Positions 1-64,000 of a stretch of 64,000 nucleotides of DNA are shown here, piece after piece. This DNA is from Crocinitomicaceae bacterium (GTDB lineage Bacteria; Bacteroidota; Bacteroidia; Flavobacteriales_D; Crocinitomicaceae). The stretch lies in the NCBI GenBank assembly GCA_018402525.1, contig JAGYIR010000011.1:124001-188000 (forward strand), read 5' to 3'. Under the pieces are notes generated by a model that saw only the letters and a list, made by a program, of their open reading frames with translations, made no database searches and was not told where the DNA came from. Each line of letters begins with the position of its first letter. Positions within the stretch are counted from its first letter, which is position 1. The translations under genes and the position numbers were made by a program.

Positions 1-1
1 G

Positions 2-226
2 ATTTACGAACCAGCAGGGACTATTGAGCTGCACGAGAGTTTTGAAGCGTATGCAACTGCAAATACAAGCTCAATTCATCATTTTTACGAGAAATTATTA
101 CTTTTAGCGGAGCGATTGAACACGCCAACAGGCATTGAGCTAGGAAAACAGCGCCATCAGATTATGGAACAATTCTTAGCAGATTTTCACCACGAGTGGA
201 ATTTTAATACGACAAAAAACACATGA
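2..226 (+). CDS. HD-domain phosphohydrolase, YedJ-like (C-terminal 74 codons)
   Basis: Only the last 74 codons lie in the window; the stop TGA is at 224-226. The tail carries the run FYEKLLLLAERLNTPTG and then a helix ending EQFLADFHHEW. I recognise this as the C-terminus of YedJ-like HD phosphohydrolases, predicted metal-dependent phosphoesterases of unsettled substrate. The HD motif itself would lie before base 1, so the catalytic site cannot be checked. The stop overlaps the ATG of the following ROK kinase (ATGA), which suggests one operon with translational coupling. Confidence 0.6.
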   Translation: MYEPAGTIELHESFEAYATANTSSIHHFYEKLLLLAERLNTPTGIELGKQRHQIMEQFLADFHHEWNFNTTKNT

Positions 227-1167
227 AGAAATTAGCACTTGGAGTAGATATTGGTGGTACCAACAGTAAATTTGGCTTGGTCGATGCGGATGGGGAATTG
301 CATTATTCAAACTCCATCAAAACAAATACAGCCTCTACTCCCACTCGTTTGGTTAACGCCATTTACGAGGAAATTAAGGAGAAAACAGACTTGATTGATC
401 AAATTGGCGGAATTGGAATTGGTGCTCCGAACGGAAATTATTTCTCTGGATCCATTGAATTTGCACCGAACCTAGCATGGAAAGGTATTGTACCATTAGC
501 AAATCTATTCGAACAGCGCTTTGATGTGAAAGCCGTTCTAACCAACGATGCGAACGCTGCTGCTGTGGGTGAACAACTCTATGGAAACGCGCGTGACTTG
601 ACTAATTTCGTGACAATTACGCTTGGAACAGGGCTCGGAAGTGGTGTGATTGCCGACAACACGTTGATCTACGGTCACAACGGTATGGCGGGTGAATATG
701 GACATATCCGCGTAGTGAAGGACGGGAGAAGCTGCGGCTGCGGAAGAAAAGGATGCCTGGAAACGTATGCGTCAGCTACAGGTGTCGTGCGATCCATTGA
801 ATTATTAGATACAGAATTTAAAGCAGGATCAAAGATTCACACTATTGAAAACCCACGTGCGGAACACGTGTTTGAACTGGCAAACCAAGGCGACGTCTTT
901 TGTTCAGAAATTATTGATTACACTGCGGAAATTTTAGGAAATGCATTGGCCGATTTTGCGTGCTTTTCAAACCCAGAAGCTTATGTCCTGTTTGGTGGAA
1001 TTGCCCAAAGCGGAGATGATTTCGCTACCAAGGTAAAGGGTTTTATGGAAGAAGGAATTTTGAACATTTACCGCGGAAAGATTGAAATCCGCATTTCCTC
1101 GCTTCACGATAGAAACGCTGCTGTACTTGGCGCTGCGTCACTGATTCGAAAGGAAATTAATTTTTAA
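223..1167 (+). CDS. ROK family sugar kinase (glucokinase-like)
   Basis: 314 residues, the usual length for a ROK kinase. The N-terminal phosphate-binding loop DIGGTN is at residues 9-14 and a second glycine-rich loop (TLGTGLGSG) is mid-protein. The ROK zinc site is complete: H161 in GEYGH, then C171, C173 and C178 in CGCGRKGC. The family phosphorylates hexoses such as glucose or N-acetylmannosamine with ATP; glucokinase is the default reading, but the exact sugar cannot be fixed from sequence. It overlaps the upstream hydrolase stop and lies 3 bases before a secreted alpha-mannosidase, so a role in using sugars released outside the cell is a reasonable inference. There is no HTH domain, so it is a kinase rather than a ROK repressor. 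Confidence 0.88.
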   Translation: MKKLALGVDIGGTNSKFGLVDADGELHYSNSIKTNTASTPTRLVNAIYEEIKEKTDLIDQIGGIGIGAPNGNYFSGSIEFAPNLAWKGIVPLANLFEQRFDVKAVLTNDANAAAVGEQLYGNARDLTNFVTITLGTGLGSGVIADNTLIYGHNGMAGEYGHIRVVKDGRSCGCGRKGCLETYASATGVVRSIELLDTEFKAGSKIHTIENPRAEHVFELANQGDVFCSEIIDYTAEILGNALADFACFSNPEAYVLFGGIAQSGDDFATKVKGFMEEGILNIYRGKIEIRISSLHDRNAAVLGAASLIRKEINF

Positions 1168-1170
1168 GGT

Positions 1171-4100
1171 ATGAAGAAATCATTTAGTTTAAGCCTTCTA
1201 ATTATTGGATGCTCAGCCATCGTATTTGCACAAGTCGATGAGCTTAAAAAGGCGCAAGACAAACGAAAGGACTATATCAATCGAACCTCAGAAAAGCCAA
1301 CTTACTTCTCAAAGACCCCCTATGTCAATCCATTTATTGGAACGGGTGGACATGGGCATACCTACCCCGGCGCAAGTGCTCCGTTTGGGATGATGCAGTT
1401 AAGTCCAGATACGCGGTACGATGGCTGGGACGGCTGCTCTGGCTATCATTATTCAGATTCCATCATTTATGGATTTTCGCACACGCATTTGAGCGGGACA
1501 GGGGTCAGCGATTACGGTGATTTATTGATCGTTCCGCAAAGCGGCGTGGCCAAAACAACGCCCGGCTACCTCGATAAAAACGGTTACGGCGATCGTTTTT
1601 CGCATGAAAAGGAAAGTGCAAGTCCCGGTTATTACAGTGTTCATCTCGAAAATGGAGATATTGATGTCCAATTAGCAGTCACAGAAAGAGCAGGAATTCA
1701 CAACTATAAGTTCAATAAGACGAAAGGAAAAAAATACATTTTGCTGGATTTAGATCACCGAGACAAAGTCCTTTCAGCTGGATTTAATATCATGGATAAA
1801 AAAACTGTTCTAGGACATCGTGTATCTCATGCTTGGGCAACCGAACAACATTTTTATTTCTATTTGAAACTAGACCTTCCGTATGAAAAGGCGGAGTTAA
1901 TTCAAAAGAATGGCGCTCATAAATTGCTATTGACCTTTCCTGAGAGAACGAAAGAACTCAATATCAGCGTTGGTATGTCAAGTGTTGACACCAAAGGAGC
2001 TCGAGAAAATCTAGAAGCAGAGATTCCAGCTAGCAGCACTATTTCAAGCATTCGCACAAAAGTCACCAAAGCATGGAACAATGAATTGGACAAGATTCAC
2101 TTCAAAAGTACCGACAAAGATGTAATGACGATCTTCTATACGGCACTTTACCACTCCTTTCTCGCTCCTAATGTCTTTTCAGATGTCGATGGACGCTACC
2201 GAGGGTTAGACAAGCAAATTCATCAATTGGAGGATCTAAGTCACAAGCAATACACTGTTTTCTCATTGTGGGACACCTACCGCGCGACGCATCCCCTATT
2301 TACGTTGACACAAGTCGAACGCACAAATCAATTCATCAATACCTTTTTACGTCAATACGAGCAAGGCGGTGATTTACCTGTGTGGGAATTAGCTGGAAAT
2401 GAAACTGAATGCATGATAGGCTACCACAGCGTTTCCGTTATTGCTGATGCCTACATGAAAGGAATTCGGGATTATCCCATTGATCGATTGATTAACGCTA
2501 TGATAGCAACAACAACCTTTGATGAATTCGGAAAGATCCAGTTCCACCACGAAGGCTATATCGATGCTGGAGACGAACCCGAATCAGTTTCTAAAGCGCT
2601 CGAATATGCGTACGATGATTTTTGCATTGCGACGATGATTGATGAATCAAATAAAGTGGAAAACAAAACGCTTAAGAATCCTTTTAAACACAGTCCCTAC
2701 AACTTTATCAATCATTTTGATCCAAGTACAGGTTTCATGCGCGCACGTCGAAGTGGACAGTGGTTTTCGCCGTTTGATCCTGCAGAAGTGAATTTCAACT
2801 ACACCGAAGCCAACAGCTGGCAGTATTCGCTCTATGCACCGCATGCCGTTGGTGTGCTGCGCGATTTACTCGGTGGAAAAGATTCACTTGAAACATGGTT
2901 GGATCGCTTGTTTACGACAGAAATGGAATTGACAGGTCGCCACCAAGTCGATATTACTGGACTAGTGGGACAATATGCACACGGCAACGAACCATCGCAC
3001 CACATGGCGTATTTGTACAATTACACGAACAATCCTTCCAAAACTCAAAAGTACACGAGCGTTATGTTGAATACGATGTATCAAAACGCTCCAGACGGAC
3101 TTTCAGGGAATGAGGATTGTGGCCAAATGTCGTCGTGGTATGTGTTATCGTCGTTGGGTTTGTATCAGATTGCTCCGGGGAATCCGTATTGGGAATTAAC
3201 ACGACCAATTGTAGATGAAGCAATTATTCAACTAGAAAATGGTAAATCATTAAAAATAAAAACAATAGGTAATGAATTGGAAAATATATTCGTTAATGAA
3301 ATATTCTTTAACGGTCGTCGCTTGGAAGAAAGTTTCATAGCGCATGATAGTCTTATGCGTGGAGGTGAATTGGTGTTTGAACTGACTGCATGGCCAACTG
3401 AAGAACGAACGGAGCTAGCTCATGCTCCAACGATTGAACTCATTCCACACAGTTTTGTCGCCCTTCCCTATTTTGAGCAAACAGCCTCTGTGTTTATTGA
3501 TAGCCTCACATTGACTTTGGCAACTGTTTTCCCGAAAGATGCTATCATTCATTATACAACAGATGGTTCTGAGCCAACCAATTGGTCACCCATATTTTCA
3601 ACGCCAATACAAATCACTGAAACGACTACCATCAAAGCATTTGCGCGCAATGAGCATGCAACAAGTGCCATTATTTCCAATCAATTTATCAAGAAGGATA
3701 ATAGTATTTCGCTAAAGTTAGATTCCAAATATGCCAACCAATATGCTGCTGGTGGACCGTTTGCGCTGATTGATGGTATTCGTGGAAAAAACGAACTTAG
3801 AACAGGCGATTGGCAAGGATTCTGGGAGCAAGATGTTGTGGCTGAAGTCACCCTGGACGGAGGAAGAACGTTGAATACTGTTGGATTAGGCTGTCTTAGC
3901 GATATGAAATCGTGGGTATTTTTCCCAAAAGAAATTCGTTTTGAGATTTCTACCGATGGAGTGAATTTCACGGCATTGGAAACCATTAAAATTCCAACAG
4001 AAAAAGAATCGGACATGTATCCACACCACAGGGAGTTCTCAGTAAAAACAAATACTTCAGAGCCGATTCAGAAAATACGCGTTACGGCTGTAAATTTTGG

Positions 4101-4173
4101 ACAATGTCCCGAATGGCATTTGGGTGCTGGAAATGGTACGTGGATGTTTGTGGATGAGATTGTATTTGAGTAG
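1171..4173 (+). CDS. GH92 family alpha-mannosidase, secreted
   Basis: 1000 residues with a Sec signal peptide at 1-20 ending VFAQ. The GH92 catalytic core spans roughly 45-740, with hallmark segments GTGGHGHTYPGASAPFGM near 57, WDTYRATHPLFTL, GNEPSHHMAYLYN and GNEDCGQMSSWYVL. GH92 enzymes are calcium-dependent exo-alpha-mannosidases that trim mannose from N-glycans or mannan. Downstream, about 760-840 resembles a chitobiase/hexosaminidase C-terminal beta domain (HYTTDGSEPT), and the final 150 residues look like a discoidin-type carbohydrate-binding module. I see no type IX sorting tail. It directly follows the ROK kinase. Linkage specificity (1,2, 1,3 or 1,6) is not predictable here. Confidence 0.92.
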   Translation: MKKSFSLSLLIIGCSAIVFAQVDELKKAQDKRKDYINRTSEKPTYFSKTPYVNPFIGTGGHGHTYPGASAPFGMMQLSPDTRYDGWDGCSGYHYSDSIIYGFSHTHLSGTGVSDYGDLLIVPQSGVAKTTPGYLDKNGYGDRFSHEKESASPGYYSVHLENGDIDVQLAVTERAGIHNYKFNKTKGKKYILLDLDHRDKVLSAGFNIMDKKTVLGHRVSHAWATEQHFYFYLKLDLPYEKAELIQKNGAHKLLLTFPERTKELNISVGMSSVDTKGARENLEAEIPASSTISSIRTKVTKAWNNELDKIHFKSTDKDVMTIFYTALYHSFLAPNVFSDVDGRYRGLDKQIHQLEDLSHKQYTVFSLWDTYRATHPLFTLTQVERTNQFINTFLRQYEQGGDLPVWELAGNETECMIGYHSVSVIADAYMKGIRDYPIDRLINAMIATTTFDEFGKIQFHHEGYIDAGDEPESVSKALEYAYDDFCIATMIDESNKVENKTLKNPFKHSPYNFINHFDPSTGFMRARRSGQWFSPFDPAEVNFNYTEANSWQYSLYAPHAVGVLRDLLGGKDSLETWLDRLFTTEMELTGRHQVDITGLVGQYAHGNEPSHHMAYLYNYTNNPSKTQKYTSVMLNTMYQNAPDGLSGNEDCGQMSSWYVLSSLGLYQIAPGNPYWELTRPIVDEAIIQLENGKSLKIKTIGNELENIFVNEIFFNGRRLEESFIAHDSLMRGGELVFELTAWPTEERTELAHAPTIELIPHSFVALPYFEQTASVFIDSLTLTLATVFPKDAIIHYTTDGSEPTNWSPIFSTPIQITETTTIKAFARNEHATSAIISNQFIKKDNSISLKLDSKYANQYAAGGPFALIDGIRGKNELRTGDWQGFWEQDVVAEVTLDGGRTLNTVGLGCLSDMKSWVFFPKEIRFEISTDGVNFTALETIKIPTEKESDMYPHHREFSVKTNTSEPIQKIRVTAVNFGQCPEWHLGAGNGTWMFVDEIVFE

Positions 4174-4208
4174 AATAATTCACCTGTCCTCTTTTTTAAT
4201 TAAAAAGA

Positions 4209-4236
4209 TTGGAACAAACATCCCGTGTAACTTTAG
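4209..4236 (+). promoter_or_regulatory. Candidate promoter of the multicopper oxidase gene
   Basis: TTG at 4209-4211 and TAACTTTA at 4228-4235 resemble the Bacteroidota -33 and -7 boxes (TTG and TAnnTTTG). The 16-base spacer is short and the last base of the -7 box deviates, so this is weak. It lies 58 bases before the chosen ATG. Confidence 0.3.
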
Positions 4237-4293
4237 TTACATAGTAAACACGAATGGAAAACTACCTTGTCGAAAAATTCGATAAATAAATCC

Positions 4294-5997
4294 ATGAAAA
4301 GAATCCTACTCCTTATTACCGCAACCTCTATTTCTGTAGCACTGAACGCACAAAATCAACTAGTTATACCAAGTGTACTCAACGGTCCAAATTACAACTT
4401 GACACTTCAAGAAGGAACAAACGAGTTTTATCCAGGAATCACTACCAATACAATGGGCGCAAACGGCGACTTATTAGGGCCGACACTGATGATGACGAAG
4501 GGTGACAATATTTCCATCACCGTTGATAATCAACTAATGGAGCCAACAACCATTCACTGGCATGGGATGCACGTTGCGCCGCAAAATGACGGAGGACCGC
4601 ATTCGGTGATCGCTGCAGGAACAACATGGAATCCACAATTCGAGGTAATGGATAAGGCAGGGATGAATTGGTACCATCCACATTTACACATGATGACAGA
4701 CATGCATGTTTCCAAAGGAATTGCAGGATTGATTATCGTAAGAGACACTGAAGAAGCAGGACTTAACCTGCCATTGACCTATGGTGTGGATGAATTTCCA
4801 ATTATACTCCAAACAAAAGGATTTGACGCGAATGGACAAATTGAAGTCCACACTGAAATGGACACTTCTGTTTTAGTGAACGGTACGCCACATACATTTA
4901 CTGATTTACCTGCACAGGTGGTACGTTTGAGAGTTCTAAATGGTGCCTCTCAGCGGGCGTTTGAGTTGGGTTTTTCCGACAATCGCACGTTTAGTTTGAT
5001 TGGTACAGATGGTGGTTTGTTAACTGCGCCAGTAAGTTTGACACGTTACCGTATGGCACCAGGTCAACGGGCGGATATTTTGGTGGACCTCTCGACAAGT
5101 CAGGGGCAAGCCTTTCAATTAATGAATTTTGGCTCGGAACTACCGAATGCAATCTATGGTGCTTTGCAACCAGGAATGGGTCCAGGAGCCACAATCCCCA
5201 ATTATACTAGTAATCCGTTGAACGGAAGTGATTTTGCATTTTTGGATATCAATGTTGTTGCACCTACACCAAGCCCTATAACTACTATTCCTGCATCGCT
5301 AGCAACGTTTACAATCATTCCAGAAGCTTCTGCCAATATTACGCGTACGTTGACATTTACTTCAGCTGGCGCAATGGGAAATTTGGTGGGGCCTTTTCTC
5401 ATAAATGGAGCTGAATTCGATATGGCAACTATTAATTACACAGTACCACTTAATAATACTGAAATATGGACATTAACCAATCAAACACCTATAGCACATC
5501 CGTTTCATATACACGATGTGCAGTTCTTTATTTTAGATATCAATGGAGTGCCTCCCCCACCCGCTTTGTCAGGCTACAACGACGTAGTACTAGTGCCAGC
5601 TGGAATGGGTGAAGTTCGATTTATTGCGAAATTTGAAAATTTCGCAAACGATACAATCCCATACATGTATCATTGTCACATGTTGACACACGAAGATATG
5701 GGAATGATGGGACAATTTATTGTCAGCGATCCATTTTCAGGCCTAGAAGAACAGTCAGCTTCCTCCTTCCAGTTGTACCCAAACCCAACGAATGGAGAAT
5801 TATTTATAGCAACTATGGCTGGAGAGACTAACTTTGAAACATATGAGATTTTCGATTACCAAGGAAAACAAATGCAAGCAGGCGAACTAAGTGGATCTAC
5901 CACGAAACTAAGTTTTGAAGCGTCAAATGGAATGTACTGGATAAAATTAGCCAACAAAGAAAAAAAAGTAGCTTTAAAGCGCTTTACAATTAAATAA
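4294..5997 (+). CDS. Multicopper oxidase with type IX secretion sorting domain
   Basis: I start at ATG 4294, giving 567 residues, because it begins directly with the signal peptide (MKRILLLITATSISVALNAQ); the upstream in-frame TTG at 4267 would put a polar leader before it. All four copper motifs are present: HWHG at 88-91, HPHLH at 128-132, HPFHIH before the C-terminus, and HCHMLTHEDMGMM at 460-472 with axial Met at 471. This is a three-cupredoxin laccase/CueO-like oxidase that reduces O2 to water. Residues from about 492 (LYPNPTNGELFI) to the basic end are a type A T9SS C-terminal domain, so the enzyme should be exported and anchored at the surface. A terminator follows. Substrate (metal ion or phenolic) is unknown. 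Confidence 0.93.
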   Translation: MKRILLLITATSISVALNAQNQLVIPSVLNGPNYNLTLQEGTNEFYPGITTNTMGANGDLLGPTLMMTKGDNISITVDNQLMEPTTIHWHGMHVAPQNDGGPHSVIAAGTTWNPQFEVMDKAGMNWYHPHLHMMTDMHVSKGIAGLIIVRDTEEAGLNLPLTYGVDEFPIILQTKGFDANGQIEVHTEMDTSVLVNGTPHTFTDLPAQVVRLRVLNGASQRAFELGFSDNRTFSLIGTDGGLLTAPVSLTRYRMAPGQRADILVDLSTSQGQAFQLMNFGSELPNAIYGALQPGMGPGATIPNYTSNPLNGSDFAFLDINVVAPTPSPITTIPASLATFTIIPEASANITRTLTFTSAGAMGNLVGPFLINGAEFDMATINYTVPLNNTEIWTLTNQTPIAHPFHIHDVQFFILDINGVPPPPALSGYNDVVLVPAGMGEVRFIAKFENFANDTIPYMYHCHMLTHEDMGMMGQFIVSDPFSGLEEQSASSFQLYPNPTNGELFIATMAGETNFETYEIFDYQGKQMQAGELSGSTTKLSFEASNGMYWIKLANKEKKVALKRFTIK

Positions 5998-6021
5998 CTA
6001 AATATTTAGGTTTGTTAGAGA

Positions 6022-6050
6022 GTCAGGGATATAATGTTCCTGACTTTTTA
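6022..6050 (+). terminator. Rho-independent terminator of the multicopper oxidase gene
   Basis: An 8-bp stem (6022-6029 with 6037-6044, one G-U pair) closes a 7-base loop and is followed by a T run. It also lies just past the end of the convergent minus-strand gene. Confidence 0.75.
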
Positions 6051-6058
6051 TTTTCAGA

Positions 6059-6619
6059 TCATTCAGCCTGAAGTACTAACAATGCTGCTGAGTACTCGTT
6101 AAACTCGCCAAGTTCCGCTTCAATCTTATCTTCCCACTCCTTTTGCTTTTCCTTGTTGATGCTGTGGTCGGTTTCCTTATCGTACAGATTATTTAACTTT
6201 TTTCGTTCTGTTTCACCCTCTCTAAATGCATCACGTGCAAAATTTTGGATTTCTTTGATGTTCTTAAATTTCTTGGACAGCAATTTCTTTTTCATTTTGC
6301 GAACGACAAGTTCCGTAATGTCGAAATGCAATTGTTCGTGCTTCAACAAACCAACCGACTTCTTGTCCTTGGACCAAGACAGCATCTTTTCAAACGAATT
6401 GGAAATCGTGTACTGCATCTTTTTTCCATCCAGTTGCAGCGACTGAACCTCAATGGTCGTGTACGTCACCGCTTCAAAGGGACTCGATTTATCAACTTTC
6501 CCTTTGAAATCAGCCCAAGTAAGTTTTTGGGCGGCGCTCCATTCTACACGATCGGAATCTTTCTGAACGGCCGTCGTCAGAATAAGCAAGAAGATCAATA
6601 TGGGAGAGAGTTTTTTCAT
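6059..6619 (-). CDS. DUF922 family protein, predicted secreted zinc protease-like
   Basis: 186 residues with an N-terminal hydrophobic segment (LSPILIFLLILTTAV) that should act as signal peptide or anchor. The body has the DUF922 pattern: LTWADFKGK near residue 33 and the metal-site-like LLKHEQLHFDITEL near 90-105, followed by a lysine-rich amphipathic stretch. DUF922 proteins are proposed metzincin-like peptidases because of the HExxH-like HEQLH, but I know of no demonstrated substrate. It starts 20 bases downstream of higA on the same strand and may be read from the same transcript. Activity is inference; the family assignment is fairly firm. Confidence 0.7.
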   Translation of the reverse strand: MKKLSPILIFLLILTTAVQKDSDRVEWSAAQKLTWADFKGKVDKSSPFEAVTYTTIEVQSLQLDGKKMQYTISNSFEKMLSWSKDKKSVGLLKHEQLHFDITELVVRKMKKKLLSKKFKNIKEIQNFARDAFREGETERKKLNNLYDKETDHSINKEKQKEWEDKIEAELGEFNEYSAALLVLQAE

Positions 6620-6639
6620 AGTGATAAGTTCAGCACCTA

Positions 6640-6939
6640 TTACGTCGCATTTCCTTTTATCGGTTTGATCGCATTCAACTCCTTTTCCTTCGCCCCTTTT
6701 TCTTCTTCCAGATCGTAATCATCTTGCAATCCCAACCAAAATTTTGCGCTCGTTCCAAAGAATTTAGAAAAACGCAATGCTGTATCCGCAGTAACTCTTC
6801 TATTTCCTTTGATAATCTCTGAAATACACGTTTGTGGAATAAACGTTTCTTTCGCTAAACGGTACGCAGAAATTTCCATGGGAAGTAAAAACTCCTCTAG
6901 TAAAATTTCTCCTAGGTGTATGTTGTTCAACTTTTCCAT
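6640..6939 (-). CDS. higA: HigA-type antitoxin (XRE-family HTH)
   Basis: 99 residues. Residues about 8-70 form an XRE helix-turn-helix of the HigA/VapI type: IHLGEILLEEFLLPM, then SAYRLAKETFIPQTCISEII and TALRFSKFFGTSAKFWLGLQ. HigA binds and neutralises HigB and represses the operon. The toxin gene lies upstream, as usual for higBA; the gap between the (ancestral) higB stop and this ATG is 9 bases. The antitoxin frame is intact while the toxin has a nonsense codon, so HigA may now act only as an autorepressor or as protection against other HigB toxins. The C-terminal tail is lysine/glutamate-rich and probably flexible. Confidence 0.88.
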   Translation of the reverse strand: MEKLNNIHLGEILLEEFLLPMEISAYRLAKETFIPQTCISEIIKGNRRVTADTALRFSKFFGTSAKFWLGLQDDYDLEEEKGAKEKELNAIKPIKGNAT

Positions 6940-6948
6940 AGCTTCTTA

Positions 6949-7230
6949 TTAATGGTAATCAACTATTTTATCATCGTACGCATCATTATTTCTCCATTGA
7001 AAAATAATTCTCCACTAATTATCTATTCTTATACTGCAATAGTCTTTCAGATCGCCTTTCATTTTTTCCACTCTGTTTGCAGGAGGAATTCTCAAATCAT
7101 TTACGTCCTGCGCGTTGTTAATCATTCTTAATTTTCGGCGGGCAGCATCCTGAATTTCCTTTGGTAACTTCGTCGATCGAATTCCATTCCAAATTTCCTT
7201 GGACTCTTTATCGCCAAATTGCTTTATCAT
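6949..7230 (-). pseudogene. higB: HigB-type RelE-family toxin, interrupted by an in-frame TAG
   Basis: The open part (7015-7230) encodes 71 residues beginning MIKQFGDKESKEIWNG and ending YCSIRIDN, a close HigB match. It stops at TAG (7015-7017). Reading past that codon in the same frame continues the family without a gap: WRIIFQWRNNDAY, then KIVDYH and TAA at 6949-6951, the normal length of about 93. Homologues have glutamine at the stop position, so a single C-to-T change (CAG to TAG) explains it. The lost tail includes the terminal Asp-Tyr-His that HigB endoribonucleases use for mRNA cleavage, so the short product should be inactive. Suppression or sequencing error cannot be excluded from one sequence. 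Confidence 0.82.
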
Positions 7231-7254
7231 TACTAATGAATTGCGTTACTAACG
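7228..7254. promoter_or_regulatory. Two palindromic operator candidates of higBA
   Basis: Two perfect 11-bp palindromes share the form CRTTA-C-TAAYG: CATTACTAATG at 7228-7238, which contains the higB start codon, and CGTTACTAACG at 7244-7254. Their centres are 16 bp apart, suitable for two HigA dimers on nearly the same DNA face. They sit right after the -7 box and cover the likely transcription start, as expected for autorepression. Confidence 0.55.
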
Positions 7255-7255
7255 T

Positions 7256-7286
7256 AAAAGATAGGTATTCTATTCTTTTTGTGCAA
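7256..7286 (-). promoter_or_regulatory. Promoter of higBA
   Basis: On the minus strand, TTG (7284-7286) and TATCTTTT (7256-7263) are separated by 20 bases and match the Bacteroidota -33/-7 pattern. The expected start site falls inside the second operator palindrome. Confidence 0.5.
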
Positions 7287-7319
7287 GTTTTTTGCTCTTG
7301 CTCATGTGCACGGTAGTTC

Positions 7320-8048
7320 TCACACCTCTTTCGAGGACCCCTCCAACAAACGATTCAGTTCCGCTAGCTCCTCCGGAGAAATGTCCCTCCACTCACCAGT
7401 TGGGACATCCAACGAGATGTTCATGATGCGGGTGCGCTTCAGTGCCGTAACGTCGTAATCGAAGAATTCGCACATGCGACGAATTTGGCGGTTCAAGCCT
7501 TGGGTGAGAATGATTTTGAATTGAAAAGTACCTACTTTTTCTACGTGGCATTTTTTTGTCACCGTATCGAGAATGGGAACACCGCTTGACATTTTCTGAA
7601 TAAAATCGCTCGTAACAGGTTTGTTGACGGATACAATGTATTCCTTCTCGTGGTTGTTACGATCGCGCAAAATCTTGTTCACGATGTCACCGTCGTCGGT
7701 CAGGAAGATCAGTCCTTCACTGGGTTTGTCCAATCGACCGATGGGAAAAATGCGTTCGGGGTAATTGATGAAATCGATGATATTATCAGGTTCTACACGT
7801 GTATCTGTTGTGCAGACAATTCCCACAGGCTTGTTGAATGCAATGTAAATCCGTGGTTTTTCTTTCTCAGTAACCGATTTCCCATCCACGCAGACTTCAT
7901 CATTCGGCGCAACTTTCGTTCCAATTTCAGGAACTACCCCGTTGATGGTCACCCTGCCCTGCTCAATCAATTTATCGGCAGCACGGCGCGAGCAGTACCC
8001 TACTTCACTCAGGTACTTGTTGATACGGGTTAAATCTGATTCACTCAT
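7320..8048 (-). CDS. rluF: 23S rRNA pseudouridine(2604) synthase RluF
   Basis: 242 residues. An S4 RNA-binding domain ([20 protein letters not shown], about 8-27) is followed by the RsuA/RluB-type catalytic domain. The catalytic aspartate motif is [13 protein letters not shown] near 102-114, followed by [12 protein letters not shown] and [16 protein letters not shown]. The phrases [11 protein letters not shown]-like and [10 protein letters not shown] match E. coli RluF more closely than RluB or RsuA. RluF isomerises U2604 of 23S rRNA. It is a single gene between higBA and the symporter, all on the minus strand. I am less sure of the exact target base than of the family. Confidence 0.85.
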
Positions 8049-8084
8049 GCGCGTCGACTAATTGACTACAAAATTAGGAAATCA

Positions 8085-8135
8085 TTCGACATTTCGACCC
8101 TTCGATATACTCAGGGAGCTCAAGCTCAATGCTCG
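8085..8135. repeat. REP-like intergenic element (copy A)
   Basis: The gap between the symporter stop and rluF holds TCGA-rich, partly self-complementary DNA (TTCGAC, TTCGACC, TTCGATATACTCAGGG, then GAGCTCAAGCTC). It shares TATATCGAA with the element at 55685-55748 and resembles the one at 9657-9690. The similarity is short, so this is a tentative family. Confidence 0.35.
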
Positions 8136-8141
8136 CATGAT

Positions 8142-9572
8142 TTAAACCATGTTTTGTTCAGTTGTCGGTTCATGCGTCATTCCTTCCGACTTGGCGATAA
8201 TAGCCGAGACTGTAACATCACTTGTGACATTCACCACAGTTCGGCACATGTCCAAAATTCGATCTACGGGCAAAACAATCGCAATCCACAGTGGATTTAA
8301 TCCCACTGAATCGAGGACAATCATCAACATAATCAATCCTGCGCTTGGCACAGCTGCTGCTCCAATCGAAGCTAAGGTCGCAGTAGCTACAATTCCCAAC
8401 TGCTGCATCAAAGATAAATCGACATCGTGGTATTGCGCCAAGAAAATAACAGCGACTGCTTGATAGAGCGAGGTTCCATCCATGTTTACTGTCGCACCAA
8501 TAGGCAGGACAAAATCCGTTGCTTTTTCTGGAATTTTGAGGTTCTCGTTGGCACATTCAATGGTGACAGGCAAAGTCGCAGCGCTGGAACTCGTAGAAAA
8601 CGCCAGGAACTGTGCTGGACTCAATCCACGGAAAAAGGTGCTGTATTGTATTCTTACACCGAAAATACGTAGCATCAACGGATAGAATCCAAATAGCAAT
8701 AGTGCCAATCCACCAAAAACAACCAGCGCATACATCCCCATTTGCATAAAAATGGTAATCAATCCATCGAGTGAATCCGCAGATTTGGCCAAAACCCCTG
8801 CCATCAAACAGAAGACAAAAAACGGCGCTGCACGCATGACAATATGAACCATTTTGACGAATACTTCATTCATCCCTTCAAAAAAGGAACGCACCCCTTC
8901 GGTTTTATCTCGGGGGATTAATATCATAGAAATTCCGAAAAATAAGGCAAAGAAGATCACTTGAAGCATGAGTTTACCATCACCCAATGCGATGATTAGA
9001 TTATCTGGCACCATATCCACCAAAGGTTGCAGTGGCGTTTTTGTTTTATTTGCTTTCGCTAATTCGTTCTTTTGTGCCGCGACTTGGTATTCTTCCGTCT
9101 GGGAATCTTTGTTTAGTTTATCACGCACCAATTGCAATTGCTCTGGAGTCGCAGTAGCTAATTCATGTCGACCATCTTTGATTTGAATTCCATTGTCACC
9201 AGCCCACATTTCGTACTCCAAGCGGTGATTCAAACGTGTGTCCTCGTTGTTTTGCTTTCCAGGTTGAAATACATTGACAATTAACAATCCAAGTGAAACA
9301 GAAACTACAGTCGTAATTAGGTACATCCCTAGGGTTTTTGCACCCATTCGACCTAGTTGCGAAGGATCACCCAATCCTGCTACCCCTGTAATGATTGAAA
9401 ACAGTACAAGTGGAACCGCAATAAATTTTAGACAGTTGATGAAAATCGTTCCAAACGGATCGATCCAATTTCCTGTAAATTCATTAAAACCATACGCTCC
9501 CGAAATGATCGCCCAGATTATACCGAGCACCATTGCGATTAAGATTTTCCAGTGTAATGCTAAATTTTTCAT
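8142..9572 (-). CDS. Dicarboxylate/amino acid:cation symporter (DAACS family)
   Basis: 476 residues from ATG 9572, which begins MKNLALHWKILIAMVLGI; an upstream ATG at 9629 would add 19 residues of repeat-derived sequence and is rejected. The GltPh-like fold is recognisable: about eight membrane helices, the serine-rich hairpin (TSSSAATLPVTIE), the NMDGT sodium motif of TM7, and TM8 with MCRTVVNVTSD. The TM8 arginine binds the side-chain carboxylate of glutamate or aspartate in characterised members, so an acidic substrate is likely. A charged insertion of about 70 residues between early helices (EDTRLNHRLEYEMWAGD onward) is seen in other Bacteroidota members. It is flanked on both sides by repeat elements. 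Confidence 0.88.
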   Translation of the reverse strand: MKNLALHWKILIAMVLGIIWAIISGAYGFNEFTGNWIDPFGTIFINCLKFIAVPLVLFSIITGVAGLGDPSQLGRMGAKTLGMYLITTVVSVSLGLLIVNVFQPGKQNNEDTRLNHRLEYEMWAGDNGIQIKDGRHELATATPEQLQLVRDKLNKDSQTEEYQVAAQKNELAKANKTKTPLQPLVDMVPDNLIIALGDGKLMLQVIFFALFFGISMILIPRDKTEGVRSFFEGMNEVFVKMVHIVMRAAPFFVFCLMAGVLAKSADSLDGLITIFMQMGMYALVVFGGLALLLFGFYPLMLRIFGVRIQYSTFFRGLSPAQFLAFSTSSSAATLPVTIECANENLKIPEKATDFVLPIGATVNMDGTSLYQAVAVIFLAQYHDVDLSLMQQLGIVATATLASIGAAAVPSAGLIMLMIVLDSVGLNPLWIAIVLPVDRILDMCRTVVNVTSDVTVSAIIAKSEGMTHEPTTEQNMV

Positions 9573-9601
9573 GAGGTGAATATAGTATAAAGATTTTAAG
9601 A

Positions 9602-9750
9602 CGGAAAGATTCAAGACAGCAAGAGTCAAGATTTTAAGACTTAAATATTCGGCATCTCGACAAGCTCGATGACCGATGCTCGATTACCGGTGTTCAATTA
9701 GTGACATTAAGTAGGATCAGGTCTTTTAGTCTTGAGTCTTGTAGTCTTCC
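9602..9750. repeat. Long imperfect inverted repeat built from GTCTT units, with REP-like core
   Basis: The left arm (9602-9640) is rich in AAGAC/AAGAT words. The right arm (9721-9750) has four GTCTT units spaced 8, 7 and 8 bases and is roughly its reverse complement. Between them lies a TCGACAAGCTC block at 9657-9667, related to the elements at 8085 and 55685. The gap 9573-9927 otherwise holds only the rho promoter and leader; I see no gene in it. Confidence 0.6.
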
Positions 9751-9814
9751 AATCTAACTTATCAACAATATGCTATTAAAAATAATCCATTACCTCCATA
9801 TGAATTAATTTAAT

Positions 9815-9822
9815 TATATTTG
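9815..9822 (+). promoter_or_regulatory. -7 box of the rho promoter
   Basis: TATATTTG is a perfect match to TAnnTTTG, 106 bases before the rho ATG. I find no convincing TTG at the right distance, so only the -7 box is called. Confidence 0.4.
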
Positions 9823-9927
9823 TATTATTGCAACTCAGAATGCAATAGTGATTGCTCAAACACACTTATTTTCCTAAGAAAAAAATTTACTTGAACCCCA
9901 TATTAATACAGATATATACATTTATCT

Positions 9928-11658
9928 ATGGATAAAAATGATCTAGAAAGCAAAAAGCTTCCTGAGCTAAGAGATTTAGCAAAAATGTTAGGATTTGACG
10001 ATATCGACTCCTTAAAAAAACCAGAACTCATTGAAAAAATTGCCGGGAATTCATCCAACGATGACGACGACGACAAGCCAAAACGTAAGCGGACGCGTAA
10101 AAAGGTGATGACCGAAGATAATTCTGATAAAAAAGAAAACGCTGCTCAGCCACGACTTTTTGACGACGGTCCAAGCGAGCTTGAAAAAGAATTCCCTGCT
10201 GAACCAAGAGCTGAAGAAAAAACGGAGGGAAAAGTAGCGGATAAGAAACCCGTTCAAGCAAAGGCTGCGAAGCCAGCGGCACCACGACCAGAAAATGCTG
10301 CGGCCGGTAAGAAGTTACAAGAATTAGCAAAAGCTGCTGCGGAAGGAGTTGCAAAAGTAGAAGGTAGTGATGAAAATGCTCCGTCTACTCCAGAACAAGC
10401 TTCTCAGGAACCAGAGCGAAAAGTGCCTCAGCACAATCACCCAAAGAACAATCCGAATCAAAATAGACCGAAACAGAACAACCAGAATCGTCAACAAAAC
10501 GAGGGTAAACTTTCCAAAGAAGAAGAAGAAATGTACAACTTGGTTGGAATTGTTTCTGCAGAAGGTGTTTTAGAGGTGATGCAAGATGGTTACGGTTTCT
10601 TGCGTTCATCAGATTATAACTATCTTTCTTCACCGGATGATGTTTACGTTTCTCAGAGTCAAGTCAAATTATTTGGTTTGAAAACAGGTGATACGGTCGT
10701 TGGGACAATTCGTCCACCGCGTGAAGGTGAAAAATATTTCCCACTGGTAAAAGTGGAATCAATCAATGGTAGAGATCCTTCATACATTCGTGATAGGGTT
10801 CCTTTTCAGTACCTCACCCCTCTTTTTCCAAGCGAAAAGTTCAAATTGACAGGTCACGCACAAGAATCACTTTCTACACGTGTCATGGATTTATTTGCAC
10901 CGATTGGTAAAGGACAACGTGGTATGATTGTCGCTCAACCAAAGACGGGTAAAACAGTATTATTGAAAGATGTCGCAAATGCGATTGCTGCGAATCACCC
11001 GGAAACGTATCTGATCGTATTATTGATCGATGAGCGTCCTGAAGAGGTAACAGACATGGCACGTTCTGTAAATGCAGAGGTAATTGCTTCTACGTTTGAT
11101 GAGCCTGCAGACCGACACGTAAAAGTAGCGAACATGGTGCTGGAAAAAGCAAAACGTATGGTCGAATGTGGGCACGACGTGTGTATCCTATTGGATTCGA
11201 TTACGCGTTTGGCACGTGCCTACAATACGGTTTCTCCAGCTTCTGGAAAAGTACTTTCTGGTGGTGTCGATGCAAATGCATTGCACAAACCAAAACGTTT
11301 CTTCGGTTCAGCTCGTAAGATTGAAAATGGTGGATCACTTTCCATTATCGCAACAGCATTGACAGAAACTGGTTCTAAAATGGACGAGGTGATCTTTGAG
11401 GAATTTAAAGGTACAGGTAACATGGAGTTACAGCTCGACCGTAAGATTTCGAACCGTCGTATTTACCCAGCAATTGATATTACGTCGTCAGGAACTCGTC
11501 GTGAAGACTTGTTAATGGATAAAGATGTATTGCAACGTATCTGGTTGATGCGTAAATTCATCGCCGATATGAATCCTGTGGAAGCAATGGAATTCATGAA
11601 AACTCGAATGGAGAGCACACTTTCCAACGAAGAGTTTTTGGCAACAATGAATAGCTAA
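9928..11658 (+). CDS. rho: Transcription termination factor Rho
   Basis: 576 residues against about 420 in E. coli. Residues 1-40 are the Rho_N helical domain ([15 protein letters not shown]); about 41-200 is a disordered insertion rich in K, E, A, N and Q; about 205-285 is the cold-shock RNA-binding domain ([11 protein letters not shown]). The hexameric ATPase follows with Walker A AQPKTGKT at 336-343 and the Walker B region [14 protein letters not shown] near 421-434. Rho loads on untranslated RNA and terminates transcription using ATP. Long charged insertions in this position are common in Bacteroidota and probably add RNA contacts. The gene stands alone with a strong terminator downstream. 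Confidence 0.97.
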
Positions 11659-11678
11659 TAAAATGAATGAATAATTGG

Positions 11679-11706
11679 AAAGGGAGTGATGCGTCATTCC
11701 CTTTTT
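11679..11706 (+). terminator. Rho-independent terminator of rho
   Basis: An 11-bp stem (11679-11689 with 11694-11704, one G-U pair) with a TGCG loop is followed directly by a T run. Confidence 0.85.
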
Positions 11707-11724
11707 CGTAGATAATTGAAAGGA

Positions 11725-12285
11725 ATGAAAGTTACATTAAAGACAGGACTAATTTTCGCAGGGATTTGGATCGCCATGAAACTGCTCTTTTTCACGACGG
11801 GAATTGCAGGAGAAAATATCATTCCTAGCGTGATGTTGAACATACTTTGTTTGTTACTGGCCATTTCTGTAGGACTTTACCAGCAAAAAAAGATCGACAC
11901 AGAGCCAGGAAATGCACTCCGTGATATTAAAAACGGAATGACTGCAGGTGTCCCCTACGCCTTTATTGTTAGTATATTTCTCTACTTCTACTACAACAAC
12001 ATTCACCCTGAATTCAATCAACATCAAATTGCTGAAGCTGAAATGGGAATTCAAAAAATGCTCGACGATCCTCAAGGATTAAAAGATGCAAAAGCGTCCA
12101 ATGCAGAATTTGAGGTAATGACAAAGGAAGAAATTTACGAGCAACTGATTCAAGGCCCACGTAGTTTTTACAAACCATCCTCTACAATGACGGTTTCCAT
12201 GCTTGCAATGCTGTTGCTGGGAACGATGAACAGTATTTTCGTCACCATAGTTTACCGGAAAATCGTGTTTAAACATACGTCTTAG
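11725..12285 (+). CDS. DUF4199 family membrane protein
   Basis: 186 residues from ATG 11725; the TTG three codons earlier lies right against the rho terminator and is less likely. There are about four membrane helices: residues 7-27, 36-55, 75-95 and a C-terminal one (MLAMLLLGTMNSIFVTIVY). The soluble part between helices 3 and 4 is about 65 residues and mostly helical (EAEMGIQKMLDDPQGL). The arrangement and the NxLRDIKNGMTAG-like turn match DUF4199, a Bacteroidota membrane family of unknown function often found beside glycosyltransferases. The next gene is a membrane glycosyltransferase starting 15 bases downstream, so the two are probably cotranscribed. Confidence 0.65.
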   Translation: MKVTLKTGLIFAGIWIAMKLLFFTTGIAGENIIPSVMLNILCLLLAISVGLYQQKKIDTEPGNALRDIKNGMTAGVPYAFIVSIFLYFYYNNIHPEFNQHQIAEAEMGIQKMLDDPQGLKDAKASNAEFEVMTKEEIYEQLIQGPRSFYKPSSTMTVSMLAMLLLGTMNSIFVTIVYRKIVFKHTS

Positions 12286-12299
12286 CGCTGCTGAACCGA

Positions 12300-12923
12300 A
12301 TGACGACTCGAATTGATACACCAATTTGGAAACGGATCCTAACTGATATTCGCTTTTGGATTCTTGTTTTCTTTCTCATTCGTTTGATTGGTATCACCAA
12401 CGCACCGTTAGAAATTGGTCACAACTGGCGTCAAGCCTTGACAAACATGATTTCCCGAAATTTCTACGAGGCAAATACCTACTTGTTGTATCCTCAAATT
12501 GACATGGCTGGCAATCAAACAGGAATTATTGGGGCAGAATTCCCCTTGTACAATTATTTCATAGGTTTCCTTGCACATGTTTTTAACTATGCGCACTGGT
12601 ATGGGAGGCTGATCAATCTTGTTGTTTCCTCGTTAGGCATCTATTTCTTTTTCCTTCTTATCTCAAAAGTAAGTACAAAAAAAATAGCGATTAGCGCAAC
12701 GATTGTACTATTAGCATCCATCTGGTTTGGATTCTCTCGGAAAATAATGCCTGATACCTTCAGCGTTTCTTTGGTTATCATTGGCTTGTATTATGGCTAT
12801 AAATACGTGACGACAGGCGCGCTTTTCAAATTGCTGCTCTTTTTTATTTTCATCACATTGGGAATGCTTTGTAAAATACCAGCACTGAGTCTTGTCGCAG
12901 TAATTGGTGTGCTTTTTTTATAA
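12300..12923 (+). CDS. GT39/ArnT-like membrane glycosyltransferase, N-terminal part of a frameshifted gene
   Basis: 207 residues ending at TAA 12921-12923. After a first helix the segment IGHNWRQALTNMISRNFYE and the GAEFPLYNYFIGF loop are typical of Bacteroidota ArnT/PMT-type GT-C transferases, which move a sugar from a polyprenyl-phosphate donor on the outer face of the inner membrane. Five or six hydrophobic helices follow. The protein stops in the middle of a helix (VAVIGVLFL). The reading frame continues without loss in the -1 frame from about 12914 (IKEVNLKRKIAVFVAAG) into the C-terminal part ending 13717, giving a normal total of about 470 residues. The break falls on a seven-T run, so it is a mutation, a sequencing error or recoding. 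Confidence 0.75.
   Translation: MTTRIDTPIWKRILTDIRFWILVFFLIRLIGITNAPLEIGHNWRQALTNMISRNFYEANTYLLYPQIDMAGNQTGIIGAEFPLYNYFIGFLAHVFNYAHWYGRLINLVVSSLGIYFFFLLISKVSTKKIAISATIVLLASIWFGFSRKIMPDTFSVSLVIIGLYYGYKYVTTGALFKLLLFFIFITLGMLCKIPALSLVAVIGVLFL
12913..12923 (+). other. Homopolymer T-run frameshift site (T TTT TTA then TAA)
   Basis: In the upstream frame the codons read CTT TTT TTA TAA. The heptamer T-TTT-TTA at 12914-12920 has the X-XXY-YYZ form used for -1 ribosomal slippage, and the -1 frame is exactly the one that carries the rest of the protein. Adding a single T to the run would also restore one frame. Confidence 0.5.
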
Positions 12924-12976
12924 AAGAAGTCAATCTAAAAAGAAAAATTGCTGTTTTTGTAGCTGCGGGATTCAGT

Positions 12977-13717
12977 GTGTCGATTATTGCACTTTGGTAT
13001 TTCTACTGGGTACCCTATTTGATCAGCACGTATGGTTATCAATTGTATTTCCCGAAGGGATTGCTAGAAGGACTCAAGGAAATAACACCACTTCTTCCCG
13101 AATTTTTCGAGAAATTTTATTTCAGCGCTTTTCATTCGTATGTCGCACTTGCTTTTATGCTTGTTGGAATCGTTTTTAGCTGGAAGGGTGATTTGCATCG
13201 TTACCTGAAGCTTTCTTTCGTGTTGATTGCGTTGGTATTTGGAGGATTTATTCTTAAGACGGGAGCTGTATTTCCACTACACAGTTACTACATTATTCCT
13301 TTCGTTCCAGTAATGGCTGTTCTGGCTGGTGTTGGATTGGCACGCATTCCTAATAAGTTCCTTTTTATTCCACTTCTACTCATTGTTATCGAAGGAATTG
13401 GAAATCAACAGCACGATTTTTTCATCAAAGACAGCGAGAAACATAAATTGAGTCTGGAATCAATTGCTGATAAACACATTCCATACGACGCTTTAGTTGT
13501 GATAAATGGGGGTGCTTCTCCTCAAGAAATCTATTTTGCACACCGAAGAGGCTGGACAGTGGAGAACGAAGAAATCAATCCGAAGAAATTAGAAGCGTTG
13601 CATCAATCAGGAGCTTCTTTTTTGATTATTAATCGACATAGATTAGAAGTCTCAATGGAATCAATGGAGTCAGTTTACACTGATGAGAACTACGTGATTT
13701 ACACGTTTGACAATTGA
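12977..13717 (+). CDS. Membrane glycosyltransferase, C-terminal part of the frameshifted gene
   Basis: 246 residues counted from the first GTG of this frame, but the frame is open from 12914 and joins the preceding fragment, so the GTG is not a convincing start. The sequence has further hydrophobic helices (VLAGVGLARIPNKFLFIPLL) and then a soluble C-terminal region of about 90 residues with YDALVVINGGASPQEIYFAHRRG, usual for GT-C enzymes of this type in Flavobacteria. Without the N-terminal half, which holds the catalytic acidic loop, it should not be active alone. Its stop abuts the stop of the convergent methyltransferase with no base between. Confidence 0.7.
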   Translation: MSIIALWYFYWVPYLISTYGYQLYFPKGLLEGLKEITPLLPEFFEKFYFSAFHSYVALAFMLVGIVFSWKGDLHRYLKLSFVLIALVFGGFILKTGAVFPLHSYYIIPFVPVMAVLAGVGLARIPNKFLFIPLLLIVIEGIGNQQHDFFIKDSEKHKLSLESIADKHIPYDALVVINGGASPQEIYFAHRRGWTVENEEINPKKLEALHQSGASFLIINRHRLEVSMESMESVYTDENYVIYTFDN

Positions 13718-14470
13718 TTACCTATCTTTGACATCAAGCATATGTCCCTTCTTCATTACTTTTAATACAAGGTAAATAACAAAAGACGCAACGGCTCCGA
13801 AAAACCAAAAATTATAGGCAACCTGGAATGTTTTTGTTTCTATGATCTGTCCCAAATAGTCGAACAACCAAAAAAGTACAAATACAGCAACCAAGCCATT
13901 TTTCTCCATTTTTAATACCTTTTTCAAGCTGAATGGATAACGTGATTTTTCAAAATATTTGAAAGAAGGGATAATTGCGGGGGTGCGATCCGCCCAATCC
14001 AAGTAGCCACGATCAAATTTACCTCTTAAGAACGCTTCCTCTGCATACATAATGCGCTCGTAATAAAACATGTAAAACAAAATAAATGCGACAATAAACC
14101 ATGCATTCGCCGTAATCATTGCCACACCTAACCACATAAAGAAGTTACCTAAGTACAATGGGTGACGAACAGTGGAATAAATTCCAGTCGAGTTAACCTC
14201 TCCTGCAACTTGTCCTTCTTTAGTATTTCTTCCAGAAGTGTTGTGCGGTGTATAACCTACAGTTAAGATTCGAATCACCAAACCGAACAAACTTACAGCT
14301 AAACTGATGTAAAGATAGATTTCCATACAAAAAACAGAAGTACATACTGTGCCGAAATATTTTCCATAGGCAAAAACTGCTAATCCAACCACTAAAATAA
14401 TCAATGGTAAATAGCTTCTATGTTTGAATAGAAAATCGCCCTGTGTTCTTAACTCTTCTTGTAATGCCAT
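13718..14470 (-). CDS. Membrane methyltransferase of the ICMT/PEMT superfamily
   Basis: 250 residues with about six membrane helices. The SAM-binding signature lies in the middle: STGIYSTVRHPLYLGNFFMW (about 114-133), followed by a C-terminal catalytic part with FYERIMYAEEAFLRGKFDRGY, where YAEE supplies the acidic pair seen in isoprenylcysteine and phospholipid methyltransferases. Family members methylate isoprenylcysteine carboxyls, phosphatidylethanolamine or other lipids at the membrane. Bacteria lack CAAX proteins, so a lipid or small molecule is likelier. It extends beyond the usual 200 residues with two more C-terminal helices (VAVFVLFWLF and VASFVIYLVLKV). Substrate unknown. Confidence 0.75.
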   Translation of the reverse strand: MALQEELRTQGDFLFKHRSYLPLIILVVGLAVFAYGKYFGTVCTSVFCMEIYLYISLAVSLFGLVIRILTVGYTPHNTSGRNTKEGQVAGEVNSTGIYSTVRHPLYLGNFFMWLGVAMITANAWFIVAFILFYMFYYERIMYAEEAFLRGKFDRGYLDWADRTPAIIPSFKYFEKSRYPFSLKKVLKMEKNGLVAVFVLFWLFDYLGQIIETKTFQVAYNFWFFGAVASFVIYLVLKVMKKGHMLDVKDR

Positions 14471-14532
14471 TTGTTCAATTTGAAGTATGTAAAATTATCA
14501 ATAAATATTGTATTTTTTGAAGTGCTTGGTGA

Positions 14533-15885
14533 CTAACCCTTCTTTTTCCGTTTGTGATACGTCTTATCCCCTCTGGTTTGCGGTTTTTTGTATTTCTTGG
14601 CTAAATTCTTTTTGTAAGATCCACCTTCGTTCACCTTCTTGTTTTTTTCCTTTTTCTCGTGAAAACCACTATTGGCAGTATTGTCACGTTTGGGTCCTCT
14701 TGTATTTAGTTCTGGTTCTACGGGCTTTTCCTCTGGTGTTAATTCCTTAGAAATCTCTACTTCCTTGGGGAATTTCAACTCCTTGATTTTCATCCCCATC
14801 AATTCTTCAATTCCTTCTCTGAATGGAAGTTCTCCTGCTGTGGAAAACAGAAATGATGCTCCTTTTTGCTCTGCCCTACCTGTCCTACCGATTCGGTGCA
14901 TGTAGTTTTCTGGGAAACGTGGCGTGTCGACATTAATGACATGCGTGATTTTTTCCAAATCAAGTCCACGCGCCATGACATCTGTCGAAACTAAAATTCT
15001 GTTCTTACCACTATCAAATTCCTCGATGGAGCGAAAACGGTAGTTTTGTGATTTATTGGAGTGAATAACCGCAACTTCCTTTCCGAAATCTTCTGAGAGT
15101 CGCTCAAAAACACGGTCTGCGCTACGTTTATTCTCTGTAAAAATCAATACTTTACGAAACACTTCTTTGTCAGCCAATAAATACTTCAACAAATTGACTT
15201 TCGTATAGAAATTTTCAACGGTGTAACAGTGTTGATCAATATTGTCTAGCGGTGTTCCGCTCAGTGCGACTGAAATTTTCTGTGGTGCAGTGAAGAAATC
15301 ATCGATAAGCGCATCGACGTGATCCGTCATTGTCGCTGAGAACATGATGTTTTGTCGCTTTGTTGGCAGAAGTTCCAAAATATTGGTCAATTGACGTCTA
15401 AATCCAAGGTCCAACATGACGTCTACTTCGTCTATGACTAATTTTTTGATTGATTTTAGTTGAAACGCTTTATTCAGGGCCAAATCATACAATCGACCTG
15501 GTGTTGCTACTAGAATATCAACTCCGTCAGCCAAAGCTATCGCCTGCGTATTGATGTTTGCTCCCCCGTAAACGCCCACAACACGTGCGCTCATATAAGC
15601 GGTCAATTCTTGACAGGTTGTCACGACTTGTTGCACCAATTCACGTGTTGGTACTAAAATCAACGTTCGTGGATGGGGTTCTTTGGAGAATTGAAACTCC
15701 TCTAGGATCGGAACTAAGTACGCTAATGTTTTTCCTGTACCTGTTTGCGCAATTCCTACAATGTCCTTACCTGAAAGAATAACTGAAAAAGCCTGAGATT
15801 GAATCGGCGTTGGTGTTGTAAAACCAATATCGTCAATTGCATTTTTAAGTGGTTTCTTTAGGTTGAATTGCTCAAAAGAGTTCAT
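14533..15885 (-). CDS. DEAD-box ATP-dependent RNA helicase (RhlE-like)
   Basis: 450 residues from ATG 15885 (MNSFEQFNL); an ATG eight codons upstream adds MRFIKLPF, which does not fit the family. The Q motif region is followed by motif I AQTGTGKT, Ia PTRELVQQ, Ib TPGR, II DEVD (valine in place of alanine), III SAT, and VI HRIGRTGR. These unwind short RNA duplexes with ATP, in ribosome assembly or mRNA decay. The last 75 residues are a basic, disordered tail ending in lysine-rich sequence, usual for RNA helicases with an RNA-tethering extension. The neighbour is the convergent-side methyltransferase gene, also on the minus strand, 62 bases further. Confidence 0.93.
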   Translation of the reverse strand: MNSFEQFNLKKPLKNAIDDIGFTTPTPIQSQAFSVILSGKDIVGIAQTGTGKTLAYLVPILEEFQFSKEPHPRTLILVPTRELVQQVVTTCQELTAYMSARVVGVYGGANINTQAIALADGVDILVATPGRLYDLALNKAFQLKSIKKLVIDEVDVMLDLGFRRQLTNILELLPTKRQNIMFSATMTDHVDALIDDFFTAPQKISVALSGTPLDNIDQHCYTVENFYTKVNLLKYLLADKEVFRKVLIFTENKRSADRVFERLSEDFGKEVAVIHSNKSQNYRFRSIEEFDSGKNRILVSTDVMARGLDLEKITHVINVDTPRFPENYMHRIGRTGRAEQKGASFLFSTAGELPFREGIEELMGMKIKELKFPKEVEISKELTPEEKPVEPELNTRGPKRDNTANSGFHEKKEKNKKVNEGGSYKKNLAKKYKKPQTRGDKTYHKRKKKG

Positions 15886-15966
15886 GAAGGGTAATTTTAT
15901 GAAGCGCAAAGATAAAATATATAACCGATGTGCGCTAAATCGCTCAATTTTATTGTGTTTACTGGA

Positions 15967-16398
15967 CTAATAGGTTAGCTGGACAGGAACACAGGATTTC
16001 GCTACTGCTGTTACTGTACCCGAAAAATGTTCATTCCCATTCTGATCCTCTACGCGGTAAGTGAGAGATTTTGATGCATGCACATCATACGCAATGGATT
16101 TTCTGAAAGCAGTTCCATCGTCACATGGGGGAGCCGCGGAAAAATCTGTCGCAGCACCAAAATTACCAATGAGCGTTTCATCTAGGTAATAGTGCAAGCT
16201 TGTCACTCCACTACTCGTCAAAATGGTCTTTGTATCACTATCAAACCAAAAGACAAGATCGGCTTCATACACACAGGTGCCGTCATCTGTTTTGGCTTTT
16301 TGATCGTAATTTGCCGCAGGTTTGTCAGTACACCCCTCCTTTTGACAGGAGGACTGAATAAAAACTAGCAAGAACATCAAAATTATTTTTCTTTTCAT
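15967..16398 (-). CDS. Small lipoprotein with GCTDxxAxNYD motif
   Basis: 143 residues. A signal peptide of about 18 residues ends in the lipobox QSSC, so Cys18 should be lipidated. Immediately after is one copy of the repeat GCTDKPAANYDQKAKTDDGTC, known from many secreted Bacteroidota proteins, with its cysteine pair; the rest is predicted beta-rich, with two more cysteines (PPCDDGTAF and KSCVPVQL) that may form a disulfide. No enzymatic motif is visible and I do not assign a function. It sits between the cold-shock protein gene and the helicase, on the same strand. Confidence 0.6.
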   Translation of the reverse strand: MKRKIILMFLLVFIQSSCQKEGCTDKPAANYDQKAKTDDGTCVYEADLVFWFDSDTKTILTSSGVTSLHYYLDETLIGNFGAATDFSAAPPCDDGTAFRKSIAYDVHASKSLTYRVEDQNGNEHFSGTVTAVAKSCVPVQLTY

Positions 16399-16424
16399 CT
16401 GAACCTTTTAGGTTGAACAAGAAA

Positions 16425-16464
16425 CAAAAAATCCATCAATTCACCTAAAGCGAACCGATGGATT
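16425..16464 (-). terminator. Terminator of the cold-shock protein gene
   Basis: On the minus strand, an 8-bp perfect stem (16457-16464 with 16430-16437) with a 19-base loop is followed by a T-rich run (16425-16431). Confidence 0.6.
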
Positions 16465-16485
16465 ACAAATGTTTATGTCTTTCGA

Positions 16486-16932
16486 TTAAATCTTCTTCAC
16501 TTTTACGGCGTTCATTCCTTTCGGTCCGCGCTCAAGCTCGTAAGTAACGTTGTCGTTTTCTTTCACTTCATCAATCAAGCCATTTACATGGAAAAAGTAA
16601 TTATCTTGAGTTCTACCGTCTTTGATAAATCCGTAACCTTTAGAATCGTTGTAAAAAGTAACTTTCCCTTGATTCCCTTCCTCTTCTCCGCCTTCTTCAC
16701 GTTTGGGAACACCTAGTTCAATGTTACTTGCATTGATTTTCTTTTTCTTAGTCGGATCTGGCGGAGTATCAGAAATGTTTCCGTATTCATCCACGTATGC
16801 CATCATGTTGTCCAGTCCTCCTCCTTCAGAAGTCGATTTTCGTTCTTCTTTTTTCAGCAACTTGTCTTGTCGCTTTTTTAATCTCTTTTTCTCTTTTTCT
16901 TTTTTGTTAAATGTTTCTTGCGATTTTGCCAT
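16486..16932 (-). CDS. Cold-shock domain protein with basic N-terminal extension
   Basis: 148 residues. The C-terminal 65 residues are a cold-shock domain: GKVTFYNDSKGYGFIKD carries the RNP1-type aromatic motif and NYFFHVNGL the RNP2-type motif. The N-terminal 85 residues are highly charged, first lysine-rich (KEKEKKRLKKRQDKLLKKEE), then acidic, and probably disordered. Family members bind single-stranded RNA and act as RNA chaperones or antiterminators. Promoter and leader are unusual: the likely start site near 17099 leaves about 165 untranslated bases, as in cold-inducible csp mRNAs. A terminator follows the gene, so it is monocistronic. Confidence 0.88.
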   Translation of the reverse strand: MAKSQETFNKKEKEKKRLKKRQDKLLKKEERKSTSEGGGLDNMMAYVDEYGNISDTPPDPTKKKKINASNIELGVPKREEGGEEEGNQGKVTFYNDSKGYGFIKDGRTQDNYFFHVNGLIDEVKENDNVTYELERGPKGMNAVKVKKI

Positions 16933-17105
16933 TCAGTTTATTCTTTGTTAATACTTCCTATCATTCATGCTCAAACCTTAAGTCATTGGAACTAAATAAA
17001 TGATTGGAAAATGATACTTGTGAATCTATTTACCGAATAAATCATCCAGAAATGCAATAACACGTTATAGATCTTGAGATTTGAGCTTTTCACTAAAACG
17101 TAGCA

Positions 17106-17134
17106 CAAAGATAAGGCTTAGTTTTAATATTCAA
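17106..17134 (-). promoter_or_regulatory. Promoter of the cold-shock protein gene
   Basis: On the minus strand TTG (17132-17134) and a perfect TATCTTTG (17106-17113) are 18 bases apart. The predicted start near 17099 gives a leader of about 165 bases. The gap 16933-17247 holds this promoter, the leader and the terminator of the next gene, and no ORF that I believe. Confidence 0.55.
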
Positions 17135-17183
17135 CACTCTTGCACATTTTAATTAGCGAGTAATTACTGCAACAATGTGATTT

Positions 17184-17225
17184 AAAAAAATAAAAGAACC
17201 CTTCCGTAAAAAACGAAAGGGTTCT
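17184..17225 (-). terminator. Terminator of the secreted redoxin gene
   Basis: On the minus strand a 13-bp stem with one mismatch (17213-17225 with 17195-17207) and a 5-base loop is followed by a long T-rich tract (17184-17194). Confidence 0.85.
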
Positions 17226-17247
17226 AATAATTTGTAATCAATTCTAA

Positions 17248-18081
17248 TTAGCGTAATACTGTCAACTGCTTTACCGTTGCTTTTCCATCAGCCAATTGTA
17301 CGTTCACCATGTAGTGACCGTTCTCCAAATCTGAAGTGTTTACTGAAAAAGAATTTTCACCAGTTAAACCTTGGAATGATTGGTTTTCAACAACAGCACC
17401 AATTGCATTGTAAACAATAACATTTACTTCTTGGTTGCTTTCCAATCCAACTTTGATGGAAGTCGCATCTTTTGATGGATTTGGATATAAAACTACATCA
17501 AGCGAAGAAGATTCAAGTGTATTTACACTTGCAACTCCACAAGCTGTTGGCGTTGGATTGTAACCAGCATTATTGATTGCTGTCTCAAATGTTCCAACAT
17601 TGGAAAGTGGCCAAATATCACCGTTTTTCAATTGCATATCAGCTCCAATCAAACAAAACGTTGGATACGCCGATGGGTTAAATGCTGTATTCACAGCACC
17701 AGCACCACCATCGCCACTCACTGCTGCAGCATGCGAAAATGTTCCACCGTAAGTATTTTCAAATGCGATAACTTGAGCATCAGTATCTTGCCCTGTATTC
17801 ATAGAAATACAAATCAAATCAGCCTGATTACAACCATACTTTTCATGAAGTTCATTAAAAATTGGTGTGGTTTGTTGACATGGTACACATGCAACAAAGA
17901 AAAAATCCAGTACAACCCATTTACCAGCGCTTGTATAATCGCTCAAGGTATGAACTGTTCCATTGATGTCAGTCACAGTAAAATCTGCAACGGTCTGTCC
18001 TACAGTGTAGCCCTGAATTTGAGATGTACTCGTAAAAGCAAGTGACACAATTGTAATTAAAATAAGTAATTGTTTTTTCAT
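17248..18081 (-). CDS. Secreted redoxin/thioredoxin-like protein with T9SS sorting domain
   Basis: 277 residues. The signal peptide spans about 1-20. The thioredoxin/AhpC-TSA fold follows: VGQTVADFTVTDINGTVHTL, then WVVLDFFFVACVPCQQTTPI, with the redox pair CVPC near residues 65-68. An extended loop with NTGQDTDAQVIAF and a C at LIGAD... region complete the domain to about 185. The last 75 residues (LYPNPSKDATSIKV to QLTVLR) form a type A T9SS C-terminal domain, so the protein should be exported to the surface. Reactions could be thiol-disulfide exchange or peroxide reduction outside the cell; the partner reductant is not apparent. It has its own terminator and a TAAATTTG -7-like box at 18108-18115. 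Confidence 0.85.
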   Translation of the reverse strand: MKKQLLILITIVSLAFTSTSQIQGYTVGQTVADFTVTDINGTVHTLSDYTSAGKWVVLDFFFVACVPCQQTTPIFNELHEKYGCNQADLICISMNTGQDTDAQVIAFENTYGGTFSHAAAVSGDGGAGAVNTAFNPSAYPTFCLIGADMQLKNGDIWPLSNVGTFETAINNAGYNPTPTACGVASVNTLESSSLDVVLYPNPSKDATSIKVGLESNQEVNVIVYNAIGAVVENQSFQGLTGENSFSVNTSDLENGHYMVNVQLADGKATVKQLTVLR

Positions 18082-18214
18082 AAGATTTGTTTTAACATTT
18101 AGTGTTTCAAATTTAAGGAATTAATAATTAAGTGGATGACAAATATTTAATGTAACTATTGAATTGCTAAAAAACAGTGTGAAAATATATTGATCTATCG
18201 TCCTAGGTGAAGCT

Positions 18215-18415
18215 TTAATCCTCATGAAGAACGCGCTTCACCCTACCCACTTGTCCGTCTTCCAAGCGGACTTTGATTCCATGCAGGTGGTGACTAGAAT
18301 TCGTCAGGATGCGTTCGACATATCCTTCAGTGAGTATTCCTGTTCGCTGGTCCTCTTTTAAAACGATTTCAACATGAGCTCCAATAAAAATATCTTTTCT
18401 ATTCTTACCGTTCAT
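18215..18415 (-). CDS. YwbE family protein (DUF2196)
   Basis: 66 residues from ATG 18415 (MNGKNRKDIFIGAHVEIVL). The diagnostic run of this small conserved family is present: KEDQRTGILTEGYVERILT, then HGIKVRLEDGQVGRVKRV at the end. It is predicted to be a compact beta fold of the SH3/KOW sort, function unknown. The chosen start overlaps the stop of the upstream PabC-like gene by 11 bases, which implies translational coupling; an upstream ATG at 18445 would lie deeper in that gene and adds residues not seen in the family. Confidence 0.8.
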   Translation of the reverse strand: MNGKNRKDIFIGAHVEIVLKEDQRTGILTEGYVERILTNSSHHLHGIKVRLEDGQVGRVKRVLHED

Positions 18416-19262
18416 GAGAATTCCAATATTGATTGAGTAAATCAACCATTCGTCGCGCTGTGTTGTTAAAATATCGCTTTGTTCGGTAACCGCTTACCCA
18501 AGTTATCCCGTTGATAGCGTTTGTTAAAAAAATTTCATCAGCTACCAACAAATTTTGAGGTAATATGTTACACTCATATACCTTTATTCCATTGGAAATA
18601 GCGAGGTTAATAACTTGCATGCGCATCGTTCCTGCGAGACAGCCTTCTTCCAATCCTGGAGTGTATAAAACACCATTACTCACTACAAACAAATTTGATG
18701 AAGTACACTCAAGTATTCCACCAGAATAATTTGTAATTAAATAATCATCAAGTCCCTTTTCCTTAGCAGATATGGCAGCAAGAATATATATAAGGCCGTT
18801 CTTCGTTTTGAAATTAGACAAACTTGTCTTGTCCTTTTTCAATTCCATGAAAATATCAATTTCTACGCCGCGCTGATTTAGTTCATATTTGTTAATTTCT
18901 GTCGGATAGACTTCAATGTAAAATTCTACCTCATTCGAGTCTGGATAAAATGTACCACCGCTAGATCGATCAATAGAAATTCGGCATCTCCCCCCTTCTG
19001 TAATTCCTGATTTCGCAGACAATTCTATTATTCGTTCTTCAAAAAAATCAAGCGTGAAAAAACTTGGCGGACGCATCTTTAATTTGACAGCACCTTCCAA
19101 CATGCGAGAAATATGGTTGACAAGGTTAATGGGCCGACCATTCAGAATCCGTACACTTTCGAAAACACCGTCACCATACAAATAACCGCGGTTTCCGGTT
19201 TTAATGGTATACGTGCCATTCTCTAAAATTTCACCGTTGTTATTCACATATAGCATATGCAA
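18405..19262 (-). CDS. Class IV PLP-dependent aminotransferase (aminodeoxychorismate lyase-like)
   Basis: 285 residues; either ATG 19262 or ATG 19256 may start it. The fold-type IV pattern is clear: GYLYGDGVFESVRILNGRPI near 27-46, ISIDRSSGG, then the PLP lysine in NFKTKNGLIYILA, the glutamate in GILECTSSNLFVV, and EEGCLAGTMRMQVI. The family includes PabC (4-amino-4-deoxychorismate to p-aminobenzoate), branched-chain and D-amino-acid aminotransferases; length and the SSNLF segment favour PabC or a D-amino-acid enzyme, and I cannot decide between them. It is flanked by a rhomboid gene 9 bases upstream and YwbE overlapping downstream, a tight minus-strand operon. Confidence 0.78.
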   Translation of the reverse strand: MHMLYVNNNGEILENGTYTIKTGNRGYLYGDGVFESVRILNGRPINLVNHISRMLEGAVKLKMRPPSFFTLDFFEERIIELSAKSGITEGGRCRISIDRSSGGTFYPDSNEVEFYIEVYPTEINKYELNQRGVEIDIFMELKKDKTSLSNFKTKNGLIYILAAISAKEKGLDDYLITNYSGGILECTSSNLFVVSNGVLYTPGLEEGCLAGTMRMQVINLAISNGIKVYECNILPQNLLVADEIFLTNAINGITWVSGYRTKRYFNNTARRMVDLLNQYWNSHER

Positions 19263-19271
19263 TCGTAGGAT

Positions 19272-19919
19272 TTAAAAAATCGTTTCTATAAATTGTTTTC
19301 CTTTATCAATATTAATCAACAACACATACAGTATGCCGAAAATAGCCCCCCCAATGTGTGCATCATGCGCTATTCCTGTACCTCCTCGCTTGTCAGCATA
19401 AAACTCATACAACAAGTAAAGTGGTCCAAAAATATATGCTGGAATCGGAAAAGGTATAAAAATAAATCGAATCTCCATGCCTGGATTCCAAATTATTGCT
19501 GCGAATATAACGGCAGAAACAGCTCCGGAGGCCCCTAAAGATCTGTATCCTGGATTGTCTTGGTTCCGAGCGTAAGGGATAATCGTCGCAAATAATGCTC
19601 CCAGAATATACAAAGACACAAAATGCATTTGCCCTGTAAAATCACCATAAGTAGCGATTAGTCCACCATCGATTCCCAAATGAGGATAGGCCGGCTGCAT
19701 CAGGAAACTATTTCCCAAAAAATAAAGCGAAATCATATTGAACAATAAATGTGTCCAATCGGCGTGAATTAAAATATGTGTGAAAATTCTAGCGTAATTT
19801 TTGTTGTGCTTACAATCATAAGGAATGTAGAGCATTTTATCCATCATTACACGATTGTTAAACGCCATAATGGAAACTCCAACGGTGACAATTAAGATGA
19901 TGGTAAGTACATTTATCAT
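19272..19919 (-). CDS. Rhomboid family intramembrane serine protease
   Basis: 215 residues with about six helices. The rhomboid features are complete: RIFTHILIHADWTHLLFNM (HxxxN on the second helix, oxyanion side), GASGAVSAVIFA with the nucleophile serine on helix 4, and HDAHIGGAIFG with the catalytic histidine on helix 6. Rhomboids cleave membrane helices of other proteins within the bilayer. The gene is first in an operon with the PabC-like and YwbE genes, and is the first of three rhomboid genes in this window. The substrate is unknown. Confidence 0.9.
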   Translation of the reverse strand: MINVLTIILIVTVGVSIMAFNNRVMMDKMLYIPYDCKHNKNYARIFTHILIHADWTHLLFNMISLYFLGNSFLMQPAYPHLGIDGGLIATYGDFTGQMHFVSLYILGALFATIIPYARNQDNPGYRSLGASGAVSAVIFAAIIWNPGMEIRFIFIPFPIPAYIFGPLYLLYEFYADKRGGTGIAHDAHIGGAIFGILYVLLINIDKGKQFIETIF

Positions 19920-19993
19920 TTCACGCTACTAAAAAAGATTGTATATTCGTTTTGTTGAAAACACGAATGTAAGTATTTCAATAAACTAAACCT

Positions 19994-21571
19994 ATGAAGC
20001 CATTATTAATTAGTTGTATTGCGTTTCTAACACTTTTTGGATGTGCTGATACTTCTGAAAAAGTTGAACTCCCAGCATTTGAAAATCAAGACATTCCTAT
20101 TGATAAAAAAATGAAAATGGGAATTTCTACTACTTATTTTAAACAACTGGGGATTCCTGACTCACTGGTCAACTATTTGAATGACTATTACTCAATGCGC
20201 AACTATCAACCCAGGTGGATCAATGATTCCACGTTGACGCAGGAAGGTGAAGAACTTAAAAAGGTTGTTTCTAAAAGTCACGAAATCAGTATTCCAAAGA
20301 ATCGACTCGTCAACTTTACTACAAGTAATTACATTCAGGATGAAATCCACCTTACACTTGCACTTAGCCGAATTGTCAGTGACCTAAGAAATGGCATGAT
20401 TGACTATGAACGAAAGCAACAAAAACCAAAAAACTTTATTCCTGCAAGCGAATTAGATAAATCCATTGCCTTCGATACCAACGAAGACGTACGCCTGCAA
20501 TTTTTAAAGTTTGGACCTGTCGATTCTACCTATCAAGCGCTTGGTAAAGGATTAATCGCCTTTGTAGACAAGCATAGACTTGATACGAACAGTTTTGCAA
20601 TTAAGTCCATCAAGTTCGATTCTCTGGGAGCAACCCCTAAGACAGTGGATGCGCTGATCTCGAAAGGTTATCTTGAAAAAAAGACGACTGATAGCACTCT
20701 AATTGCTGAAAGTCTCGCACAATTCCAAAAGGACAATCAGTTGAAACCAGATGCGGTTATTGGAAAGTACACGTCCATGGCACTCAATGAAAGTACCTAT
20801 CATAAAATGGAACGTATTATACTCTCCATGGATAAAATTCGAGCTCAAACGCCGCGACCAAGCAAATACATCCATATTAACATCCCTGAATATAAGTTGC
20901 GATTATACATTAATGACAGTTTAAAAAGTGAACACAATTTGGTGGTTGGCTCATTGGAAAATCAAACGCCTGAATTGACATCGAAATTGCGCAAGATTGT
21001 GGTTTACCCCTATTGGAACGTGCCTTACTCTATTTCAAGCAAAGAAATCTTACCTGCCGTTCAAAGAAACGTAGGATATTTAGAGAAGAACAATTATAAG
21101 ATTTTTAAAAATGACGTTGAAGTGGATCCTCACTCAGTAAATTGGCGGGGGATTCGCCAGAATAGTTTTCCGTACAAAGTTCGACAGGAGCCGGGACCAA
21201 AAAATAGTCTCGGGATATTAAAATTCGATTTCCATAACAATCACAGCGTTTATTTTCACGATACGCCGTCGAAGTCGCTTTTTGGTGTTGATGTTAGGGC
21301 GTATTCACATGGCTGCATGAGGACGCAAAATCCTGTGGATCTAGCAAAAATTATTATGGAGCATGACGCATACAGGGATAAGTTCAACGAAATGATTCCA
21401 GATTCATTGGATACGCTGCTTGGTCGAGGTAATAATTTTGAAATCCGTCTCTTAGATCCGATTCCAATTTTCATCGAATACCAGACGGTCACTCGACAAG
21501 ATACTTCCATGGTGCTTTACATTGATGTTTATGCTCGTGATGAAGAATACCTGAAAATAATGCGCCAATAA
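19994..21571 (+). CDS. L,D-transpeptidase (YcbB-like), lipoprotein
   Basis: 525 residues. A lipoprotein signal peptide ends in the lipobox LFGC (Cys17). An N-terminal YcbB-type domain is followed by a peptidoglycan-binding helical region (SLAQFQKDNQLKPDAVIGKY near 235-255) and the YkuD catalytic domain. The signature is SHGCMR with nucleophile Cys441 and His439; the upstream YFHDTPSKSLFG loop supplies the other catalytic histidine. These enzymes make 3-3 cross-links in peptidoglycan, using the L,D bond of a tetrapeptide donor, or attach proteins. It is transcribed divergently from the rhomboid operon. Confidence 0.93.
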   Translation: MKPLLISCIAFLTLFGCADTSEKVELPAFENQDIPIDKKMKMGISTTYFKQLGIPDSLVNYLNDYYSMRNYQPRWINDSTLTQEGEELKKVVSKSHEISIPKNRLVNFTTSNYIQDEIHLTLALSRIVSDLRNGMIDYERKQQKPKNFIPASELDKSIAFDTNEDVRLQFLKFGPVDSTYQALGKGLIAFVDKHRLDTNSFAIKSIKFDSLGATPKTVDALISKGYLEKKTTDSTLIAESLAQFQKDNQLKPDAVIGKYTSMALNESTYHKMERIILSMDKIRAQTPRPSKYIHINIPEYKLRLYINDSLKSEHNLVVGSLENQTPELTSKLRKIVVYPYWNVPYSISSKEILPAVQRNVGYLEKNNYKIFKNDVEVDPHSVNWRGIRQNSFPYKVRQEPGPKNSLGILKFDFHNNHSVYFHDTPSKSLFGVDVRAYSHGCMRTQNPVDLAKIIMEHDAYRDKFNEMIPDSLDTLLGRGNNFEIRLLDPIPIFIEYQTVTRQDTSMVLYIDVYARDEEYLKIMRQ

Positions 21572-21609
21572 TTTCGGAATAAAATTAATTTTGTAAAAAA
21601 GTTCAATTT

Positions 21610-22260
21610 ATGTCAGTAATCATTTCTCCTTCGGTTTTATCGTGCGATTTTGCTAATGTTCAACGTGATGTGGAAATGATAAATAACTCAGAAGCGGATT
21701 GGTTTCATGTCGACGTAATGGACGGTGTTTTTGTTCCCAATATCTCGTTCGGTTTTCCAGTGATTGCAGCAATCAACAAACATGCGAAAAAGCCATTGGA
21801 TGTGCACATTATGATTGTTAATCCCGATCAGTTTGTGGAGGAATTCGCAAAAGTCGGAACAGCAATTTTGACGGTTCATTATGAGGCTTGCACGCATTTG
21901 CATAGAACAATTCAGTTGATAAAATCACATGGAATGAAAGCAGGTGTTGCGTTGAATCCTCATACCAACATCGAATTGCTTGAAGATGTTATAAACGAGC
22001 TAGATCTGGTGTTGATTATGTCCGTAAATCCTGGGTTTGGTGGACAAAAATTCATTGAAGGAGCAATCGACAAAGTAAGAAAATTAAAAGCGTTGATTGA
22101 ACGTAAAAATGCCAATGTAATTATTGAAGTCGACGGAGGTGTTAATCTTGAGACAGGCGCACGATTGGTGGAGGCAGGAGCGGATGCCCTTGTTGCAGGA
22201 AGTTTCGTTTTCAACTCAAGTAATCCTGCACAAACAATTGCAGATTTAAAGGCGCTTTAA
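21610..22260 (+). CDS. rpe: Ribulose-phosphate 3-epimerase
   Basis: 216 residues, the normal size. The TIM barrel shows the Rpe signatures: ISPSVLSCDFANVQRDV at the start, HVDVMDGVFVPNISFG with metal-binding His and Asp, DVHIMIVNPDQF, MSVNPGFGGQKF, and EVDGGVNLETG with the second catalytic Asp. It interconverts ribulose-5-phosphate and xylulose-5-phosphate in the pentose phosphate pathway, in the cytoplasm. A TAATTTTG box at 21586-21593 could be its -7. The DinB-like gene begins right after its stop codon. Confidence 0.97.
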   Translation: MSVIISPSVLSCDFANVQRDVEMINNSEADWFHVDVMDGVFVPNISFGFPVIAAINKHAKKPLDVHIMIVNPDQFVEEFAKVGTAILTVHYEACTHLHRTIQLIKSHGMKAGVALNPHTNIELLEDVINELDLVLIMSVNPGFGGQKFIEGAIDKVRKLKALIERKNANVIIEVDGGVNLETGARLVEAGADALVAGSFVFNSSNPAQTIADLKAL

Positions 22261-22707
22261 GTGATAAAAGAGTTTTTCAAGGATAAATTTGAGTACGATT
22301 TTCTGTCCAATAAAAAATGGATTGAACATTTAACGGAGCATGAAGAATCCCTTTCTCCTTACATTCTCAAATCCATGTCACACATCATCAATGTGCATCA
22401 CATTTGGATCTACCGAGTTCAGCAGAAAAAACAAGAATCTTTTACTTGGGATGTGCTTCCGATCGATTATTGGTTCAAACTCAGCCAAGAGAATTACCAG
22501 CAAACAGTTGAATTTTTAGAAAGCATCGACTTTAAAGAAAAAGTAAACTACCACGATGAGGAGGGAGTCGAAATGGAAAAAGAAACGATTGATATTCTTT
22601 ACCACATCCTTCAGCATAACACGTATCACCGTGGACAAATTTCATACGAGTTGCGCAGGTTAAATTTACCCGTTCCTGTTTTTAATTTTATCTCCTATAC
22701 TTCATAA
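22261..22707 (+). CDS. DinB/YfiT-like four-helix metal-binding protein
   Basis: 148 residues starting at GTG 22261, immediately after the rpe stop; no ATG occurs near the N-terminus and homology-like sequence starts at once. The protein is helical, with three histidines placed as in the DinB/YfiT metal site: HIINVHHIWIYR (about 42-53) and ILQHNTYHRGQISYE (about 117-131). The family was named for DNA-damage induction, and members act as thiol transferases or metal hydrolases; here no function is established. Because the genes abut, it is probably cotranslated with rpe. Confidence 0.8.
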   Translation: MIKEFFKDKFEYDFLSNKKWIEHLTEHEESLSPYILKSMSHIINVHHIWIYRVQQKKQESFTWDVLPIDYWFKLSQENYQQTVEFLESIDFKEKVNYHDEEGVEMEKETIDILYHILQHNTYHRGQISYELRRLNLPVPVFNFISYTS

Positions 22708-22764
22708 GTTGGTAAAGTTTTTGATGTGAGTAACATAATCAGATTTAATTCGTTATTTTAATGT

Positions 22765-23868
22765 ATGAAACTAGTTGTATCCATTTTATCTGTCTTTAGC
22801 TGCGTTACTTTAATTTTCGCTCAAGGAAATACGTTAGCAGAGGATGAAGCGAAACTCGCCCCCTTACTAGAAGCATTAAGATCAGCAGAAAACAATCAGG
22901 CAAAAGAAGCCAAGAACAAGGTGTTTAAAACTGAATTAGCCAAAACGCTAGAAAAGGAAGGTGCTCTCACCTACCCGTTCACTATGTTAACAACGGTAGG
23001 GTTTATAGATAGTCCAGATAAACAAATGCGGATAGTTAATTACAACATTGAACAAGACGATTTAACACAGAAATACACCTGCTTTGTTGTTCATTACGAC
23101 AAACGCAAAAAGGAACAGTACGTCACAGAACTAAAGGACAACTCGTTTGGAATGCCAACACAACCGACTGAAATTCTGTCATCGGATGAATGGTATGGAG
23201 CGCTGTATTACAAAATTATTCCAATCGATAAAGGAAGTAAAACTATTTACACAGTGCTCGGTTGGGATTATTATGGCCCTTCTAGTCAAGTCAAATTGAT
23301 TGACGCCATCTATTTCACCGGAAGTTCCGTCAAACTGGGGAGCCCCATTTTTAAAATTGGAAAAACGACACAAAAACGTGTTTTCTTTGAACATTCCAAG
23401 AAAACATCGATGGCGCTGAATTACGAAGAGCACCGTGGTCGTATTATTTTTGATCACTTGTCCCCAGAATCACCAAATTTAAAAAATTACCGGTCTTACT
23501 ATGTTCCTGATATGTCCTACGACGCTTTTGAACTTCAATCCAACAAATGGATATTGCAAGAAGACGTCATCGGTACAAACAATGAGGCAGATCCGAAAAA
23601 GCAAATCATTTACGTTACAGACCCAAAAACTGGGAAAGTAGAAGCTAAAGAGATAAAGGTTAAATGGATCAATCCAGAGGATGCGAACAACCCCAACGGT
23701 GGCGCCGAGCATGTAGCTGTAACTCCAGAATCAGCCAAGGAAGAGAAGGATAAGGGGAAAGATCAAGAACCCCAAGTTGACAAAAGAGACAAGCGGGATC
23801 CTTCGCAGGTGTCGTTCTACGATGATGTGAAAAAGAACAAAAAGAAAAATAAAAAGAGAAAAAACTAG
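22765..23868 (+). CDS. Secreted protein of unknown function, basic disordered C-terminus
   Basis: 367 residues. A signal peptide of about 19 residues ends IFAQ. A helical stretch follows (ENNQAKEAKNKVFKTELAK), then a beta-rich core (about 70-290) with YGALYYKIIPIDKG, YTVLGWDYYGPSSQVKLIDA and RIIFDHLSPESPN. From about 300 the sequence is low complexity, and the end is almost only lysine and asparagine (KKNKKKNKKRKN). I recognise it as a conserved Flavobacteria-type hypothetical protein but know of no function. It is isolated between rpe-dinB and the stress protein, with its own start region. Confidence 0.65.
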   Translation: MKLVVSILSVFSCVTLIFAQGNTLAEDEAKLAPLLEALRSAENNQAKEAKNKVFKTELAKTLEKEGALTYPFTMLTTVGFIDSPDKQMRIVNYNIEQDDLTQKYTCFVVHYDKRKKEQYVTELKDNSFGMPTQPTEILSSDEWYGALYYKIIPIDKGSKTIYTVLGWDYYGPSSQVKLIDAIYFTGSSVKLGSPIFKIGKTTQKRVFFEHSKKTSMALNYEEHRGRIIFDHLSPESPNLKNYRSYYVPDMSYDAFELQSNKWILQEDVIGTNNEADPKKQIIYVTDPKTGKVEAKEIKVKWINPEDANNPNGGAEHVAVTPESAKEEKDKGKDQEPQVDKRDKRDPSQVSFYDDVKKNKKKNKKRKN

Positions 23869-23908
23869 TTGATCAAAACGAATTTATCTTAATTAGATTA
23901 ATTAAATA

Positions 23909-23916
23909 TAATTTTG
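23909..23916 (+). promoter_or_regulatory. -7 box of the universal stress protein gene
   Basis: TAATTTTG matches TAnnTTTG exactly, 57 bases before the ATG at 23973. No TTG at the proper spacing is visible. Confidence 0.35.
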
Positions 23917-23972
23917 TATTTTTCAACCGAACAAGCATTTGACTATTAAGTAAATGATTTAACCAATGCCCC

Positions 23973-24779
23973 ATGAGTAAGAATCTTTATATCGTTCCTT
24001 ATGACTTCACCCCGGTAACTCAAAAAGCATTGGATTATGCTCTTTTTTTGGGAAAACGTGTTCATGCAGAAATACTTTTGGTTCACCTTGCTGCTGACAA
24101 AGCTAAGGGGATGGCTAAATCCGCTGAACTTGAAAAATTGAAAACATCGTTAAGTGTTCCAGCTGGCGTTACGATTAGAACCATGGTTAAGGTCGGTGAT
24201 ATTTTTACGGAGATTAGTAAAATTGCCAAAGAGGAAAAGGCGCAACTGATCATCATGGGAACTCACGGAACGAGAGGAATGCAGCGTTTATTCGGTAGTT
24301 TCGCCATGAAATTGGTGATGAGCGCAGAATGCCCATTCTTAATCGTTCAAAAAAATACTGAGTTGAATGAAGTCTCTAAAGTCGTTGTTCCCATTGACTT
24401 AACGAAAGAAAGCCTTCAAATCGTTAATATTGCTGGAGATATGGCTAATATTCTCAATGCAAAAGTCAACGTGCTTGCCGAAGAACAGAGTGACGAAATC
24501 ATGAGTACTCGCTTGAAAAATAGGGTTGGTATTGTCAGTAAACAGTATGAAGAACGTGCTATTGACGCAACCATTCACTACGTTAAAAGTCGAGGAAGCT
24601 ACGGAAAAAAAATAATGCAGTTTGTAAAGAAGAATGAAGTGGGTTTAATCGCTATTTCTTACCATTCGGAGAGTTTATTGCCGCAATTTGATAGCTTTGC
24701 ACAAAATTTAATTACAAACAAGCCTGCGTTACCTGTTTTAATTATCAATTCTAAATTGGCGTCGGCACTCTATTTCTAG
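23973..24779 (+). CDS. Universal stress protein, two UspA domains in tandem
   Basis: 268 residues made of two Usp units, about 1-135 and 136-268. The first unit has YIVPYDFTPVTQKALDYA, and the ATP-binding-type loop IIMGTHGTRGMQRLFGS; the second starts VVVPIDLTKESLQIVN and has IAISYHSESLLPQFD in place of a canonical Gx2Gx9G loop, so only the first unit is likely to bind ATP. Usp proteins respond to starvation and stress, cytoplasmic. A perfect TAATTTTG -7 box lies upstream. The CvfB-like gene follows after 3 bases, so they are likely an operon. Confidence 0.9.
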   Translation: MSKNLYIVPYDFTPVTQKALDYALFLGKRVHAEILLVHLAADKAKGMAKSAELEKLKTSLSVPAGVTIRTMVKVGDIFTEISKIAKEEKAQLIIMGTHGTRGMQRLFGSFAMKLVMSAECPFLIVQKNTELNEVSKVVVPIDLTKESLQIVNIAGDMANILNAKVNVLAEEQSDEIMSTRLKNRVGIVSKQYEERAIDATIHYVKSRGSYGKKIMQFVKKNEVGLIAISYHSESLLPQFDSFAQNLITNKPALPVLIINSKLASALYF

Positions 24780-24782
24780 TAC

Positions 24783-25613
24783 ATGAAAATTGGAGAAATG
24801 AATGAGCTTACATTGCTCAGATTTACATCCGTTGGGGCTTACCTTGGCGATGAACAAGGAAATGATGTCTTATTGCCAAACAAGTACATCACTGATGAAA
24901 TGGACTTGGACGATGTTATCAACGTCTTTGTTTACCGTGATTCTGAAGATCGGGCTGTTGCGACAACTGAGACTCCAAAAATTAAATTGAATGGTTTTGC
25001 CTTCTTGAAAGTAACCGCAGTGAATTATTTTGGTGCATTTGTGGATTGGGGATTAGAAAAGGAACTCATGGTGCCATTTAGAGAGCAAAATCTAAAATTG
25101 GAAGAGGGACGTTACTATCTAACCTGCCTCCTACTTGACGAGAGTACCGATCGTGTGTTTGGGTCAACGCGTGTCAATCGTTATTTTGAGTTTTGCGATC
25201 ATGAATTTGACCCGGATGAAGAAGTAAGTTTATTAATTTGTGAAACCACTGATCTCGGAGTAAAAGTGGTTGTAAACGACAGGTATTCAGGAATGATTTT
25301 CCACAACGATATTAGTCGACCAATAAAGCGTGGTGACTGGACAACAGGCTACGTATCTAACGTCCGTGAGGATGGCAAATTGGATGTACGACTTGACAAA
25401 ACAGGTTATGTCAAAGTTGAAGGTTCGGCCGAACGACTGCTAGAAATATTGAAGGTAAAAAAGAAATTGTCCATTACAGATAAAAGCGATCCAGAAGTAA
25501 TTCGTGAAACAGTGGGAATGAGTAAGAAAACGTTTAAACAAGCCGTTGGAAACCTCTACAAACAGCGATTGATCAGCTTAGAGCCAGACTCAATCACCTA
25601 CATCGGTAATTAA
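24783..25613 (+). CDS. CvfB/YitL-like S1 RNA-binding protein
   Basis: 276 residues. The N-terminal S1-like unit begins with LTLLRFTSVGAYLGDEQGND and VLLPNKYI, then FAFLKVTAVNYFGAFVDWG is a second S1 barrel, and YVSNVREDGKLDVRLDKTGY a third; the end (MSKKTFKQAVGNLYKQRLI) is the winged-helix typical of CvfB. Known homologues bind RNA and affect virulence or stress gene expression post-transcriptionally. The gene overlaps by 4 bases with the convergent LytR-type regulator: the same TTAA at 25610-25613 ends both. It follows the stress protein closely. Confidence 0.88.
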   Translation: MKIGEMNELTLLRFTSVGAYLGDEQGNDVLLPNKYITDEMDLDDVINVFVYRDSEDRAVATTETPKIKLNGFAFLKVTAVNYFGAFVDWGLEKELMVPFREQNLKLEEGRYYLTCLLLDESTDRVFGSTRVNRYFEFCDHEFDPDEEVSLLICETTDLGVKVVVNDRYSGMIFHNDISRPIKRGDWTTGYVSNVREDGKLDVRLDKTGYVKVEGSAERLLEILKVKKKLSITDKSDPEVIRETVGMSKKTFKQAVGNLYKQRLISLEPDSITYIGN

Positions 25614-26353
25614 ATCGTAAACATTTCTCGAAAACGAATTGCTTGTCGGCGCGAGATTTCAATTTTATCTCCTGTTTTCAGTTCCACTTGTAATCCGCCA
25701 TTGAACCAGTTTTCGATGCCTGTAACCCAATTTAAGTTGATGATAAACTTTCGATTGGCCCTGAAAAAGAATTCAGGATCCAGTCGCTCTTCAAAACTAT
25801 TCAAGGAGCGCAAAATCAACGGTCGACTATTGTTGAAGTACACCTTCACATAATTTCCGTCGGATTCCAACATTCGTACTTCGGAAAGTTGTACAAAATA
25901 GCACTTCTCCCCGTCCTTGATAAACACCTTGTCTTGTAATCCCAGCTTTTTATTTTCGTCTTTGACAAATTTATTCGCAGATTCAAATTCCTGTTCATCC
26001 GTACGCTTCAACTTTTCCAGTGCATCTTCAAGACGGGTCGAATCAATTGGTTTTAGAATATAATCCAGTGCATTCACTTCAAAAGCTTTTAAGGCGAACT
26101 CATCATAGGCAGTAATAAAAATCACACGTGGAATGATTTCAAGTTGCTTCAACATTTCAAACCCAGTCATTCCAGGCATGGAAATATCGAGAAAAATCAA
26201 ATCTGGCTCCAATTCCATAATTTTGGCAATCCCCTCTTCTCCATTCTTGGCTTCACCAACCACTTCAATTTGGTCGTAATTACCAAGTATTGATTTTAGT
26301 TCTTCTCGAGCCAGTCGCTCGTCATCAATGACAATTGTTCTATAACTTTTCAT
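25610..26353 (-). CDS. LytTR-type response regulator
   Basis: 247 residues. The receiver domain has DDER at 10-13, the phosphoacceptor Asp56 in IFLDISMPG, and the lysine in YILKPID near 105. A linker of about 25 residues leads to a C-terminal LytTR DNA-binding domain (VRMLESDGNYVKVYF, FFRANRKFIINLNWV). The family controls envelope, fimbrial or extracellular genes. It overlaps the upstream histidine kinase gene by ATGA, a clear two-component pair. Its targets cannot be seen in this window. Confidence 0.94.
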   Translation of the reverse strand: MKSYRTIVIDDERLAREELKSILGNYDQIEVVGEAKNGEEGIAKIMELEPDLIFLDISMPGMTGFEMLKQLEIIPRVIFITAYDEFALKAFEVNALDYILKPIDSTRLEDALEKLKRTDEQEFESANKFVKDENKKLGLQDKVFIKDGEKCYFVQLSEVRMLESDGNYVKVYFNNSRPLILRSLNSFEERLDPEFFFRANRKFIINLNWVTGIENWFNGGLQVELKTGDKIEISRRQAIRFREMFTI

Positions 26354-27414
26354 CTCTTAAATTTCATTATGGCATGGACAAAACCTTCCTCTTCTTTCAA
26401 CGAAAAATCAGCTCCTTGCCCATACTGCAGAGCCAATCGTTGTTTAATGTTTTCAATCCCAACCCCCAAATCGACAACCGTTTCTAGGTTTCCAGAATTC
26501 ACGACTTCAATTTTCACCTCACCGTTCATTTCTTCTGCGATGATTCTCACAACTCCCCCATCCCGCAAGTTAGAAATACCATGTTTAATCGCATTTTCTA
26601 CCATCATTTGAAGTGTAAATGGTGGGATTTCGAACGAAGCCAAATCTGGAGATAACTCCCATTCAATTTTTAAGCGCTCTTCAAATCTGATTTTCTCTAA
26701 ATCCAAATAATTTTTAGCCAATTCAAGTTCACGCTCCAAGGGAACAGTATTTTCCTTACCTAGGATTAATGAATGCCGCAATAAATTTGAAAGTGTAGTG
26801 ATGGAAATTTTTGCTTTTTCCGGTTCAACAGTAATCAAAGCCCTTATGCTGTTCAACGAATTGAATAAAAAATGGGGATTTAATTGCGATCGTAAGTTTT
26901 TCAGTTCACTTTCTCGATTGCTTGCTGTCAATTCCAAATTAGATATTTCTTGGCGCTTTGATTGCTGAAAAAAGTGAAAAGTGAAATAAATGGCATTCCA
27001 GAAAAGCACTAACAGAAGGATTGAAAAGACATTCACAATTACATCAGAGATTTCAATTGGATTATTCTTTACCGTGTAAACATTCGATAGGTGGTCTGTA
27101 AATAAATCGATGACAGAAATGACTATCGAAAAGAAAAATGAGGAAACCAATAATCGTGGAATTAAGCGCGGTAGTTTCATGGACAACCATCCCAACTTGA
27201 TAAACACCCAACGCTGAAGATGTGTTACCGAAATACCAGCAACTATAATCACCGCAATATTGAAAAGAAATGCGCCATCAATGTGCTCAGGGTTGTTGGT
27301 ATACACAGACAACGTCAGCAACCCACAATAAGCCGTCCAACCAATAAATTGCGCTAACCAATAAAACCGTTTCGTCATCATAGTTTCAAATTTACTACTA
27401 TTTCTAAATGTCAC
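26350..27414 (-). CDS. LytS-like sensor histidine kinase (His_kinase family)
   Basis: 354 residues; ATG 27378 (MTKRFYWLAQFIGW) is an alternative start that begins at the first helix. Four membrane helices occupy about 12-150 (GWTAYCGLLTLSV, IAVIIVAGISVT, VSSFFFSIVISVI, VNVFSILLLVLFWNA). The kinase core has the phosphoacceptor His in LRSQLNPHFLFNSLNSI near 190, the N-box MMVENAIKHGISN, and the G-box DLGVGIENIKQRLALQYG. There is no obvious sensory periplasmic domain, so the membrane helices probably sense the signal. It pairs with the LytTR regulator it overlaps. Confidence 0.93.
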   Translation of the reverse strand: MTFRNSSKFETMMTKRFYWLAQFIGWTAYCGLLTLSVYTNNPEHIDGAFLFNIAVIIVAGISVTHLQRWVFIKLGWLSMKLPRLIPRLLVSSFFFSIVISVIDLFTDHLSNVYTVKNNPIEISDVIVNVFSILLLVLFWNAIYFTFHFFQQSKRQEISNLELTASNRESELKNLRSQLNPHFLFNSLNSIRALITVEPEKAKISITTLSNLLRHSLILGKENTVPLERELELAKNYLDLEKIRFEERLKIEWELSPDLASFEIPPFTLQMMVENAIKHGISNLRDGGVVRIIAEEMNGEVKIEVVNSGNLETVVDLGVGIENIKQRLALQYGQGADFSLKEEEGFVHAIMKFKR

Positions 27415-27496
27415 CTATTAAAAAGGATGACTGGATTTTTTTCATTTCCTAGACTTCTATTCTCAATTGGAATGGTTTTTGACTTAATTTGCAATC

Positions 27497-28402
27497 ATGA
27501 AAAATCTGGTTCTTCTTTTGTTTTTTCTTCCATGTATGAGCATTGGACAGAATTATTTGAGGGACCATGCAGGTGTAACCGTTGGACTTACCGCTAATTT
27601 TGGTTCACACATCAATGCATTAGGTATCAATTTAGGTGCCTACTACACCGATTATTTCTTTCAATTCAACGCTGGTTCAACGCTCTATTTTTATGGAAAG
27701 GGGTACGGCGGTCGCAAAAACTTTTGGGAATCTAGAAATCATGTTGGCTTAGTTTTACTCGGTGGAAAAAAGCAGATGGACGTGGATTTTCAGTTCGATG
27801 GACTCAATCATCAGACCAATTACAACCTCGGGTTGGGCTACAATTACATTTGGTATTTTGACAATGTGGGAACATCTCAACGTTCAGGTGGATTTGCCAT
27901 TCACGTAAAAAACATCAGTTTTTACCATGAAAATGATGTCTTTGCCGGCAATGCTGACGATCGTTATCGAACAGGACATTTCTACCTTTCATATCGAGAT
28001 GAAAATTTTAAATTGGGGACTGGTATCGCAATTTGGACTGGAGAAACACGCGATGGAAAACGAGTTCGTGAAAATAAAGGAAAAATGACGAATGGATATA
28101 AAATCATTGATAATTTGCCCTTTGGAAAAACAAGTCACGGCAACGGTTACATATCATTTGTTTACAACCTACCCTATCAACAAAATGCTCATTTGCGTTT
28201 AGGAATCGACAGCGAAAATTTCCGTCATGCCATACAAAACAGACTTGTACACGACTTGATTTTCTTACCGAAAAAATTTGAGCGTAACAGCTGTCATTAT
28301 CCCCGTTTGGACGAAAATGGTTTCGCAACATTCAATAAAGAATCCGTTCGCCCCTCTAAGTTCTATATGCAATTCGGCACCAACGAAAATTGGTCAAATT
28401 AA
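27497..28402 (+). CDS. Secreted/outer-surface protein resembling polymorphic toxin type 23 (Ntox23)
   Basis: 301 residues. The signal peptide ends about residue 18 (MSIGQ). The body alternates aromatic beta strands: GVTVGLTANFGSHINALGIN, GAYYTDYFFQFNAG, HVGLVLLGGK, GLGYNYIWYFDN. It then has RTGHFYLSYRDENFKLGTG and GNGYISFVYNLP. This pattern resembles proteins annotated in Bacteroidota as carrying the Ntox23 domain, a predicted nuclease toxin module; an outer-membrane beta-barrel is an equal alternative given the alternating aromatics. There is no neighbouring immunity-like gene. It stands alone between the histidine kinase (divergent) and pyrG. Function not assigned. Confidence 0.5.
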   Translation: MKNLVLLLFFLPCMSIGQNYLRDHAGVTVGLTANFGSHINALGINLGAYYTDYFFQFNAGSTLYFYGKGYGGRKNFWESRNHVGLVLLGGKKQMDVDFQFDGLNHQTNYNLGLGYNYIWYFDNVGTSQRSGGFAIHVKNISFYHENDVFAGNADDRYRTGHFYLSYRDENFKLGTGIAIWTGETRDGKRVRENKGKMTNGYKIIDNLPFGKTSHGNGYISFVYNLPYQQNAHLRLGIDSENFRHAIQNRLVHDLIFLPKKFERNSCHYPRLDENGFATFNKESVRPSKFYMQFGTNENWSN

Positions 28403-28441
28403 CTGAGCGATTGAAATTGTTCATTTCTCCTTTAAAAATAA

Positions 28442-30127
<1,686 letters not shown>

Positions 30128-30148
30128 TTAAGCATTAAATAAAAAAGC

Positions 30149-32062
30149 ATGGATAAGAATACCGTCATCGGGTTAGTTATTATAGGAGTTATACTTTCAG
30201 TATTTACGATTTTCAACCAACCGACTGAAGAGGAGCTAAAAGAGCAACAAGCAAAAAAGGAGTTAACTGAGCAGCGTAAGGCAGAAAACAAAAAGAACAC
30301 AAAAGAAGCTACTCACGAAGACAACAAAGCTGAAGTAAAAGATTCGTCTAGTACAGAAACTGAAGTTATCGATACAAATACGGTTGCTCTAACTGCAGAA
30401 GTAAAATCGACTACGCCATTAGCTAGCGAGATCATCCGCATGGAAAACGAAAAATTAATTGTGGACTTTGATACCAAAGGTGGACAAATTTCTTCCGTTT
30501 ACTTGAAGGAGTTTGAGACATATCACGATTTCGCCAAAGATGACGGTAAAATCACCCCACTAGCACTTTTCCGTAAAGGAGATGCTACAAATCACCTAAT
30601 CATTCCAATGGATGGAAAGGAGATAAATACCGCGAAAGAAATATTTACGGTTAAATCCAAAACAAACGACAAGATTGTATTTCAATTAAAAAAAGAGGAG
30701 AATCAGGTCGTTGAATTTGTTTATCACTTCAATAAAGATGCGTATGACATCGATTACAGCATCAATTTACGTGGTTTTTCAGGGAAAGTAACTCCCCAAA
30801 ATGTTGTCTTCAACTGGGAGGTAGCAATGCGCAAGACAGAACGTCTTTTCAGTGAACAACGAAGAGTTTCAACCGTATGTTACAACTACAAAAACGAAGG
30901 TTTTTCGTGGCTAAGCGAAATGGGCGATGACGAAGAAGAAGCTGAGGATAATATCGAATGGGTGAATTTCAAACAAGGTTACTTCTCTTCGTTTTTAAAG
31001 GCTGAATCAAGCTTTGCTAAAAAAGGAAGTTCATTCAAAATTGACACCTACGATGCGAATGAAGAAAAAGATTGGACGCACTTAAAGGACTTTTCAACAT
31101 CGTTAAATCTAAATTTAAAAAGTGTGGACAATGCTTCTGTGCACATGAATTGGTTTTTTGGACCCAATGATGATTCTGTTTTAGAATCCTACAACGCTGG
31201 TTATGAAGATATTTTGAATTACGGTTGGGGATTATTCCGATGGATCAATATTTATGCGGTTCAACCTATGTTTGAGGTACTAGGATCAACAGGGATGAGT
31301 ATAGGAATTGCAATTTTGCTCTTAACGTTCATCATTAAGTTCGCATTGATGCCCATCCAATGGAAAATGTACGTTTCCTCTGCTAAAATGCGAATTCTAA
31401 AACCAGAAATTGAAGAGATAAACAATAAGTTTCCGGACAAGGCAGATGCAATGAAAAAGCAAATGGAGACAATGGCACTCTACAAGGAGTCGGGGGCCTC
31501 TCCCCTTTCCGGTTGTGTTCCTATGTTGATTCAAATGCCAATTCTACTCGCGGTATTTAGATTTTTCCCATCAACGTTTGCACTTCGTCAAGAATCGTTC
31601 TTATGGGCAGAAGATCTATCATCGTACGATTCTATTTATGATTTCGGATTCAATATCTGGATGTATGGGGATCACATTAGTTTATTTACCTTGTTAATGG
31701 CTGGAACAACCTTGGTATATACCTTTATTAATAGTGGAAATATGCAAACTCCGCAGCAACCAGGAATGCCAAACATGAAGGTAATCATGTACTTCTTTCC
31801 AATATTGATGATTTTCTTTTTCAATAATTATTCATCAGGATTGAGTTATTACTATTTTATCTCAACTTTATTGTCTATTTTAATCATGTTAATGATCAAG
31901 TATTTCTTCGTGGATGAAGATAAATTGAAACTCAAAATGGCGAATAGAAAGGCCGCCGCAGCAGCTTCACCGAAGAAAAAAGGTAAATCTAAATTTCAAG
32001 AGCGCTTAGAGCAAATGCAAAAAGCGCAGCTGGAACAACAGAATCGAAAGAAGAAAAAATAA
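30149..32062 (+). CDS. yidC: Membrane protein insertase YidC
   Basis: 637 residues of the Gram-negative type. TM1 is residues 4-20, followed by a charged linker, then the large periplasmic beta-sandwich (about 90-350). The conserved insertase core has five helices from about 355: GLFRWINIYAVQPMFEVLG, IAILLLTFIIKFALMPIQWK, SGCVPMLIQMPILLAVFRF, the TM4-5 region NMKVIMYFFPILMIFFF and YYYFISTLLSILIMLM. The C-terminus is a lysine-rich tail that can contact ribosomes. YidC inserts membrane proteins alone or with Sec. It is cotranscribed with pyrG and followed by a strong terminator. Confidence 0.97.
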   Translation: MDKNTVIGLVIIGVILSVFTIFNQPTEEELKEQQAKKELTEQRKAENKKNTKEATHEDNKAEVKDSSSTETEVIDTNTVALTAEVKSTTPLASEIIRMENEKLIVDFDTKGGQISSVYLKEFETYHDFAKDDGKITPLALFRKGDATNHLIIPMDGKEINTAKEIFTVKSKTNDKIVFQLKKEENQVVEFVYHFNKDAYDIDYSINLRGFSGKVTPQNVVFNWEVAMRKTERLFSEQRRVSTVCYNYKNEGFSWLSEMGDDEEEAEDNIEWVNFKQGYFSSFLKAESSFAKKGSSFKIDTYDANEEKDWTHLKDFSTSLNLNLKSVDNASVHMNWFFGPNDDSVLESYNAGYEDILNYGWGLFRWINIYAVQPMFEVLGSTGMSIGIAILLLTFIIKFALMPIQWKMYVSSAKMRILKPEIEEINNKFPDKADAMKKQMETMALYKESGASPLSGCVPMLIQMPILLAVFRFFPSTFALRQESFLWAEDLSSYDSIYDFGFNIWMYGDHISLFTLLMAGTTLVYTFINSGNMQTPQQPGMPNMKVIMYFFPILMIFFFNNYSSGLSYYYFISTLLSILIMLMIKYFFVDEDKLKLKMANRKAAAAASPKKKGKSKFQERLEQMQKAQLEQQNRKKKK

Positions 32063-32098
32063 CTGAAAAGATTGATTTAACTATCAAGAATTCCTTTT

Positions 32099-32127
32099 AG
32101 CCTCTCAAGAATGGGAGGCTTTTTTTT
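32099..32127 (+). terminator. Terminator of the pyrG-yidC operon
   Basis: An 8-bp stem (AGCCTCTC at 32099-32106 with GGGAGGCT at 32113-32120, one G-U pair), a 6-base loop and eight T bases. Confidence 0.88.
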
Positions 32128-32141
32128 CATCATTAACGTAC

Positions 32142-32170
32142 TTGTCCAAAAGTTGGGCGATCTATTTTTG
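32142..32170 (+). promoter_or_regulatory. Promoter of the FabH-like ketosynthase gene
   Basis: TTG at 32142-32144 and a perfect TATTTTTG at 32163-32170, 18 bases apart; the start ATG is 13 bases after the -7 box, so the leader is very short. Confidence 0.55.
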
Positions 32171-32183
32171 TAATTGAATAAAA

Positions 32184-33263
32184 ATGAAGAATATGATCAA
32201 CACAATTATCACCGGATCAGGATCCTACGTACCTGAAAATGAAGTTGAAAACACCAATTTCATCGAGAATCCATTTTGCTTTGATGACGGTAGACGTATT
32301 CAAAATACCAATGCCGAAGTAATTGAAAAGTTCAAAGACATTACTGGAATCACTGCACGACGTTATGTCAACGACAATCAGTCGTGTTCAGAAATTGCAT
32401 TCATCGCTGCAGAAAGAGCAATAAAGGATGCGAAAGTAGACCCCGAGACCATTGACATGATAATCGTAGCACACAATTTTGGCGATGTCATCAAAGGGTC
32501 GAATCAAACGGACATAGTTCCAAGTATTGCTTCACGCGTAAAACACCAATTGGGAATTAAAAATCCGTTTTGTGTTCCCTACGATATTATTTTCGGTTGT
32601 CCTGGATGGGTGCAAGGAATGATTCAAGCACACATGTTTATGCAAGCTGGTGAAATTAAGACTTGTCTCATCATTGGTGCAGAAGTACTTTCTCGTGTGG
32701 TAGATCCATTTGATCGCGACACAATGATCTTTGCTGACGGAGCAGGTGCGACGATTCTAGAAGCGAAGGAAGAAACCAGCAAAAGAGGAATTCTTTCACA
32801 TGCGACTGTTTCACATACACAAGATGAAAAGGATTATCTCAAAATTGGAGAAAGTTTTAATCGTTTTGGCGGAGATGGAACGAAGTACATCAAAATGAAG
32901 GGACATAAGATCTATCAATACTCGTTGACAGAAGTCCCATTGGCCATGAAGTACTGTTTAGATAAAATTGATATGAATTTAGAAGAAATTGATAAAATTC
33001 TCATCCACCAAGCGAACGAAAAAATGGATGAAGCGATTGTAACACGTCTGTATCGAGCTTTTGGCTTAAAGAAGGTACCTGAACATGTAATGCCAATGAT
33101 TATCGAGCGGTTAGGAAATAGCTCCGTAGCAACTGTACCGACACTTTATGATATGATTATGAAAAATCAACTGCCCAAACATCAGATTAGTGAAGGAAAT
33201 CACCTGCTTTTTGCATCTGTTGGTGCGGGAATGAATATAAATTGTATTGTTTACAAAGTTTAG
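32184..33263 (+). CDS. FabH-like 3-oxoacyl-ACP synthase III family protein
   Basis: 359 residues, slightly longer than FabH. The thiolase-type catalytic triad is visible: Cys139 in FGCPGWVQG, His in ILIHQANEKMDEA near 273 and Asn in ERLGNSSVATVPT near 307. Family members condense acyl-CoA or acyl-ACP with malonyl-ACP. The substitution CPGW in place of FabH's usual CSGF-like context, plus the FCFDDGRR insertion near residue 31, suggest a divergent ketosynthase III of Bacteroidota rather than the housekeeping initiating FabH; it could start aryl polyene or other specialised lipid chains, but no such gene neighbours it. Single-gene unit with its own promoter. Confidence 0.83.
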   Translation: MKNMINTIITGSGSYVPENEVENTNFIENPFCFDDGRRIQNTNAEVIEKFKDITGITARRYVNDNQSCSEIAFIAAERAIKDAKVDPETIDMIIVAHNFGDVIKGSNQTDIVPSIASRVKHQLGIKNPFCVPYDIIFGCPGWVQGMIQAHMFMQAGEIKTCLIIGAEVLSRVVDPFDRDTMIFADGAGATILEAKEETSKRGILSHATVSHTQDEKDYLKIGESFNRFGGDGTKYIKMKGHKIYQYSLTEVPLAMKYCLDKIDMNLEEIDKILIHQANEKMDEAIVTRLYRAFGLKKVPEHVMPMIIERLGNSSVATVPTLYDMIMKNQLPKHQISEGNHLLFASVGAGMNINCIVYKV

Positions 33264-33287
33264 TGTATGATTAATGTCATACCTAAC

Positions 33288-34019
33288 CTACTTTCTGCTA
33301 AATATGTTGTATTTCAAAATACAATAAATTGCTCTGAAACCATCTTTCCAACCAATCTTCTTACCTTCCTCATAAGTACGACCATAATAAGAAATTCCGA
33401 CTTCGTAGATGCGGATCTTTGGAACACGTGAAAGTTTTGCTGTGATTTCTGGTTCAAAACCAAAACGGTTCTCTTTCAAATTGAGCGATTGTGCAGTTTT
33501 AGTTTCAATCAACTTGTAACACGTTTCCATGTCCGTCAAATTGAGATTGGTGAACATGTTCGAAAGGCGTGTCAAAAATTTATTTCCAATCGAATGCCAA
33601 AAGAATAAAATTCGATGTGGATTACCACCAATAAATCGCGACCCAAAAACTACATCTGCTTGTCCCACCAATATAGGTTTCATCAAACGGTTGTATTCTT
33701 CTGGATCGTATTCTAAGTCAGCATCCTGAATAATCAAATACTCTCCTGTTGCCAATTCAATACCCTTGTGTAATGCTGCCCCCTTCCCCATATTCACGGG
33801 TTGATTGAATAAACGAATGTTCAAATCAGGATTTGCGGCCAAATAAGTTTCTATCGCCTTGTCCGTTCCATCAGAAGAAGCATCATTGACAATAATTAAT
33901 TCTTTTTGTATGCCATTGACTAGCTCTACGGCTTTGATTTTGTCTAAAATCAAATGAATCGTTTTCGCCTCATTATAGGCAGGAATTACGATGGATAGTG
34001 TTTTAAATGTTGTATTCAT
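33288..34019 (-). CDS. Glycosyltransferase family 2, polyprenyl-phosphate mannose/glucose synthase-like
   Basis: 243 residues from ATG 34019; an ATG three codons upstream at 34028 is an alternative. GT2 hallmarks: [47 protein letters not shown], the DXD-like [13 protein letters not shown], and VFGSRFIGG. Length and the [12 protein letters not shown] motif match dolichol-phosphate mannosyltransferase-like bacterial enzymes that load a sugar on polyprenyl phosphate at the inner membrane. Such donors feed GT-C transferases like the frameshifted gene at 12300-13717. The C-terminus has only a weak amphipathic helix. Confidence 0.9.
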
Positions 34020-34074
34020 GTGTCGCAAAGATAATTTTTCTGCTGGATTGTTTGATTTTTTTCATTTTAAAAAG

Positions 34075-34168
34075 GGACTTTAAGATATTAAGACTCTAGG
34101 ACTTGTTTTATCTTCGGACGAAGTTGAATTGAGTCTTTATATCCTAACATCTGAATATCTTATAGTCC
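34075..34168. repeat. Intergenic inverted repeat with 27-base arms
   Basis: Arms 34075-34101 and 34142-34168 are inverted copies with a few mismatches (GGACTTTAAGATATTAAGAC on the left). The 40-base loop contains a small CTTC-GGAC-GAAG hairpin and another AAGACTC-complementary word. Base words are shared with the repeat at 9602-9750. It lies in a 220-base gap between divergent genes. Confidence 0.65.
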
Positions 34169-34240
34169 TATTTACCGTTCATGTATTTTTTAACACAATT
34201 CCTCGAATTATTTGTAATTTAGACGCCCAAACAAAAGTGA

Positions 34241-34741
34241 ATGAGATTTATCTTTCTAAGTCTACTTTTTTCAATGTCTTCTGCCCTTTCCATGGCACAT
34301 GATTACTTTTTTGCCTTTGCTGAACTGGAATACAACGAGGTAACGCAGCGTGTAGAAGCGACGGTTATGGTGACAACACATGATCTCGAGAAAATGTTTG
34401 AAATGAATGAAAATCAAATCATTCGCATAGATGCACAACAAAAAGACAGTGCTACCACAAAATTGGTAAATAACTATATCCTTGAACATTTTCAATTGAA
34501 AACAGCACAACAAACATATCAATTTCAACTAATAGGATTTGAAACAGCCCTCAACGGAATTACAAATTTCTATTATGAATCTGACCCCATAGAATTGATA
34601 AGTCCATTTTCTATTCAGTTTGATATTCTAATGGATCAATACCCACAACAACAAAATAAAATCACCCTTATTTATCGAGATAAGAGTTATACCAACGATT
34701 TTTTATCAAACCAGCGAACAGCAACAATAAAACTAGACTAA
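34241..34741 (+). CDS. DUF6702 family secreted protein
   Basis: 166 residues with a signal peptide ending about residue 19 (ALSMAHDYFF). The remaining fold is beta-rich: FAELEYNEVTQRVEATVMVT, then DLEKMFEMN and LILIYRDKSY-like strands (KITLIYRDKSYTNDF). This is the DUF6702 pattern, a small periplasmic beta-sandwich of unknown function. It precedes the M1 peptidase by one base, an arrangement I know from other Flavobacteria, so it may help the peptidase or be its cofactor; that is inference. Confidence 0.68.
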   Translation: MRFIFLSLLFSMSSALSMAHDYFFAFAELEYNEVTQRVEATVMVTTHDLEKMFEMNENQIIRIDAQQKDSATTKLVNNYILEHFQLKTAQQTYQFQLIGFETALNGITNFYYESDPIELISPFSIQFDILMDQYPQQQNKITLIYRDKSYTNDFLSNQRTATIKLD

Positions 34742-34742
34742 C

Positions 34743-37037
34743 ATGAAACGCATAGTATGTATTGCCCTCCTTACTTCTTTCACATCGTTTTCACAAGAGA
34801 ACAAATTTGCTCAATTAGGTGAAACCTTGCCGACGCCGAACGAGTATCGAAATGCGGCAGGCGCACCTGGACACAATTATTATCAGCAAAAAGCAGATTA
34901 CAAAATTGATGTCACAATAAACGATCAAACTCAAAAATTGACAGGTGTTGAAACTATCACTTACACCAATAATTCACCTGATCACTTGGAATACTTGTGG
35001 ATACAACTCGACCAAAACGTTCGCGCAAAAGATTCTGATTCTAAACTAATTGAAGTCGAACGAATGGAAGATTTTCGTTCCATTGGCGATGTAAGTAAAC
35101 GTTTTTACGATTATGATGGTGGGTTTAAAATTGAAGAGGTAACATCTACTTCTGGGAAAGGAATGAGCTATGCTATCAACAAAACAATGTTGCGCATCAA
35201 CTTGGATCAACCATTAAAACCAAACAGTTCTATTTCATTCAAAATAAAATGGTGGTACAATATCAACGACCGTATGAAAGTTGGGGGCCGAGGAGGTTAC
35301 GAATATTTCGAAGAAGAAGATAACTATTTGTATACGATTGCTCAATGGTTTCCTCGTATGTGTGTCTACAACGATGTTGAAGGATGGCAAAACAAACAAT
35401 TTTTAGGTCGTGGTGAATTTGCACTGCCTTTTGGTGACTACGAAGTGAATATAACCGTTCCTTCAGATCATATTCTAGGTGCGACAGGCGTTCTGCAAAA
35501 TGCAAATAGCGTGTTAACCGCAGAACAGCGTGCTCGACTTAAACAAGCATCAACTTCGGATGTTCCAATTATGATTGTCACCCAAGAGGAAGCTGAAAAG
35601 GCCGAAAAAAAGAAAGAAAAGGCACTAAAAACATGGACGTTTAAAGCGACAAATGTGCGTGATTTTGCATTTGCGACATCACGAAAATTTATTTGGGATG
35701 CTCAAAATGTCACCGTTGGAGGTAAGAATATTTTGGCAATGTCGTACTATCCGAAAGAGGGAAATCCATTATGGGAGCGCTATTCGACAAAATTAGTTGC
35801 CCACACCATTAAAACGTATTCAAAATACACAGTAGATTACCCCTACCCGGTTGCAATTTCAGTGCACTCGAAGTGGATTGGAATGGAGTATCCAATGATC
35901 TGCTTTAATGGCGGTCGACCTGAACCTGACGGAACGTACACCGAAAGAACTAAATATGGTATGTGGGGCGTAATTATTCACGAAGTAGGTCACAACTTCT
36001 TTCCAATGATTATCAATTCGGATGAACGTCAATGGACATGGATGGATGAAGGTTTGAATACTTTTGTGCAGTACTTAACTGAGCAAGAATGGGAACGTGG
36101 CTATCCCTCTAGCCGAGGTCCCGCCTACTTAATTGCCGACTACATGCGTGGTGATAAATCTAGAATTTCTCCCATCATGACCAATTCAGAATCCATTTGG
36201 CAGTTTGGGAACAATTCCTACGGAAAACCCGCCACAGCTTTGAATATTCTACGAGAAACCATCATGGGAAGAGAATTGTTCGATTATGCGTTCAAAATCT
36301 ATTGCGAGCGTTGGAAATTCAAACACCCTTCCCCTGCCGATTTCTTCCGTACGATGGAAGATGCATCTGCGGTAGATTTGGATTGGTTCTGGAGAGCTTG
36401 GTTCTACACAACAGATCACGTAGATATCAGCGTAGATCAAGTGACCCACTTTGAATTGAACACAGGCAATCCAGAAATGGAGAAGGCTGCTAAAAAGGCT
36501 GCTGAAGAGAATAAAGATCAATTTATCGGTGACACACGCAATAAAGAATCTATTAAAGAAACTGTCAATGAGCGTGATAATAACATCGATGATTTTTACG
36601 CAAAAAGAAATATTTATGAGGTCGATGCACTAGATCGCAAGGAATACGAAGAGCTTAAAGCAAAAATGTCTCCTGAAGATTTGGAGTTATTGAACTCAGG
36701 AAAACAATTCTACGAAGTACACTTTACCAATATTGGTGGAATTCCAATGCCGTTGATTCTGGAGTTTACCTTTGAAGATCAAACCACAGAAATTATTCGC
36801 ATCCCAGCAGAAATTTGGAGAAGGCATGAAGAAAATGTTTCTAAAGTTTTTATTTTTGACCGCCCAATTACGTCATTGCGTTTAGACCCATTTCTAGAAA
36901 CAGCTGATACGGATCTCAACAACAACAGCTGGCCAGCAGAAAAAGTAAGTACACGTTACGAATTATTTAGGAGTAAACAAACAGGTGAAAATCCGATGCA
37001 ACGTGACAAACGTTTAAAAGAACTAGAGAAGCAATAA
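34743..37037 (+). CDS. M1 family zinc metallopeptidase, secreted
   Basis: 764 residues with a signal peptide (MKRIVCIALLTSFTSFSQ). The N-terminal beta domain precedes the gluzincin site HEVGH at 413-417 with the third zinc ligand Glu436 in WMDEGLNTF. I do not find a standard GAMEN motif; the equivalent segment is WIGMEYPMICFNGG, an M1 variant usual in this Bacteroidota subfamily. Its role would be aminopeptidase activity on peptides outside the cytoplasm. The last 200 residues include a charged, helical stretch (EKAAKKAAEENKDQFIG) and a beta domain. It follows DUF6702 and precedes the S46 peptidase, so the operon looks dedicated to extracytoplasmic peptide breakdown. Confidence 0.93.
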   Translation: MKRIVCIALLTSFTSFSQENKFAQLGETLPTPNEYRNAAGAPGHNYYQQKADYKIDVTINDQTQKLTGVETITYTNNSPDHLEYLWIQLDQNVRAKDSDSKLIEVERMEDFRSIGDVSKRFYDYDGGFKIEEVTSTSGKGMSYAINKTMLRINLDQPLKPNSSISFKIKWWYNINDRMKVGGRGGYEYFEEEDNYLYTIAQWFPRMCVYNDVEGWQNKQFLGRGEFALPFGDYEVNITVPSDHILGATGVLQNANSVLTAEQRARLKQASTSDVPIMIVTQEEAEKAEKKKEKALKTWTFKATNVRDFAFATSRKFIWDAQNVTVGGKNILAMSYYPKEGNPLWERYSTKLVAHTIKTYSKYTVDYPYPVAISVHSKWIGMEYPMICFNGGRPEPDGTYTERTKYGMWGVIIHEVGHNFFPMIINSDERQWTWMDEGLNTFVQYLTEQEWERGYPSSRGPAYLIADYMRGDKSRISPIMTNSESIWQFGNNSYGKPATALNILRETIMGRELFDYAFKIYCERWKFKHPSPADFFRTMEDASAVDLDWFWRAWFYTTDHVDISVDQVTHFELNTGNPEMEKAAKKAAEENKDQFIGDTRNKESIKETVNERDNNIDDFYAKRNIYEVDALDRKEYEELKAKMSPEDLELLNSGKQFYEVHFTNIGGIPMPLILEFTFEDQTTEIIRIPAEIWRRHEENVSKVFIFDRPITSLRLDPFLETADTDLNNNSWPAEKVSTRYELFRSKQTGENPMQRDKRLKELEKQ

Positions 37038-37068
37038 AATAAACCAGAAAATAAATTAAAAGAACCAA

Positions 37069-39207
37069 ATGAAAAATTTCAAAATATCATTCATTGCATT
37101 TACATTAATTATCTCCTCATTCGTTAGAGCTGACGAAGGTATGTGGCTTCCATTTCTGCTTGGCAGGAACTACGAAGACATGAAAAAGCATGGTTTAAAC
37201 TTGACGCAAGAGGAAATCTACTCGATCAACAACTCTTCATTGAAAGATGCTATTATATCATTTGGTGGGTTTTGTACAGGCGAAATTATCTCGAAAAAAG
37301 GATTAATCCTTACCAATCACCACTGTGGATACGATGCAATCGCTGGTTCATCGACCAAAGAGAACAACTACTTGGATGAAGGATTTTGGGCGAAAAATGT
37401 AGGACAAGAGATTCCAATTCCAGGACTAAACGCAACATTCATCATTCGTATCGAAGATGTTTCAGCGACAATCAACAAGGAATTGAACGAATCAATGACC
37501 GTTGAAGAACGCAATGCTAAAATCAAAGAGCTTTCTGATATTTTGACCAAAGATGCTGTGGCTGGAACCAAATACGAAGCGTTTGTGCGTGACTTTTTTG
37601 AAGGAAATGAATTTTACTTATTCGTAAAAGAAACATTTAACGATATCCGTTTGGTAGGAACACCTCCGCAATCTGCTGGTAAATTTGGTGGAGATACAGA
37701 TAACTGGATGTGGCCACGTCACACTGCAGATTTTTCTATGTTCAGAATCTATTCAAACGCAAATAATGAACCAGCTCAGTTTGCCGAAACAAATGTTCCC
37801 TACACTCCAAAGCATTCACTCCCTATCTCTATCAAAGGAGTTCAAGAAAACGATTACGCAATGATTCTAGGTTTTCCAGGTTCCACAGATCGTTACTTAA
37901 GTTCTTGGGGAGTTGAACAAGCAATCACATTTGAACAGCCAAAACGTGTTGATATCCGAGCTAAGAAATTGGAGATCATGAAATCCTACATGAATGAAGA
38001 TGTGGATTTACGCTTGAAATATTCATCGAAATATGCACAAGTAGCGAATTACTGGAAATACTTCATTGGACAGTCAGCACAGCTGAAAAACAATAAAGTC
38101 GCTGATAAAAAGCGTAAGCTCGAAAGTGAGTTCACAACGTTTATCAAAGGAAAGGACATGTACAAAGAAGTACTTCCATCGATTGAAAGCTATTATACCG
38201 CAACGAAAGATGTAGTAAACATCAAAGTGTATCAGTCTGAGTTCATTTACACGGTTGACGCAAACATTTCTGCTTTTAGATACAAATTCTGGTTGGATGC
38301 CTTAAAAAGTGGAAACAAAGAACGTGCTGATATGATTGTTGCTCGTTTAAATCAGATGGTTGATGGCTATTTTGCGGATGCAAACACAAATCTAGAAGCG
38401 CAGGTCATTGCCGAAGTGTTGAAAATGTATATCAAGGATATTCCAGCCAGTCAAATGGGAGCATATACTGCTAAAATTGCATCGAAAGGTGATAAAGGTG
38501 TCGAGAAATTCATCAAAGGCATGAAGTCGAAATCAATGTTCTTTAACAAAGCTAAATTCGACGCTTTCAAGGCGAATCCAACTGAAAAAGCATTGCTTGC
38601 AGATCCGTTGTATCAACTTGTGGCTGACATCGATCAAGCGCATTCAAAAGCAACAGGAACAGATGCCATCAAAAAAGCAAGCGATGATTTGGAAACAGCA
38701 AACCGTCTTTTCGTAAAAGGATTACGTGAAATGCAACCAGAGAAGAATTTCTATCCGAATGCGAATTCAACATTGCGGTTGACTTACGGTAATGTACTCC
38801 CATACGATCCTAGAGATGGTGTTTCATACCACTACACGACTTCTATTGATGGTGTGATGGAAAAAGAAGATCCAACTGTAGATGAATTCAACGTTCACCC
38901 ACGCATCAAAGAAGTTTGGCAAAAGAAAGACTACGGTCAGTACGCTGACAAAGACGGAAATCTAACGGTGAACTTCTTATCTAACAATGATATTACAGGT
39001 GGCAACTCAGGTTCTCCAGTCATTAACGGCGATGGTCACTTGATCGGGACTGCTTTTGACGGTAACTGGGAAGCCATGTCAGGAGATATCTATTTCGAAC
39101 CAAACATCCAACGTACGATCTCGGTAGATGTACGCTACACACTTTGGTTAGTAGATAAGTGTTTCGGTGCGACAAATCTAATTGAAGAAATGGAATTGGT
39201 GAAATAA
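37069..39207 (+). CDS. S46 family dipeptidyl-peptidase (DPP7-type)
   Basis: 712 residues with a signal peptide (about 1-21). The catalytic triad is His85 (LTNHHCGYDAI), Asp221 (RHTADFSMF) and Ser647 (GGNSGSPVING). S46 enzymes remove dipeptides from the N-termini of peptides in the periplasm. The residue that fixes P1 specificity, 18 positions after the nucleophile, is Gly665 (AFDGNWE); DPP11, which prefers Asp/Glu, has Arg there, so this is predicted to be DPP7-like with a hydrophobic P1 preference. It follows the M1 peptidase gene by 31 bases and ends with a strong terminator. Confidence 0.94.
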   Translation: MKNFKISFIAFTLIISSFVRADEGMWLPFLLGRNYEDMKKHGLNLTQEEIYSINNSSLKDAIISFGGFCTGEIISKKGLILTNHHCGYDAIAGSSTKENNYLDEGFWAKNVGQEIPIPGLNATFIIRIEDVSATINKELNESMTVEERNAKIKELSDILTKDAVAGTKYEAFVRDFFEGNEFYLFVKETFNDIRLVGTPPQSAGKFGGDTDNWMWPRHTADFSMFRIYSNANNEPAQFAETNVPYTPKHSLPISIKGVQENDYAMILGFPGSTDRYLSSWGVEQAITFEQPKRVDIRAKKLEIMKSYMNEDVDLRLKYSSKYAQVANYWKYFIGQSAQLKNNKVADKKRKLESEFTTFIKGKDMYKEVLPSIESYYTATKDVVNIKVYQSEFIYTVDANISAFRYKFWLDALKSGNKERADMIVARLNQMVDGYFADANTNLEAQVIAEVLKMYIKDIPASQMGAYTAKIASKGDKGVEKFIKGMKSKSMFFNKAKFDAFKANPTEKALLADPLYQLVADIDQAHSKATGTDAIKKASDDLETANRLFVKGLREMQPEKNFYPNANSTLRLTYGNVLPYDPRDGVSYHYTTSIDGVMEKEDPTVDEFNVHPRIKEVWQKKDYGQYADKDGNLTVNFLSNNDITGGNSGSPVINGDGHLIGTAFDGNWEAMSGDIYFEPNIQRTISVDVRYTLWLVDKCFGATNLIEEMELVK

Positions 39208-39229
39208 ACAATTCACACAACTAATTTCG

Positions 39230-39262
39230 AATCCCATTCGCACAACGCGGGTGGGATTTTTT
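39230..39262 (+). terminator. Terminator of the DUF6702-M1-S46 operon
   Basis: A 12-bp stem (39230-39241 with 39247-39258, two G-U pairs) with a 5-base loop and a T run. Confidence 0.88.
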
Positions 39263-39356
39263 CAATCTATCACTTTGTCATGACTGATGCAAAGGCATGA
39301 TATTTGAGCAATTTTAACAGTCCCTCGCGATAATAATTTGTAAATTTGTGAGTATT

Positions 39357-39686
39357 ATGAGCATGAAATTTCGTTTCTTAAACAAAACCATACAGAACCA
39401 GCGTTTCAACTACAATCCTATGTATTACGACGAGCGCAAGGAACGGTTGAATCGTAAAAAGGATCAATACGAAAAATTGGAGAATGACACAATGTCAGAA
39501 AGTGAACGGCGTGAACTGTTTCGTGAGAATTTAAAAGACGGATTTTCTCGTGCTCAATACAGACAAACACAACGCAAGACTTCCAACATACGCATACTTA
39601 TACTGATTGCTCTTATGTTAGCTCTTGGCTATTTTATTTTTAATGGTGTCAATGAAGTGGACACGGTTGTGAAAAAACTTTGGTAA
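39357..39686 (+). CDS. Small membrane-anchored protein of unknown function
   Basis: 109 residues from ATG 39357 (MSMKFRFLNKTIQ); the GTG at 39348 is less likely because it overlaps the TAAATTTG promoter-like box at 39341-39348. The first 80 residues are basic and helical (ERKERLNRKKDQYEKLEND); one membrane helix follows (ILILIALMLALGYFIFNGV). The protein ends shortly after in a short outside tail. I recognise the arrangement as a conserved Flavobacteria small protein upstream of mutL but no function is known. mutL starts 3 bases after its stop. Confidence 0.6.
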   Translation: MSMKFRFLNKTIQNQRFNYNPMYYDERKERLNRKKDQYEKLENDTMSESERRELFRENLKDGFSRAQYRQTQRKTSNIRILILIALMLALGYFIFNGVNEVDTVVKKLW

Positions 39687-39689
39687 TCC

Positions 39690-41531
39690 ATGAGTGACAT
39701 TATTCAACTCCTTCCTGATCACATTGCAAATCAAATTGCAGCCGGAGAAGTTATTCAACGCCCCGCTTCGGTGGTGAAAGAATTGCTGGAGAATGCCATT
39801 GATGCTGGTGCAACAAAGATCGATGTCAACATCAAAGATTCAGGAAAGACGCTTATCCAAATTGTTGATAATGGTGGTGGAATGACACCATCCGATGCGG
39901 TGCTTTGTTTTGAACGTCATGCAACGAGCAAAGTGCGCACGGCAGATGACTTGTTTGCGTTGACTACCAAAGGATTCCGAGGTGAAGCCCTTGCCTCTAT
40001 CGCAGCAATTGCGCATGTGGAAATGAAAACCAAGCAACCCGAAGACAGCACTGGAACACATATCACTATTGAAGGAAGCAAGGTTAAATCGAACGAAGCA
40101 GTTGTTTGTCCCACAGGAACTTCGTTTGAAGTCAAAAATTTGTTCTACAACGTTCCAGCCCGTAGAAATTTCTTAAAAAAGGACAGCACTGAATTCCGTC
40201 ATATCATGGATGAATTTGAGCGTATCGCCCTTTCTCATCCTGAAATCCACTTGACGCTAGCACACAATGGAACGGAACTCTACAATCTTCCTTCTGAAGT
40301 CCTGAGAAAGCGAATTGCAAGTATTTTGGGCAAAGGTAGCAACGATAAATTAGTCCCAATTGACGAATCAACCGATATTGTAGAATTGAAAGGATATGTG
40401 TTGAAGCCTGAACATTCACGTAAAACCCGTGGAGAACAGTATTTCTTCGTCAACAATCGCTATTTCAAGAGTACTTACTTCAATCACGCCATCAATAAAG
40501 CATTTGATGGATTGGTGAAGAACGATGTGTTTCCTGGCTATTTCCTATATCTCACGGTTAATCCACAGAAAATAGATGTCAACGTGCATCCAACCAAAAC
40601 GGAAATAAAATTTGAAGAAGAAAAATTCATTTACTCCATTCTGGTCAGTAGCATTCGGCAAGCGCTTGGAAAATACAACATTGCACCCACCTTGGAATTT
40701 GAACAAGAAACAAGTTTTAATATTCCACATTCCATGCGCTCGCAAATGCCTGTAGAACCGACAGTCAAGGTAAACGAGCACTACAACCCATTTCATACGA
40801 CTGGCGCGAAAACAGGTGCGAGTTCAACAGGAAGAACGACTGACAACTTTTCCAAAGGAATTACGCAGCAAGGTTTTGGAAACGAAATGCCTAAAAGCGA
40901 AGATTGGCAGAACTTCTATTCCATCGAAGAGGAAGAATATGAAACCCAACCAATTGAATTCGATTTACAAGCGGAAAGCGGTTCGTCTTTTCTGATCAAA
41001 GGAAATTATATAATCACGCCAAGTAAAACAGGATTGATGCTCATTCACGCGCGCAGAGCAATTGAACAAATAGTTTACTCAGAGATATCTAATTCATTTA
41101 TATCGAATCCAATAACTTCTCAGAAATTATTATTCCCTATTGAAAAGGAAATTTCAAAAAACGAGAAAAATGCGTGGATGGAAAACAATGCAATGTTACA
41201 ACAATTGGGATTTGAAAGTAGCTTGGAAGAAGATAAATTAATCGTCAACGCGGTGCCATCGGTCATCCAAGAAGAAGCTATTTCTGGCGCAATAGATGAA
41301 ATTTTTGCAACGATCGCCTACCAAGAAATGGAAAAGGGTGATATCGCGCATACACTGATCGGAGCTATCGCAAAATCGGCTTCCATGAAAAAAATCAATT
41401 TATCGTCTGACGAACATGTACAATCGCTCATCAACCAACTGTTTCAATGCGAGAACCACATGTATACACCACGTCACAAAAAGATTATAGAGACACTTTC
41501 GTTAAACGAACTTCACCATAAATTTAGTTAA
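39690..41531 (+). CDS. mutL: DNA mismatch repair protein MutL
   Basis: 613 residues. The N-terminal GHKL ATPase (1-330) is intact: AAGEVIQRPASVVKELLENA, DNGGGM, HATSK, FRGEAL and the VNVHPTK motif. A linker of about 100 residues leads to the dimerisation domain. The site of the endonuclease motif DQHAxxERxxxE reads IHARRAIEQIVYSE, and the C-terminal CPHGRP-like motif reads YTPRHKK, so the key metal ligands look altered; the protein is probably an ATP-driven matchmaker with little or no nicking activity. MutL couples MutS to downstream mismatch-repair steps. Part of the operon with the small membrane protein and two rhomboids. Confidence 0.95.
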   Translation: MSDIIQLLPDHIANQIAAGEVIQRPASVVKELLENAIDAGATKIDVNIKDSGKTLIQIVDNGGGMTPSDAVLCFERHATSKVRTADDLFALTTKGFRGEALASIAAIAHVEMKTKQPEDSTGTHITIEGSKVKSNEAVVCPTGTSFEVKNLFYNVPARRNFLKKDSTEFRHIMDEFERIALSHPEIHLTLAHNGTELYNLPSEVLRKRIASILGKGSNDKLVPIDESTDIVELKGYVLKPEHSRKTRGEQYFFVNNRYFKSTYFNHAINKAFDGLVKNDVFPGYFLYLTVNPQKIDVNVHPTKTEIKFEEEKFIYSILVSSIRQALGKYNIAPTLEFEQETSFNIPHSMRSQMPVEPTVKVNEHYNPFHTTGAKTGASSTGRTTDNFSKGITQQGFGNEMPKSEDWQNFYSIEEEEYETQPIEFDLQAESGSSFLIKGNYIITPSKTGLMLIHARRAIEQIVYSEISNSFISNPITSQKLLFPIEKEISKNEKNAWMENNAMLQQLGFESSLEEDKLIVNAVPSVIQEEAISGAIDEIFATIAYQEMEKGDIAHTLIGAIAKSASMKKINLSSDEHVQSLINQLFQCENHMYTPRHKKIIETLSLNELHHKFS

Positions 41532-41535
41532 ATCT

Positions 41536-42285
41536 ATGTTTCAAAACATCCCTGTCGTCACAAAGAACTTGCTTATTATCAACGTTTTGTTTTACGTTGT
41601 AGCTATCGTTCTTGCACAGAATGGAACTGACGTATCGACATTGTTAGGAGCGCATTACTTCAACTCCTTTCTTTTTGAACCCTATCAGATTGTCACACAT
41701 ATGTTCATGCACAGTTTGACGGATTTCTTTCACATCCTCTTCAATATGCTATTGTTGGTGATGTTTGGCTCACATCTGGAGCGCATCTGGGGACCGAAAC
41801 GCTATTTCTTGTTCTATGTACTGTCTGGTTTAGGTGCAATTGTACTCTACAACTCAATTGGTATTTGGCAAATCGCCGAATTGAAAAGCATGCTTATTCA
41901 GGATGGTTATGATTTAGTAATACTAAATAACCAACTAATGCAGGGAAGTTTTGAATCCATCATTCTTAATTCTGATGCAAGTCAAGCAATCCTTCAAGAG
42001 TATATAAACCTTTCCTTTAGCACCATGGTGGGAGCCTCAGGTGCAATTTTTGGATTGCTTGCTGGTTTTGCTTTACTCTTTCCAAATACAGAGCTCATGC
42101 TACTCTTCCCTCCTATTCCAATCAAAGCTAAATATCTAATAGGTGGTTATTTGGTGTTCGAAATTTACAATAGCATTTACCGATCTGGCGACCAAATAGC
42201 CCACCTTGCGCACGTTGGTGGAGCAGTTGTTGGAATCATCATCATTTTGATCTGGCGCAAGCGGGATCGCTCAAACTTCTATTAA
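41536..42285 (+). CDS. Rhomboid family intramembrane serine protease
   Basis: 249 residues with six predicted helices. The rhomboid features are present: HMFMHSLTDFFHILFNMLLL, with the HxxxN oxyanion region, GASGAIFGLLAGFALLF with the nucleophile serine, and IAHLAHVGGAVVGIII with the catalytic histidine. An insertion of about 40 residues sits between helices 3 and 4 (YDLVILNNQLMQGSFESI). It begins 4 bases after mutL and is followed after one base by a second rhomboid, so the two are cotranscribed. Substrates unknown. Confidence 0.92.
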   Translation: MFQNIPVVTKNLLIINVLFYVVAIVLAQNGTDVSTLLGAHYFNSFLFEPYQIVTHMFMHSLTDFFHILFNMLLLVMFGSHLERIWGPKRYFLFYVLSGLGAIVLYNSIGIWQIAELKSMLIQDGYDLVILNNQLMQGSFESIILNSDASQAILQEYINLSFSTMVGASGAIFGLLAGFALLFPNTELMLLFPPIPIKAKYLIGGYLVFEIYNSIYRSGDQIAHLAHVGGAVVGIIIILIWRKRDRSNFY

Positions 42286-42286
42286 T

Positions 42287-43207
42287 ATGCAGACAGAACG
42301 CACTTTTCTAGACGATTTAAAATACCAGTTCAAGCATGGAAACATGACAATACGGTTGCTTTTTATCAATATTATTGTATTTCTAGCGGTGCGTATCATC
42401 GATGTCTTTGTCGATCTTTCAACCGGTGTCCCAGGTTCGTTTATTTCCTCCATTGCAAATCCTATTTTCTCGTTGCAGACTGATTTTTGGGGATTTATCA
42501 CACATCCCTGGGGACTGTTTACAAGCATTTTCACCCATTATGACTTCTTTCACCTAGCATTCAATATGATTTTCCTGTATTTCACAGGGAAGATTTTTGA
42601 ACAGCTTTTCGATCAACGTCGATTGTTGTACACATACATTTTGGGGGGTGTTTTCGGTGGATTGTTAGAAGTCATAGCGCACGGTGTTTTCCCAAAACTT
42701 CAAATGTCGAGCGATTTTGTCGTTGGTGCTTCTGGTTCCATCATGGCAATATTTGTCGCGATTGCATTTTACCGTCCTCACTTGAAAGTGAACTTGTTTG
42801 GAATTTTACCTGTCCGCATCATCATTCTCGCTGTATTGTTTATTCTGTCTGATATATTGGGATTAAGCAATATTGACGGAACAGCTCACTTTGCACATTT
42901 GGGTGGTGCCATATTCGGAATGATTTCCATTCAGAATCCACACAGCTCCTCTAATATTTTGTTGCGTACAGAAGCATTTGTCCACTGGTTTAAAAGCTTG
43001 TTTTCCTCTTCTAGCTCGACAAAAATGAAAGTGAAACGAGGTGGTGGCAGCTCAGCGCGACATAAAACCGATGAAGAATACGCAGCTGAGAAAAAAATGC
43101 GTCAAGACCAAACGGATAAAATTTTGGATAAAATCTCCAAATCTGGTTACGAATCCTTGACAAAAAAGGAAAAAGAATTTCTATTCAATCAAAGTAACAA
43201 TGGTTAA
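42287..43207 (+). CDS. Rhomboid protease with C-terminal extension
   Basis: 306 residues. The rhomboid core (about 20-225) has TSIFTHYDFFHLAFNMIFLY, VVGASGSIMAIFVAIAFY with the nucleophile serine, and TAHFAHLGGAIFGMI with the catalytic histidine. The last 80 residues are cytosolic and charged (HKTDEEYAAEKKMRQDQTDK, then LDKISKSGYESLTKKEKEFL), which resembles the DUF6576 helical tail found on many Bacteroidota rhomboids. The end overlaps the next gene by 8 bases. Being paralogous to the preceding rhomboid but with a different tail suggests different substrates. Confidence 0.92.
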   Translation: MQTERTFLDDLKYQFKHGNMTIRLLFINIIVFLAVRIIDVFVDLSTGVPGSFISSIANPIFSLQTDFWGFITHPWGLFTSIFTHYDFFHLAFNMIFLYFTGKIFEQLFDQRRLLYTYILGGVFGGLLEVIAHGVFPKLQMSSDFVVGASGSIMAIFVAIAFYRPHLKVNLFGILPVRIIILAVLFILSDILGLSNIDGTAHFAHLGGAIFGMISIQNPHSSSNILLRTEAFVHWFKSLFSSSSSTKMKVKRGGGSSARHKTDEEYAAEKKMRQDQTDKILDKISKSGYESLTKKEKEFLFNQSNNG

Positions 43208-44327
43208 GTGGTTGAAGCAAATTTTTCGTTTGCGAACCATTTTGGTTATCTGCACAATTACGGGCCTGCTGTTATTGCTACTTTCCTATTTCGCACCTTT
43301 CGTACACCCCAAAACTGCTAGTTTCCTACCACTTCTTGGATTGGGGTATTGGGTGATTCTCATTGGAGTACTCGTTCTATTGGTCATCTGGACAATTATG
43401 AAATCACGCTGGGCACTCGTGGTTCTACTGTTTTTATTGCTTGGTGGAAAACTGCATTTCAGAACTTTTACGTTTGGAAGCGATGAAGTCAATGAAAACG
43501 GTACAGAACTCCGCATTATGAGTTACAACGTACGTCTTTTCGATCTCTACAACGCGAATCCTGAAGAAAGCATAGGAACCAAGGACAAAATCTTCAAGTA
43601 CCTTAAAGAACGTAATCCTGATGTCGTTTGTTTTCAAGAGTTTTATCACCAGGATGCACCAACCAAATTTACAACGAGAGACACGCTCAAATCAATTTTG
43701 GGAAGTGTTGATTTTCATGAGCGTTACGCCCATAAATTAGCTGGACGGCAAAATTTCGGAATTGCCTTGTTCTCTAAGTATCCAATTATTGAAAAAGGAA
43801 ACGTCGCTTTTCCCGTTGCGCATTCCAACTTCAATTACTGCATTTACACTGATATTGTCAAAAACAAGGACACCATTCGTGTGTACAACGTACATTTACA
43901 ATCGATCAGACTTCAAAAAGACGATTACGCCTTATTCGATGAGAAAAATATTGCTTCACCTGAGGAATCGTCCAACTTAGTCAAATTGATCCAGAAAATC
44001 AATCAGGCCTTCCCAGTGCGCGCAGAACAAGCTTCCGTCATTATGGAGCATATCAGAAACTCTCCATATAAGGCGGTTGTTTGTGGTGATTTTAACGATA
44101 CTCCACTTTCCTACTGTTACAACCAATTCAATCAAATTTTGGTGGATGCCTACCGAAATACATCAAAGGGGATCGGAACGACCTACGCAGGTAGAATTCC
44201 TGTTGGTCGAATTGACTATATTTTTCACAGCTTAAAATTAGGCTCAAAAGATTTTGTCATTCAACAAGAAGCCCTCAGTGATCACTACGCAATTGACTGT
44301 ACGATATTTGTCAAACCTGAAGAATAA
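43200..44327 (+). CDS. Endonuclease/exonuclease/phosphatase (EEP) family membrane protein
   Basis: 375 residues. Three N-terminal helices (about 12-95) precede an EEP domain: ELRIMSYNVRLFDLY with the metal-binding Asn, PDVVCFQEFYHQ with the Glu, GIALFSKYPI, YNVHLQS, VVCGDFNDTPLSYCY with the Asp/Asn pair, and LSDHYAI at the end. These are Mg-dependent phosphodiesterases acting on nucleic acids, phosphoinositides or sphingomyelin; the membrane anchor puts this one at the membrane, most probably with the domain outside. It overlaps the preceding rhomboid by 8 bases. Substrate unknown. Confidence 0.88.
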   Translation: MVKWLKQIFRLRTILVICTITGLLLLLLSYFAPFVHPKTASFLPLLGLGYWVILIGVLVLLVIWTIMKSRWALVVLLFLLLGGKLHFRTFTFGSDEVNENGTELRIMSYNVRLFDLYNANPEESIGTKDKIFKYLKERNPDVVCFQEFYHQDAPTKFTTRDTLKSILGSVDFHERYAHKLAGRQNFGIALFSKYPIIEKGNVAFPVAHSNFNYCIYTDIVKNKDTIRVYNVHLQSIRLQKDDYALFDEKNIASPEESSNLVKLIQKINQAFPVRAEQASVIMEHIRNSPYKAVVCGDFNDTPLSYCYNQFNQILVDAYRNTSKGIGTTYAGRIPVGRIDYIFHSLKLGSKDFVIQQEALSDHYAIDCTIFVKPEE

Positions 44328-44353
44328 ATTGTATTTTGTTCTAAAAACGTGAA

Positions 44354-44971
44354 ATGTTAGTAGAAATCAATCCAGAAAATATTGATAAACGGCTTGTTGA
44401 ACAAGTTGTGACCTACCTAAAAAAAGGAGGGATACTTATTTTTCCAACGGATACCGTGTATGCGATGGGGTGTGACTTGTACAACAAAAAAGCATTGAAC
44501 GAATTGGCAACAATGAAAGGTTTAAAGCTGAAAAAGGCCAATTTTTCCATTATTTGCACCGATTTGAGTGATTTATCTAATTATGTCAAGCACATTGATC
44601 GCTCGGTGTACAAAATATTAAACAGAGCCTTGCCTGGTCCATTTACGTTTATCTTGCCAGCAACGATGGAAATAACGCGATTATTTGATTCTAACAAAAA
44701 GGAAGTCGGAATCCGTATTCCAGCCAATAAAATTGTAGAAGAAATTGTGCGACAGCTGGGAAATCCAATTGCTACCACTTCGCTACACGACGATGAAGAT
44801 GAAATTCTAGACTACTTCATTGATCCGTATGAGATTTACCAACGTTACGACGATAAAGTAGAATTTATTATTGATGGTGGACTTGGGAAACTAGAAGCTT
44901 CAACGGTAATTGACCTTACCAGCGGTGCTCCTGAAATTATCCGTCAAGGAATTGGAGAAATTGAATTATGA
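44354..44971 (+). CDS. L-threonylcarbamoyladenylate synthase family protein (Sua5/YciO/YrdC)
   Basis: 205 residues of the YrdC/YciO size without the Sua5 C-terminal domain. Signatures: GGILIFPTDTVYAMGCDLYN (about 28-47), MKGLKLKKANFSIICTD with conserved lysines, and PGPFTFILPAT, followed by GIRIPANKI. The family makes threonylcarbamoyl-AMP for the tRNA t6A modification; YciO-type members have a less certain role. The PTDTVY motif supports an active nucleotide-binding site. The next gene begins in its last codons (ATGA overlap at 44968-44971). Confidence 0.85.
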   Translation: MLVEINPENIDKRLVEQVVTYLKKGGILIFPTDTVYAMGCDLYNKKALNELATMKGLKLKKANFSIICTDLSDLSNYVKHIDRSVYKILNRALPGPFTFILPATMEITRLFDSNKKEVGIRIPANKIVEEIVRQLGNPIATTSLHDDEDEILDYFIDPYEIYQRYDDKVEFIIDGGLGKLEASTVIDLTSGAPEIIRQGIGEIEL

Positions 44972-45534
44972 TTTTAGTCATTGATTGCGGCAGTTCAAAA
45001 ACGAAATACATCGAGCAAATTGTCGATGAATTCATTGATGTGAAGCCGTGTAAGTTGATGGATTTCAACGTTTCCTGTTTAGAGGATGTGAAAGGCGTGA
45101 TTATCTCTGGCGCGCCTTTGCTCATCACTGAAGTCGATCTTTCACCCTACTTAGATAAAGTGGAATGGATTAAAACCACTGAACTACCCGTTTTAGGAAT
45201 CTGCTTCGGTCACCAATTGCTAGGCATTTTGCACGGAGCATTTGGTTCGAAAATGCGTGAGGACAGAGATTGGCAGTTGATAGAAGCGTATGAGGAAAGT
45301 CCATTGTTTTATCGTTTACCGAATGAAGTGGAAATGATGCAAGACCACTGCGAAACAATTTCGATTCCAGAAAATTTCATACTTGTAGCTTCTTCTGATG
45401 CTTGTGTCAATGAAACTATGCAGCACAAGGAAAAACCATTGTACGGTGTTCAATTTCACCCTGAAGTTTCAGGGAATCACGGTCGTGTACTATTGGAAAA
45501 TTTTGTGAAAGTGTGTTTGGGTGAGTTGACATAA
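44968..45534 (+). CDS. Stand-alone class I glutamine amidotransferase (GuaA N-terminal-like)
   Basis: 188 residues, one domain. The glutaminase triad is present: nucleophile Cys in LGICFGHQLLG near 79 and the His-Glu pair in VQFHPEVSG near 167. The sequence is closest in style to the GMP synthase glutaminase half (GATase1_GMP_Synthase) of archaeal split enzymes, but there is no synthetase domain next to it; bacteria normally have fused GuaA. Ammonia acceptor unknown. It overlaps the Sua5-like gene by ATGA, so their expression is coupled, and it converges on the next minus-strand gene. Confidence 0.78.
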   Translation: MILVIDCGSSKTKYIEQIVDEFIDVKPCKLMDFNVSCLEDVKGVIISGAPLLITEVDLSPYLDKVEWIKTTELPVLGICFGHQLLGILHGAFGSKMREDRDWQLIEAYEESPLFYRLPNEVEMMQDHCETISIPENFILVASSDACVNETMQHKEKPLYGVQFHPEVSGNHGRVLLENFVKVCLGELT

Positions 45535-45550
45535 TAAACTTCGCACTAAG

Positions 45551-46216
45551 TTACTCCTCCCACTCATCACCAATTAACCTCAAAATATCATCTGGACCAA
45601 GGTAAACTTCTCGCTTGAACTGTAAGTATTCTTCTGTGGCGTGTGATTCGTAATGCACATAGCACGACCATTCATAACACTGCCAACCAAGTCCTCTTTC
45701 TATCGTTTCTCGATCAATTTCACGCTCAAATTTCGCTTTTCTGCGTGTTGTTAAATAATCCACACCACGATCTATCAACTGGAAAAAATCACGTTTCGAA
45801 TAATCCAAAAAATGGTTGAATTCATGCCCCAATACTCCGACTTGCGCATTGAAACCTACATCATTCAGTGTGATAATTTCCTTTTTATCAAACAAGTTAT
45901 TGATCCTTACGACATAAACCCGTTTCGAGCGTTTTTTGTAAAAAAACGAAGCAAATGTTGGTCGTGCATTCAATGTTGTTTTAATCTTCTTTTCTTTAAA
46001 TCGTATTTTATTGTCCTTGAGTTCTGGGTAGTATTCTAGCGCTGAATAAATCGCCAATTCGTACGCACGTGGAGCATTCTCCACCAATGGAAAGACTTCT
46101 TTTAAACTGTCGAGTTTTAGCTTTACTAGATTCGAGTCAATGTAACGAACTTGACTATTTTGAGCGTAACCAAAAGTAATCGTAGTAGCTAATAGAAGAG
46201 ACAACAAAAATCGCAT
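45551..46216 (-). CDS. Secreted protein with HExxH motif, possible zinc metallopeptidase
   Basis: 221 residues with a signal peptide ending FGYAQ (residue 19). In the middle, VGVLGHEFNHFLDYSKRD contains HEFNH, which is an HExxH zinc motif, preceded by a predicted helix. About 50 residues later comes ERGLGWQCYEWSCYVHYES, which could supply the third ligand. I do not recognise a named family; the helix placement favours a metalloprotease-like fold but the sequence is short. It is convergent with the amidotransferase and divergent from the SpmAB-like gene. Confidence 0.55.
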   Translation of the reverse strand: MRFLLSLLLATTITFGYAQNSQVRYIDSNLVKLKLDSLKEVFPLVENAPRAYELAIYSALEYYPELKDNKIRFKEKKIKTTLNARPTFASFFYKKRSKRVYVVRINNLFDKKEIITLNDVGFNAQVGVLGHEFNHFLDYSKRDFFQLIDRGVDYLTTRRKAKFEREIDRETIERGLGWQCYEWSCYVHYESHATEEYLQFKREVYLGPDDILRLIGDEWEE

Positions 46217-46246
46217 GCCTTAAAAATACAAAAAAAACTACGTTTA

Positions 46247-46278
46247 TTTGAACGATCAAAAGCGAAAATTTACTTTTG
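46247..46278 (+). promoter_or_regulatory. Promoter candidate of the SpmAB-like gene
   Basis: TTTG at 46247-46250 and a perfect TACTTTTG at 46271-46278, 20 bases apart. The leader would be about 130 bases. A second -7-like TACTTTTA at 46359-46366 is closer to the gene but lacks a -33 match. Confidence 0.45.
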
Positions 46279-46415
46279 AATGTGGCAAAATTCTACTTTT
46301 CAACAATCCAGGTGGGAAAGCTCCATTTACCTGTTCAAACAACGCCAATAAATTTAGTTACTTTTAAAGTGTTATTTGCAGGCAGAATTGCATTGTAAAT
46401 TAAGAATCGATTAAG

Positions 46416-47648
46416 ATGATTTTAAACAGGATTTGGATTGGAATGTTTCTGATTGCCATGATAGTGGCAACGAGTAAATTGCTTTTCTGGCAGGATACAG
46501 AGATCTTCAGAACCATGGTCGATGCGCTCATGGATTCGGCTAAAACCGGATTTGAGATTGCACTTTACTTAACTGGAGTTATCTGTTTGTGGATGGGAAT
46601 CATGAAAATTGGAGAGAATGGTGGCGCCGTAAAAATTCTTACTAAAGCAGTTGCTCCTTTATTTTCACGCTTGTTTCCGGATGTACCAAAAGAACACCCT
46701 GCTGTTGGATCTATGATGATGAATTTTAGTGCAAACATGTTGGGACTAGACAATTCTGCTACACCACTCGGATTAAAAGCCATGAAGGAATTACAGGAAC
46801 TCAATCCTGAAAAGGAAAGGGCGTCGAATGCACAAATCATGTTTTTGGTACTGAACACATCTGGACTAACAATTATACCCGTCACCATTTTTGCTTACCG
46901 CGCCGAATCTGTTTCTCCGACTATGGTGTTTCTGCCTATTCTAATTGCCACGTTTATTTCATCATTGGCCGGATTGATTTTTGTCGCTTTACGTCAACGC
47001 ATCAATTTGCTCAATAGAGTCGTTTTAGCCTATATTGGATCTGCAGTCGCATTTATTGCTGCGCTTTTGTATTACATCATTTTACATCCAGAAGATGGTG
47101 CTGTCATCTCCAACGTTGGTGGGAATGCTTTGATTTTCTCTATCATTATTATCTTCATTCTTTTAGCCGCAAAGAAAAAAGTCAATGTCTACGAATCGTT
47201 TATAGAAGGAGCTAGAGATGGTTTCAGTGTCGCAATTAGCATTATCCCTTATCTCATTGCCATTCTTGCTGCGATTGCTGTTTTTAGAGCTTCTGGAACA
47301 TTGGACGCCATGCTGGATGGAATAAAAACTGCTGCGGTATTCGCTGGTATCACTGTAACTGAATGGATCGATGCTTTGCCCGTAGCATTCATGAAACCCT
47401 TGAGTGGAAGTGGTGCTCGCGGCGCATACCTGGAAATCATGAGTACGTTTGGGGTTGATTCGCTCCAGGAAAAAATAGCTGCAACGCTTCAGGGAAGTAC
47501 CGAAACGACATTTTACGTCTTGGCCGTTTATTTTGGTTCCGTGAAGATTAAAAATTCACGTTATGCAGTCACAGCGGGATTATTTGCCGATTTTGTTGGG
47601 ATAATTGCCGCAATATTGATATCTTATTTGTTTTACACAAATGGCTAG
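46416..47648 (+). CDS. Fused SpmA/SpmB-like nucleoside recognition (Gate) membrane protein
   Basis: 410 residues with about nine membrane helices. It has two Gate domains joined: the first (about 35-200) with TGVICLWMGIMKIGENGG and MNFSANMLGLDNSATPLG, like SpmA; the second (about 245-405) with GFSVAISIIPYLIAILAAI and EIMSTFGVDSLQEKIAATL, like SpmB. In Bacillus these are separate spore-maturation proteins; outside spore formers their role is unknown but a transporter of nucleosides or small molecules is proposed. The stop overlaps the next gene by 8 bases. Confidence 0.85.
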   Translation: MILNRIWIGMFLIAMIVATSKLLFWQDTEIFRTMVDALMDSAKTGFEIALYLTGVICLWMGIMKIGENGGAVKILTKAVAPLFSRLFPDVPKEHPAVGSMMMNFSANMLGLDNSATPLGLKAMKELQELNPEKERASNAQIMFLVLNTSGLTIIPVTIFAYRAESVSPTMVFLPILIATFISSLAGLIFVALRQRINLLNRVVLAYIGSAVAFIAALLYYIILHPEDGAVISNVGGNALIFSIIIIFILLAAKKKVNVYESFIEGARDGFSVAISIIPYLIAILAAIAVFRASGTLDAMLDGIKTAAVFAGITVTEWIDALPVAFMKPLSGSGARGAYLEIMSTFGVDSLQEKIAATLQGSTETTFYVLAVYFGSVKIKNSRYAVTAGLFADFVGIIAAILISYLFYTNG

Positions 47649-48123
47649 TTGGTTCAGAAAAAAAAAGCGGACATATTCTCCGGACAATTTGCAGAAAATT
47701 CAATTAAAATCGATTGATTATCCTGCGAAAATAATTTTGGCGTGGACAAAAGCAATTGAAGGCAAGGACCAGTTCCTGTTATGGTTAAAAGACAATGGAT
47801 ATCCAGAACTTGTCATGGCCACATACGCCATTTACTTAAAAGACGATGCCCGTGAATGGCTTCAGAAAAACGGTTACGCGCATCTTATGGCAATGATCAA
47901 CGGGGCGGAAGGCAATGAAAGTGCTCAAAAATGGTTATTATCACATCAGTTTGACTTGTTGTACCACATGGCACTAGCAATTGAAGATGAGCGGAGCAGT
48001 GTACTTTGGATTGCCCAAAATGCACCCAAGGACATTTTCTTATTGACAAAAACGATTAAGAAGGTAAAAGATCAAATAGAAGAAAACCACAACGATATAC
48101 ACTCGTTTCGAAAAGATGTATAA
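47641..48123 (+). CDS. Protein of unknown function with four 25-residue repeats
   Basis: 160 residues. Residues 33-57, 58-82, 83-107 and 108-132 are four tandem units of exactly 25 residues. Each has a tryptophan at unit position 16 followed by Leu or Ile, small/hydrophobic residues at 6-7 and, in the first two, NGY at 20-22 (DNGYPEL, KNGYAHL). Each unit is predicted to be two short helices, like a small alpha-solenoid. The N-terminus is basic (RKKKRTY) and the C-terminus ends in a coiled-coil-like stretch. Its ATG overlaps the SpmAB-like gene end by 8 bases, so it is probably cotranslated with it and may act with it; no known family is recognised. Confidence 0.65.
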   Translation: MASWFRKKKRTYSPDNLQKIQLKSIDYPAKIILAWTKAIEGKDQFLLWLKDNGYPELVMATYAIYLKDDAREWLQKNGYAHLMAMINGAEGNESAQKWLLSHQFDLLYHMALAIEDERSSVLWIAQNAPKDIFLLTKTIKKVKDQIEENHNDIHSFRKDV

Positions 48124-48172
48124 ATGAACAATAGCTGCAGATACTGCCGCAACTAGTGTGTCTACAGGAAAA

Positions 48173-48625
48173 TTAATGCACTACTTGGATGTTCACATCG
48201 CTTAATTCAAAATCCAGTAAATCTCCAGCATCACTTTTAAATTGAACTTTAACTAAAACGGCTGATGAAGAAACGGCTGAAATCCCTCTCACTACATTCC
48301 TATACACCGGTTGATCTTTTCCTGCAAATGCACCATCATCGAACTTATTGTATGTATCACCTTCAAATTCAAACCTACTAATTATCCAGTTTTCCTTTAA
48401 GTTTTCAGATGGTGTTTTCAGCGTAACTATTGAATACATACTGTTGTTAGGCTCCGATGACATGGTTGGCATTGCATTATCGATTATTTCAACGTTACAA
48501 ACATATTCAGTAGTACCGATCTTCATTTTTACTGTATTTGAATCTATTTGCTCCGAAATAGGTAAAGAAGTACCACATGAAAATAGTAGCGTTGTCAATA
48601 GTGCTATACAAATGGATTTTTTCAT
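48173..48625 (-). CDS. Putative lipoprotein of unknown function
   Basis: 150 residues. The signal peptide ends in the lipobox LLFSC (Cys17), so the protein should be lipid-anchored. The remainder is predicted beta-rich, with a strand pair around EYVCNVEIIDNAMPT and a conserved-looking region WIISRFEFEGDTYNKF, ending VNIQVVH. No motif points to a function. It is close to the Smr gene (36 bases away) but the two do not overlap. Confidence 0.5.
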   Translation of the reverse strand: MKKSICIALLTTLLFSCGTSLPISEQIDSNTVKMKIGTTEYVCNVEIIDNAMPTMSSEPNNSMYSIVTLKTPSENLKENWIISRFEFEGDTYNKFDDGAFAGKDQPVYRNVVRGISAVSSSAVLVKVQFKSDAGDLLDFELSDVNIQVVH

Positions 48626-48661
48626 AATCTTAACTTAATGATGCTTGTTGATCATTCAACA

Positions 48662-49198
48662 TTACTCCCACATCTCCACACACGTAGCACCTTTTCCATA
48701 TTCACCATAATCGGCATCATAGTATTTTAAATCGTCTAAACGATCCAGATAAGTTCTGACTTCGTGTTTTAACACACCCATACCAACACCATGAATAACG
48801 ACAATTTTTCGCATTCCTTTTCGTCTTGCCTTGTTAAGAAACAATTTAAAGGCATTCATTTGCTTGTTTATGATTTCTGAGTTTGACAATCCAGCATGCG
48901 ATTCAGTAATTGCTTCGATGTGCAAATCAATTTCCCAGTAGTCCCTTTGTTGTGCAACTCCCTTTCGAATAACATGATTTACTTTCGTTACGCTGGATTC
49001 ACCTTGAGAAAACAAAAAATCTTCGTCACTAATTTGGTAATCTTCTGCGTGAACCAGACCGATGTCACTTGCATTGTAGGTGCGTGAAAAACCAATCTCA
49101 TCTTCAACAATGTAACGGTGTTGACCATCGTGCCCCACCACAACTCCTCCTCCTTGCTCATGCAAAAAAACAACCTTCTGCCCTACTTTGAACGTCAT
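48662..49198 (-). CDS. Smr domain protein with N-terminal DUF2027-like domain
   Basis: 178 residues from ATG 49198 (MTFKVGQKVVFLHEQGGG); the earlier ATG at 49222 would add residues outside the family. The N-terminal 70 residues are a small beta barrel (DUF2027-like). The Smr domain follows with its motifs: YWEIDLHIEAI with the DLH motif near 100 and IHGVGMGVLKHEVRTYL near 142 (HGxGxG). Smr proteins nick DNA or cleave RNA, and in MutS2 act in recombination control or ribosome rescue. There is no MutS2 ATPase here. It overlaps the site-2 protease gene by ATGA. Confidence 0.85.
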   Translation of the reverse strand: MTFKVGQKVVFLHEQGGGVVVGHDGQHRYIVEDEIGFSRTYNASDIGLVHAEDYQISDEDFLFSQGESSVTKVNHVIRKGVAQQRDYWEIDLHIEAITESHAGLSNSEIINKQMNAFKLFLNKARRKGMRKIVVIHGVGMGVLKHEVRTYLDRLDDLKYYDADYGEYGKGATCVEMWE

Positions 49199-50139
49199 AG
49201 CGCAACAGTAGGAAATAACCACTCAAGGTCTAGCATGAAAAACAGAACAACTGGAAGTGCAAAGGAAAGCAACCAGAAACCAATTAAAATAAGTCGAAAC
49301 AGAAAAGACGAATCGTTTTTAAGTGGAACAACCAACATACTATTAACCTGACTAGCAATGATTGGATCCGACTCATCCGATGAAACTTGGTCAATTAACT
49401 TTTTTAACGCTGGTGTGTGCGACAAGACCACCTGCTTGATTTTCGTGAAATCTTTATTGCTTAATCCTTTATACGTTGTAGAATAATTAACCTCCTCTTC
49501 TTCCAAATCTTTGTGCACCTGATATTTCTTCTGAAGCGCACGCACTCGAAAACCCATAAAAAAGCCAAAAAGCATAATGATGTAGCTGTCAAAATACCAC
49601 CCTACACCAATCATAAAAACCGAAGAAAGCAGAGCGAAAATCATCAAGAACAATTCATTACTTTTTCGAAACAACAACTTAAACATCTGCCCACCATCCA
49701 GCGGGTCTAGCGGTAACAAATTAATTAAATTCAAGAGTAGAAATAGAAATCCCAATTCAATCAACCACTCACTTTGAATTTGCGCTGCATACCAAAGTAA
49801 CACGCCACCAATGATAATTCCAGGAAACGGGCCAGCAGCTGTCACTATAAAACTTTCTTTTTGCGAATAATTGCGTTTCGTACCTTGAACAAAAGCGCCC
49901 ATCAGTGGAACAAACAACATCCGAACGTTTTTATATTTAAAAAGCTTCATCGTTACAAAATGTCCCAACTCATGAATCAATAAGACGAGCAACAAACTCA
50001 AAATAAAATTCAATTCATCAAAAATCAACAAGAAAACCAGTACAAAAAGCACCATGGAAAAGATAGTCAAAGATATTCCACCTTTCGGTTTTTCTTCAAC
50101 TAATTCAGGCTTATTGGGGTAGAAATCGAAATTATCCAT
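49195..50139 (-). CDS. Site-2 protease family (M50) membrane metalloprotease
   Basis: 314 residues with about six helices. The zinc site is complete: VLLIHELGHFVTMKLF (HExxH, near 88-94) and LLPLDPLDGGQMFKLL for the NPDG-like motif with the third ligand Asp. The last 100 residues are cytosolic and predicted helical. S2P enzymes cleave membrane-anchored anti-sigma factors or other helices. The gene overlaps the Smr gene. Substrate not apparent; there is no adjacent anti-sigma gene. Confidence 0.9.
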   Translation of the reverse strand: MDNFDFYPNKPELVEEKPKGGISLTIFSMVLFVLVFLLIFDELNFILSLLLVLLIHELGHFVTMKLFKYKNVRMLFVPLMGAFVQGTKRNYSQKESFIVTAAGPFPGIIIGGVLLWYAAQIQSEWLIELGFLFLLLNLINLLPLDPLDGGQMFKLLFRKSNELFLMIFALLSSVFMIGVGWYFDSYIIMLFGFFMGFRVRALQKKYQVHKDLEEEEVNYSTTYKGLSNKDFTKIKQVVLSHTPALKKLIDQVSSDESDPIIASQVNSMLVVPLKNDSSFLFRLILIGFWLLSFALPVVLFFMLDLEWLFPTVAL

Positions 50140-50193
50140 AAATTAATACTATAAAGTTATGGAGAAAATACCGAACTATTACCGTGCCAATTC

Positions 50194-51165
50194 CTATTTT
50201 TTGCAAAATTTAGCGAAATCTTTCGCAAAATAAGTCAAAATACCATCCGCTCCTGCCCTTTTTATGCTCAAAAGCATCTCGGTCATAGCAGCTTCGTAAT
50301 TCAACCATCCATTTTGTGATGCAGCGTACACCATAGCACACTCACCACTAACATTGTAAGCCGTAATTGGAATGTCAAAATTCTCTTTCAATAAATGAAT
50401 AACATCTAAATAACAAAGTGCAGGCTTCACCATCATCATATCGGCGCCCTCTTCAAAATCCAACTGCGCTTCTAGCAAGGCTTCACGTTTGTTCGCTGGA
50501 TTCATTTGATACGTTTTTTTATCTCCACTTTTAGGTGCTGAATCCAAAGCATCTCGAAAGGGGCTGTAGAAAGCGCTGGCATACTTTGCAGTGTAGGACA
50601 TAATACTCACCTCTTGAAAGTCATTTCTATCCAGCTCTTGACGAATAAACCCAACACGACCATCCATCATATCACTTGGACCGATGATATCAGCTCCTGC
50701 TTGTGCTTGAGCAATACTCATTTTACCGAGAATCGTTAGTGTTTTGTCATTTATTATTTTTCCATTCTCAACGAACCCATCGTGACCATCCGAAGAATAC
50801 GGATCCATTGCCACGTCGGTCATCAAAACACAGTCAGGAAAGTTCCCTTTTATCTGATGGATGGCATCCAAATAAAAATTGTCTGAAGCATAACTATAAG
50901 AGGCCAATTTGTCTTTTAAATTCTCGTTGACTGCGGGAAAAATATCAAACGTATTAATTCCAAGATCGATACACTCTTCAATCTCTTTGAGCAACAAATC
51001 TATTGACCAACGGAAATTGTTTGGAAGCGAAGAAATTTCTCGTTTAATTCCGACCCCATCCTCCAAAAACAAGGGATATATCAAGTTTTCTGTGCCTAAT
51101 TTTGTTTCTTGCACCATGTCGCGAATGACAGGTGATTTTCTATTTCTACGTGGTCTTATTTGCAT
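50194..51165 (-). CDS. hemB: Porphobilinogen synthase (delta-aminolevulinic acid dehydratase)
   Basis: 323 residues, standard size. The substrate-binding lysines are in SYTAKYASAFY and MMVKPALCYLD, the latter forming the Schiff base. Instead of the zinc-binding cysteine triad it reads TDVAMDPYSSDGHDG, so this is the Mg-dependent type found in many bacteria. It condenses two 5-aminolevulinate molecules to porphobilinogen, the second step of tetrapyrrole synthesis. It is a single gene between the site-2 protease and the divergent lipoprotein; a -7 box TATTTTTG lies upstream at 51185-51192 (minus). Confidence 0.97.
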   Translation of the reverse strand: MQIRPRRNRKSPVIRDMVQETKLGTENLIYPLFLEDGVGIKREISSLPNNFRWSIDLLLKEIEECIDLGINTFDIFPAVNENLKDKLASYSYASDNFYLDAIHQIKGNFPDCVLMTDVAMDPYSSDGHDGFVENGKIINDKTLTILGKMSIAQAQAGADIIGPSDMMDGRVGFIRQELDRNDFQEVSIMSYTAKYASAFYSPFRDALDSAPKSGDKKTYQMNPANKREALLEAQLDFEEGADMMMVKPALCYLDVIHLLKENFDIPITAYNVSGECAMVYAASQNGWLNYEAAMTEMLLSIKRAGADGILTYFAKDFAKFCKK

Positions 51166-51253
51166 AATCTAAATTCATTAGAAACAAAAATAAGAATTCA
51201 TAGTGAATAACATGATTATTACTATATTTACAACACTTAACTTTTATGAAAAA

Positions 51254-52150
51254 ATGAAACAAATGAGATTTAAACTTCTACTAAGTTCGTTTGCAATTGC
51301 AGCGGTGCTTGTCTCTTGTGGCGAAAGTACAGATGACACGCAAAATGTTATCGACGATTCAATAATTGATGAAAACAGTGCATTCAACACTGTTTTTGAA
51401 GGAAAGATATTTAGTATTCCTTCCCCTGTTCAAACTGCATATTTGATAAAACAATTGGATTTACCATTTGATGAATCGTTACTCAATAAGAACTCAAATG
51501 TTAGTGCTTACATTAAAGAATATCATCAAGCACTTAATCTCGGGATTTATGGAACCGATGTCGGCTACTCCTCAATGTATGAACAAAAGGATGTAACGAT
51601 GAAATATTTATCATCTGTGGAGAAATTAACTTCTCAACTGGGATTAGATATTGCCTTTGACAATGAATTTTTAAAGCGTTTTGAAAACAATAACAACAAC
51701 AAAGATTCAATGCTTGTTATCATGTCAGAAGCTTATCGCAAATCAGATAACTTCTTGAAACAATCGAATAGAAAATCAACTTCTGCGTTGATTTTAACTG
51801 GTGGATGGATTGAATCTATCTACTTTGCTAGTAAGTTGAACAAGAAGAAGAAAAATAAGGAAGTTGAGAAGCGCATCGGTGAACAAAAGCAATCACTAAA
51901 CTCTATTATTGACATTTTAAGTGAGTATAACGAAGATAATCAAAATGATGCATTGATTGCTGAGATGAAGGATTTGAAGGTTTCATTTGACAAAATCAAA
52001 TTAAACTATCAATACGAAGCTCCAGACATCAATAAGGAGAAAAAAGAAATGACCTTCAATCACTCACTTGAAATTGAGATTGATGAAAAGGTTCTTTCTG
52101 AAATTGAAACGAAAATTGAAGCAATTAGATCAAACATTATAAAAGGATAA
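51254..52150 (+). CDS. Lipoprotein of unknown function, first gene of the TerB-ABCG module
   Basis: 298 residues from ATG 51254 (ATG 51263 possible); the GTG at 51203 would add 17 residues with no signal sequence. A signal peptide ends in the lipobox LVSC, so it is a lipoprotein. The mature protein is helical, with a conserved-looking block FSIPSPVQTAYLIKQLDL near residue 60, a tyrosine-rich ALNLGIYGTDVGYSSMYEQ segment and a lysine-rich helix. I recognise the pattern as a recurrent Bacteroidota hypothetical family with no assigned role. The next gene begins 3 bases after its stop. Confidence 0.65.
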   Translation: MKQMRFKLLLSSFAIAAVLVSCGESTDDTQNVIDDSIIDENSAFNTVFEGKIFSIPSPVQTAYLIKQLDLPFDESLLNKNSNVSAYIKEYHQALNLGIYGTDVGYSSMYEQKDVTMKYLSSVEKLTSQLGLDIAFDNEFLKRFENNNNNKDSMLVIMSEAYRKSDNFLKQSNRKSTSALILTGGWIESIYFASKLNKKKKNKEVEKRIGEQKQSLNSIIDILSEYNEDNQNDALIAEMKDLKVSFDKIKLNYQYEAPDINKEKKEMTFNHSLEIEIDEKVLSEIETKIEAIRSNIIKG

Positions 52151-52153
52151 GCA

Positions 52154-52582
52154 ATGAAATTATTTTTAATTATAGGTATAGTAGCGTTTGTCTCACTTAA
52201 TTCAGTTAACGCGCAAGATTGCGAAGGTATAGTTCGTACATGTGAAGATTTACTCAAAAAGGATACAAAAGGGAAGGATTTTATTTCTGACGGACAAGTG
52301 TACACGGCTTTTCTAGACCGCGAGAAGGCTGAGTTTAAAACAACTTTCTTTGGTGGAACGACGTATCGAATTGCTGCAAGTGGTGGTTCAAAAGAGAACT
52401 ACATCATCTTCACAATTAAAGATCCAGACGGAAATATACTCTTCTCGAACAGAAACTATAAAAACTCACCTTATTGGGATTTTAACGTAAAGGAGAGTCT
52501 TCCAGTAACGATTGAGACAGAGTTTGACCTTGACTTGAAAGTTTCAGGTTGTGCTGTAATGCTCATCGGTTTCAGAAAGTAA
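52154..52582 (+). CDS. Small secreted protein of unknown function, second gene of the module
   Basis: 142 residues with a signal peptide ending about NSVNAQ (20). The rest is predicted to be a beta-sandwich, with FFGGTTYRIAASGGSKENY and PDGNILFSNRNYKNSPYWDF in the middle and a terminal CAVMLIGFRK. The two cysteines near the start of the mature protein (DCEGIVRTCEDLL) could form a disulfide and a further Cys sits near the end. It is 3 bases from the lipoprotein and 24 bases before the ABC exporter, consistent with one operon. Likely a periplasmic partner of the exporter; that is inference. Confidence 0.62.
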   Translation: MKLFLIIGIVAFVSLNSVNAQDCEGIVRTCEDLLKKDTKGKDFISDGQVYTAFLDREKAEFKTTFFGGTTYRIAASGGSKENYIIFTIKDPDGNILFSNRNYKNSPYWDFNVKESLPVTIETEFDLDLKVSGCAVMLIGFRK

Positions 52583-52606
52583 TTGAATTAATATCCAGTT
52601 GATTGA

Positions 52607-55600
52607 ATGAGTGAGAGAATTCTTCGGGCACTGATGCAGCTATTCGCAATTATTGCGAAAGTTGATGAAGTAGACCATGAGAAAGAAGAATCACAAGAAA
52701 TTCAAAGTACGAAGGGAAGACAGATTATTGAGTCCTTTCTTAAATCCGAATTGAGTTCGGCAGATGTCGATAATTACATTGAGGTATTTGATAATTTCTT
52801 AAAGGAAACACGGGGGAAATTATACTCTAAAAATAGAGATCAAAAACGAACTTCCCTTCACTCTGTAAAAATTTTACGGATTTGTGATCAAATCAATAAG
52901 GAACTCACGCAACGTCAAAAAGTCATTGTACTTATTCGAATTTTTGAGTTTATCGACAGCGATAACCAATTGTCCGAAAACGAACTTAAATTTATTCAAA
53001 CTGTTTCTGATTCATTTCATATCAGTGAAAAGGAGTTTGAAACAATTAAGAATTTTATTGCAGAAGACGGAACCTATTTTGTCGATGCACCTGAACACAT
53101 CTACTATTGCGCAAAGCAAAGCAGTGAGTTTAAAGAAGCAGTCGTTGAAGTAATTGAAGGTCTTGATGCACCGATTCACGTACTACATGTTAGGAGTGTC
53201 AAAACGTTATTTTTCAGGTATTACGGAAACGATGAACTCTATATAAATGGCCAAATTGTTGATACCAAGCGAACGCATGTCTTTAATATTGGCTCCACGC
53301 TTAGAACAGGTAAAAGCAGTCAACTTTTTTATAGCGACTTAGTCTCAAAACTGTCTAAGGAAATAAATACAACTCCCATCAGTCTTGAAGTTAACCATGT
53401 TTCCCTTGAATTTAACACTGGAGAAAATGCAATTAAAGATATTCACTTTGGGACGAACTCGGGAAACCTTATCGGCATTATGGGGGGCTCCGGTACAGGG
53501 AAAACGACGCTTTTAAATGTTTTGAACGGTAGACTTACGCCAACGAAGGGTGAAGTGCTTATCAATGGCATCGACTTGCATAAAAATGGAAAATTGCTGG
53601 AAGGTGTTATCGGCTATGTTGACCAAAATGACGTTCTAAACGAAGAGTTAACTGTGTATCAAAACTTGTATTTCAGTGCAAAACTGAGTATGGGTGGCTT
53701 GAATAAAATTCAAATTATTCGTAAAACTATAGAGTTACTAAAAAGTCTTGGTCTTTATGAAATTCGTTTTCTGAAAGTGGGATCTGTGCTTGAAAAGGTC
53801 ATCTCTGGTGGTCAACGAAAGCGATTAAATATTGCATTGGAATTGATTCGAGAACCGTCAATTCTGTTCATTGACGAACCTACTTCTGGGCTTTCTAGTA
53901 GAGATTCCGACAACATCATTGATCTTTTAAAAGAACTTTCTCTTCGAGGCAAGCTCATTTTTGCTGTCATTCATCAACCTTCCTCAAATATTTTTAAATT
54001 ATTTGATCGTTTGATTATTCTGGATCAAGGTGGACTTCCCATCTATAACGGAATTCCAATGAATGCCATTGTTCATTTCAAAACATTTTCTTACAAAGGA
54101 AATTCCCACGAGCGTGAATGTGGTTTGTGTGGAAATGTAAACCCAGAACAAATTTTCAATCTGATTGATGCGAAAATTGTCGATGAATTTGGTAACGAAA
54201 CGAATGTACGAAAAAAGACACCGCAAGATTGGAACAAAGTACACCGAAAAAACCGAGTGGAATACTCCATTAAAAAAGAAACCGTTGCCCCTACCTCTAA
54301 CATTAAGTTACCGCATCGTTTTATTCAGTTTATCACCTATTTCGTACGTGACGTATTTAGCAAGATTTCGAACATGCAATATGTCCTTATCAATGTATTA
54401 ATAGCGCCGGTTCTTGCAGTGGTCCTTTCTTATTTTATCAAATACTATGGCTGGTCAGACAAAGGCATGTCGTATACGTTTTATAACAATGAGAACATTC
54501 CACAGTACCTATTTATTATAGTAATTGTATCAATATTCTTAGGCTTGACGGTAGCTGCTGAAGAAATTCACCGCGATAAGAAAATAATTGCACGAGAACG
54601 TTTTATTAACCTTTCTAGAAATAGTTACTTGCTGTCGAAAATCGCCATCTTATTTATCATTTCTGGTGTTCAATCACTTTTGTTTGTTGTGATCGGTAAC
54701 AGTATTTTAGATATAAAAGGAATGTGGTTGGTTTTTTGGATTGTGATGTTTTCTTCTGCTTGCCTGTCGAACCTAATGGGGTTGATTATTTCCAGCACCT
54801 TTAATTCTGCTAAAGTTATCTACATAGTTATACCATTGCTCATAATCCCACAATTGTTGTTCAGTGGTGTGATTGTTAAGTTTGATAAACTTCATCCTTC
54901 ACTCTCGAATGCCACAAAAGTACCATGGGTTGGTAATTTGATGGTCTCTCGTTGGGCCTATGAGGCATTGACTGTTGAGCAAGCAACCCAGAATGAGTTT
55001 CAAAAAAGCTTCCTTCAGTATGAAATTGATAAAACACATGCCGCTTGGAAAAAGGATTATTGGACAGCGGAAATAAAAAAGCAGTTGAGTATCATTGACG
55101 ACGAAAAATCAACAGTGCAAGCCAAGCAAAAAGCAATTGATGTTATTTCAACAGAAATATCTGAAGAAGAGAAGGAATGGGGAAATTTCAAATGCAAAGA
55201 TTGCTTTTCTGGGTCTGGAAAAACTCCTAAGATCAACCGTCAGAGCGTTATTTATTTTGTTACCAAAATTAGAGATCAGCATATTTTGAACCTAAGTAAA
55301 GTGACTTCAGATATTAATAAGAAGATTGATTCAATGGGAAGTGAAGCGTACATCGCTTTAGAAAAGGAGTACGTGAATGAAGCGCTTATGATGATTGTAA
55401 AGAACAAATTGGAAAGTGACAAATTGATTGTGGATAAGGGCCAAATTTACCGAAACGATAATCCCATCTTCAACATTCCCAAAAATGTTTCATTCCTAGG
55501 ATCTCACTTCTACGCTCCATACAAAACATTGTTCGGAGTAAAAATGACGACTTTTCAAGCCAATATCATTGTGATTTGGTTCATGTCCCTAATTACCTAC

Positions 55601-55660
55601 ATCCTACTCTACTTCGACGTTTTCAAAAGAGCACTTGAAGGTTTTAAGAAAAAAGTGTAA
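52607..55660 (+). CDS. TerB-like/ABCG-type fused ABC exporter
   Basis: 1017 residues in order: a helical TerB-like domain (1-170), a small beta domain (about 185-260, ELYINGQIVDTKRTHVF), an ABC ATPase (about 265-490) and a six-helix membrane domain (about 580-1010). The ATPase has Walker A MGGSGTGKTT near 291, signature ISGGQRKRLN and Walker B SILFIDEPTSG. This is the half-transporter order of ABCG proteins (ATPase first). A CGLCGNVNPEQ motif near 505 may bind zinc. The loop between helices 5 and 6 is large (about 220 residues) and carries FKCKDC. It ends the three-gene operon. Substrate unknown. Confidence 0.88.
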   Translation: MSERILRALMQLFAIIAKVDEVDHEKEESQEIQSTKGRQIIESFLKSELSSADVDNYIEVFDNFLKETRGKLYSKNRDQKRTSLHSVKILRICDQINKELTQRQKVIVLIRIFEFIDSDNQLSENELKFIQTVSDSFHISEKEFETIKNFIAEDGTYFVDAPEHIYYCAKQSSEFKEAVVEVIEGLDAPIHVLHVRSVKTLFFRYYGNDELYINGQIVDTKRTHVFNIGSTLRTGKSSQLFYSDLVSKLSKEINTTPISLEVNHVSLEFNTGENAIKDIHFGTNSGNLIGIMGGSGTGKTTLLNVLNGRLTPTKGEVLINGIDLHKNGKLLEGVIGYVDQNDVLNEELTVYQNLYFSAKLSMGGLNKIQIIRKTIELLKSLGLYEIRFLKVGSVLEKVISGGQRKRLNIALELIREPSILFIDEPTSGLSSRDSDNIIDLLKELSLRGKLIFAVIHQPSSNIFKLFDRLIILDQGGLPIYNGIPMNAIVHFKTFSYKGNSHERECGLCGNVNPEQIFNLIDAKIVDEFGNETNVRKKTPQDWNKVHRKNRVEYSIKKETVAPTSNIKLPHRFIQFITYFVRDVFSKISNMQYVLINVLIAPVLAVVLSYFIKYYGWSDKGMSYTFYNNENIPQYLFIIVIVSIFLGLTVAAEEIHRDKKIIARERFINLSRNSYLLSKIAILFIISGVQSLLFVVIGNSILDIKGMWLVFWIVMFSSACLSNLMGLIISSTFNSAKVIYIVIPLLIIPQLLFSGVIVKFDKLHPSLSNATKVPWVGNLMVSRWAYEALTVEQATQNEFQKSFLQYEIDKTHAAWKKDYWTAEIKKQLSIIDDEKSTVQAKQKAIDVISTEISEEEKEWGNFKCKDCFSGSGKTPKINRQSVIYFVTKIRDQHILNLSKVTSDINKKIDSMGSEAYIALEKEYVNEALMMIVKNKLESDKLIVDKGQIYRNDNPIFNIPKNVSFLGSHFYAPYKTLFGVKMTTFQANIIVIWFMSLITYILLYFDVFKRALEGFKKKV

Positions 55661-55684
55661 TCCCGAAAAAAAACGGTAATCGCG

Positions 55685-55748
55685 CTAACTCTGCTGACTC
55701 TGCTGAGCCTGTCGAAGTATATCGAATGGGGGTAGCTGAGCTTATCGA
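55685..55748. repeat. REP-like intergenic element (copy C)
   Basis: It contains GAGCCTGTCGA at 55705-55715 and GAGCTTATCGA at 55738-55748, with two copies of ACTCTGCTGA just upstream. It can fold with GTAGCT/AGCTAC arms around the second copy. It occupies the space between two convergent genes, the ABC exporter and fabG, and resembles the elements at 8085 and 9657. Confidence 0.5.
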
Positions 55749-55750
55749 AG

Positions 55751-56497
55751 CTACATCAACATTCCACCACAAACATGAATCGTTTGTCCTGTGACATAAT
55801 TTGACATGTCAGAAGCTAAAAATACGGTAACATCTGCCACATCTTTTGGCGTACCACCTCTTTTCAATGGAATTGAATTTCTCCACTCTTCGACGACTTT
55901 TTGATCCAATGCACCCGTCATTTCAGTTTCAATAAACCCAGGAGCAATCGCATTGCAACGAATATTTCTTGAACCCAGTTCTTGCGCAACAGATTTTGTA
56001 AACCCAATTAATCCTGCTTTTGAAGCAGCGTAGTTCGATTGGCCAGCGTTTCCACTTACACCAACCACTGATGACATGTTAATGATAGACCCTTTTCTCG
56101 CTTTCAACATAGGACGTTGAACTGCCTTTGTCAAATTGAACGCCGATTTTAAATTGGTATTCATTACCTCGTCCCACTGCTCTTCAGACATGCGCATTAA
56201 CAATGTATCACGTGTAATTCCCGCATTGTTTACCAAAACATCAATTTGTCCGAATTCCTCAACAACATCGTCGACAAGCTTTTGTGCTTGCTCATAATCA
56301 CCTGCATCGGATTTAAATCCTTTGGCAACACCACCGTTCGCACCTAATTCAGCTTCTAACGCCTTCGCCTTTTCCTCTGAAGATAAATAAGTAAAGGCTA
56401 CTTTTGCACCTTGTTTTACGCACTCTTCAGCGATAGATTTTCCAATTCCTCTTGAGGCTCCAGTAATTAAAACGACTTTGTCAGCTAGTAAATTCAT
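55751..56497 (-). CDS. fabG: 3-oxoacyl-[acyl-carrier-protein] reductase
   Basis: 248 residues, an SDR enzyme. NADPH-binding GASRGIGKSIAEE is at about 14-26, NNAG at LVNNAGITRD, and the catalytic Ser-Tyr-Lys in MSSVVGVSGNAGQSNYAASKAG (serine near 141, Tyr near 154, Lys near 158). The PGFIETEMTG loop and the TGQTIHVCGGM end are FabG-typical. It reduces 3-oxoacyl-ACP to 3-hydroxyacyl-ACP in fatty acid elongation. A TATATTTG -7 box lies upstream at 56514-56521 (minus). No other fab genes are adjacent. Confidence 0.95.
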   Translation of the reverse strand: MNLLADKVVLITGASRGIGKSIAEECVKQGAKVAFTYLSSEEKAKALEAELGANGGVAKGFKSDAGDYEQAQKLVDDVVEEFGQIDVLVNNAGITRDTLLMRMSEEQWDEVMNTNLKSAFNLTKAVQRPMLKARKGSIINMSSVVGVSGNAGQSNYAASKAGLIGFTKSVAQELGSRNIRCNAIAPGFIETEMTGALDQKVVEEWRNSIPLKRGGTPKDVADVTVFLASDMSNYVTGQTIHVCGGMLM

Positions 56498-56581
56498 TGG
56501 TTCAATTTTGAAGCAAATATAATCAATCGAAACGAATCACTGTAAATTTGATGAGCGATTCTTTTGAAATCAACCACGGGA

Positions 56582-58306
56582 TTAATTAAAGAAATCCCAC
56601 GTTAACCCTATGCGCAAACGAGTTCCAGCAATTGGGTAGTTTTCAAGTACTTTATTCGTTTGATCTGACCAGAAATAGCCAATATTTTCATAACGTACGA
56701 AAAAACGAAATTCAGAGATTCCTAGCGAAACAAAGGCGTGTAGGTTCGCCATTGGAGTGAATCCTGGTGCATTCGTACTCCAGTCATACGTGTCCATGTG
56801 CGGCAAATAAGTTCTAGTTGAAAACGCAGAAATATAAGACCCGTCTATTCCAAAAAGTGCTTCCAACTTCTTCGCTTTAAACAATTTACCCTTTACAAAT
56901 AATCGACCGTACGCCTGAAATTCTGGTAAAATATTATCGGTGCTTGTTGTATAGATGAAGTTCGGATTAAAATGAAGTGCCCCAAGCTTAAACGCAGCAC
57001 GTACTCCAAGAGAACTGAATGTATAGTTCCCCGTTGTGTTCACCCAGCTTGTTCCATCAAACATATAGGGATTGGAAATCGAAGTTAACTCACCTAAAAA
57101 TGAAACCCTAATCTTCTCTTGAAAAAATGAATATCCTGCATTTCCCCCAACACTTAGTAAAGGCTGATTTTCAACGTTGGTCAATAAGTAGTTCGCGTTG
57201 TTCGAGAAGTACGTACGCTGAAAAACAGACGGTGCATTGTTTTCAAATTTTAAAATTGCATTGACTTCAAAACGATTGAGTACATATTTCAAACTTACCC
57301 GTTCATAAAAGGAATTAAATCTTCCTAAGATATTGAAATTAAACTCATTAGTCAGTTTCAACGAGTTCAGATGTAAAAATGCACTGGAGGTTAAATCCAC
57401 CTCATGTGTATCGGTGTGACTTCCCAAATTCTGATAATCCCAATACACATGCTTTAGCAGTCCATCAATGTAAAAACGTTTACTTGCAAAGTACGCTCCC
57501 GCCCCATTTCCCAACTCGTTCAAATTGTACTGATCTCGCGTACTGAAACTATCGATAAACACGGCGTCATAGCTATCAAAAATGGCATCAGTTTCAGTGT
57601 AGATCCGATTTCGAACCTTGTACGTGTGCTGCGTCACAGGACCAAGCATTGCGGTAGAGTCTTTCAGTACATTGAAGTAGTTTTTAACCGAGATTTCAGC
57701 CATACGGTTTCGACTTACCGCATTTTGCTTGTAGACCGGAGAAAATTCTAAACCAAAATTTTCAATCAATGTATCGGTGATAATTCCACCTGGGTGATTC
57801 GTATTGAACGACTGAAATGCTCCTTTCACTTGAAGTGAATAACGCTGTCCTTTCCGCTGCAACTGCAATTGCACGCAGTCATTATTAAAACCAGCGTTTC
57901 GAATGGAACCTAAGCCCGAATTCCGCTCGTAATCAATGTTTAAAAGTGTTTTTTGAGTAATAGCATGATTGTACTGCGCACGGATAAACTGACTCCCCTG
58001 TCCACCAATAGAATATGTAAAACCTAAGTGCGGAAGTCCCGAAAATCGCATTTCTCCCCAAGTAAATGAGGGCTGCATGACGGGAGAATAGATTTGATGG
58101 ACAACACTATGTATACTTAAACCATCCAAAGACAGCATTGGTCTGCCACCGTCAAAAACCGTGGGTAAATAAGCCGTTTTTATATCAATGGAATCGAGAT
58201 CTCCTGTCGTACGATTTGCATACGTAAGTGTGTCAAATTCGTAAACGATTTGGGCGTTGGCAGAAAGCGTGATCAGCACGAATAACAATCCAGCGAAAAT
58301 CTTCAT
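56582..58306 (-). CDS. Putative outer-membrane porin (DUF4289-like)
   Basis: 574 residues from ATG 58306 (MKIFAGLLFVLITLSANAQ); an ATG three codons upstream at 58315 is also possible. After the signal peptide, the body consists of alternating hydrophobic strands, with frequent aromatic ends (FTWGEMRFSGLPHLGFTYS, FNFNILGRFNSFYERVSLKY), the pattern of a beta-barrel; the C-terminal residue is Asn after WDFF rather than aromatic. This resembles the Bacteroidota putative porin family. It would let small solutes cross the outer membrane. It sits between fabG and rpsT, on the same strand. Confidence 0.7.
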   Translation of the reverse strand: MKIFAGLLFVLITLSANAQIVYEFDTLTYANRTTGDLDSIDIKTAYLPTVFDGGRPMLSLDGLSIHSVVHQIYSPVMQPSFTWGEMRFSGLPHLGFTYSIGGQGSQFIRAQYNHAITQKTLLNIDYERNSGLGSIRNAGFNNDCVQLQLQRKGQRYSLQVKGAFQSFNTNHPGGIITDTLIENFGLEFSPVYKQNAVSRNRMAEISVKNYFNVLKDSTAMLGPVTQHTYKVRNRIYTETDAIFDSYDAVFIDSFSTRDQYNLNELGNGAGAYFASKRFYIDGLLKHVYWDYQNLGSHTDTHEVDLTSSAFLHLNSLKLTNEFNFNILGRFNSFYERVSLKYVLNRFEVNAILKFENNAPSVFQRTYFSNNANYLLTNVENQPLLSVGGNAGYSFFQEKIRVSFLGELTSISNPYMFDGTSWVNTTGNYTFSSLGVRAAFKLGALHFNPNFIYTTSTDNILPEFQAYGRLFVKGKLFKAKKLEALFGIDGSYISAFSTRTYLPHMDTYDWSTNAPGFTPMANLHAFVSLGISEFRFFVRYENIGYFWSDQTNKVLENYPIAGTRLRIGLTWDFFN

Positions 58307-58335
58307 TGTACTCACTATATGAGAAGTAAAGGTAT

Positions 58336-58363
58336 AAAAAAAGGGTCAGCCTGTGGCTGACCC
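58336..58363 (-). terminator. Terminator of the tRNA-Glu/rpsT unit
   Basis: A perfect 9-bp stem (58343-58351 with 58355-58363, GGGTCAGCC and its complement) with a 3-base loop, followed on the minus strand by seven T bases (58336-58342). Confidence 0.9.
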
Positions 58364-58392
58364 CATAAATATCTTTTGGATAAAAAAATATC

Positions 58393-58644
58393 CTACAAGT
58401 TATTAATTTTCACTTGCAATCCTGATTTAAGATTGGCAGCTTTATTCTTGTGAATAATATTCTTTTTAGCCAATTTATCGATCATCGCATAAATAGAAGG
58501 AATCAAAGTTTGAGCTTCTTTTTTATCCTCAAGTTCACGCATTCTACGAATCGCATTACGCGTAGTTTTGTGTTGGTATTTATTACGTAATCTTTTCGAT
58601 TCGTTTGATCTAATTCTCTTTAATGCTGACTTATGATTCGCCAT
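58393..58644 (-). CDS. rpsT: 30S ribosomal protein S20
   Basis: 83 residues, basic and helical. The pattern [20 protein letters not shown] at the start and [13 protein letters not shown]-like end ([10 protein letters not shown]) is diagnostic. S20 binds 16S rRNA early in 30S assembly. It follows two tRNA-Glu genes with only 40 bases between, and is closed by the terminator at 58336-58363, so the tRNAs and S20 may share a transcript from the promoter at 58888-58918. Confidence 0.96.
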
Positions 58645-58683
58645 GTTTTTTGTTTTTAATAAATTTTTAAACGTTATGTCTTG

Positions 58684-58755
58684 CAGCCCATAGGAGAATC
58701 GAACTCCTGTTTCCAGGATGAAAACCTGGCGTCCTAACCACTAGACGAATGGGCC
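58684..58755 (-). tRNA. tRNA-Glu (UUC), copy 2
   Basis: 72 bases on the minus strand. The acceptor stem GGCCCAT pairs with ATGGGCT (G1-U72 wobble), the anticodon loop is TTTTCAT between CCAGG/CCTGG stems (anticodon TTC), and the T arm has GTTCGATT. The 3' CCA is not encoded; discriminator G. It is identical to the copy at 58782-58853. Confidence 0.96.
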
Positions 58756-58781
58756 AAATTACAACTTTTTTTTCAATTTGG

Positions 58782-58853
58782 CAGCCCATAGGAGAATCGA
58801 ACTCCTGTTTCCAGGATGAAAACCTGGCGTCCTAACCACTAGACGAATGGGCC
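58782..58853 (-). tRNA. tRNA-Glu (UUC), copy 1
   Basis: 72 bases, identical to the second copy, 26 bases upstream of it in the direction of transcription. The anticodon is TTC. A promoter (TTTG-19 bases-TATATTTG) precedes it. Confidence 0.96.
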
Positions 58854-58887
58854 TTATTTTAATTCAAACTCCCCCAATTTGGGAGTG

Positions 58888-58918
58888 CAAATATATACTG
58901 AAATTCCTTAATAGCAAA
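58888..58918 (-). promoter_or_regulatory. Promoter of the tRNA-Glu pair
   Basis: On the minus strand, TTTG (58915-58918) and a perfect TATATTTG (58888-58895) are 19 bases apart. The expected start falls near 58881, 28 bases before the first tRNA. Confidence 0.6.
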
Positions 58919-58935
58919 CAAGAGCGACATTTTTT

Positions 58936-59637
58936 TTAAAAAACATTTGTGTCGTCTGCTTTAAACTTAAATCCAAGTCGTTTGCCAGTTGCCACCTTTA
59001 AGTCAGAACTTATTTCATTTATCTGCATGATAGAAACTTCCTGAACGATTTCATAAGGTGGTGTAATTAAATCAAATTCAATTGCATAAATGATCGAACT
59101 CTGCACGATTTGGCGGATAAAATCATCCGTAATTTCATCTTTTTCCAAGTTTCTAAACAAGAATCCAAGTTGTCCCTTCCCTTCAACCATAAAATGTCGG
59201 TCATGATTCAGAAAAATGCGACCAATCAAATAACCAGAGTCACTGTACCTGTTTTTTTCAAATGATTCTGCTAGAAAATTGTAAATATTAATCATGGCAA
59301 AATAGCCATTTGCACCGTTTTCTTGAAGGTATTTTGTTTTCCAAAGCGGATGCTCATCCGGTAATCGAAAAATATTGGTATGCAGTTGAAAAACTAGCGC
59401 ATCACTTCCTACAAATACCCGAAACTCAAATTTTCCGTTATCCTTAAATCTAAGACGAACGCGCGTATCATCTACACTTTTGGAAACTGTATCAAGCTCC
59501 TCTTTAACAATCAATTTGAACTGTTCTAATACCTCCTCAGAAAAATCAGCGACATCTTGCTTTAAAGCTGCCTTGTTGAGCAGTAAATCAATGATTTCTG
59601 CCCGTTGATTCTGAACTTTAGTTTTTCTTTTAGCCAT
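58936..59637 (-). CDS. Conserved protein of unknown function
   Basis: 233 residues from ATG 59637 (MAKRKTKVQNQRAEIIDLL); the upstream ATG at 59664 overlaps the proS end and adds unrelated residues. A helical N-terminus is followed by a mixed alpha/beta core: DTRVRLRFKDNGKFEFRVFV near 60-80, then FMVEGKGQLGFLFRNLEKDE and IIYAIEFDLITPPYEIVQEV. No motif for catalysis or membrane helix. I recognise it as a conserved hypothetical of Bacteroidota and assign no role. It directly follows proS on the minus strand. Confidence 0.6.
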   Translation of the reverse strand: MAKRKTKVQNQRAEIIDLLLNKAALKQDVADFSEEVLEQFKLIVKEELDTVSKSVDDTRVRLRFKDNGKFEFRVFVGSDALVFQLHTNIFRLPDEHPLWKTKYLQENGANGYFAMINIYNFLAESFEKNRYSDSGYLIGRIFLNHDRHFMVEGKGQLGFLFRNLEKDEITDDFIRQIVQSSIIYAIEFDLITPPYEIVQEVSIMQINEISSDLKVATGKRLGFKFKADDTNVF

Positions 59638-59638
59638 A

Positions 59639-61114
59639 TTAATATGCTTTTGCGAAAATAACACGACCGACAGAAGGTTTTCCTGTCACCATGCACTTAC
59701 CTTCTTCTTTCACTTGATCAAATGGAATACAACGAATGGTAGCTTTTGTCTCGTCTTTCACCTTCGCTTCTGTTTCCTTCGTTCCATCCCAGTGCGCCAA
59801 GAAGAAACCTCCCTCCTGCTCCAATTTCAATTTAAACTCGTCGTAAGTATCAACCGTTTGCGTATTCTCCGCTCTGTATTTTTTAGCTCTGTCTAACAAG
59901 TTGACTTGTATCGCTTTCAATAAGTTTTCAATATACGTATCAACTCCATCAAAAGCGACAACCTCTTTCGTTTTTTCATCACGGCGTGCCACTTCAATAT
60001 TTCCATTTTCCAAATCTCTTGGTCCCATGGCTAAACGTACAGGAACTCCTTTGGATTCATATTCAGAAAACTTCCATCCTGGACGACGGTTATCGTCATC
60101 GTCGTATTTAAATGAAATACCACGCTCTTTCAGTTTAGCCCCAAGTGCTTTAATCTTTTCAGAAATTGCTTCCAGTTCTTCTTGTGATTTATAAATTGGA
60201 ACTGCAACCACTTGAATTGGCGCTAATGCTGGCGGAAGTACCAATCCCTCATCGTCTGAATGTGTCATGATAAGCGCTCCCATCAATCGTGTGGAGACCC
60301 CCCAAGAAGTCGCCCAAACATACTCTTGTTTTCCTTCTTTATCAGTAAACTTTACATCAAATGCTTTTGCGAAATTCTGACCTAAAAAGTGCGATGTACC
60401 CGCCTGAAGTGCTTTTCCATCTTGCATCATCGCCTCGATGCAGTAGGTGTCATCAGCACCAGCAAATCGCTCACTTTCGGTTTTAAATCCTTGTATAACT
60501 GGCATTGCCATGTAGTTCTCTGCGAAATCGGCATAGACTTGACACATTTGCGTTGTTTCATCAATCGCTTCCTGCTTGGTTGCATGCGCCGTGTGTCCTT
60601 CTTGCCACAAAAACTCTGTCGTTCTAAGAAATAAACGTGTTCTCATTTCCCAGCGCACCACATTCGCCCATTGGTTAATCAAAATCGGTAGATCTCTGTA
60701 CGATTGAATCCAGTTCTTATATGAATTCCAGATGATAGTTTCCGAAGTAGGACGAACAATCAATTCTTCTTCCAATTTCGCTTCTGGATCGACAATTAAA
60801 CCACTTCCGTCTTCTGCATTTTTGAGACGATAGTGCGTTACGACAGCGCATTCTTTCGCAAAGCCTTCAATGTGACTGGCTTCTTTACTCAAGTATGATT
60901 TTGGAATAAACAGCGGAAAATAAGCGTTTGAATGTCCCGTTTCTTTGAATTTTGCATCCAGGATCTCTTTCATTTTCTCCCAGATGGCGTATCCGTAGGG
61001 TTTAATCACCATACATCCTTTTACATCAGAATGTTCAGCTAAATCTGCACGATAAACAAGTTCATTGTACCATTTCGAATAATCCTCTTCGCGTGTTGTA
61101 TATTTCTGCGCCAT
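59639..61114 (-). CDS. proS: Prolyl-tRNA synthetase, archaeal/eukaryotic-type
   Basis: 491 residues, without the insertion domain of the bacterial type, so it is the ProS3 (archaeal/eukaryotic-like) form common in Bacteroidota. Class II motifs: motif 2 [14 protein letters not shown] (threonine where many have arginine), motif 3 [10 protein letters not shown]-region before the anticodon domain ([19 protein letters not shown]). The RPTSETIIW and [13 protein letters not shown] segments bind proline and ATP. The C-terminal domain ends [23 protein letters not shown]-like, ending in tyrosine as in the family. It charges tRNA-Pro. A TATTTTTG -7 box lies at 61147-61154 (minus). Confidence 0.97.
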
Positions 61115-61195
61115 TGTATAATCTATTGAGCATTAAAATTTGAATGCAAAAATAGAAATTAAATAGCAACAGCTTGGATCATCGTTCAATTATAT

Positions 61196-62725
61196 CTAGG
61201 AGACCGTCATTCTAACCGATTCATCAAAGGGAATTTTCTTAATTTTACTATTGACCCAAGCCTCAACGTTAAAATACTCCAACACGACTCTTTCGTTGTG
61301 ATCTTCCAGCATCACCTTCAACTCTGCCTGTAAACTCTCAAAAATTTCCAGCTGTTGAATTCCAGAGTGGACTTTTGACAATTTACGCAGGTATTTGATA
61401 AAAACAGTTTCTACTTGATAATCCCGTTCGTGCTTGTTCAAGTAGCGGTTTGTCGATTTAATAATGTACTCCAAGAAATCATAGTTCTCTAACTCGTAAT
61501 GAATTACTAAGTTGAATAGCCTTGAGAAGCTATAAACGTCCTGTCGCAAGTTCTGTTCGTTGTCATTTAACACTTCATTGAGGTAGTGCAAGGCCTTTTT
61601 GAAATCACCAACACCAAAATAACTGTATGCAATGTTATAAGCAAGTAAGATCTCCATCTCCTTGCTCAGCTTTTCGTCATAATAAATTTTATTCTTCTCA
61701 ATTGTCGGGAGTAAATCCAAACTTTCTTGAAACTTACCTTCCGCATGTAGCAACGCCAATTCTTGGATGTATGAATTCCCAAAAATTTTCACTTCAAGAT
61801 CAATTGAATTAAAGCCCTTTTTCGATTGTAAGTCACGGATTTCAACAATTAGTTCTCTTGCTTTATCATAATTCTTACTATCAACATGACAGCGTAACAG
61901 GTGAAACAAAGTCATTACGTAACGAGAGCCAGAATCGAGTTTAATCAATGGATTATTGTCCAATATCTCTTTGGTTCGATTAAAAAATTGAAAACTGTCC
62001 TCGTAATTTCTATTAGTTGCAGCACATAATCCCTTGATATAATAGCAAATGGAAGCTGCCTTTGTCGAAAGTGCAGTATTCTTACCTTTAATCAGGTGAT
62101 AATTGGAGATGTCTTCAACTGTTTTTCGCTCAGCTTCGTTTCTTGTAAAGCCACCGCTTCTAAAAATTAGATTAATTTTTGAGTAGATAACCGTGTATTC
62201 CGCAAGATTACGGAGTTTCGCAATAACCATCTCCTCTTCTTCAACGAGTTTATCCAAATCCGCAGAAAAAACGCCTTGCTCGTATGCCGATTCTAGGAGT
62301 TTTTTCTCCCATGCGATCAATTCGAACCAGTAATAGAATTTCTCGTGTTTTTTCGCAGTTTCCTTGGCGCGAGAAACAAATTTCTCACATTCCTTATACA
62401 ATGCCTTGTTATATAGAATTTCTACATTTTTAATCTCCTGTTTCAAGGAGCTACTCACCGACTGTTCGCTATAAAAGGAACGCAAGCTCTTCAAAATCAA
62501 TTTATACAGGTGATTTTTCTCCGACGGCAGATGCTTCACAAATGTTTCATCCTTAAAAGCTTCTTTCAGCTCTTCTTCATCGTAATCATCTTGCCCTTCA
62601 ATGAAATCAAAGATTTTAAGGTAATTCTTTTCACCTGACTGCAAGGAAGATGAAAGCTTAAAAAAGCGTTTCTCGGATTTAGTCAGGGACTTAATTAGTT
62701 TAAATAGCTCAACAGAAGGTTTCAT
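61196..62725 (-). CDS. Helical-repeat protein of unknown function
   Basis: 509 residues, almost all helical. The N-terminal block LFKLIKSLTKSEKRFFKLSS is a distinctive Bacteroidota motif; later parts have TPR-like pairs of helices (YYIKGLCAATNRNYEDSFQF near 230, AYNIAYSYFGVGDFKKALHY near 375). I recognise a recurrent hypothetical family. No catalytic or DNA-binding motif. Probably a protein-interaction scaffold; pathway unknown. The gene stands alone, with a gap of about 210 bases upstream. Confidence 0.62.
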   Translation of the reverse strand: MKPSVELFKLIKSLTKSEKRFFKLSSSLQSGEKNYLKIFDFIEGQDDYDEEELKEAFKDETFVKHLPSEKNHLYKLILKSLRSFYSEQSVSSSLKQEIKNVEILYNKALYKECEKFVSRAKETAKKHEKFYYWFELIAWEKKLLESAYEQGVFSADLDKLVEEEEMVIAKLRNLAEYTVIYSKINLIFRSGGFTRNEAERKTVEDISNYHLIKGKNTALSTKAASICYYIKGLCAATNRNYEDSFQFFNRTKEILDNNPLIKLDSGSRYVMTLFHLLRCHVDSKNYDKARELIVEIRDLQSKKGFNSIDLEVKIFGNSYIQELALLHAEGKFQESLDLLPTIEKNKIYYDEKLSKEMEILLAYNIAYSYFGVGDFKKALHYLNEVLNDNEQNLRQDVYSFSRLFNLVIHYELENYDFLEYIIKSTNRYLNKHERDYQVETVFIKYLRKLSKVHSGIQQLEIFESLQAELKVMLEDHNERVVLEYFNVEAWVNSKIKKIPFDESVRMTVS

Positions 62726-62859
62726 AATCAGTAGTTTCTAATTTTACTGTTTAGACCAAATTTACACAGAAGATTTAAATAATGACCAAAAGCTTAAAAT
62801 TAATCGATATTACTAATTCGGTTTAGTTCAATAATTCGAGGTGTTATTCTTGAAATCCT

Positions 62860-62892
62860 AAAAAAAGGACGCTCCACAAATGAAACGTCCTT
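62860..62892 (-). terminator. Terminator of the LysM glucosaminidase gene
   Basis: A 7-bp stem (AAGGACG at 62865-62871 with its complement at 62886-62892) with a 14-base loop and, on the minus strand, a seven-T run. The rest of the 62726-62937 gap holds only the upstream region of the helical-repeat gene. Confidence 0.7.
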
Positions 62893-62937
62893 CTTAACAA
62901 CAACAAACTAAAAAACCTCACTATGGAATACTTTCCA

Positions 62938-63879
62938 TTAACGGAGGGTTACCTCTCTGCCGGTAGCGAACACCTGTTCGTCATCAACAATGCCATTCAA
63001 TTTTTTCAATGTATTTAAATTCACCGCATGAGTTTGAGAAAGCTCAATTAACGAGGTCTCTTTTTGAATTACGGTAACTTCTCTTTTGATTAAATTCCTT
63101 CGTTTTTTAGGTCGGATGTAAATAATATCTCCTTCGACTAGGACATCCTTATGCTTATCAAAATCATTGTATTTATACAACTGTGATAATTTCAACCCAA
63201 ACTCCTTTGCTATTTGATAAAACGTGTCGCCCTTTTTAGCGACAACGTACTTCACCCCTTTTTCATGTACATACACTTGATGCACATTTCCTCTCATGGA
63301 GGATCCTTTTTCTACAACAACCTTCTCCTTCGTTTTAGCGATGTGCGGTTTTGTTTCAATTTCAGGATTAGAAAAACCATCGAATTTGTGCAATCCTAAA
63401 TCTTCAATGATACCAATCAATAACTCAGGGTACTTGGGATTTGTCGCATAACCCGCTTTTTTCAACCCCTTTGCCCACGATTTATAATCGTCTGATTTGT
63501 AATCAAACAAAAACGCATAACGGTTGTATTTTTTTAAAAACTCACTGTGATCAATGTAGGAAAGTTCAGCCGTTTTGTATACGCGAAAACACTCATTCTT
63601 CGTATCATCATCCTTGTACATCTTCTTTCCTTCCCAGTTGTGACACTTAATGCCAAAATGATTATTTGCCTTTACGGCTAAATCAGAATTCCCACTTCCA
63701 CTCTCTAGTATACCCTGTGCAAGCGTTATACTAGCAGGAATATTGTGCATCATCATTTGTTCAATGGCAACTCCCTTCCACTGATCTACGTATTCTTGCT
63801 TGGTAATTTTCTTGTGCCCTGATGACGCCATTGAAAAACTGGTGAGCAATACCCCAATTGATACTAAATGTAATTTCAT
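62938..63879 (-). CDS. LysM-containing peptidoglycan glucosaminidase (GH73)
   Basis: 313 residues with a signal peptide ending about residue 19. Residues about 25-165 are the GH73 glucosaminidase domain: ASITLAQGILESGSGNSDLA with the catalytic Glu, NNHFGIKCHNW and YNRYAFLFDYKSDDYKSWAK. Two LysM units follow: YVVAKKGDTFYQIAKEFGL near 208 and a second, weaker one at VIQKETSLIELSQTHAVNL near 270. It cleaves GlcNAc-MurNAc bonds in the wall, with LysM holding the substrate. No partner gene is adjacent; its upstream region 63880-64000 has no gene. A terminator follows. Confidence 0.92.
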   Translation of the reverse strand: MKLHLVSIGVLLTSFSMASSGHKKITKQEYVDQWKGVAIEQMMMHNIPASITLAQGILESGSGNSDLAVKANNHFGIKCHNWEGKKMYKDDDTKNECFRVYKTAELSYIDHSEFLKKYNRYAFLFDYKSDDYKSWAKGLKKAGYATNPKYPELLIGIIEDLGLHKFDGFSNPEIETKPHIAKTKEKVVVEKGSSMRGNVHQVYVHEKGVKYVVAKKGDTFYQIAKEFGLKLSQLYKYNDFDKHKDVLVEGDIIYIRPKKRRNLIKREVTVIQKETSLIELSQTHAVNLNTLKKLNGIVDDEQVFATGREVTLR

Positions 63880-64000
63880 GACTTTAATTTGTTGTGTTGT
63901 GCTTCCTATTACGCCAATCAGCTCGTTAGGTTACAAAATTTGTTGATAACTGTCAAATTTTATGTTGATAACCAATAAAACTCTCATAATTCCAGCCATT

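Follow-up and report, generated by a model that had tools for sequence, protein, structure and literature searches.

A TerB-like/ABCG fusion exporter that travels with two envelope proteins in aquatic Bacteroidota and, in some relatives, adjoins a SiaABC-type switch

Within a 64,000-nucleotide stretch of the genome of a Crocinitomicaceae bacterium (hereafter the window), positions 51254-55660 of the forward strand encode, in order, a lipoprotein (gene 1), a small secreted protein (gene 2), and a fusion of a TerB-like domain to an ABCG-type transporter (gene 3). These three genes travel together across a large group of aquatic Bacteroidota. In a considerable share of relatives, genes for a SiaABC-type partner switch, which has a different target in Pseudomonas, lie beside the exporter gene, which suggests that bacteria may use this switch to turn the exporter on and off.

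Features of the three encoded proteins

Genes 1 and 2 are separated by 3 bp and genes 2 and 3 by 24 bp; the ORF coordinates thus bear out the original prediction, made from the sequence alone, of three open reading frames with this spacing. We infer that the genes form one operon and are co-transcribed.

Gene 1 (51254..52150, +) encodes a 298-aa lipoprotein, predicted to be helical with a C-terminal beta hairpin (model pLDDT 82.4). Its lipobox, LVSC (51308..51319, +), contains Cys22, which is invariant in the 48 rows of alignment A4 (the window protein and 47 of the 72 loci available). Gene 1 had no Pfam match at E ≤ 1, only NCBIfam matches far below cut-off, and no match to PDB sequences better than E 0.013. 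Its model matched nothing in Foldseek at better than E 0.69, and the best VIA match had a Z score of 6.9. As modeled, gene 1 is a helical lipoprotein with no confident match to a known fold.

Gene 2 (52154..52582, +) encodes a 142-aa exported protein that begins with a hydrophobic helix. A single sub-threshold match was found in Pfam (Mucin_bdg, E 0.15) and none in NCBIfam. The model of gene 2 (pLDDT 87.9) matched 5azw_A in Foldseek (E 1.7e-5) and gave VIA Z scores of 8.3-8.7, including 9ues_B (Z 8.7 over 95 residues, rmsd 2.9). The predicted fold resembles beta sandwiches of the GOLD, PPC, and collagen-binding type (jelly-roll type), with 9-16% identity in the leading rows and Z scores close to those that unrelated folds commonly give. 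This likeness is at the level of the fold, without membership at the sequence level, and does not imply function. BspA_V (5dz8_A), which gene 2 matched by sequence (E 3.8e-5), was absent among the Foldseek and VIA matches listed. The model is best read, tentatively, as a GOLD/PPC-like periplasmic protein.

Gene 3 (52607..55660, +) encodes a 1017-aa protein, identified from its ORF, Pfam, and PDB sequence matches. As originally described, a TerB-like domain (residues 9-148; 52631..53050, +; PF05099, 29.6 bits against a cut-off of 24.4; alignment A3) is fused to a transporter of ABCG order, in which the nucleotide-binding domain (NBD) precedes PF01061. A conserved block in alignment A3, possibly a small beta domain, follows at residues ~185-250 (53159..53356, +). 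The NBD (residues ~259-482; 53381..54052, +) carries a Walker A motif, an SGGQRKR signature, a Walker B motif, and an H-loop; Pfam places ABC_tran at residues 277-427 and ABC2_membrane (PF01061) at residues 574-789. SGGQRKR, DEP, and HQP are present in 102 of 102 gene-3 rows, of which the 30 wider rows were chosen by the signature pattern, so that conservation of the signature is tested by the 72 near rows only.

Between the NBD and the first hydrophobic stretch lies a cysteine pair, CGLC (residues 505-508; 54119..54130, +), at the place originally noted. It is a family-wide feature, kept in 99% of the 72 near rows and 93% of the 30 wider rows. According to hydropathy (with segments merged), the membrane part consists of five hydrophobic stretches, a loop of about 220 residues (residues ~761-981; 54887..55549, +), and one more stretch. 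The CKDC motif described for this loop is present in the window protein (residues 863-866; 55193..55204, +), but we rejected it as a feature of the gene-3 family. It is lineage-specific: Cys863 and Cys866 occur in 50% and 51% of the 72 nearest rows and in 3% and 7% of the wider rows.

When gene 3 was searched against PDB sequences, ABCG1 was the best match, over the ATPase part, with PDR5-type proteins and ABCG2 below it; the ABCG2 match spans residues 286-788. Its N-terminus matched nothing in the PDB sequences at E ≤ 1. The score against the NCBIfam pigment precursor permease family TIGR00955 was 245.7 bits (cut-off 736.35), and by this comparison gene 3 is related to that subfamily but outside it. 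Gene 3 shares the NBD-before-TMD order and ABC2_membrane with the half-transporters ABCG1 and ABCG2 (PDB 7r8c, 5nj3). Unlike eukaryotic ABCG proteins, it has a TerB-like N-terminal extension, a conserved CGLC pair in the linker, and the ~220-residue loop. The best reading of the sequence is an inner-membrane ABCG-type exporter with intact catalytic motifs, which fits the role in envelope export proposed at the outset. The region 3' of gene 3 gave no sign of a structured RNA, as it folded no better than shuffled sequences (z -0.20).

Co-occurrence and spread of the three families

A lack of co-occurrence in other genomes had been set beforehand as the outcome that would refute a three-gene system; the three families were found to co-occur, mostly as adjacent genes. 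Among named-genome loci, 72 of 80 have genes 1-2-3 in the same order and on the same strand, and genes 1 and 2 are absent at the other 8; these loci are near relatives, because they are the best 80 of 546 confirmed candidates. Within the window's genus, the presence of genes 1 and 3 is nearly all-or-none (22 genomes with both, 1 with gene 3 only, and 11 with neither, tallied by reading). In a sample of the order (n = 199; counts taken from the listings and then repeated by script), 136 genomes carry both gene 1 and gene 3, 2 have gene 3 only, 19 gene 1 only, and 42 neither. The corresponding counts for genes 2 and 3, from a search with a wider gene-2 profile, are 137, 1, 17 (gene 2 only), and 44. 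Genes 1 and 2 are also found paired without the exporter and are therefore not tied to it alone.

The gene-2 alignment A1 includes four rows placed by position only (L085, L086, L091, and L092), which match by construction. With a profile lacking these rows, L085, L092, L199, L091, and L202 still matched (E 8e-16 to 4e-4), and L086, L206, and L207 did not; the assignment of gene 2 at L206 and L207 thus rests on the wider profile. Alignment A5 comprises the window protein together with 54 of the 72 loci available.

In a sample of the phylum, the gene-3 N-terminus was detected in 5 of 198 genomes, two of which are the window genome and, from the same order, G044; the family therefore seems to centre on the window's order and on family f19. 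Five additional f19 copies of gene 3 all lack an adjacent SiaC; two have gene 1 only and three have neither gene 1 nor gene 2. Around the divergent f9 copies of gene 3, no gene 1 or 2 was detected within 3 kb.

SiaC and SiaB in gene-3 genomes

Of 60 genomes examined, 44 have gene 3, and in 13 of these SiaC lies directly next to it (tallied by reading; in one of the 44, G043, gene 3 is divided between two contigs), against an expected value of 0.05, computed with 137 SiaC matches (136 by the sum of the listing). The remaining 31 have no SiaC next to gene 3. A tally that includes hand-picked loci has 74 loci with genes 1-2 upstream of gene 3 and no SiaC; some of the picks were made on account of a SiaC or gene 1 already noticed there, and the tally is biased as a rate, the count of 13 of 44 being less so. 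The ORF caller missed a second SiaC at L091, which the listing of SiaC matches includes.

Where SiaC adjoins gene 3, it is usually accompanied by SiaB (not detected beside 4 of 21 such SiaC genes) and sometimes by a SpoIIE phosphatase and Che genes. The phospho-acceptor Thr of the motif YFNT[SA]S is kept in 20 of these 21 SiaC proteins, the exception being L206; L227 keeps the Thr within NTST instead of NTSS. The same genes occur in two arrangements, of which one also lines up SpoIIE, CheB, and CheR. SpoIIE is linked to SiaBC and gene 3 at L091, L092, L172, L199, L207, and L202, and none was found at L209. SiaC-linked rows are spread over several deep branches of a gene-3 tree of 57 rows, in which the 80 near loci are represented by every fourth one plus those with SiaC or without genes 1 and 2, with rows shorter than 900 aa dropped.

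In the window genome, SiaB-SiaC lies on another contig, unlinked to gene 3. It adjoins a methyltransferase-ZIP pair, and the same pair flanks the gene-3-adjacent SiaC at 11 other loci. This SiaC (C5; PF09345, 148.6 bits) matches Pseudomonas aeruginosa SiaC (6kko_C, E 5e-18), and the alignment keeps NTSS with its phospho-acceptor Thr. SiaB (PF19788, 130.3 bits), located 18 bp from SiaC, matches P. aeruginosa SiaB (6kko_A, E 8e-12). The genome has 7 SpoIIE and 2 DUF6272 matches. No GGDEF protein was detected in this genome (98.3% complete) by a search whose control was positive in 8 of 14 genomes, and a SiaD-type target therefore appears to be missing. Across the genus, SiaC is weakly associated with gene 3 (19 of 23 genomes with gene 3 vs 5 of 11 without; p 0.045). 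Because the SiaB-SiaC block persists in those 5 gene-3-less genomes, SiaC has, or had, other uses.

Possible control of the exporter by a partner switch

P. aeruginosa SiaC is a phospho-switch at T68 (PMC7647112), T68 phosphorylation prevents binding of SiaC to SiaD, and DUF1987 proteins are suggested to modulate adjacent proteins (PMC8457831). SiaABCD, as described there, shares with the loci studied here a SiaC with a conserved Thr, a SiaB-like kinase and, in linked relatives, a SpoIIE/PP2C-type phosphatase; it differs in that here a GGDEF output was not found and the neighbouring gene encodes a TerB-ABCG exporter accompanied by two envelope proteins. MlaFB is a STAS protein bound to an ABC ATPase in which a phosphomimic of an interface Thr of MlaB weakens binding, and its authors did not settle whether ABC transporters are under STAS-type regulation more widely and whether this acts by phosphorylation (PMC7367683). 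Our proposal is alike in making a STAS-like protein the controller of an ABC transporter. Mla, however, is a multi-subunit phospholipid system with a separate ATPase, whereas gene 3 fuses NBD and TMD (PF01061) in one chain, and unlike in MlaFB, a kinase and a phosphatase family accompany the STAS-like protein here. No link of TerB or SiaC to an ABC protein was found among the top-ranked matches in a literature collection that takes in only a minority of subscription papers; in this collection, one paper mentions DUF1987 and none mentions DUF6272.

We lean modestly towards an ABCG-type exporter that is gated by a SiaABC-type partner switch and works together with a lipoprotein and a periplasmic protein of GOLD/PPC-like fold. 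Gene 3 would reside in the inner membrane, probably as a homodimer, with the products of genes 2 and 1 as its envelope partners. SiaB would phosphorylate SiaC at the conserved Thr, and a SpoIIE-type phosphatase would take the phosphate off. Unphosphorylated SiaC would then bind the cytoplasmic part of gene 3, with the TerB-like N-terminal region as the likeliest site, and would thereby switch transport. The substrate is presumably lipid-like or amphipathic and would be exported. More tentatively, and with some doubt, the Thr phosphoswitch of SiaB, SpoIIE, and STAS-like SiaC may gate the exporter directly through the TerB-like domain and be fed in some genomes by CheA/CheB/CheR, so that signal-controlled export replaces c-di-GMP output. 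The original prediction had allowed for an envelope sensing system. Since the exporter is linked to SiaB, SiaC, and SpoIIE, and here and there to chemosensory genes as well, a linkage beyond the reach of that prediction, a sensing step, if there is one, fits the cytoplasm better than the loop.

Three other explanations were weighed. The exporter and its two accessory envelope proteins may not be regulated by SiaBC, which would then be a frequent neighbour, co-regulated, for example, by a shared envelope response. The lack of SiaC beside gene 3 in most near relatives and the persistence of SiaBC in gene-3-less genomes speak for this; linkage that occurs in different branches and takes two arrangements, together with the lack of a detected target of the known GGDEF type in the window genome, makes it unlikely. 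MacB and FtsEX are models for mechanotransmission ABC proteins. If gene 3 were such a signalling protein, its periplasmic loop, moved by ATP hydrolysis, would act on gene 2 and the lipoprotein, without export. The very large loop fits this, as do two tightly linked envelope proteins, one with a lipobox and one with a predicted binding-type fold, but the TMD is of the ABC-2/ABCG export type (PF01061; ABCG2 match) and the Pfam search listed no FtsX-type family for gene 3, which leaves this explanation improbable. An exporter for tellurite or metal stress, by analogy with the TerB name, is highly improbable: the TerB domain scores above cut-off and a ZIP-like gene stays beside SiaC, but at 29.6 bits the match is weak, and function follows from neither a domain name nor a neighbour.

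The partner-switched exporter that we favour would give a candidate role to three families that have none: a helical lipoprotein, a GOLD-like small protein, and a TerB-ABCG fusion. In this locus family, a STAS-like phosphoprotein, usually with a kinase and sometimes with a phosphatase, is encoded beside one ABC exporter. Because of this adjacency, both the question raised for MlaFB and the idea of DUF1987 proteins as modulators of adjacent proteins become directly testable.

Conservation of the three-gene module

The lipoprotein gene (gene 1, an open reading frame with a lipobox, 51254-52150), the gene for a small exported protein (gene 2, 52154-52582) and the gene for a TerB-ABCG fusion exporter (gene 3, 52607-55660) all lie on the plus strand, with gene 2 beginning 3 bases after gene 1 and gene 3 beginning 24 bases after gene 2. 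These ORF coordinates reproduce the positions and spacing of the original prediction. At 55703-55750 on the minus strand, between gene 3 and a convergent fabG-like gene, are two copies of CTTCGACAGGCTCAG, one with two mismatches (0.06 expected in the window).

Co-occurrence in other genomes, the check proposed with the original prediction, was borne out. Of 60 genomes, including the window genome, 43 carry gene 1, 41 carry gene 2 and 44 have a detected gene 3 N-terminus; the last count takes strong matches only (E < 1e-14), because the raw tally of 50 also counts another TerB-like protein that is matched weakly (E about 1e-5 to 1e-3). Gene 3 is present in every one of the 43 genomes with gene 1. 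The only remaining gene 3 genome, G032, has a gene 2 that stops at 70 residues and was probably shortened by the contig end. Within the window's genus, genes 1 and 3 occur together in 22 genomes, gene 3 only in 1 and neither in 11. In a sample of the order (199 genomes), gene 3 was present in 138, gene 2 in 154 and gene 1 in 155, with genes 1 and 3 both present in 136 and both absent in 42; the genus and order tests are uncorrected for kinship. A phylum sample yielded the gene 3 N-terminus at E <= 1e-6 in 5 of 198 genomes.

Gene order was compared in the best 80 of 546 loci, drawn from named, mostly metagenome-assembled genomes (Fluviicola, Crocinitomix, Brumimicrobium and Lishizhenia included). 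The order gene 1-gene 2-gene 3 on one strand was kept in 72 of these, where our own ORF calling gives intergenic gaps from -41 to 95 bases and from 3 to 126 bases, and where the outer neighbors vary; in the other 8, gene 3 lacks adjoining genes 1 and 2. The three genes are a real, conserved gene module.

Because gene 1-gene 2 pairs also occur without the exporter, adjoining a long ORF, these two genes may have an additional role. Such paralogous pairs are found at loci L081, L088, L090, L094, L096 and L191, where the adjoining ORF of 920-961 aa (truncated in L090, where the contig ends) looks, from its first residues, like DNA polymerase I. In genome G034 (L092:1832-16824), ORFs of 2215 aa, 319 aa and 942 aa, possibly a cell-surface cluster, lie between the exporter on one side and gene 1 with its small partner on the other.

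Domains and predicted folds

TerB, ABC_tran and ABC2_membrane were the domains above cut-off in gene 3. In a PDB sequence search, its top match was the ATPase part of ABCG1, and ABCG2 matched residues 286-788. The window genome contains no second full-length relative of gene 3; the 27 other matches are to ATPase regions, the exception being a weak one to the TerB part. Across 102 gene 3 sequences (72 near and 30 wider relatives, the latter chosen by signature pattern), the signature, Walker B DEP and H-loop HQP are invariant. The CGLC cysteine pair is retained in 99% of the near and 93% of the wider sequences, and the CKDC pair of the loop in about half and 3-7%, respectively.

No curated family searched matched gene 1 or gene 2 above cut-off. 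Gene 2 is modeled as a beta sandwich (mean pLDDT 87.9) whose nearest structural matches are GOLD domains (5azw_A, E 1.7e-5) together with PPC or collagen-binding type domains (9ues_B; VIA Z 8.7, 95 residues, rmsd 2.9). Since Z values of this size are common, the likeness of the predicted structure names a fold, not a function. At locus L086, the protein adjoining a gene 1 paralogue matches the Pfam GOLD family below threshold (E 0.065). The gene 1 model (pLDDT 82.4) shows a helical fold that ends in a C-terminal hairpin; a fold search with it gave no confident match.

Partner-switch genes beside the exporter and in the window genome

SiaC, the phosphoprotein (DUF1987) of a partner switch, directly adjoins gene 3 in 13 of 44 gene 3 genomes, with about 0.05 expected by chance in a position comparison. 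In G041, a GAF/PAS/SpoIIE protein, a DUF6272 protein and SiaC (the SiaC search lists two) come before the exporter, and gene 1 and a distant gene 2 relative come after it. Genome G244, from family f19, has the order CheR, CheB, GAF protein, SpoIIE sensor phosphatase, SiaB (the kinase), SiaC, gene 3, gene 1, gene 2. The gene line of G204 looks the same, a likeness resting on ORFs other than those in the CheB and GAF positions (CheR by Pfam; SpoIIE, SiaB, SiaC and genes 1-3 by our own models). In G331, the line starts with CheB, CheA, an ORF without a name and CheR; next are a response-regulator SpoIIE, two SiaB-like proteins, SiaC and gene 3, after which come gene 1, a gene 2 candidate, CheR, CheB, another SiaB-like protein and SpoIIE. 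At L207:123-14619, CheA/CheB/CheR, two SpoIIE and three SiaB-like genes surround the exporter module. At L144 and L163, a SiaB-like gene, a methyltransferase and ZIP adjoin gene 3, and SiaC was not detected beside it.

In a tally of 110 ORFs, a biased sample that does not give a rate, 81 had the arrangement gene 1-gene 2-gene 3 (7 with SiaC) and 5 had SiaC-gene 3-gene 1-gene 2 (two with gene 2 by a wider profile only). Because SiaC-linked rows spread over several deep branches of a quick 57-row gene 3 tree, with at least 6 changes, the SiaC link is either old with some losses or formed repeatedly.

On contig C5 of the window genome, the neighbors of SiaC and SiaB are a methyltransferase gene and a ZIP-like gene. 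This methyltransferase-ZIP pair also flanks the gene 3-adjacent SiaC in 11 loci, with SiaB detected in nine of them, and a further locus, L198, has ZIP only; judging from these shared flanks, the SiaB-SiaC pair appears to have split off from the exporter in the lineage of the window genome. The SiaC of this pair aligns to P. aeruginosa SiaC (6kko, 6k4f; E 5e-18) and retains the threonine that is phosphorylated there, as do 20 of 21 gene 3-adjacent SiaC proteins (exception, L206). The SiaB of the window genome matches P. aeruginosa SiaB (E 8e-12). A second SiaC of the window genome (L210:3481-3879; C5:53980-54378) has isoleucine in place of the phospho-acceptor threonine (NISS) and no SiaB detected next to it; isoleucine also stands at this site in the corresponding SiaC of five more genomes of the genus (L211-L215). 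The window genome also has 7 SpoIIE and 2 DUF6272 matches. It gave no GGDEF match, and therefore the known SiaD-type output is absent as far as the search shows.

A proposed switch for the exporter

The phosphorylation state of P. aeruginosa SiaC T68 is set by SiaA and SiaB (PMC7647112), and SiaC binds the SiaD stalk unless T68 phosphorylation blocks binding (PMC8457831); the authors of the latter suggest a role for DUF1987 proteins in modulating neighboring proteins. In MlaFB, an ABC ATPase is bound by a STAS protein, the interface contains a threonine, and whether phosphorylation regulates the complex is left open by the authors (PMC7367683). Based on the SiaC-SiaD and MlaFB precedents, we infer that SiaC would switch gene 3. 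Its docking site would, at a guess from position and conservation, be the TerB-like N-terminus.

Against this link, a strong-scoring SiaC is kept in 5 of the 11 genomes of the genus without gene 3, all five with the SiaB-SiaC-methyltransferase-ZIP block. The association of SiaC with gene 3 inside the genus is weak (P = 0.045, uncorrected for kinship), SiaC does not adjoin gene 3 in 31 of 44 gene 3 genomes, and five extra f19 copies of gene 3 have no SiaC beside them.

Among the literature matches listed, we found no description of a regulatory link between a SiaABC switch and an ABC exporter. The parts are of known kinds; what is new is that a SiaABC switch is paired with an ABC exporter.
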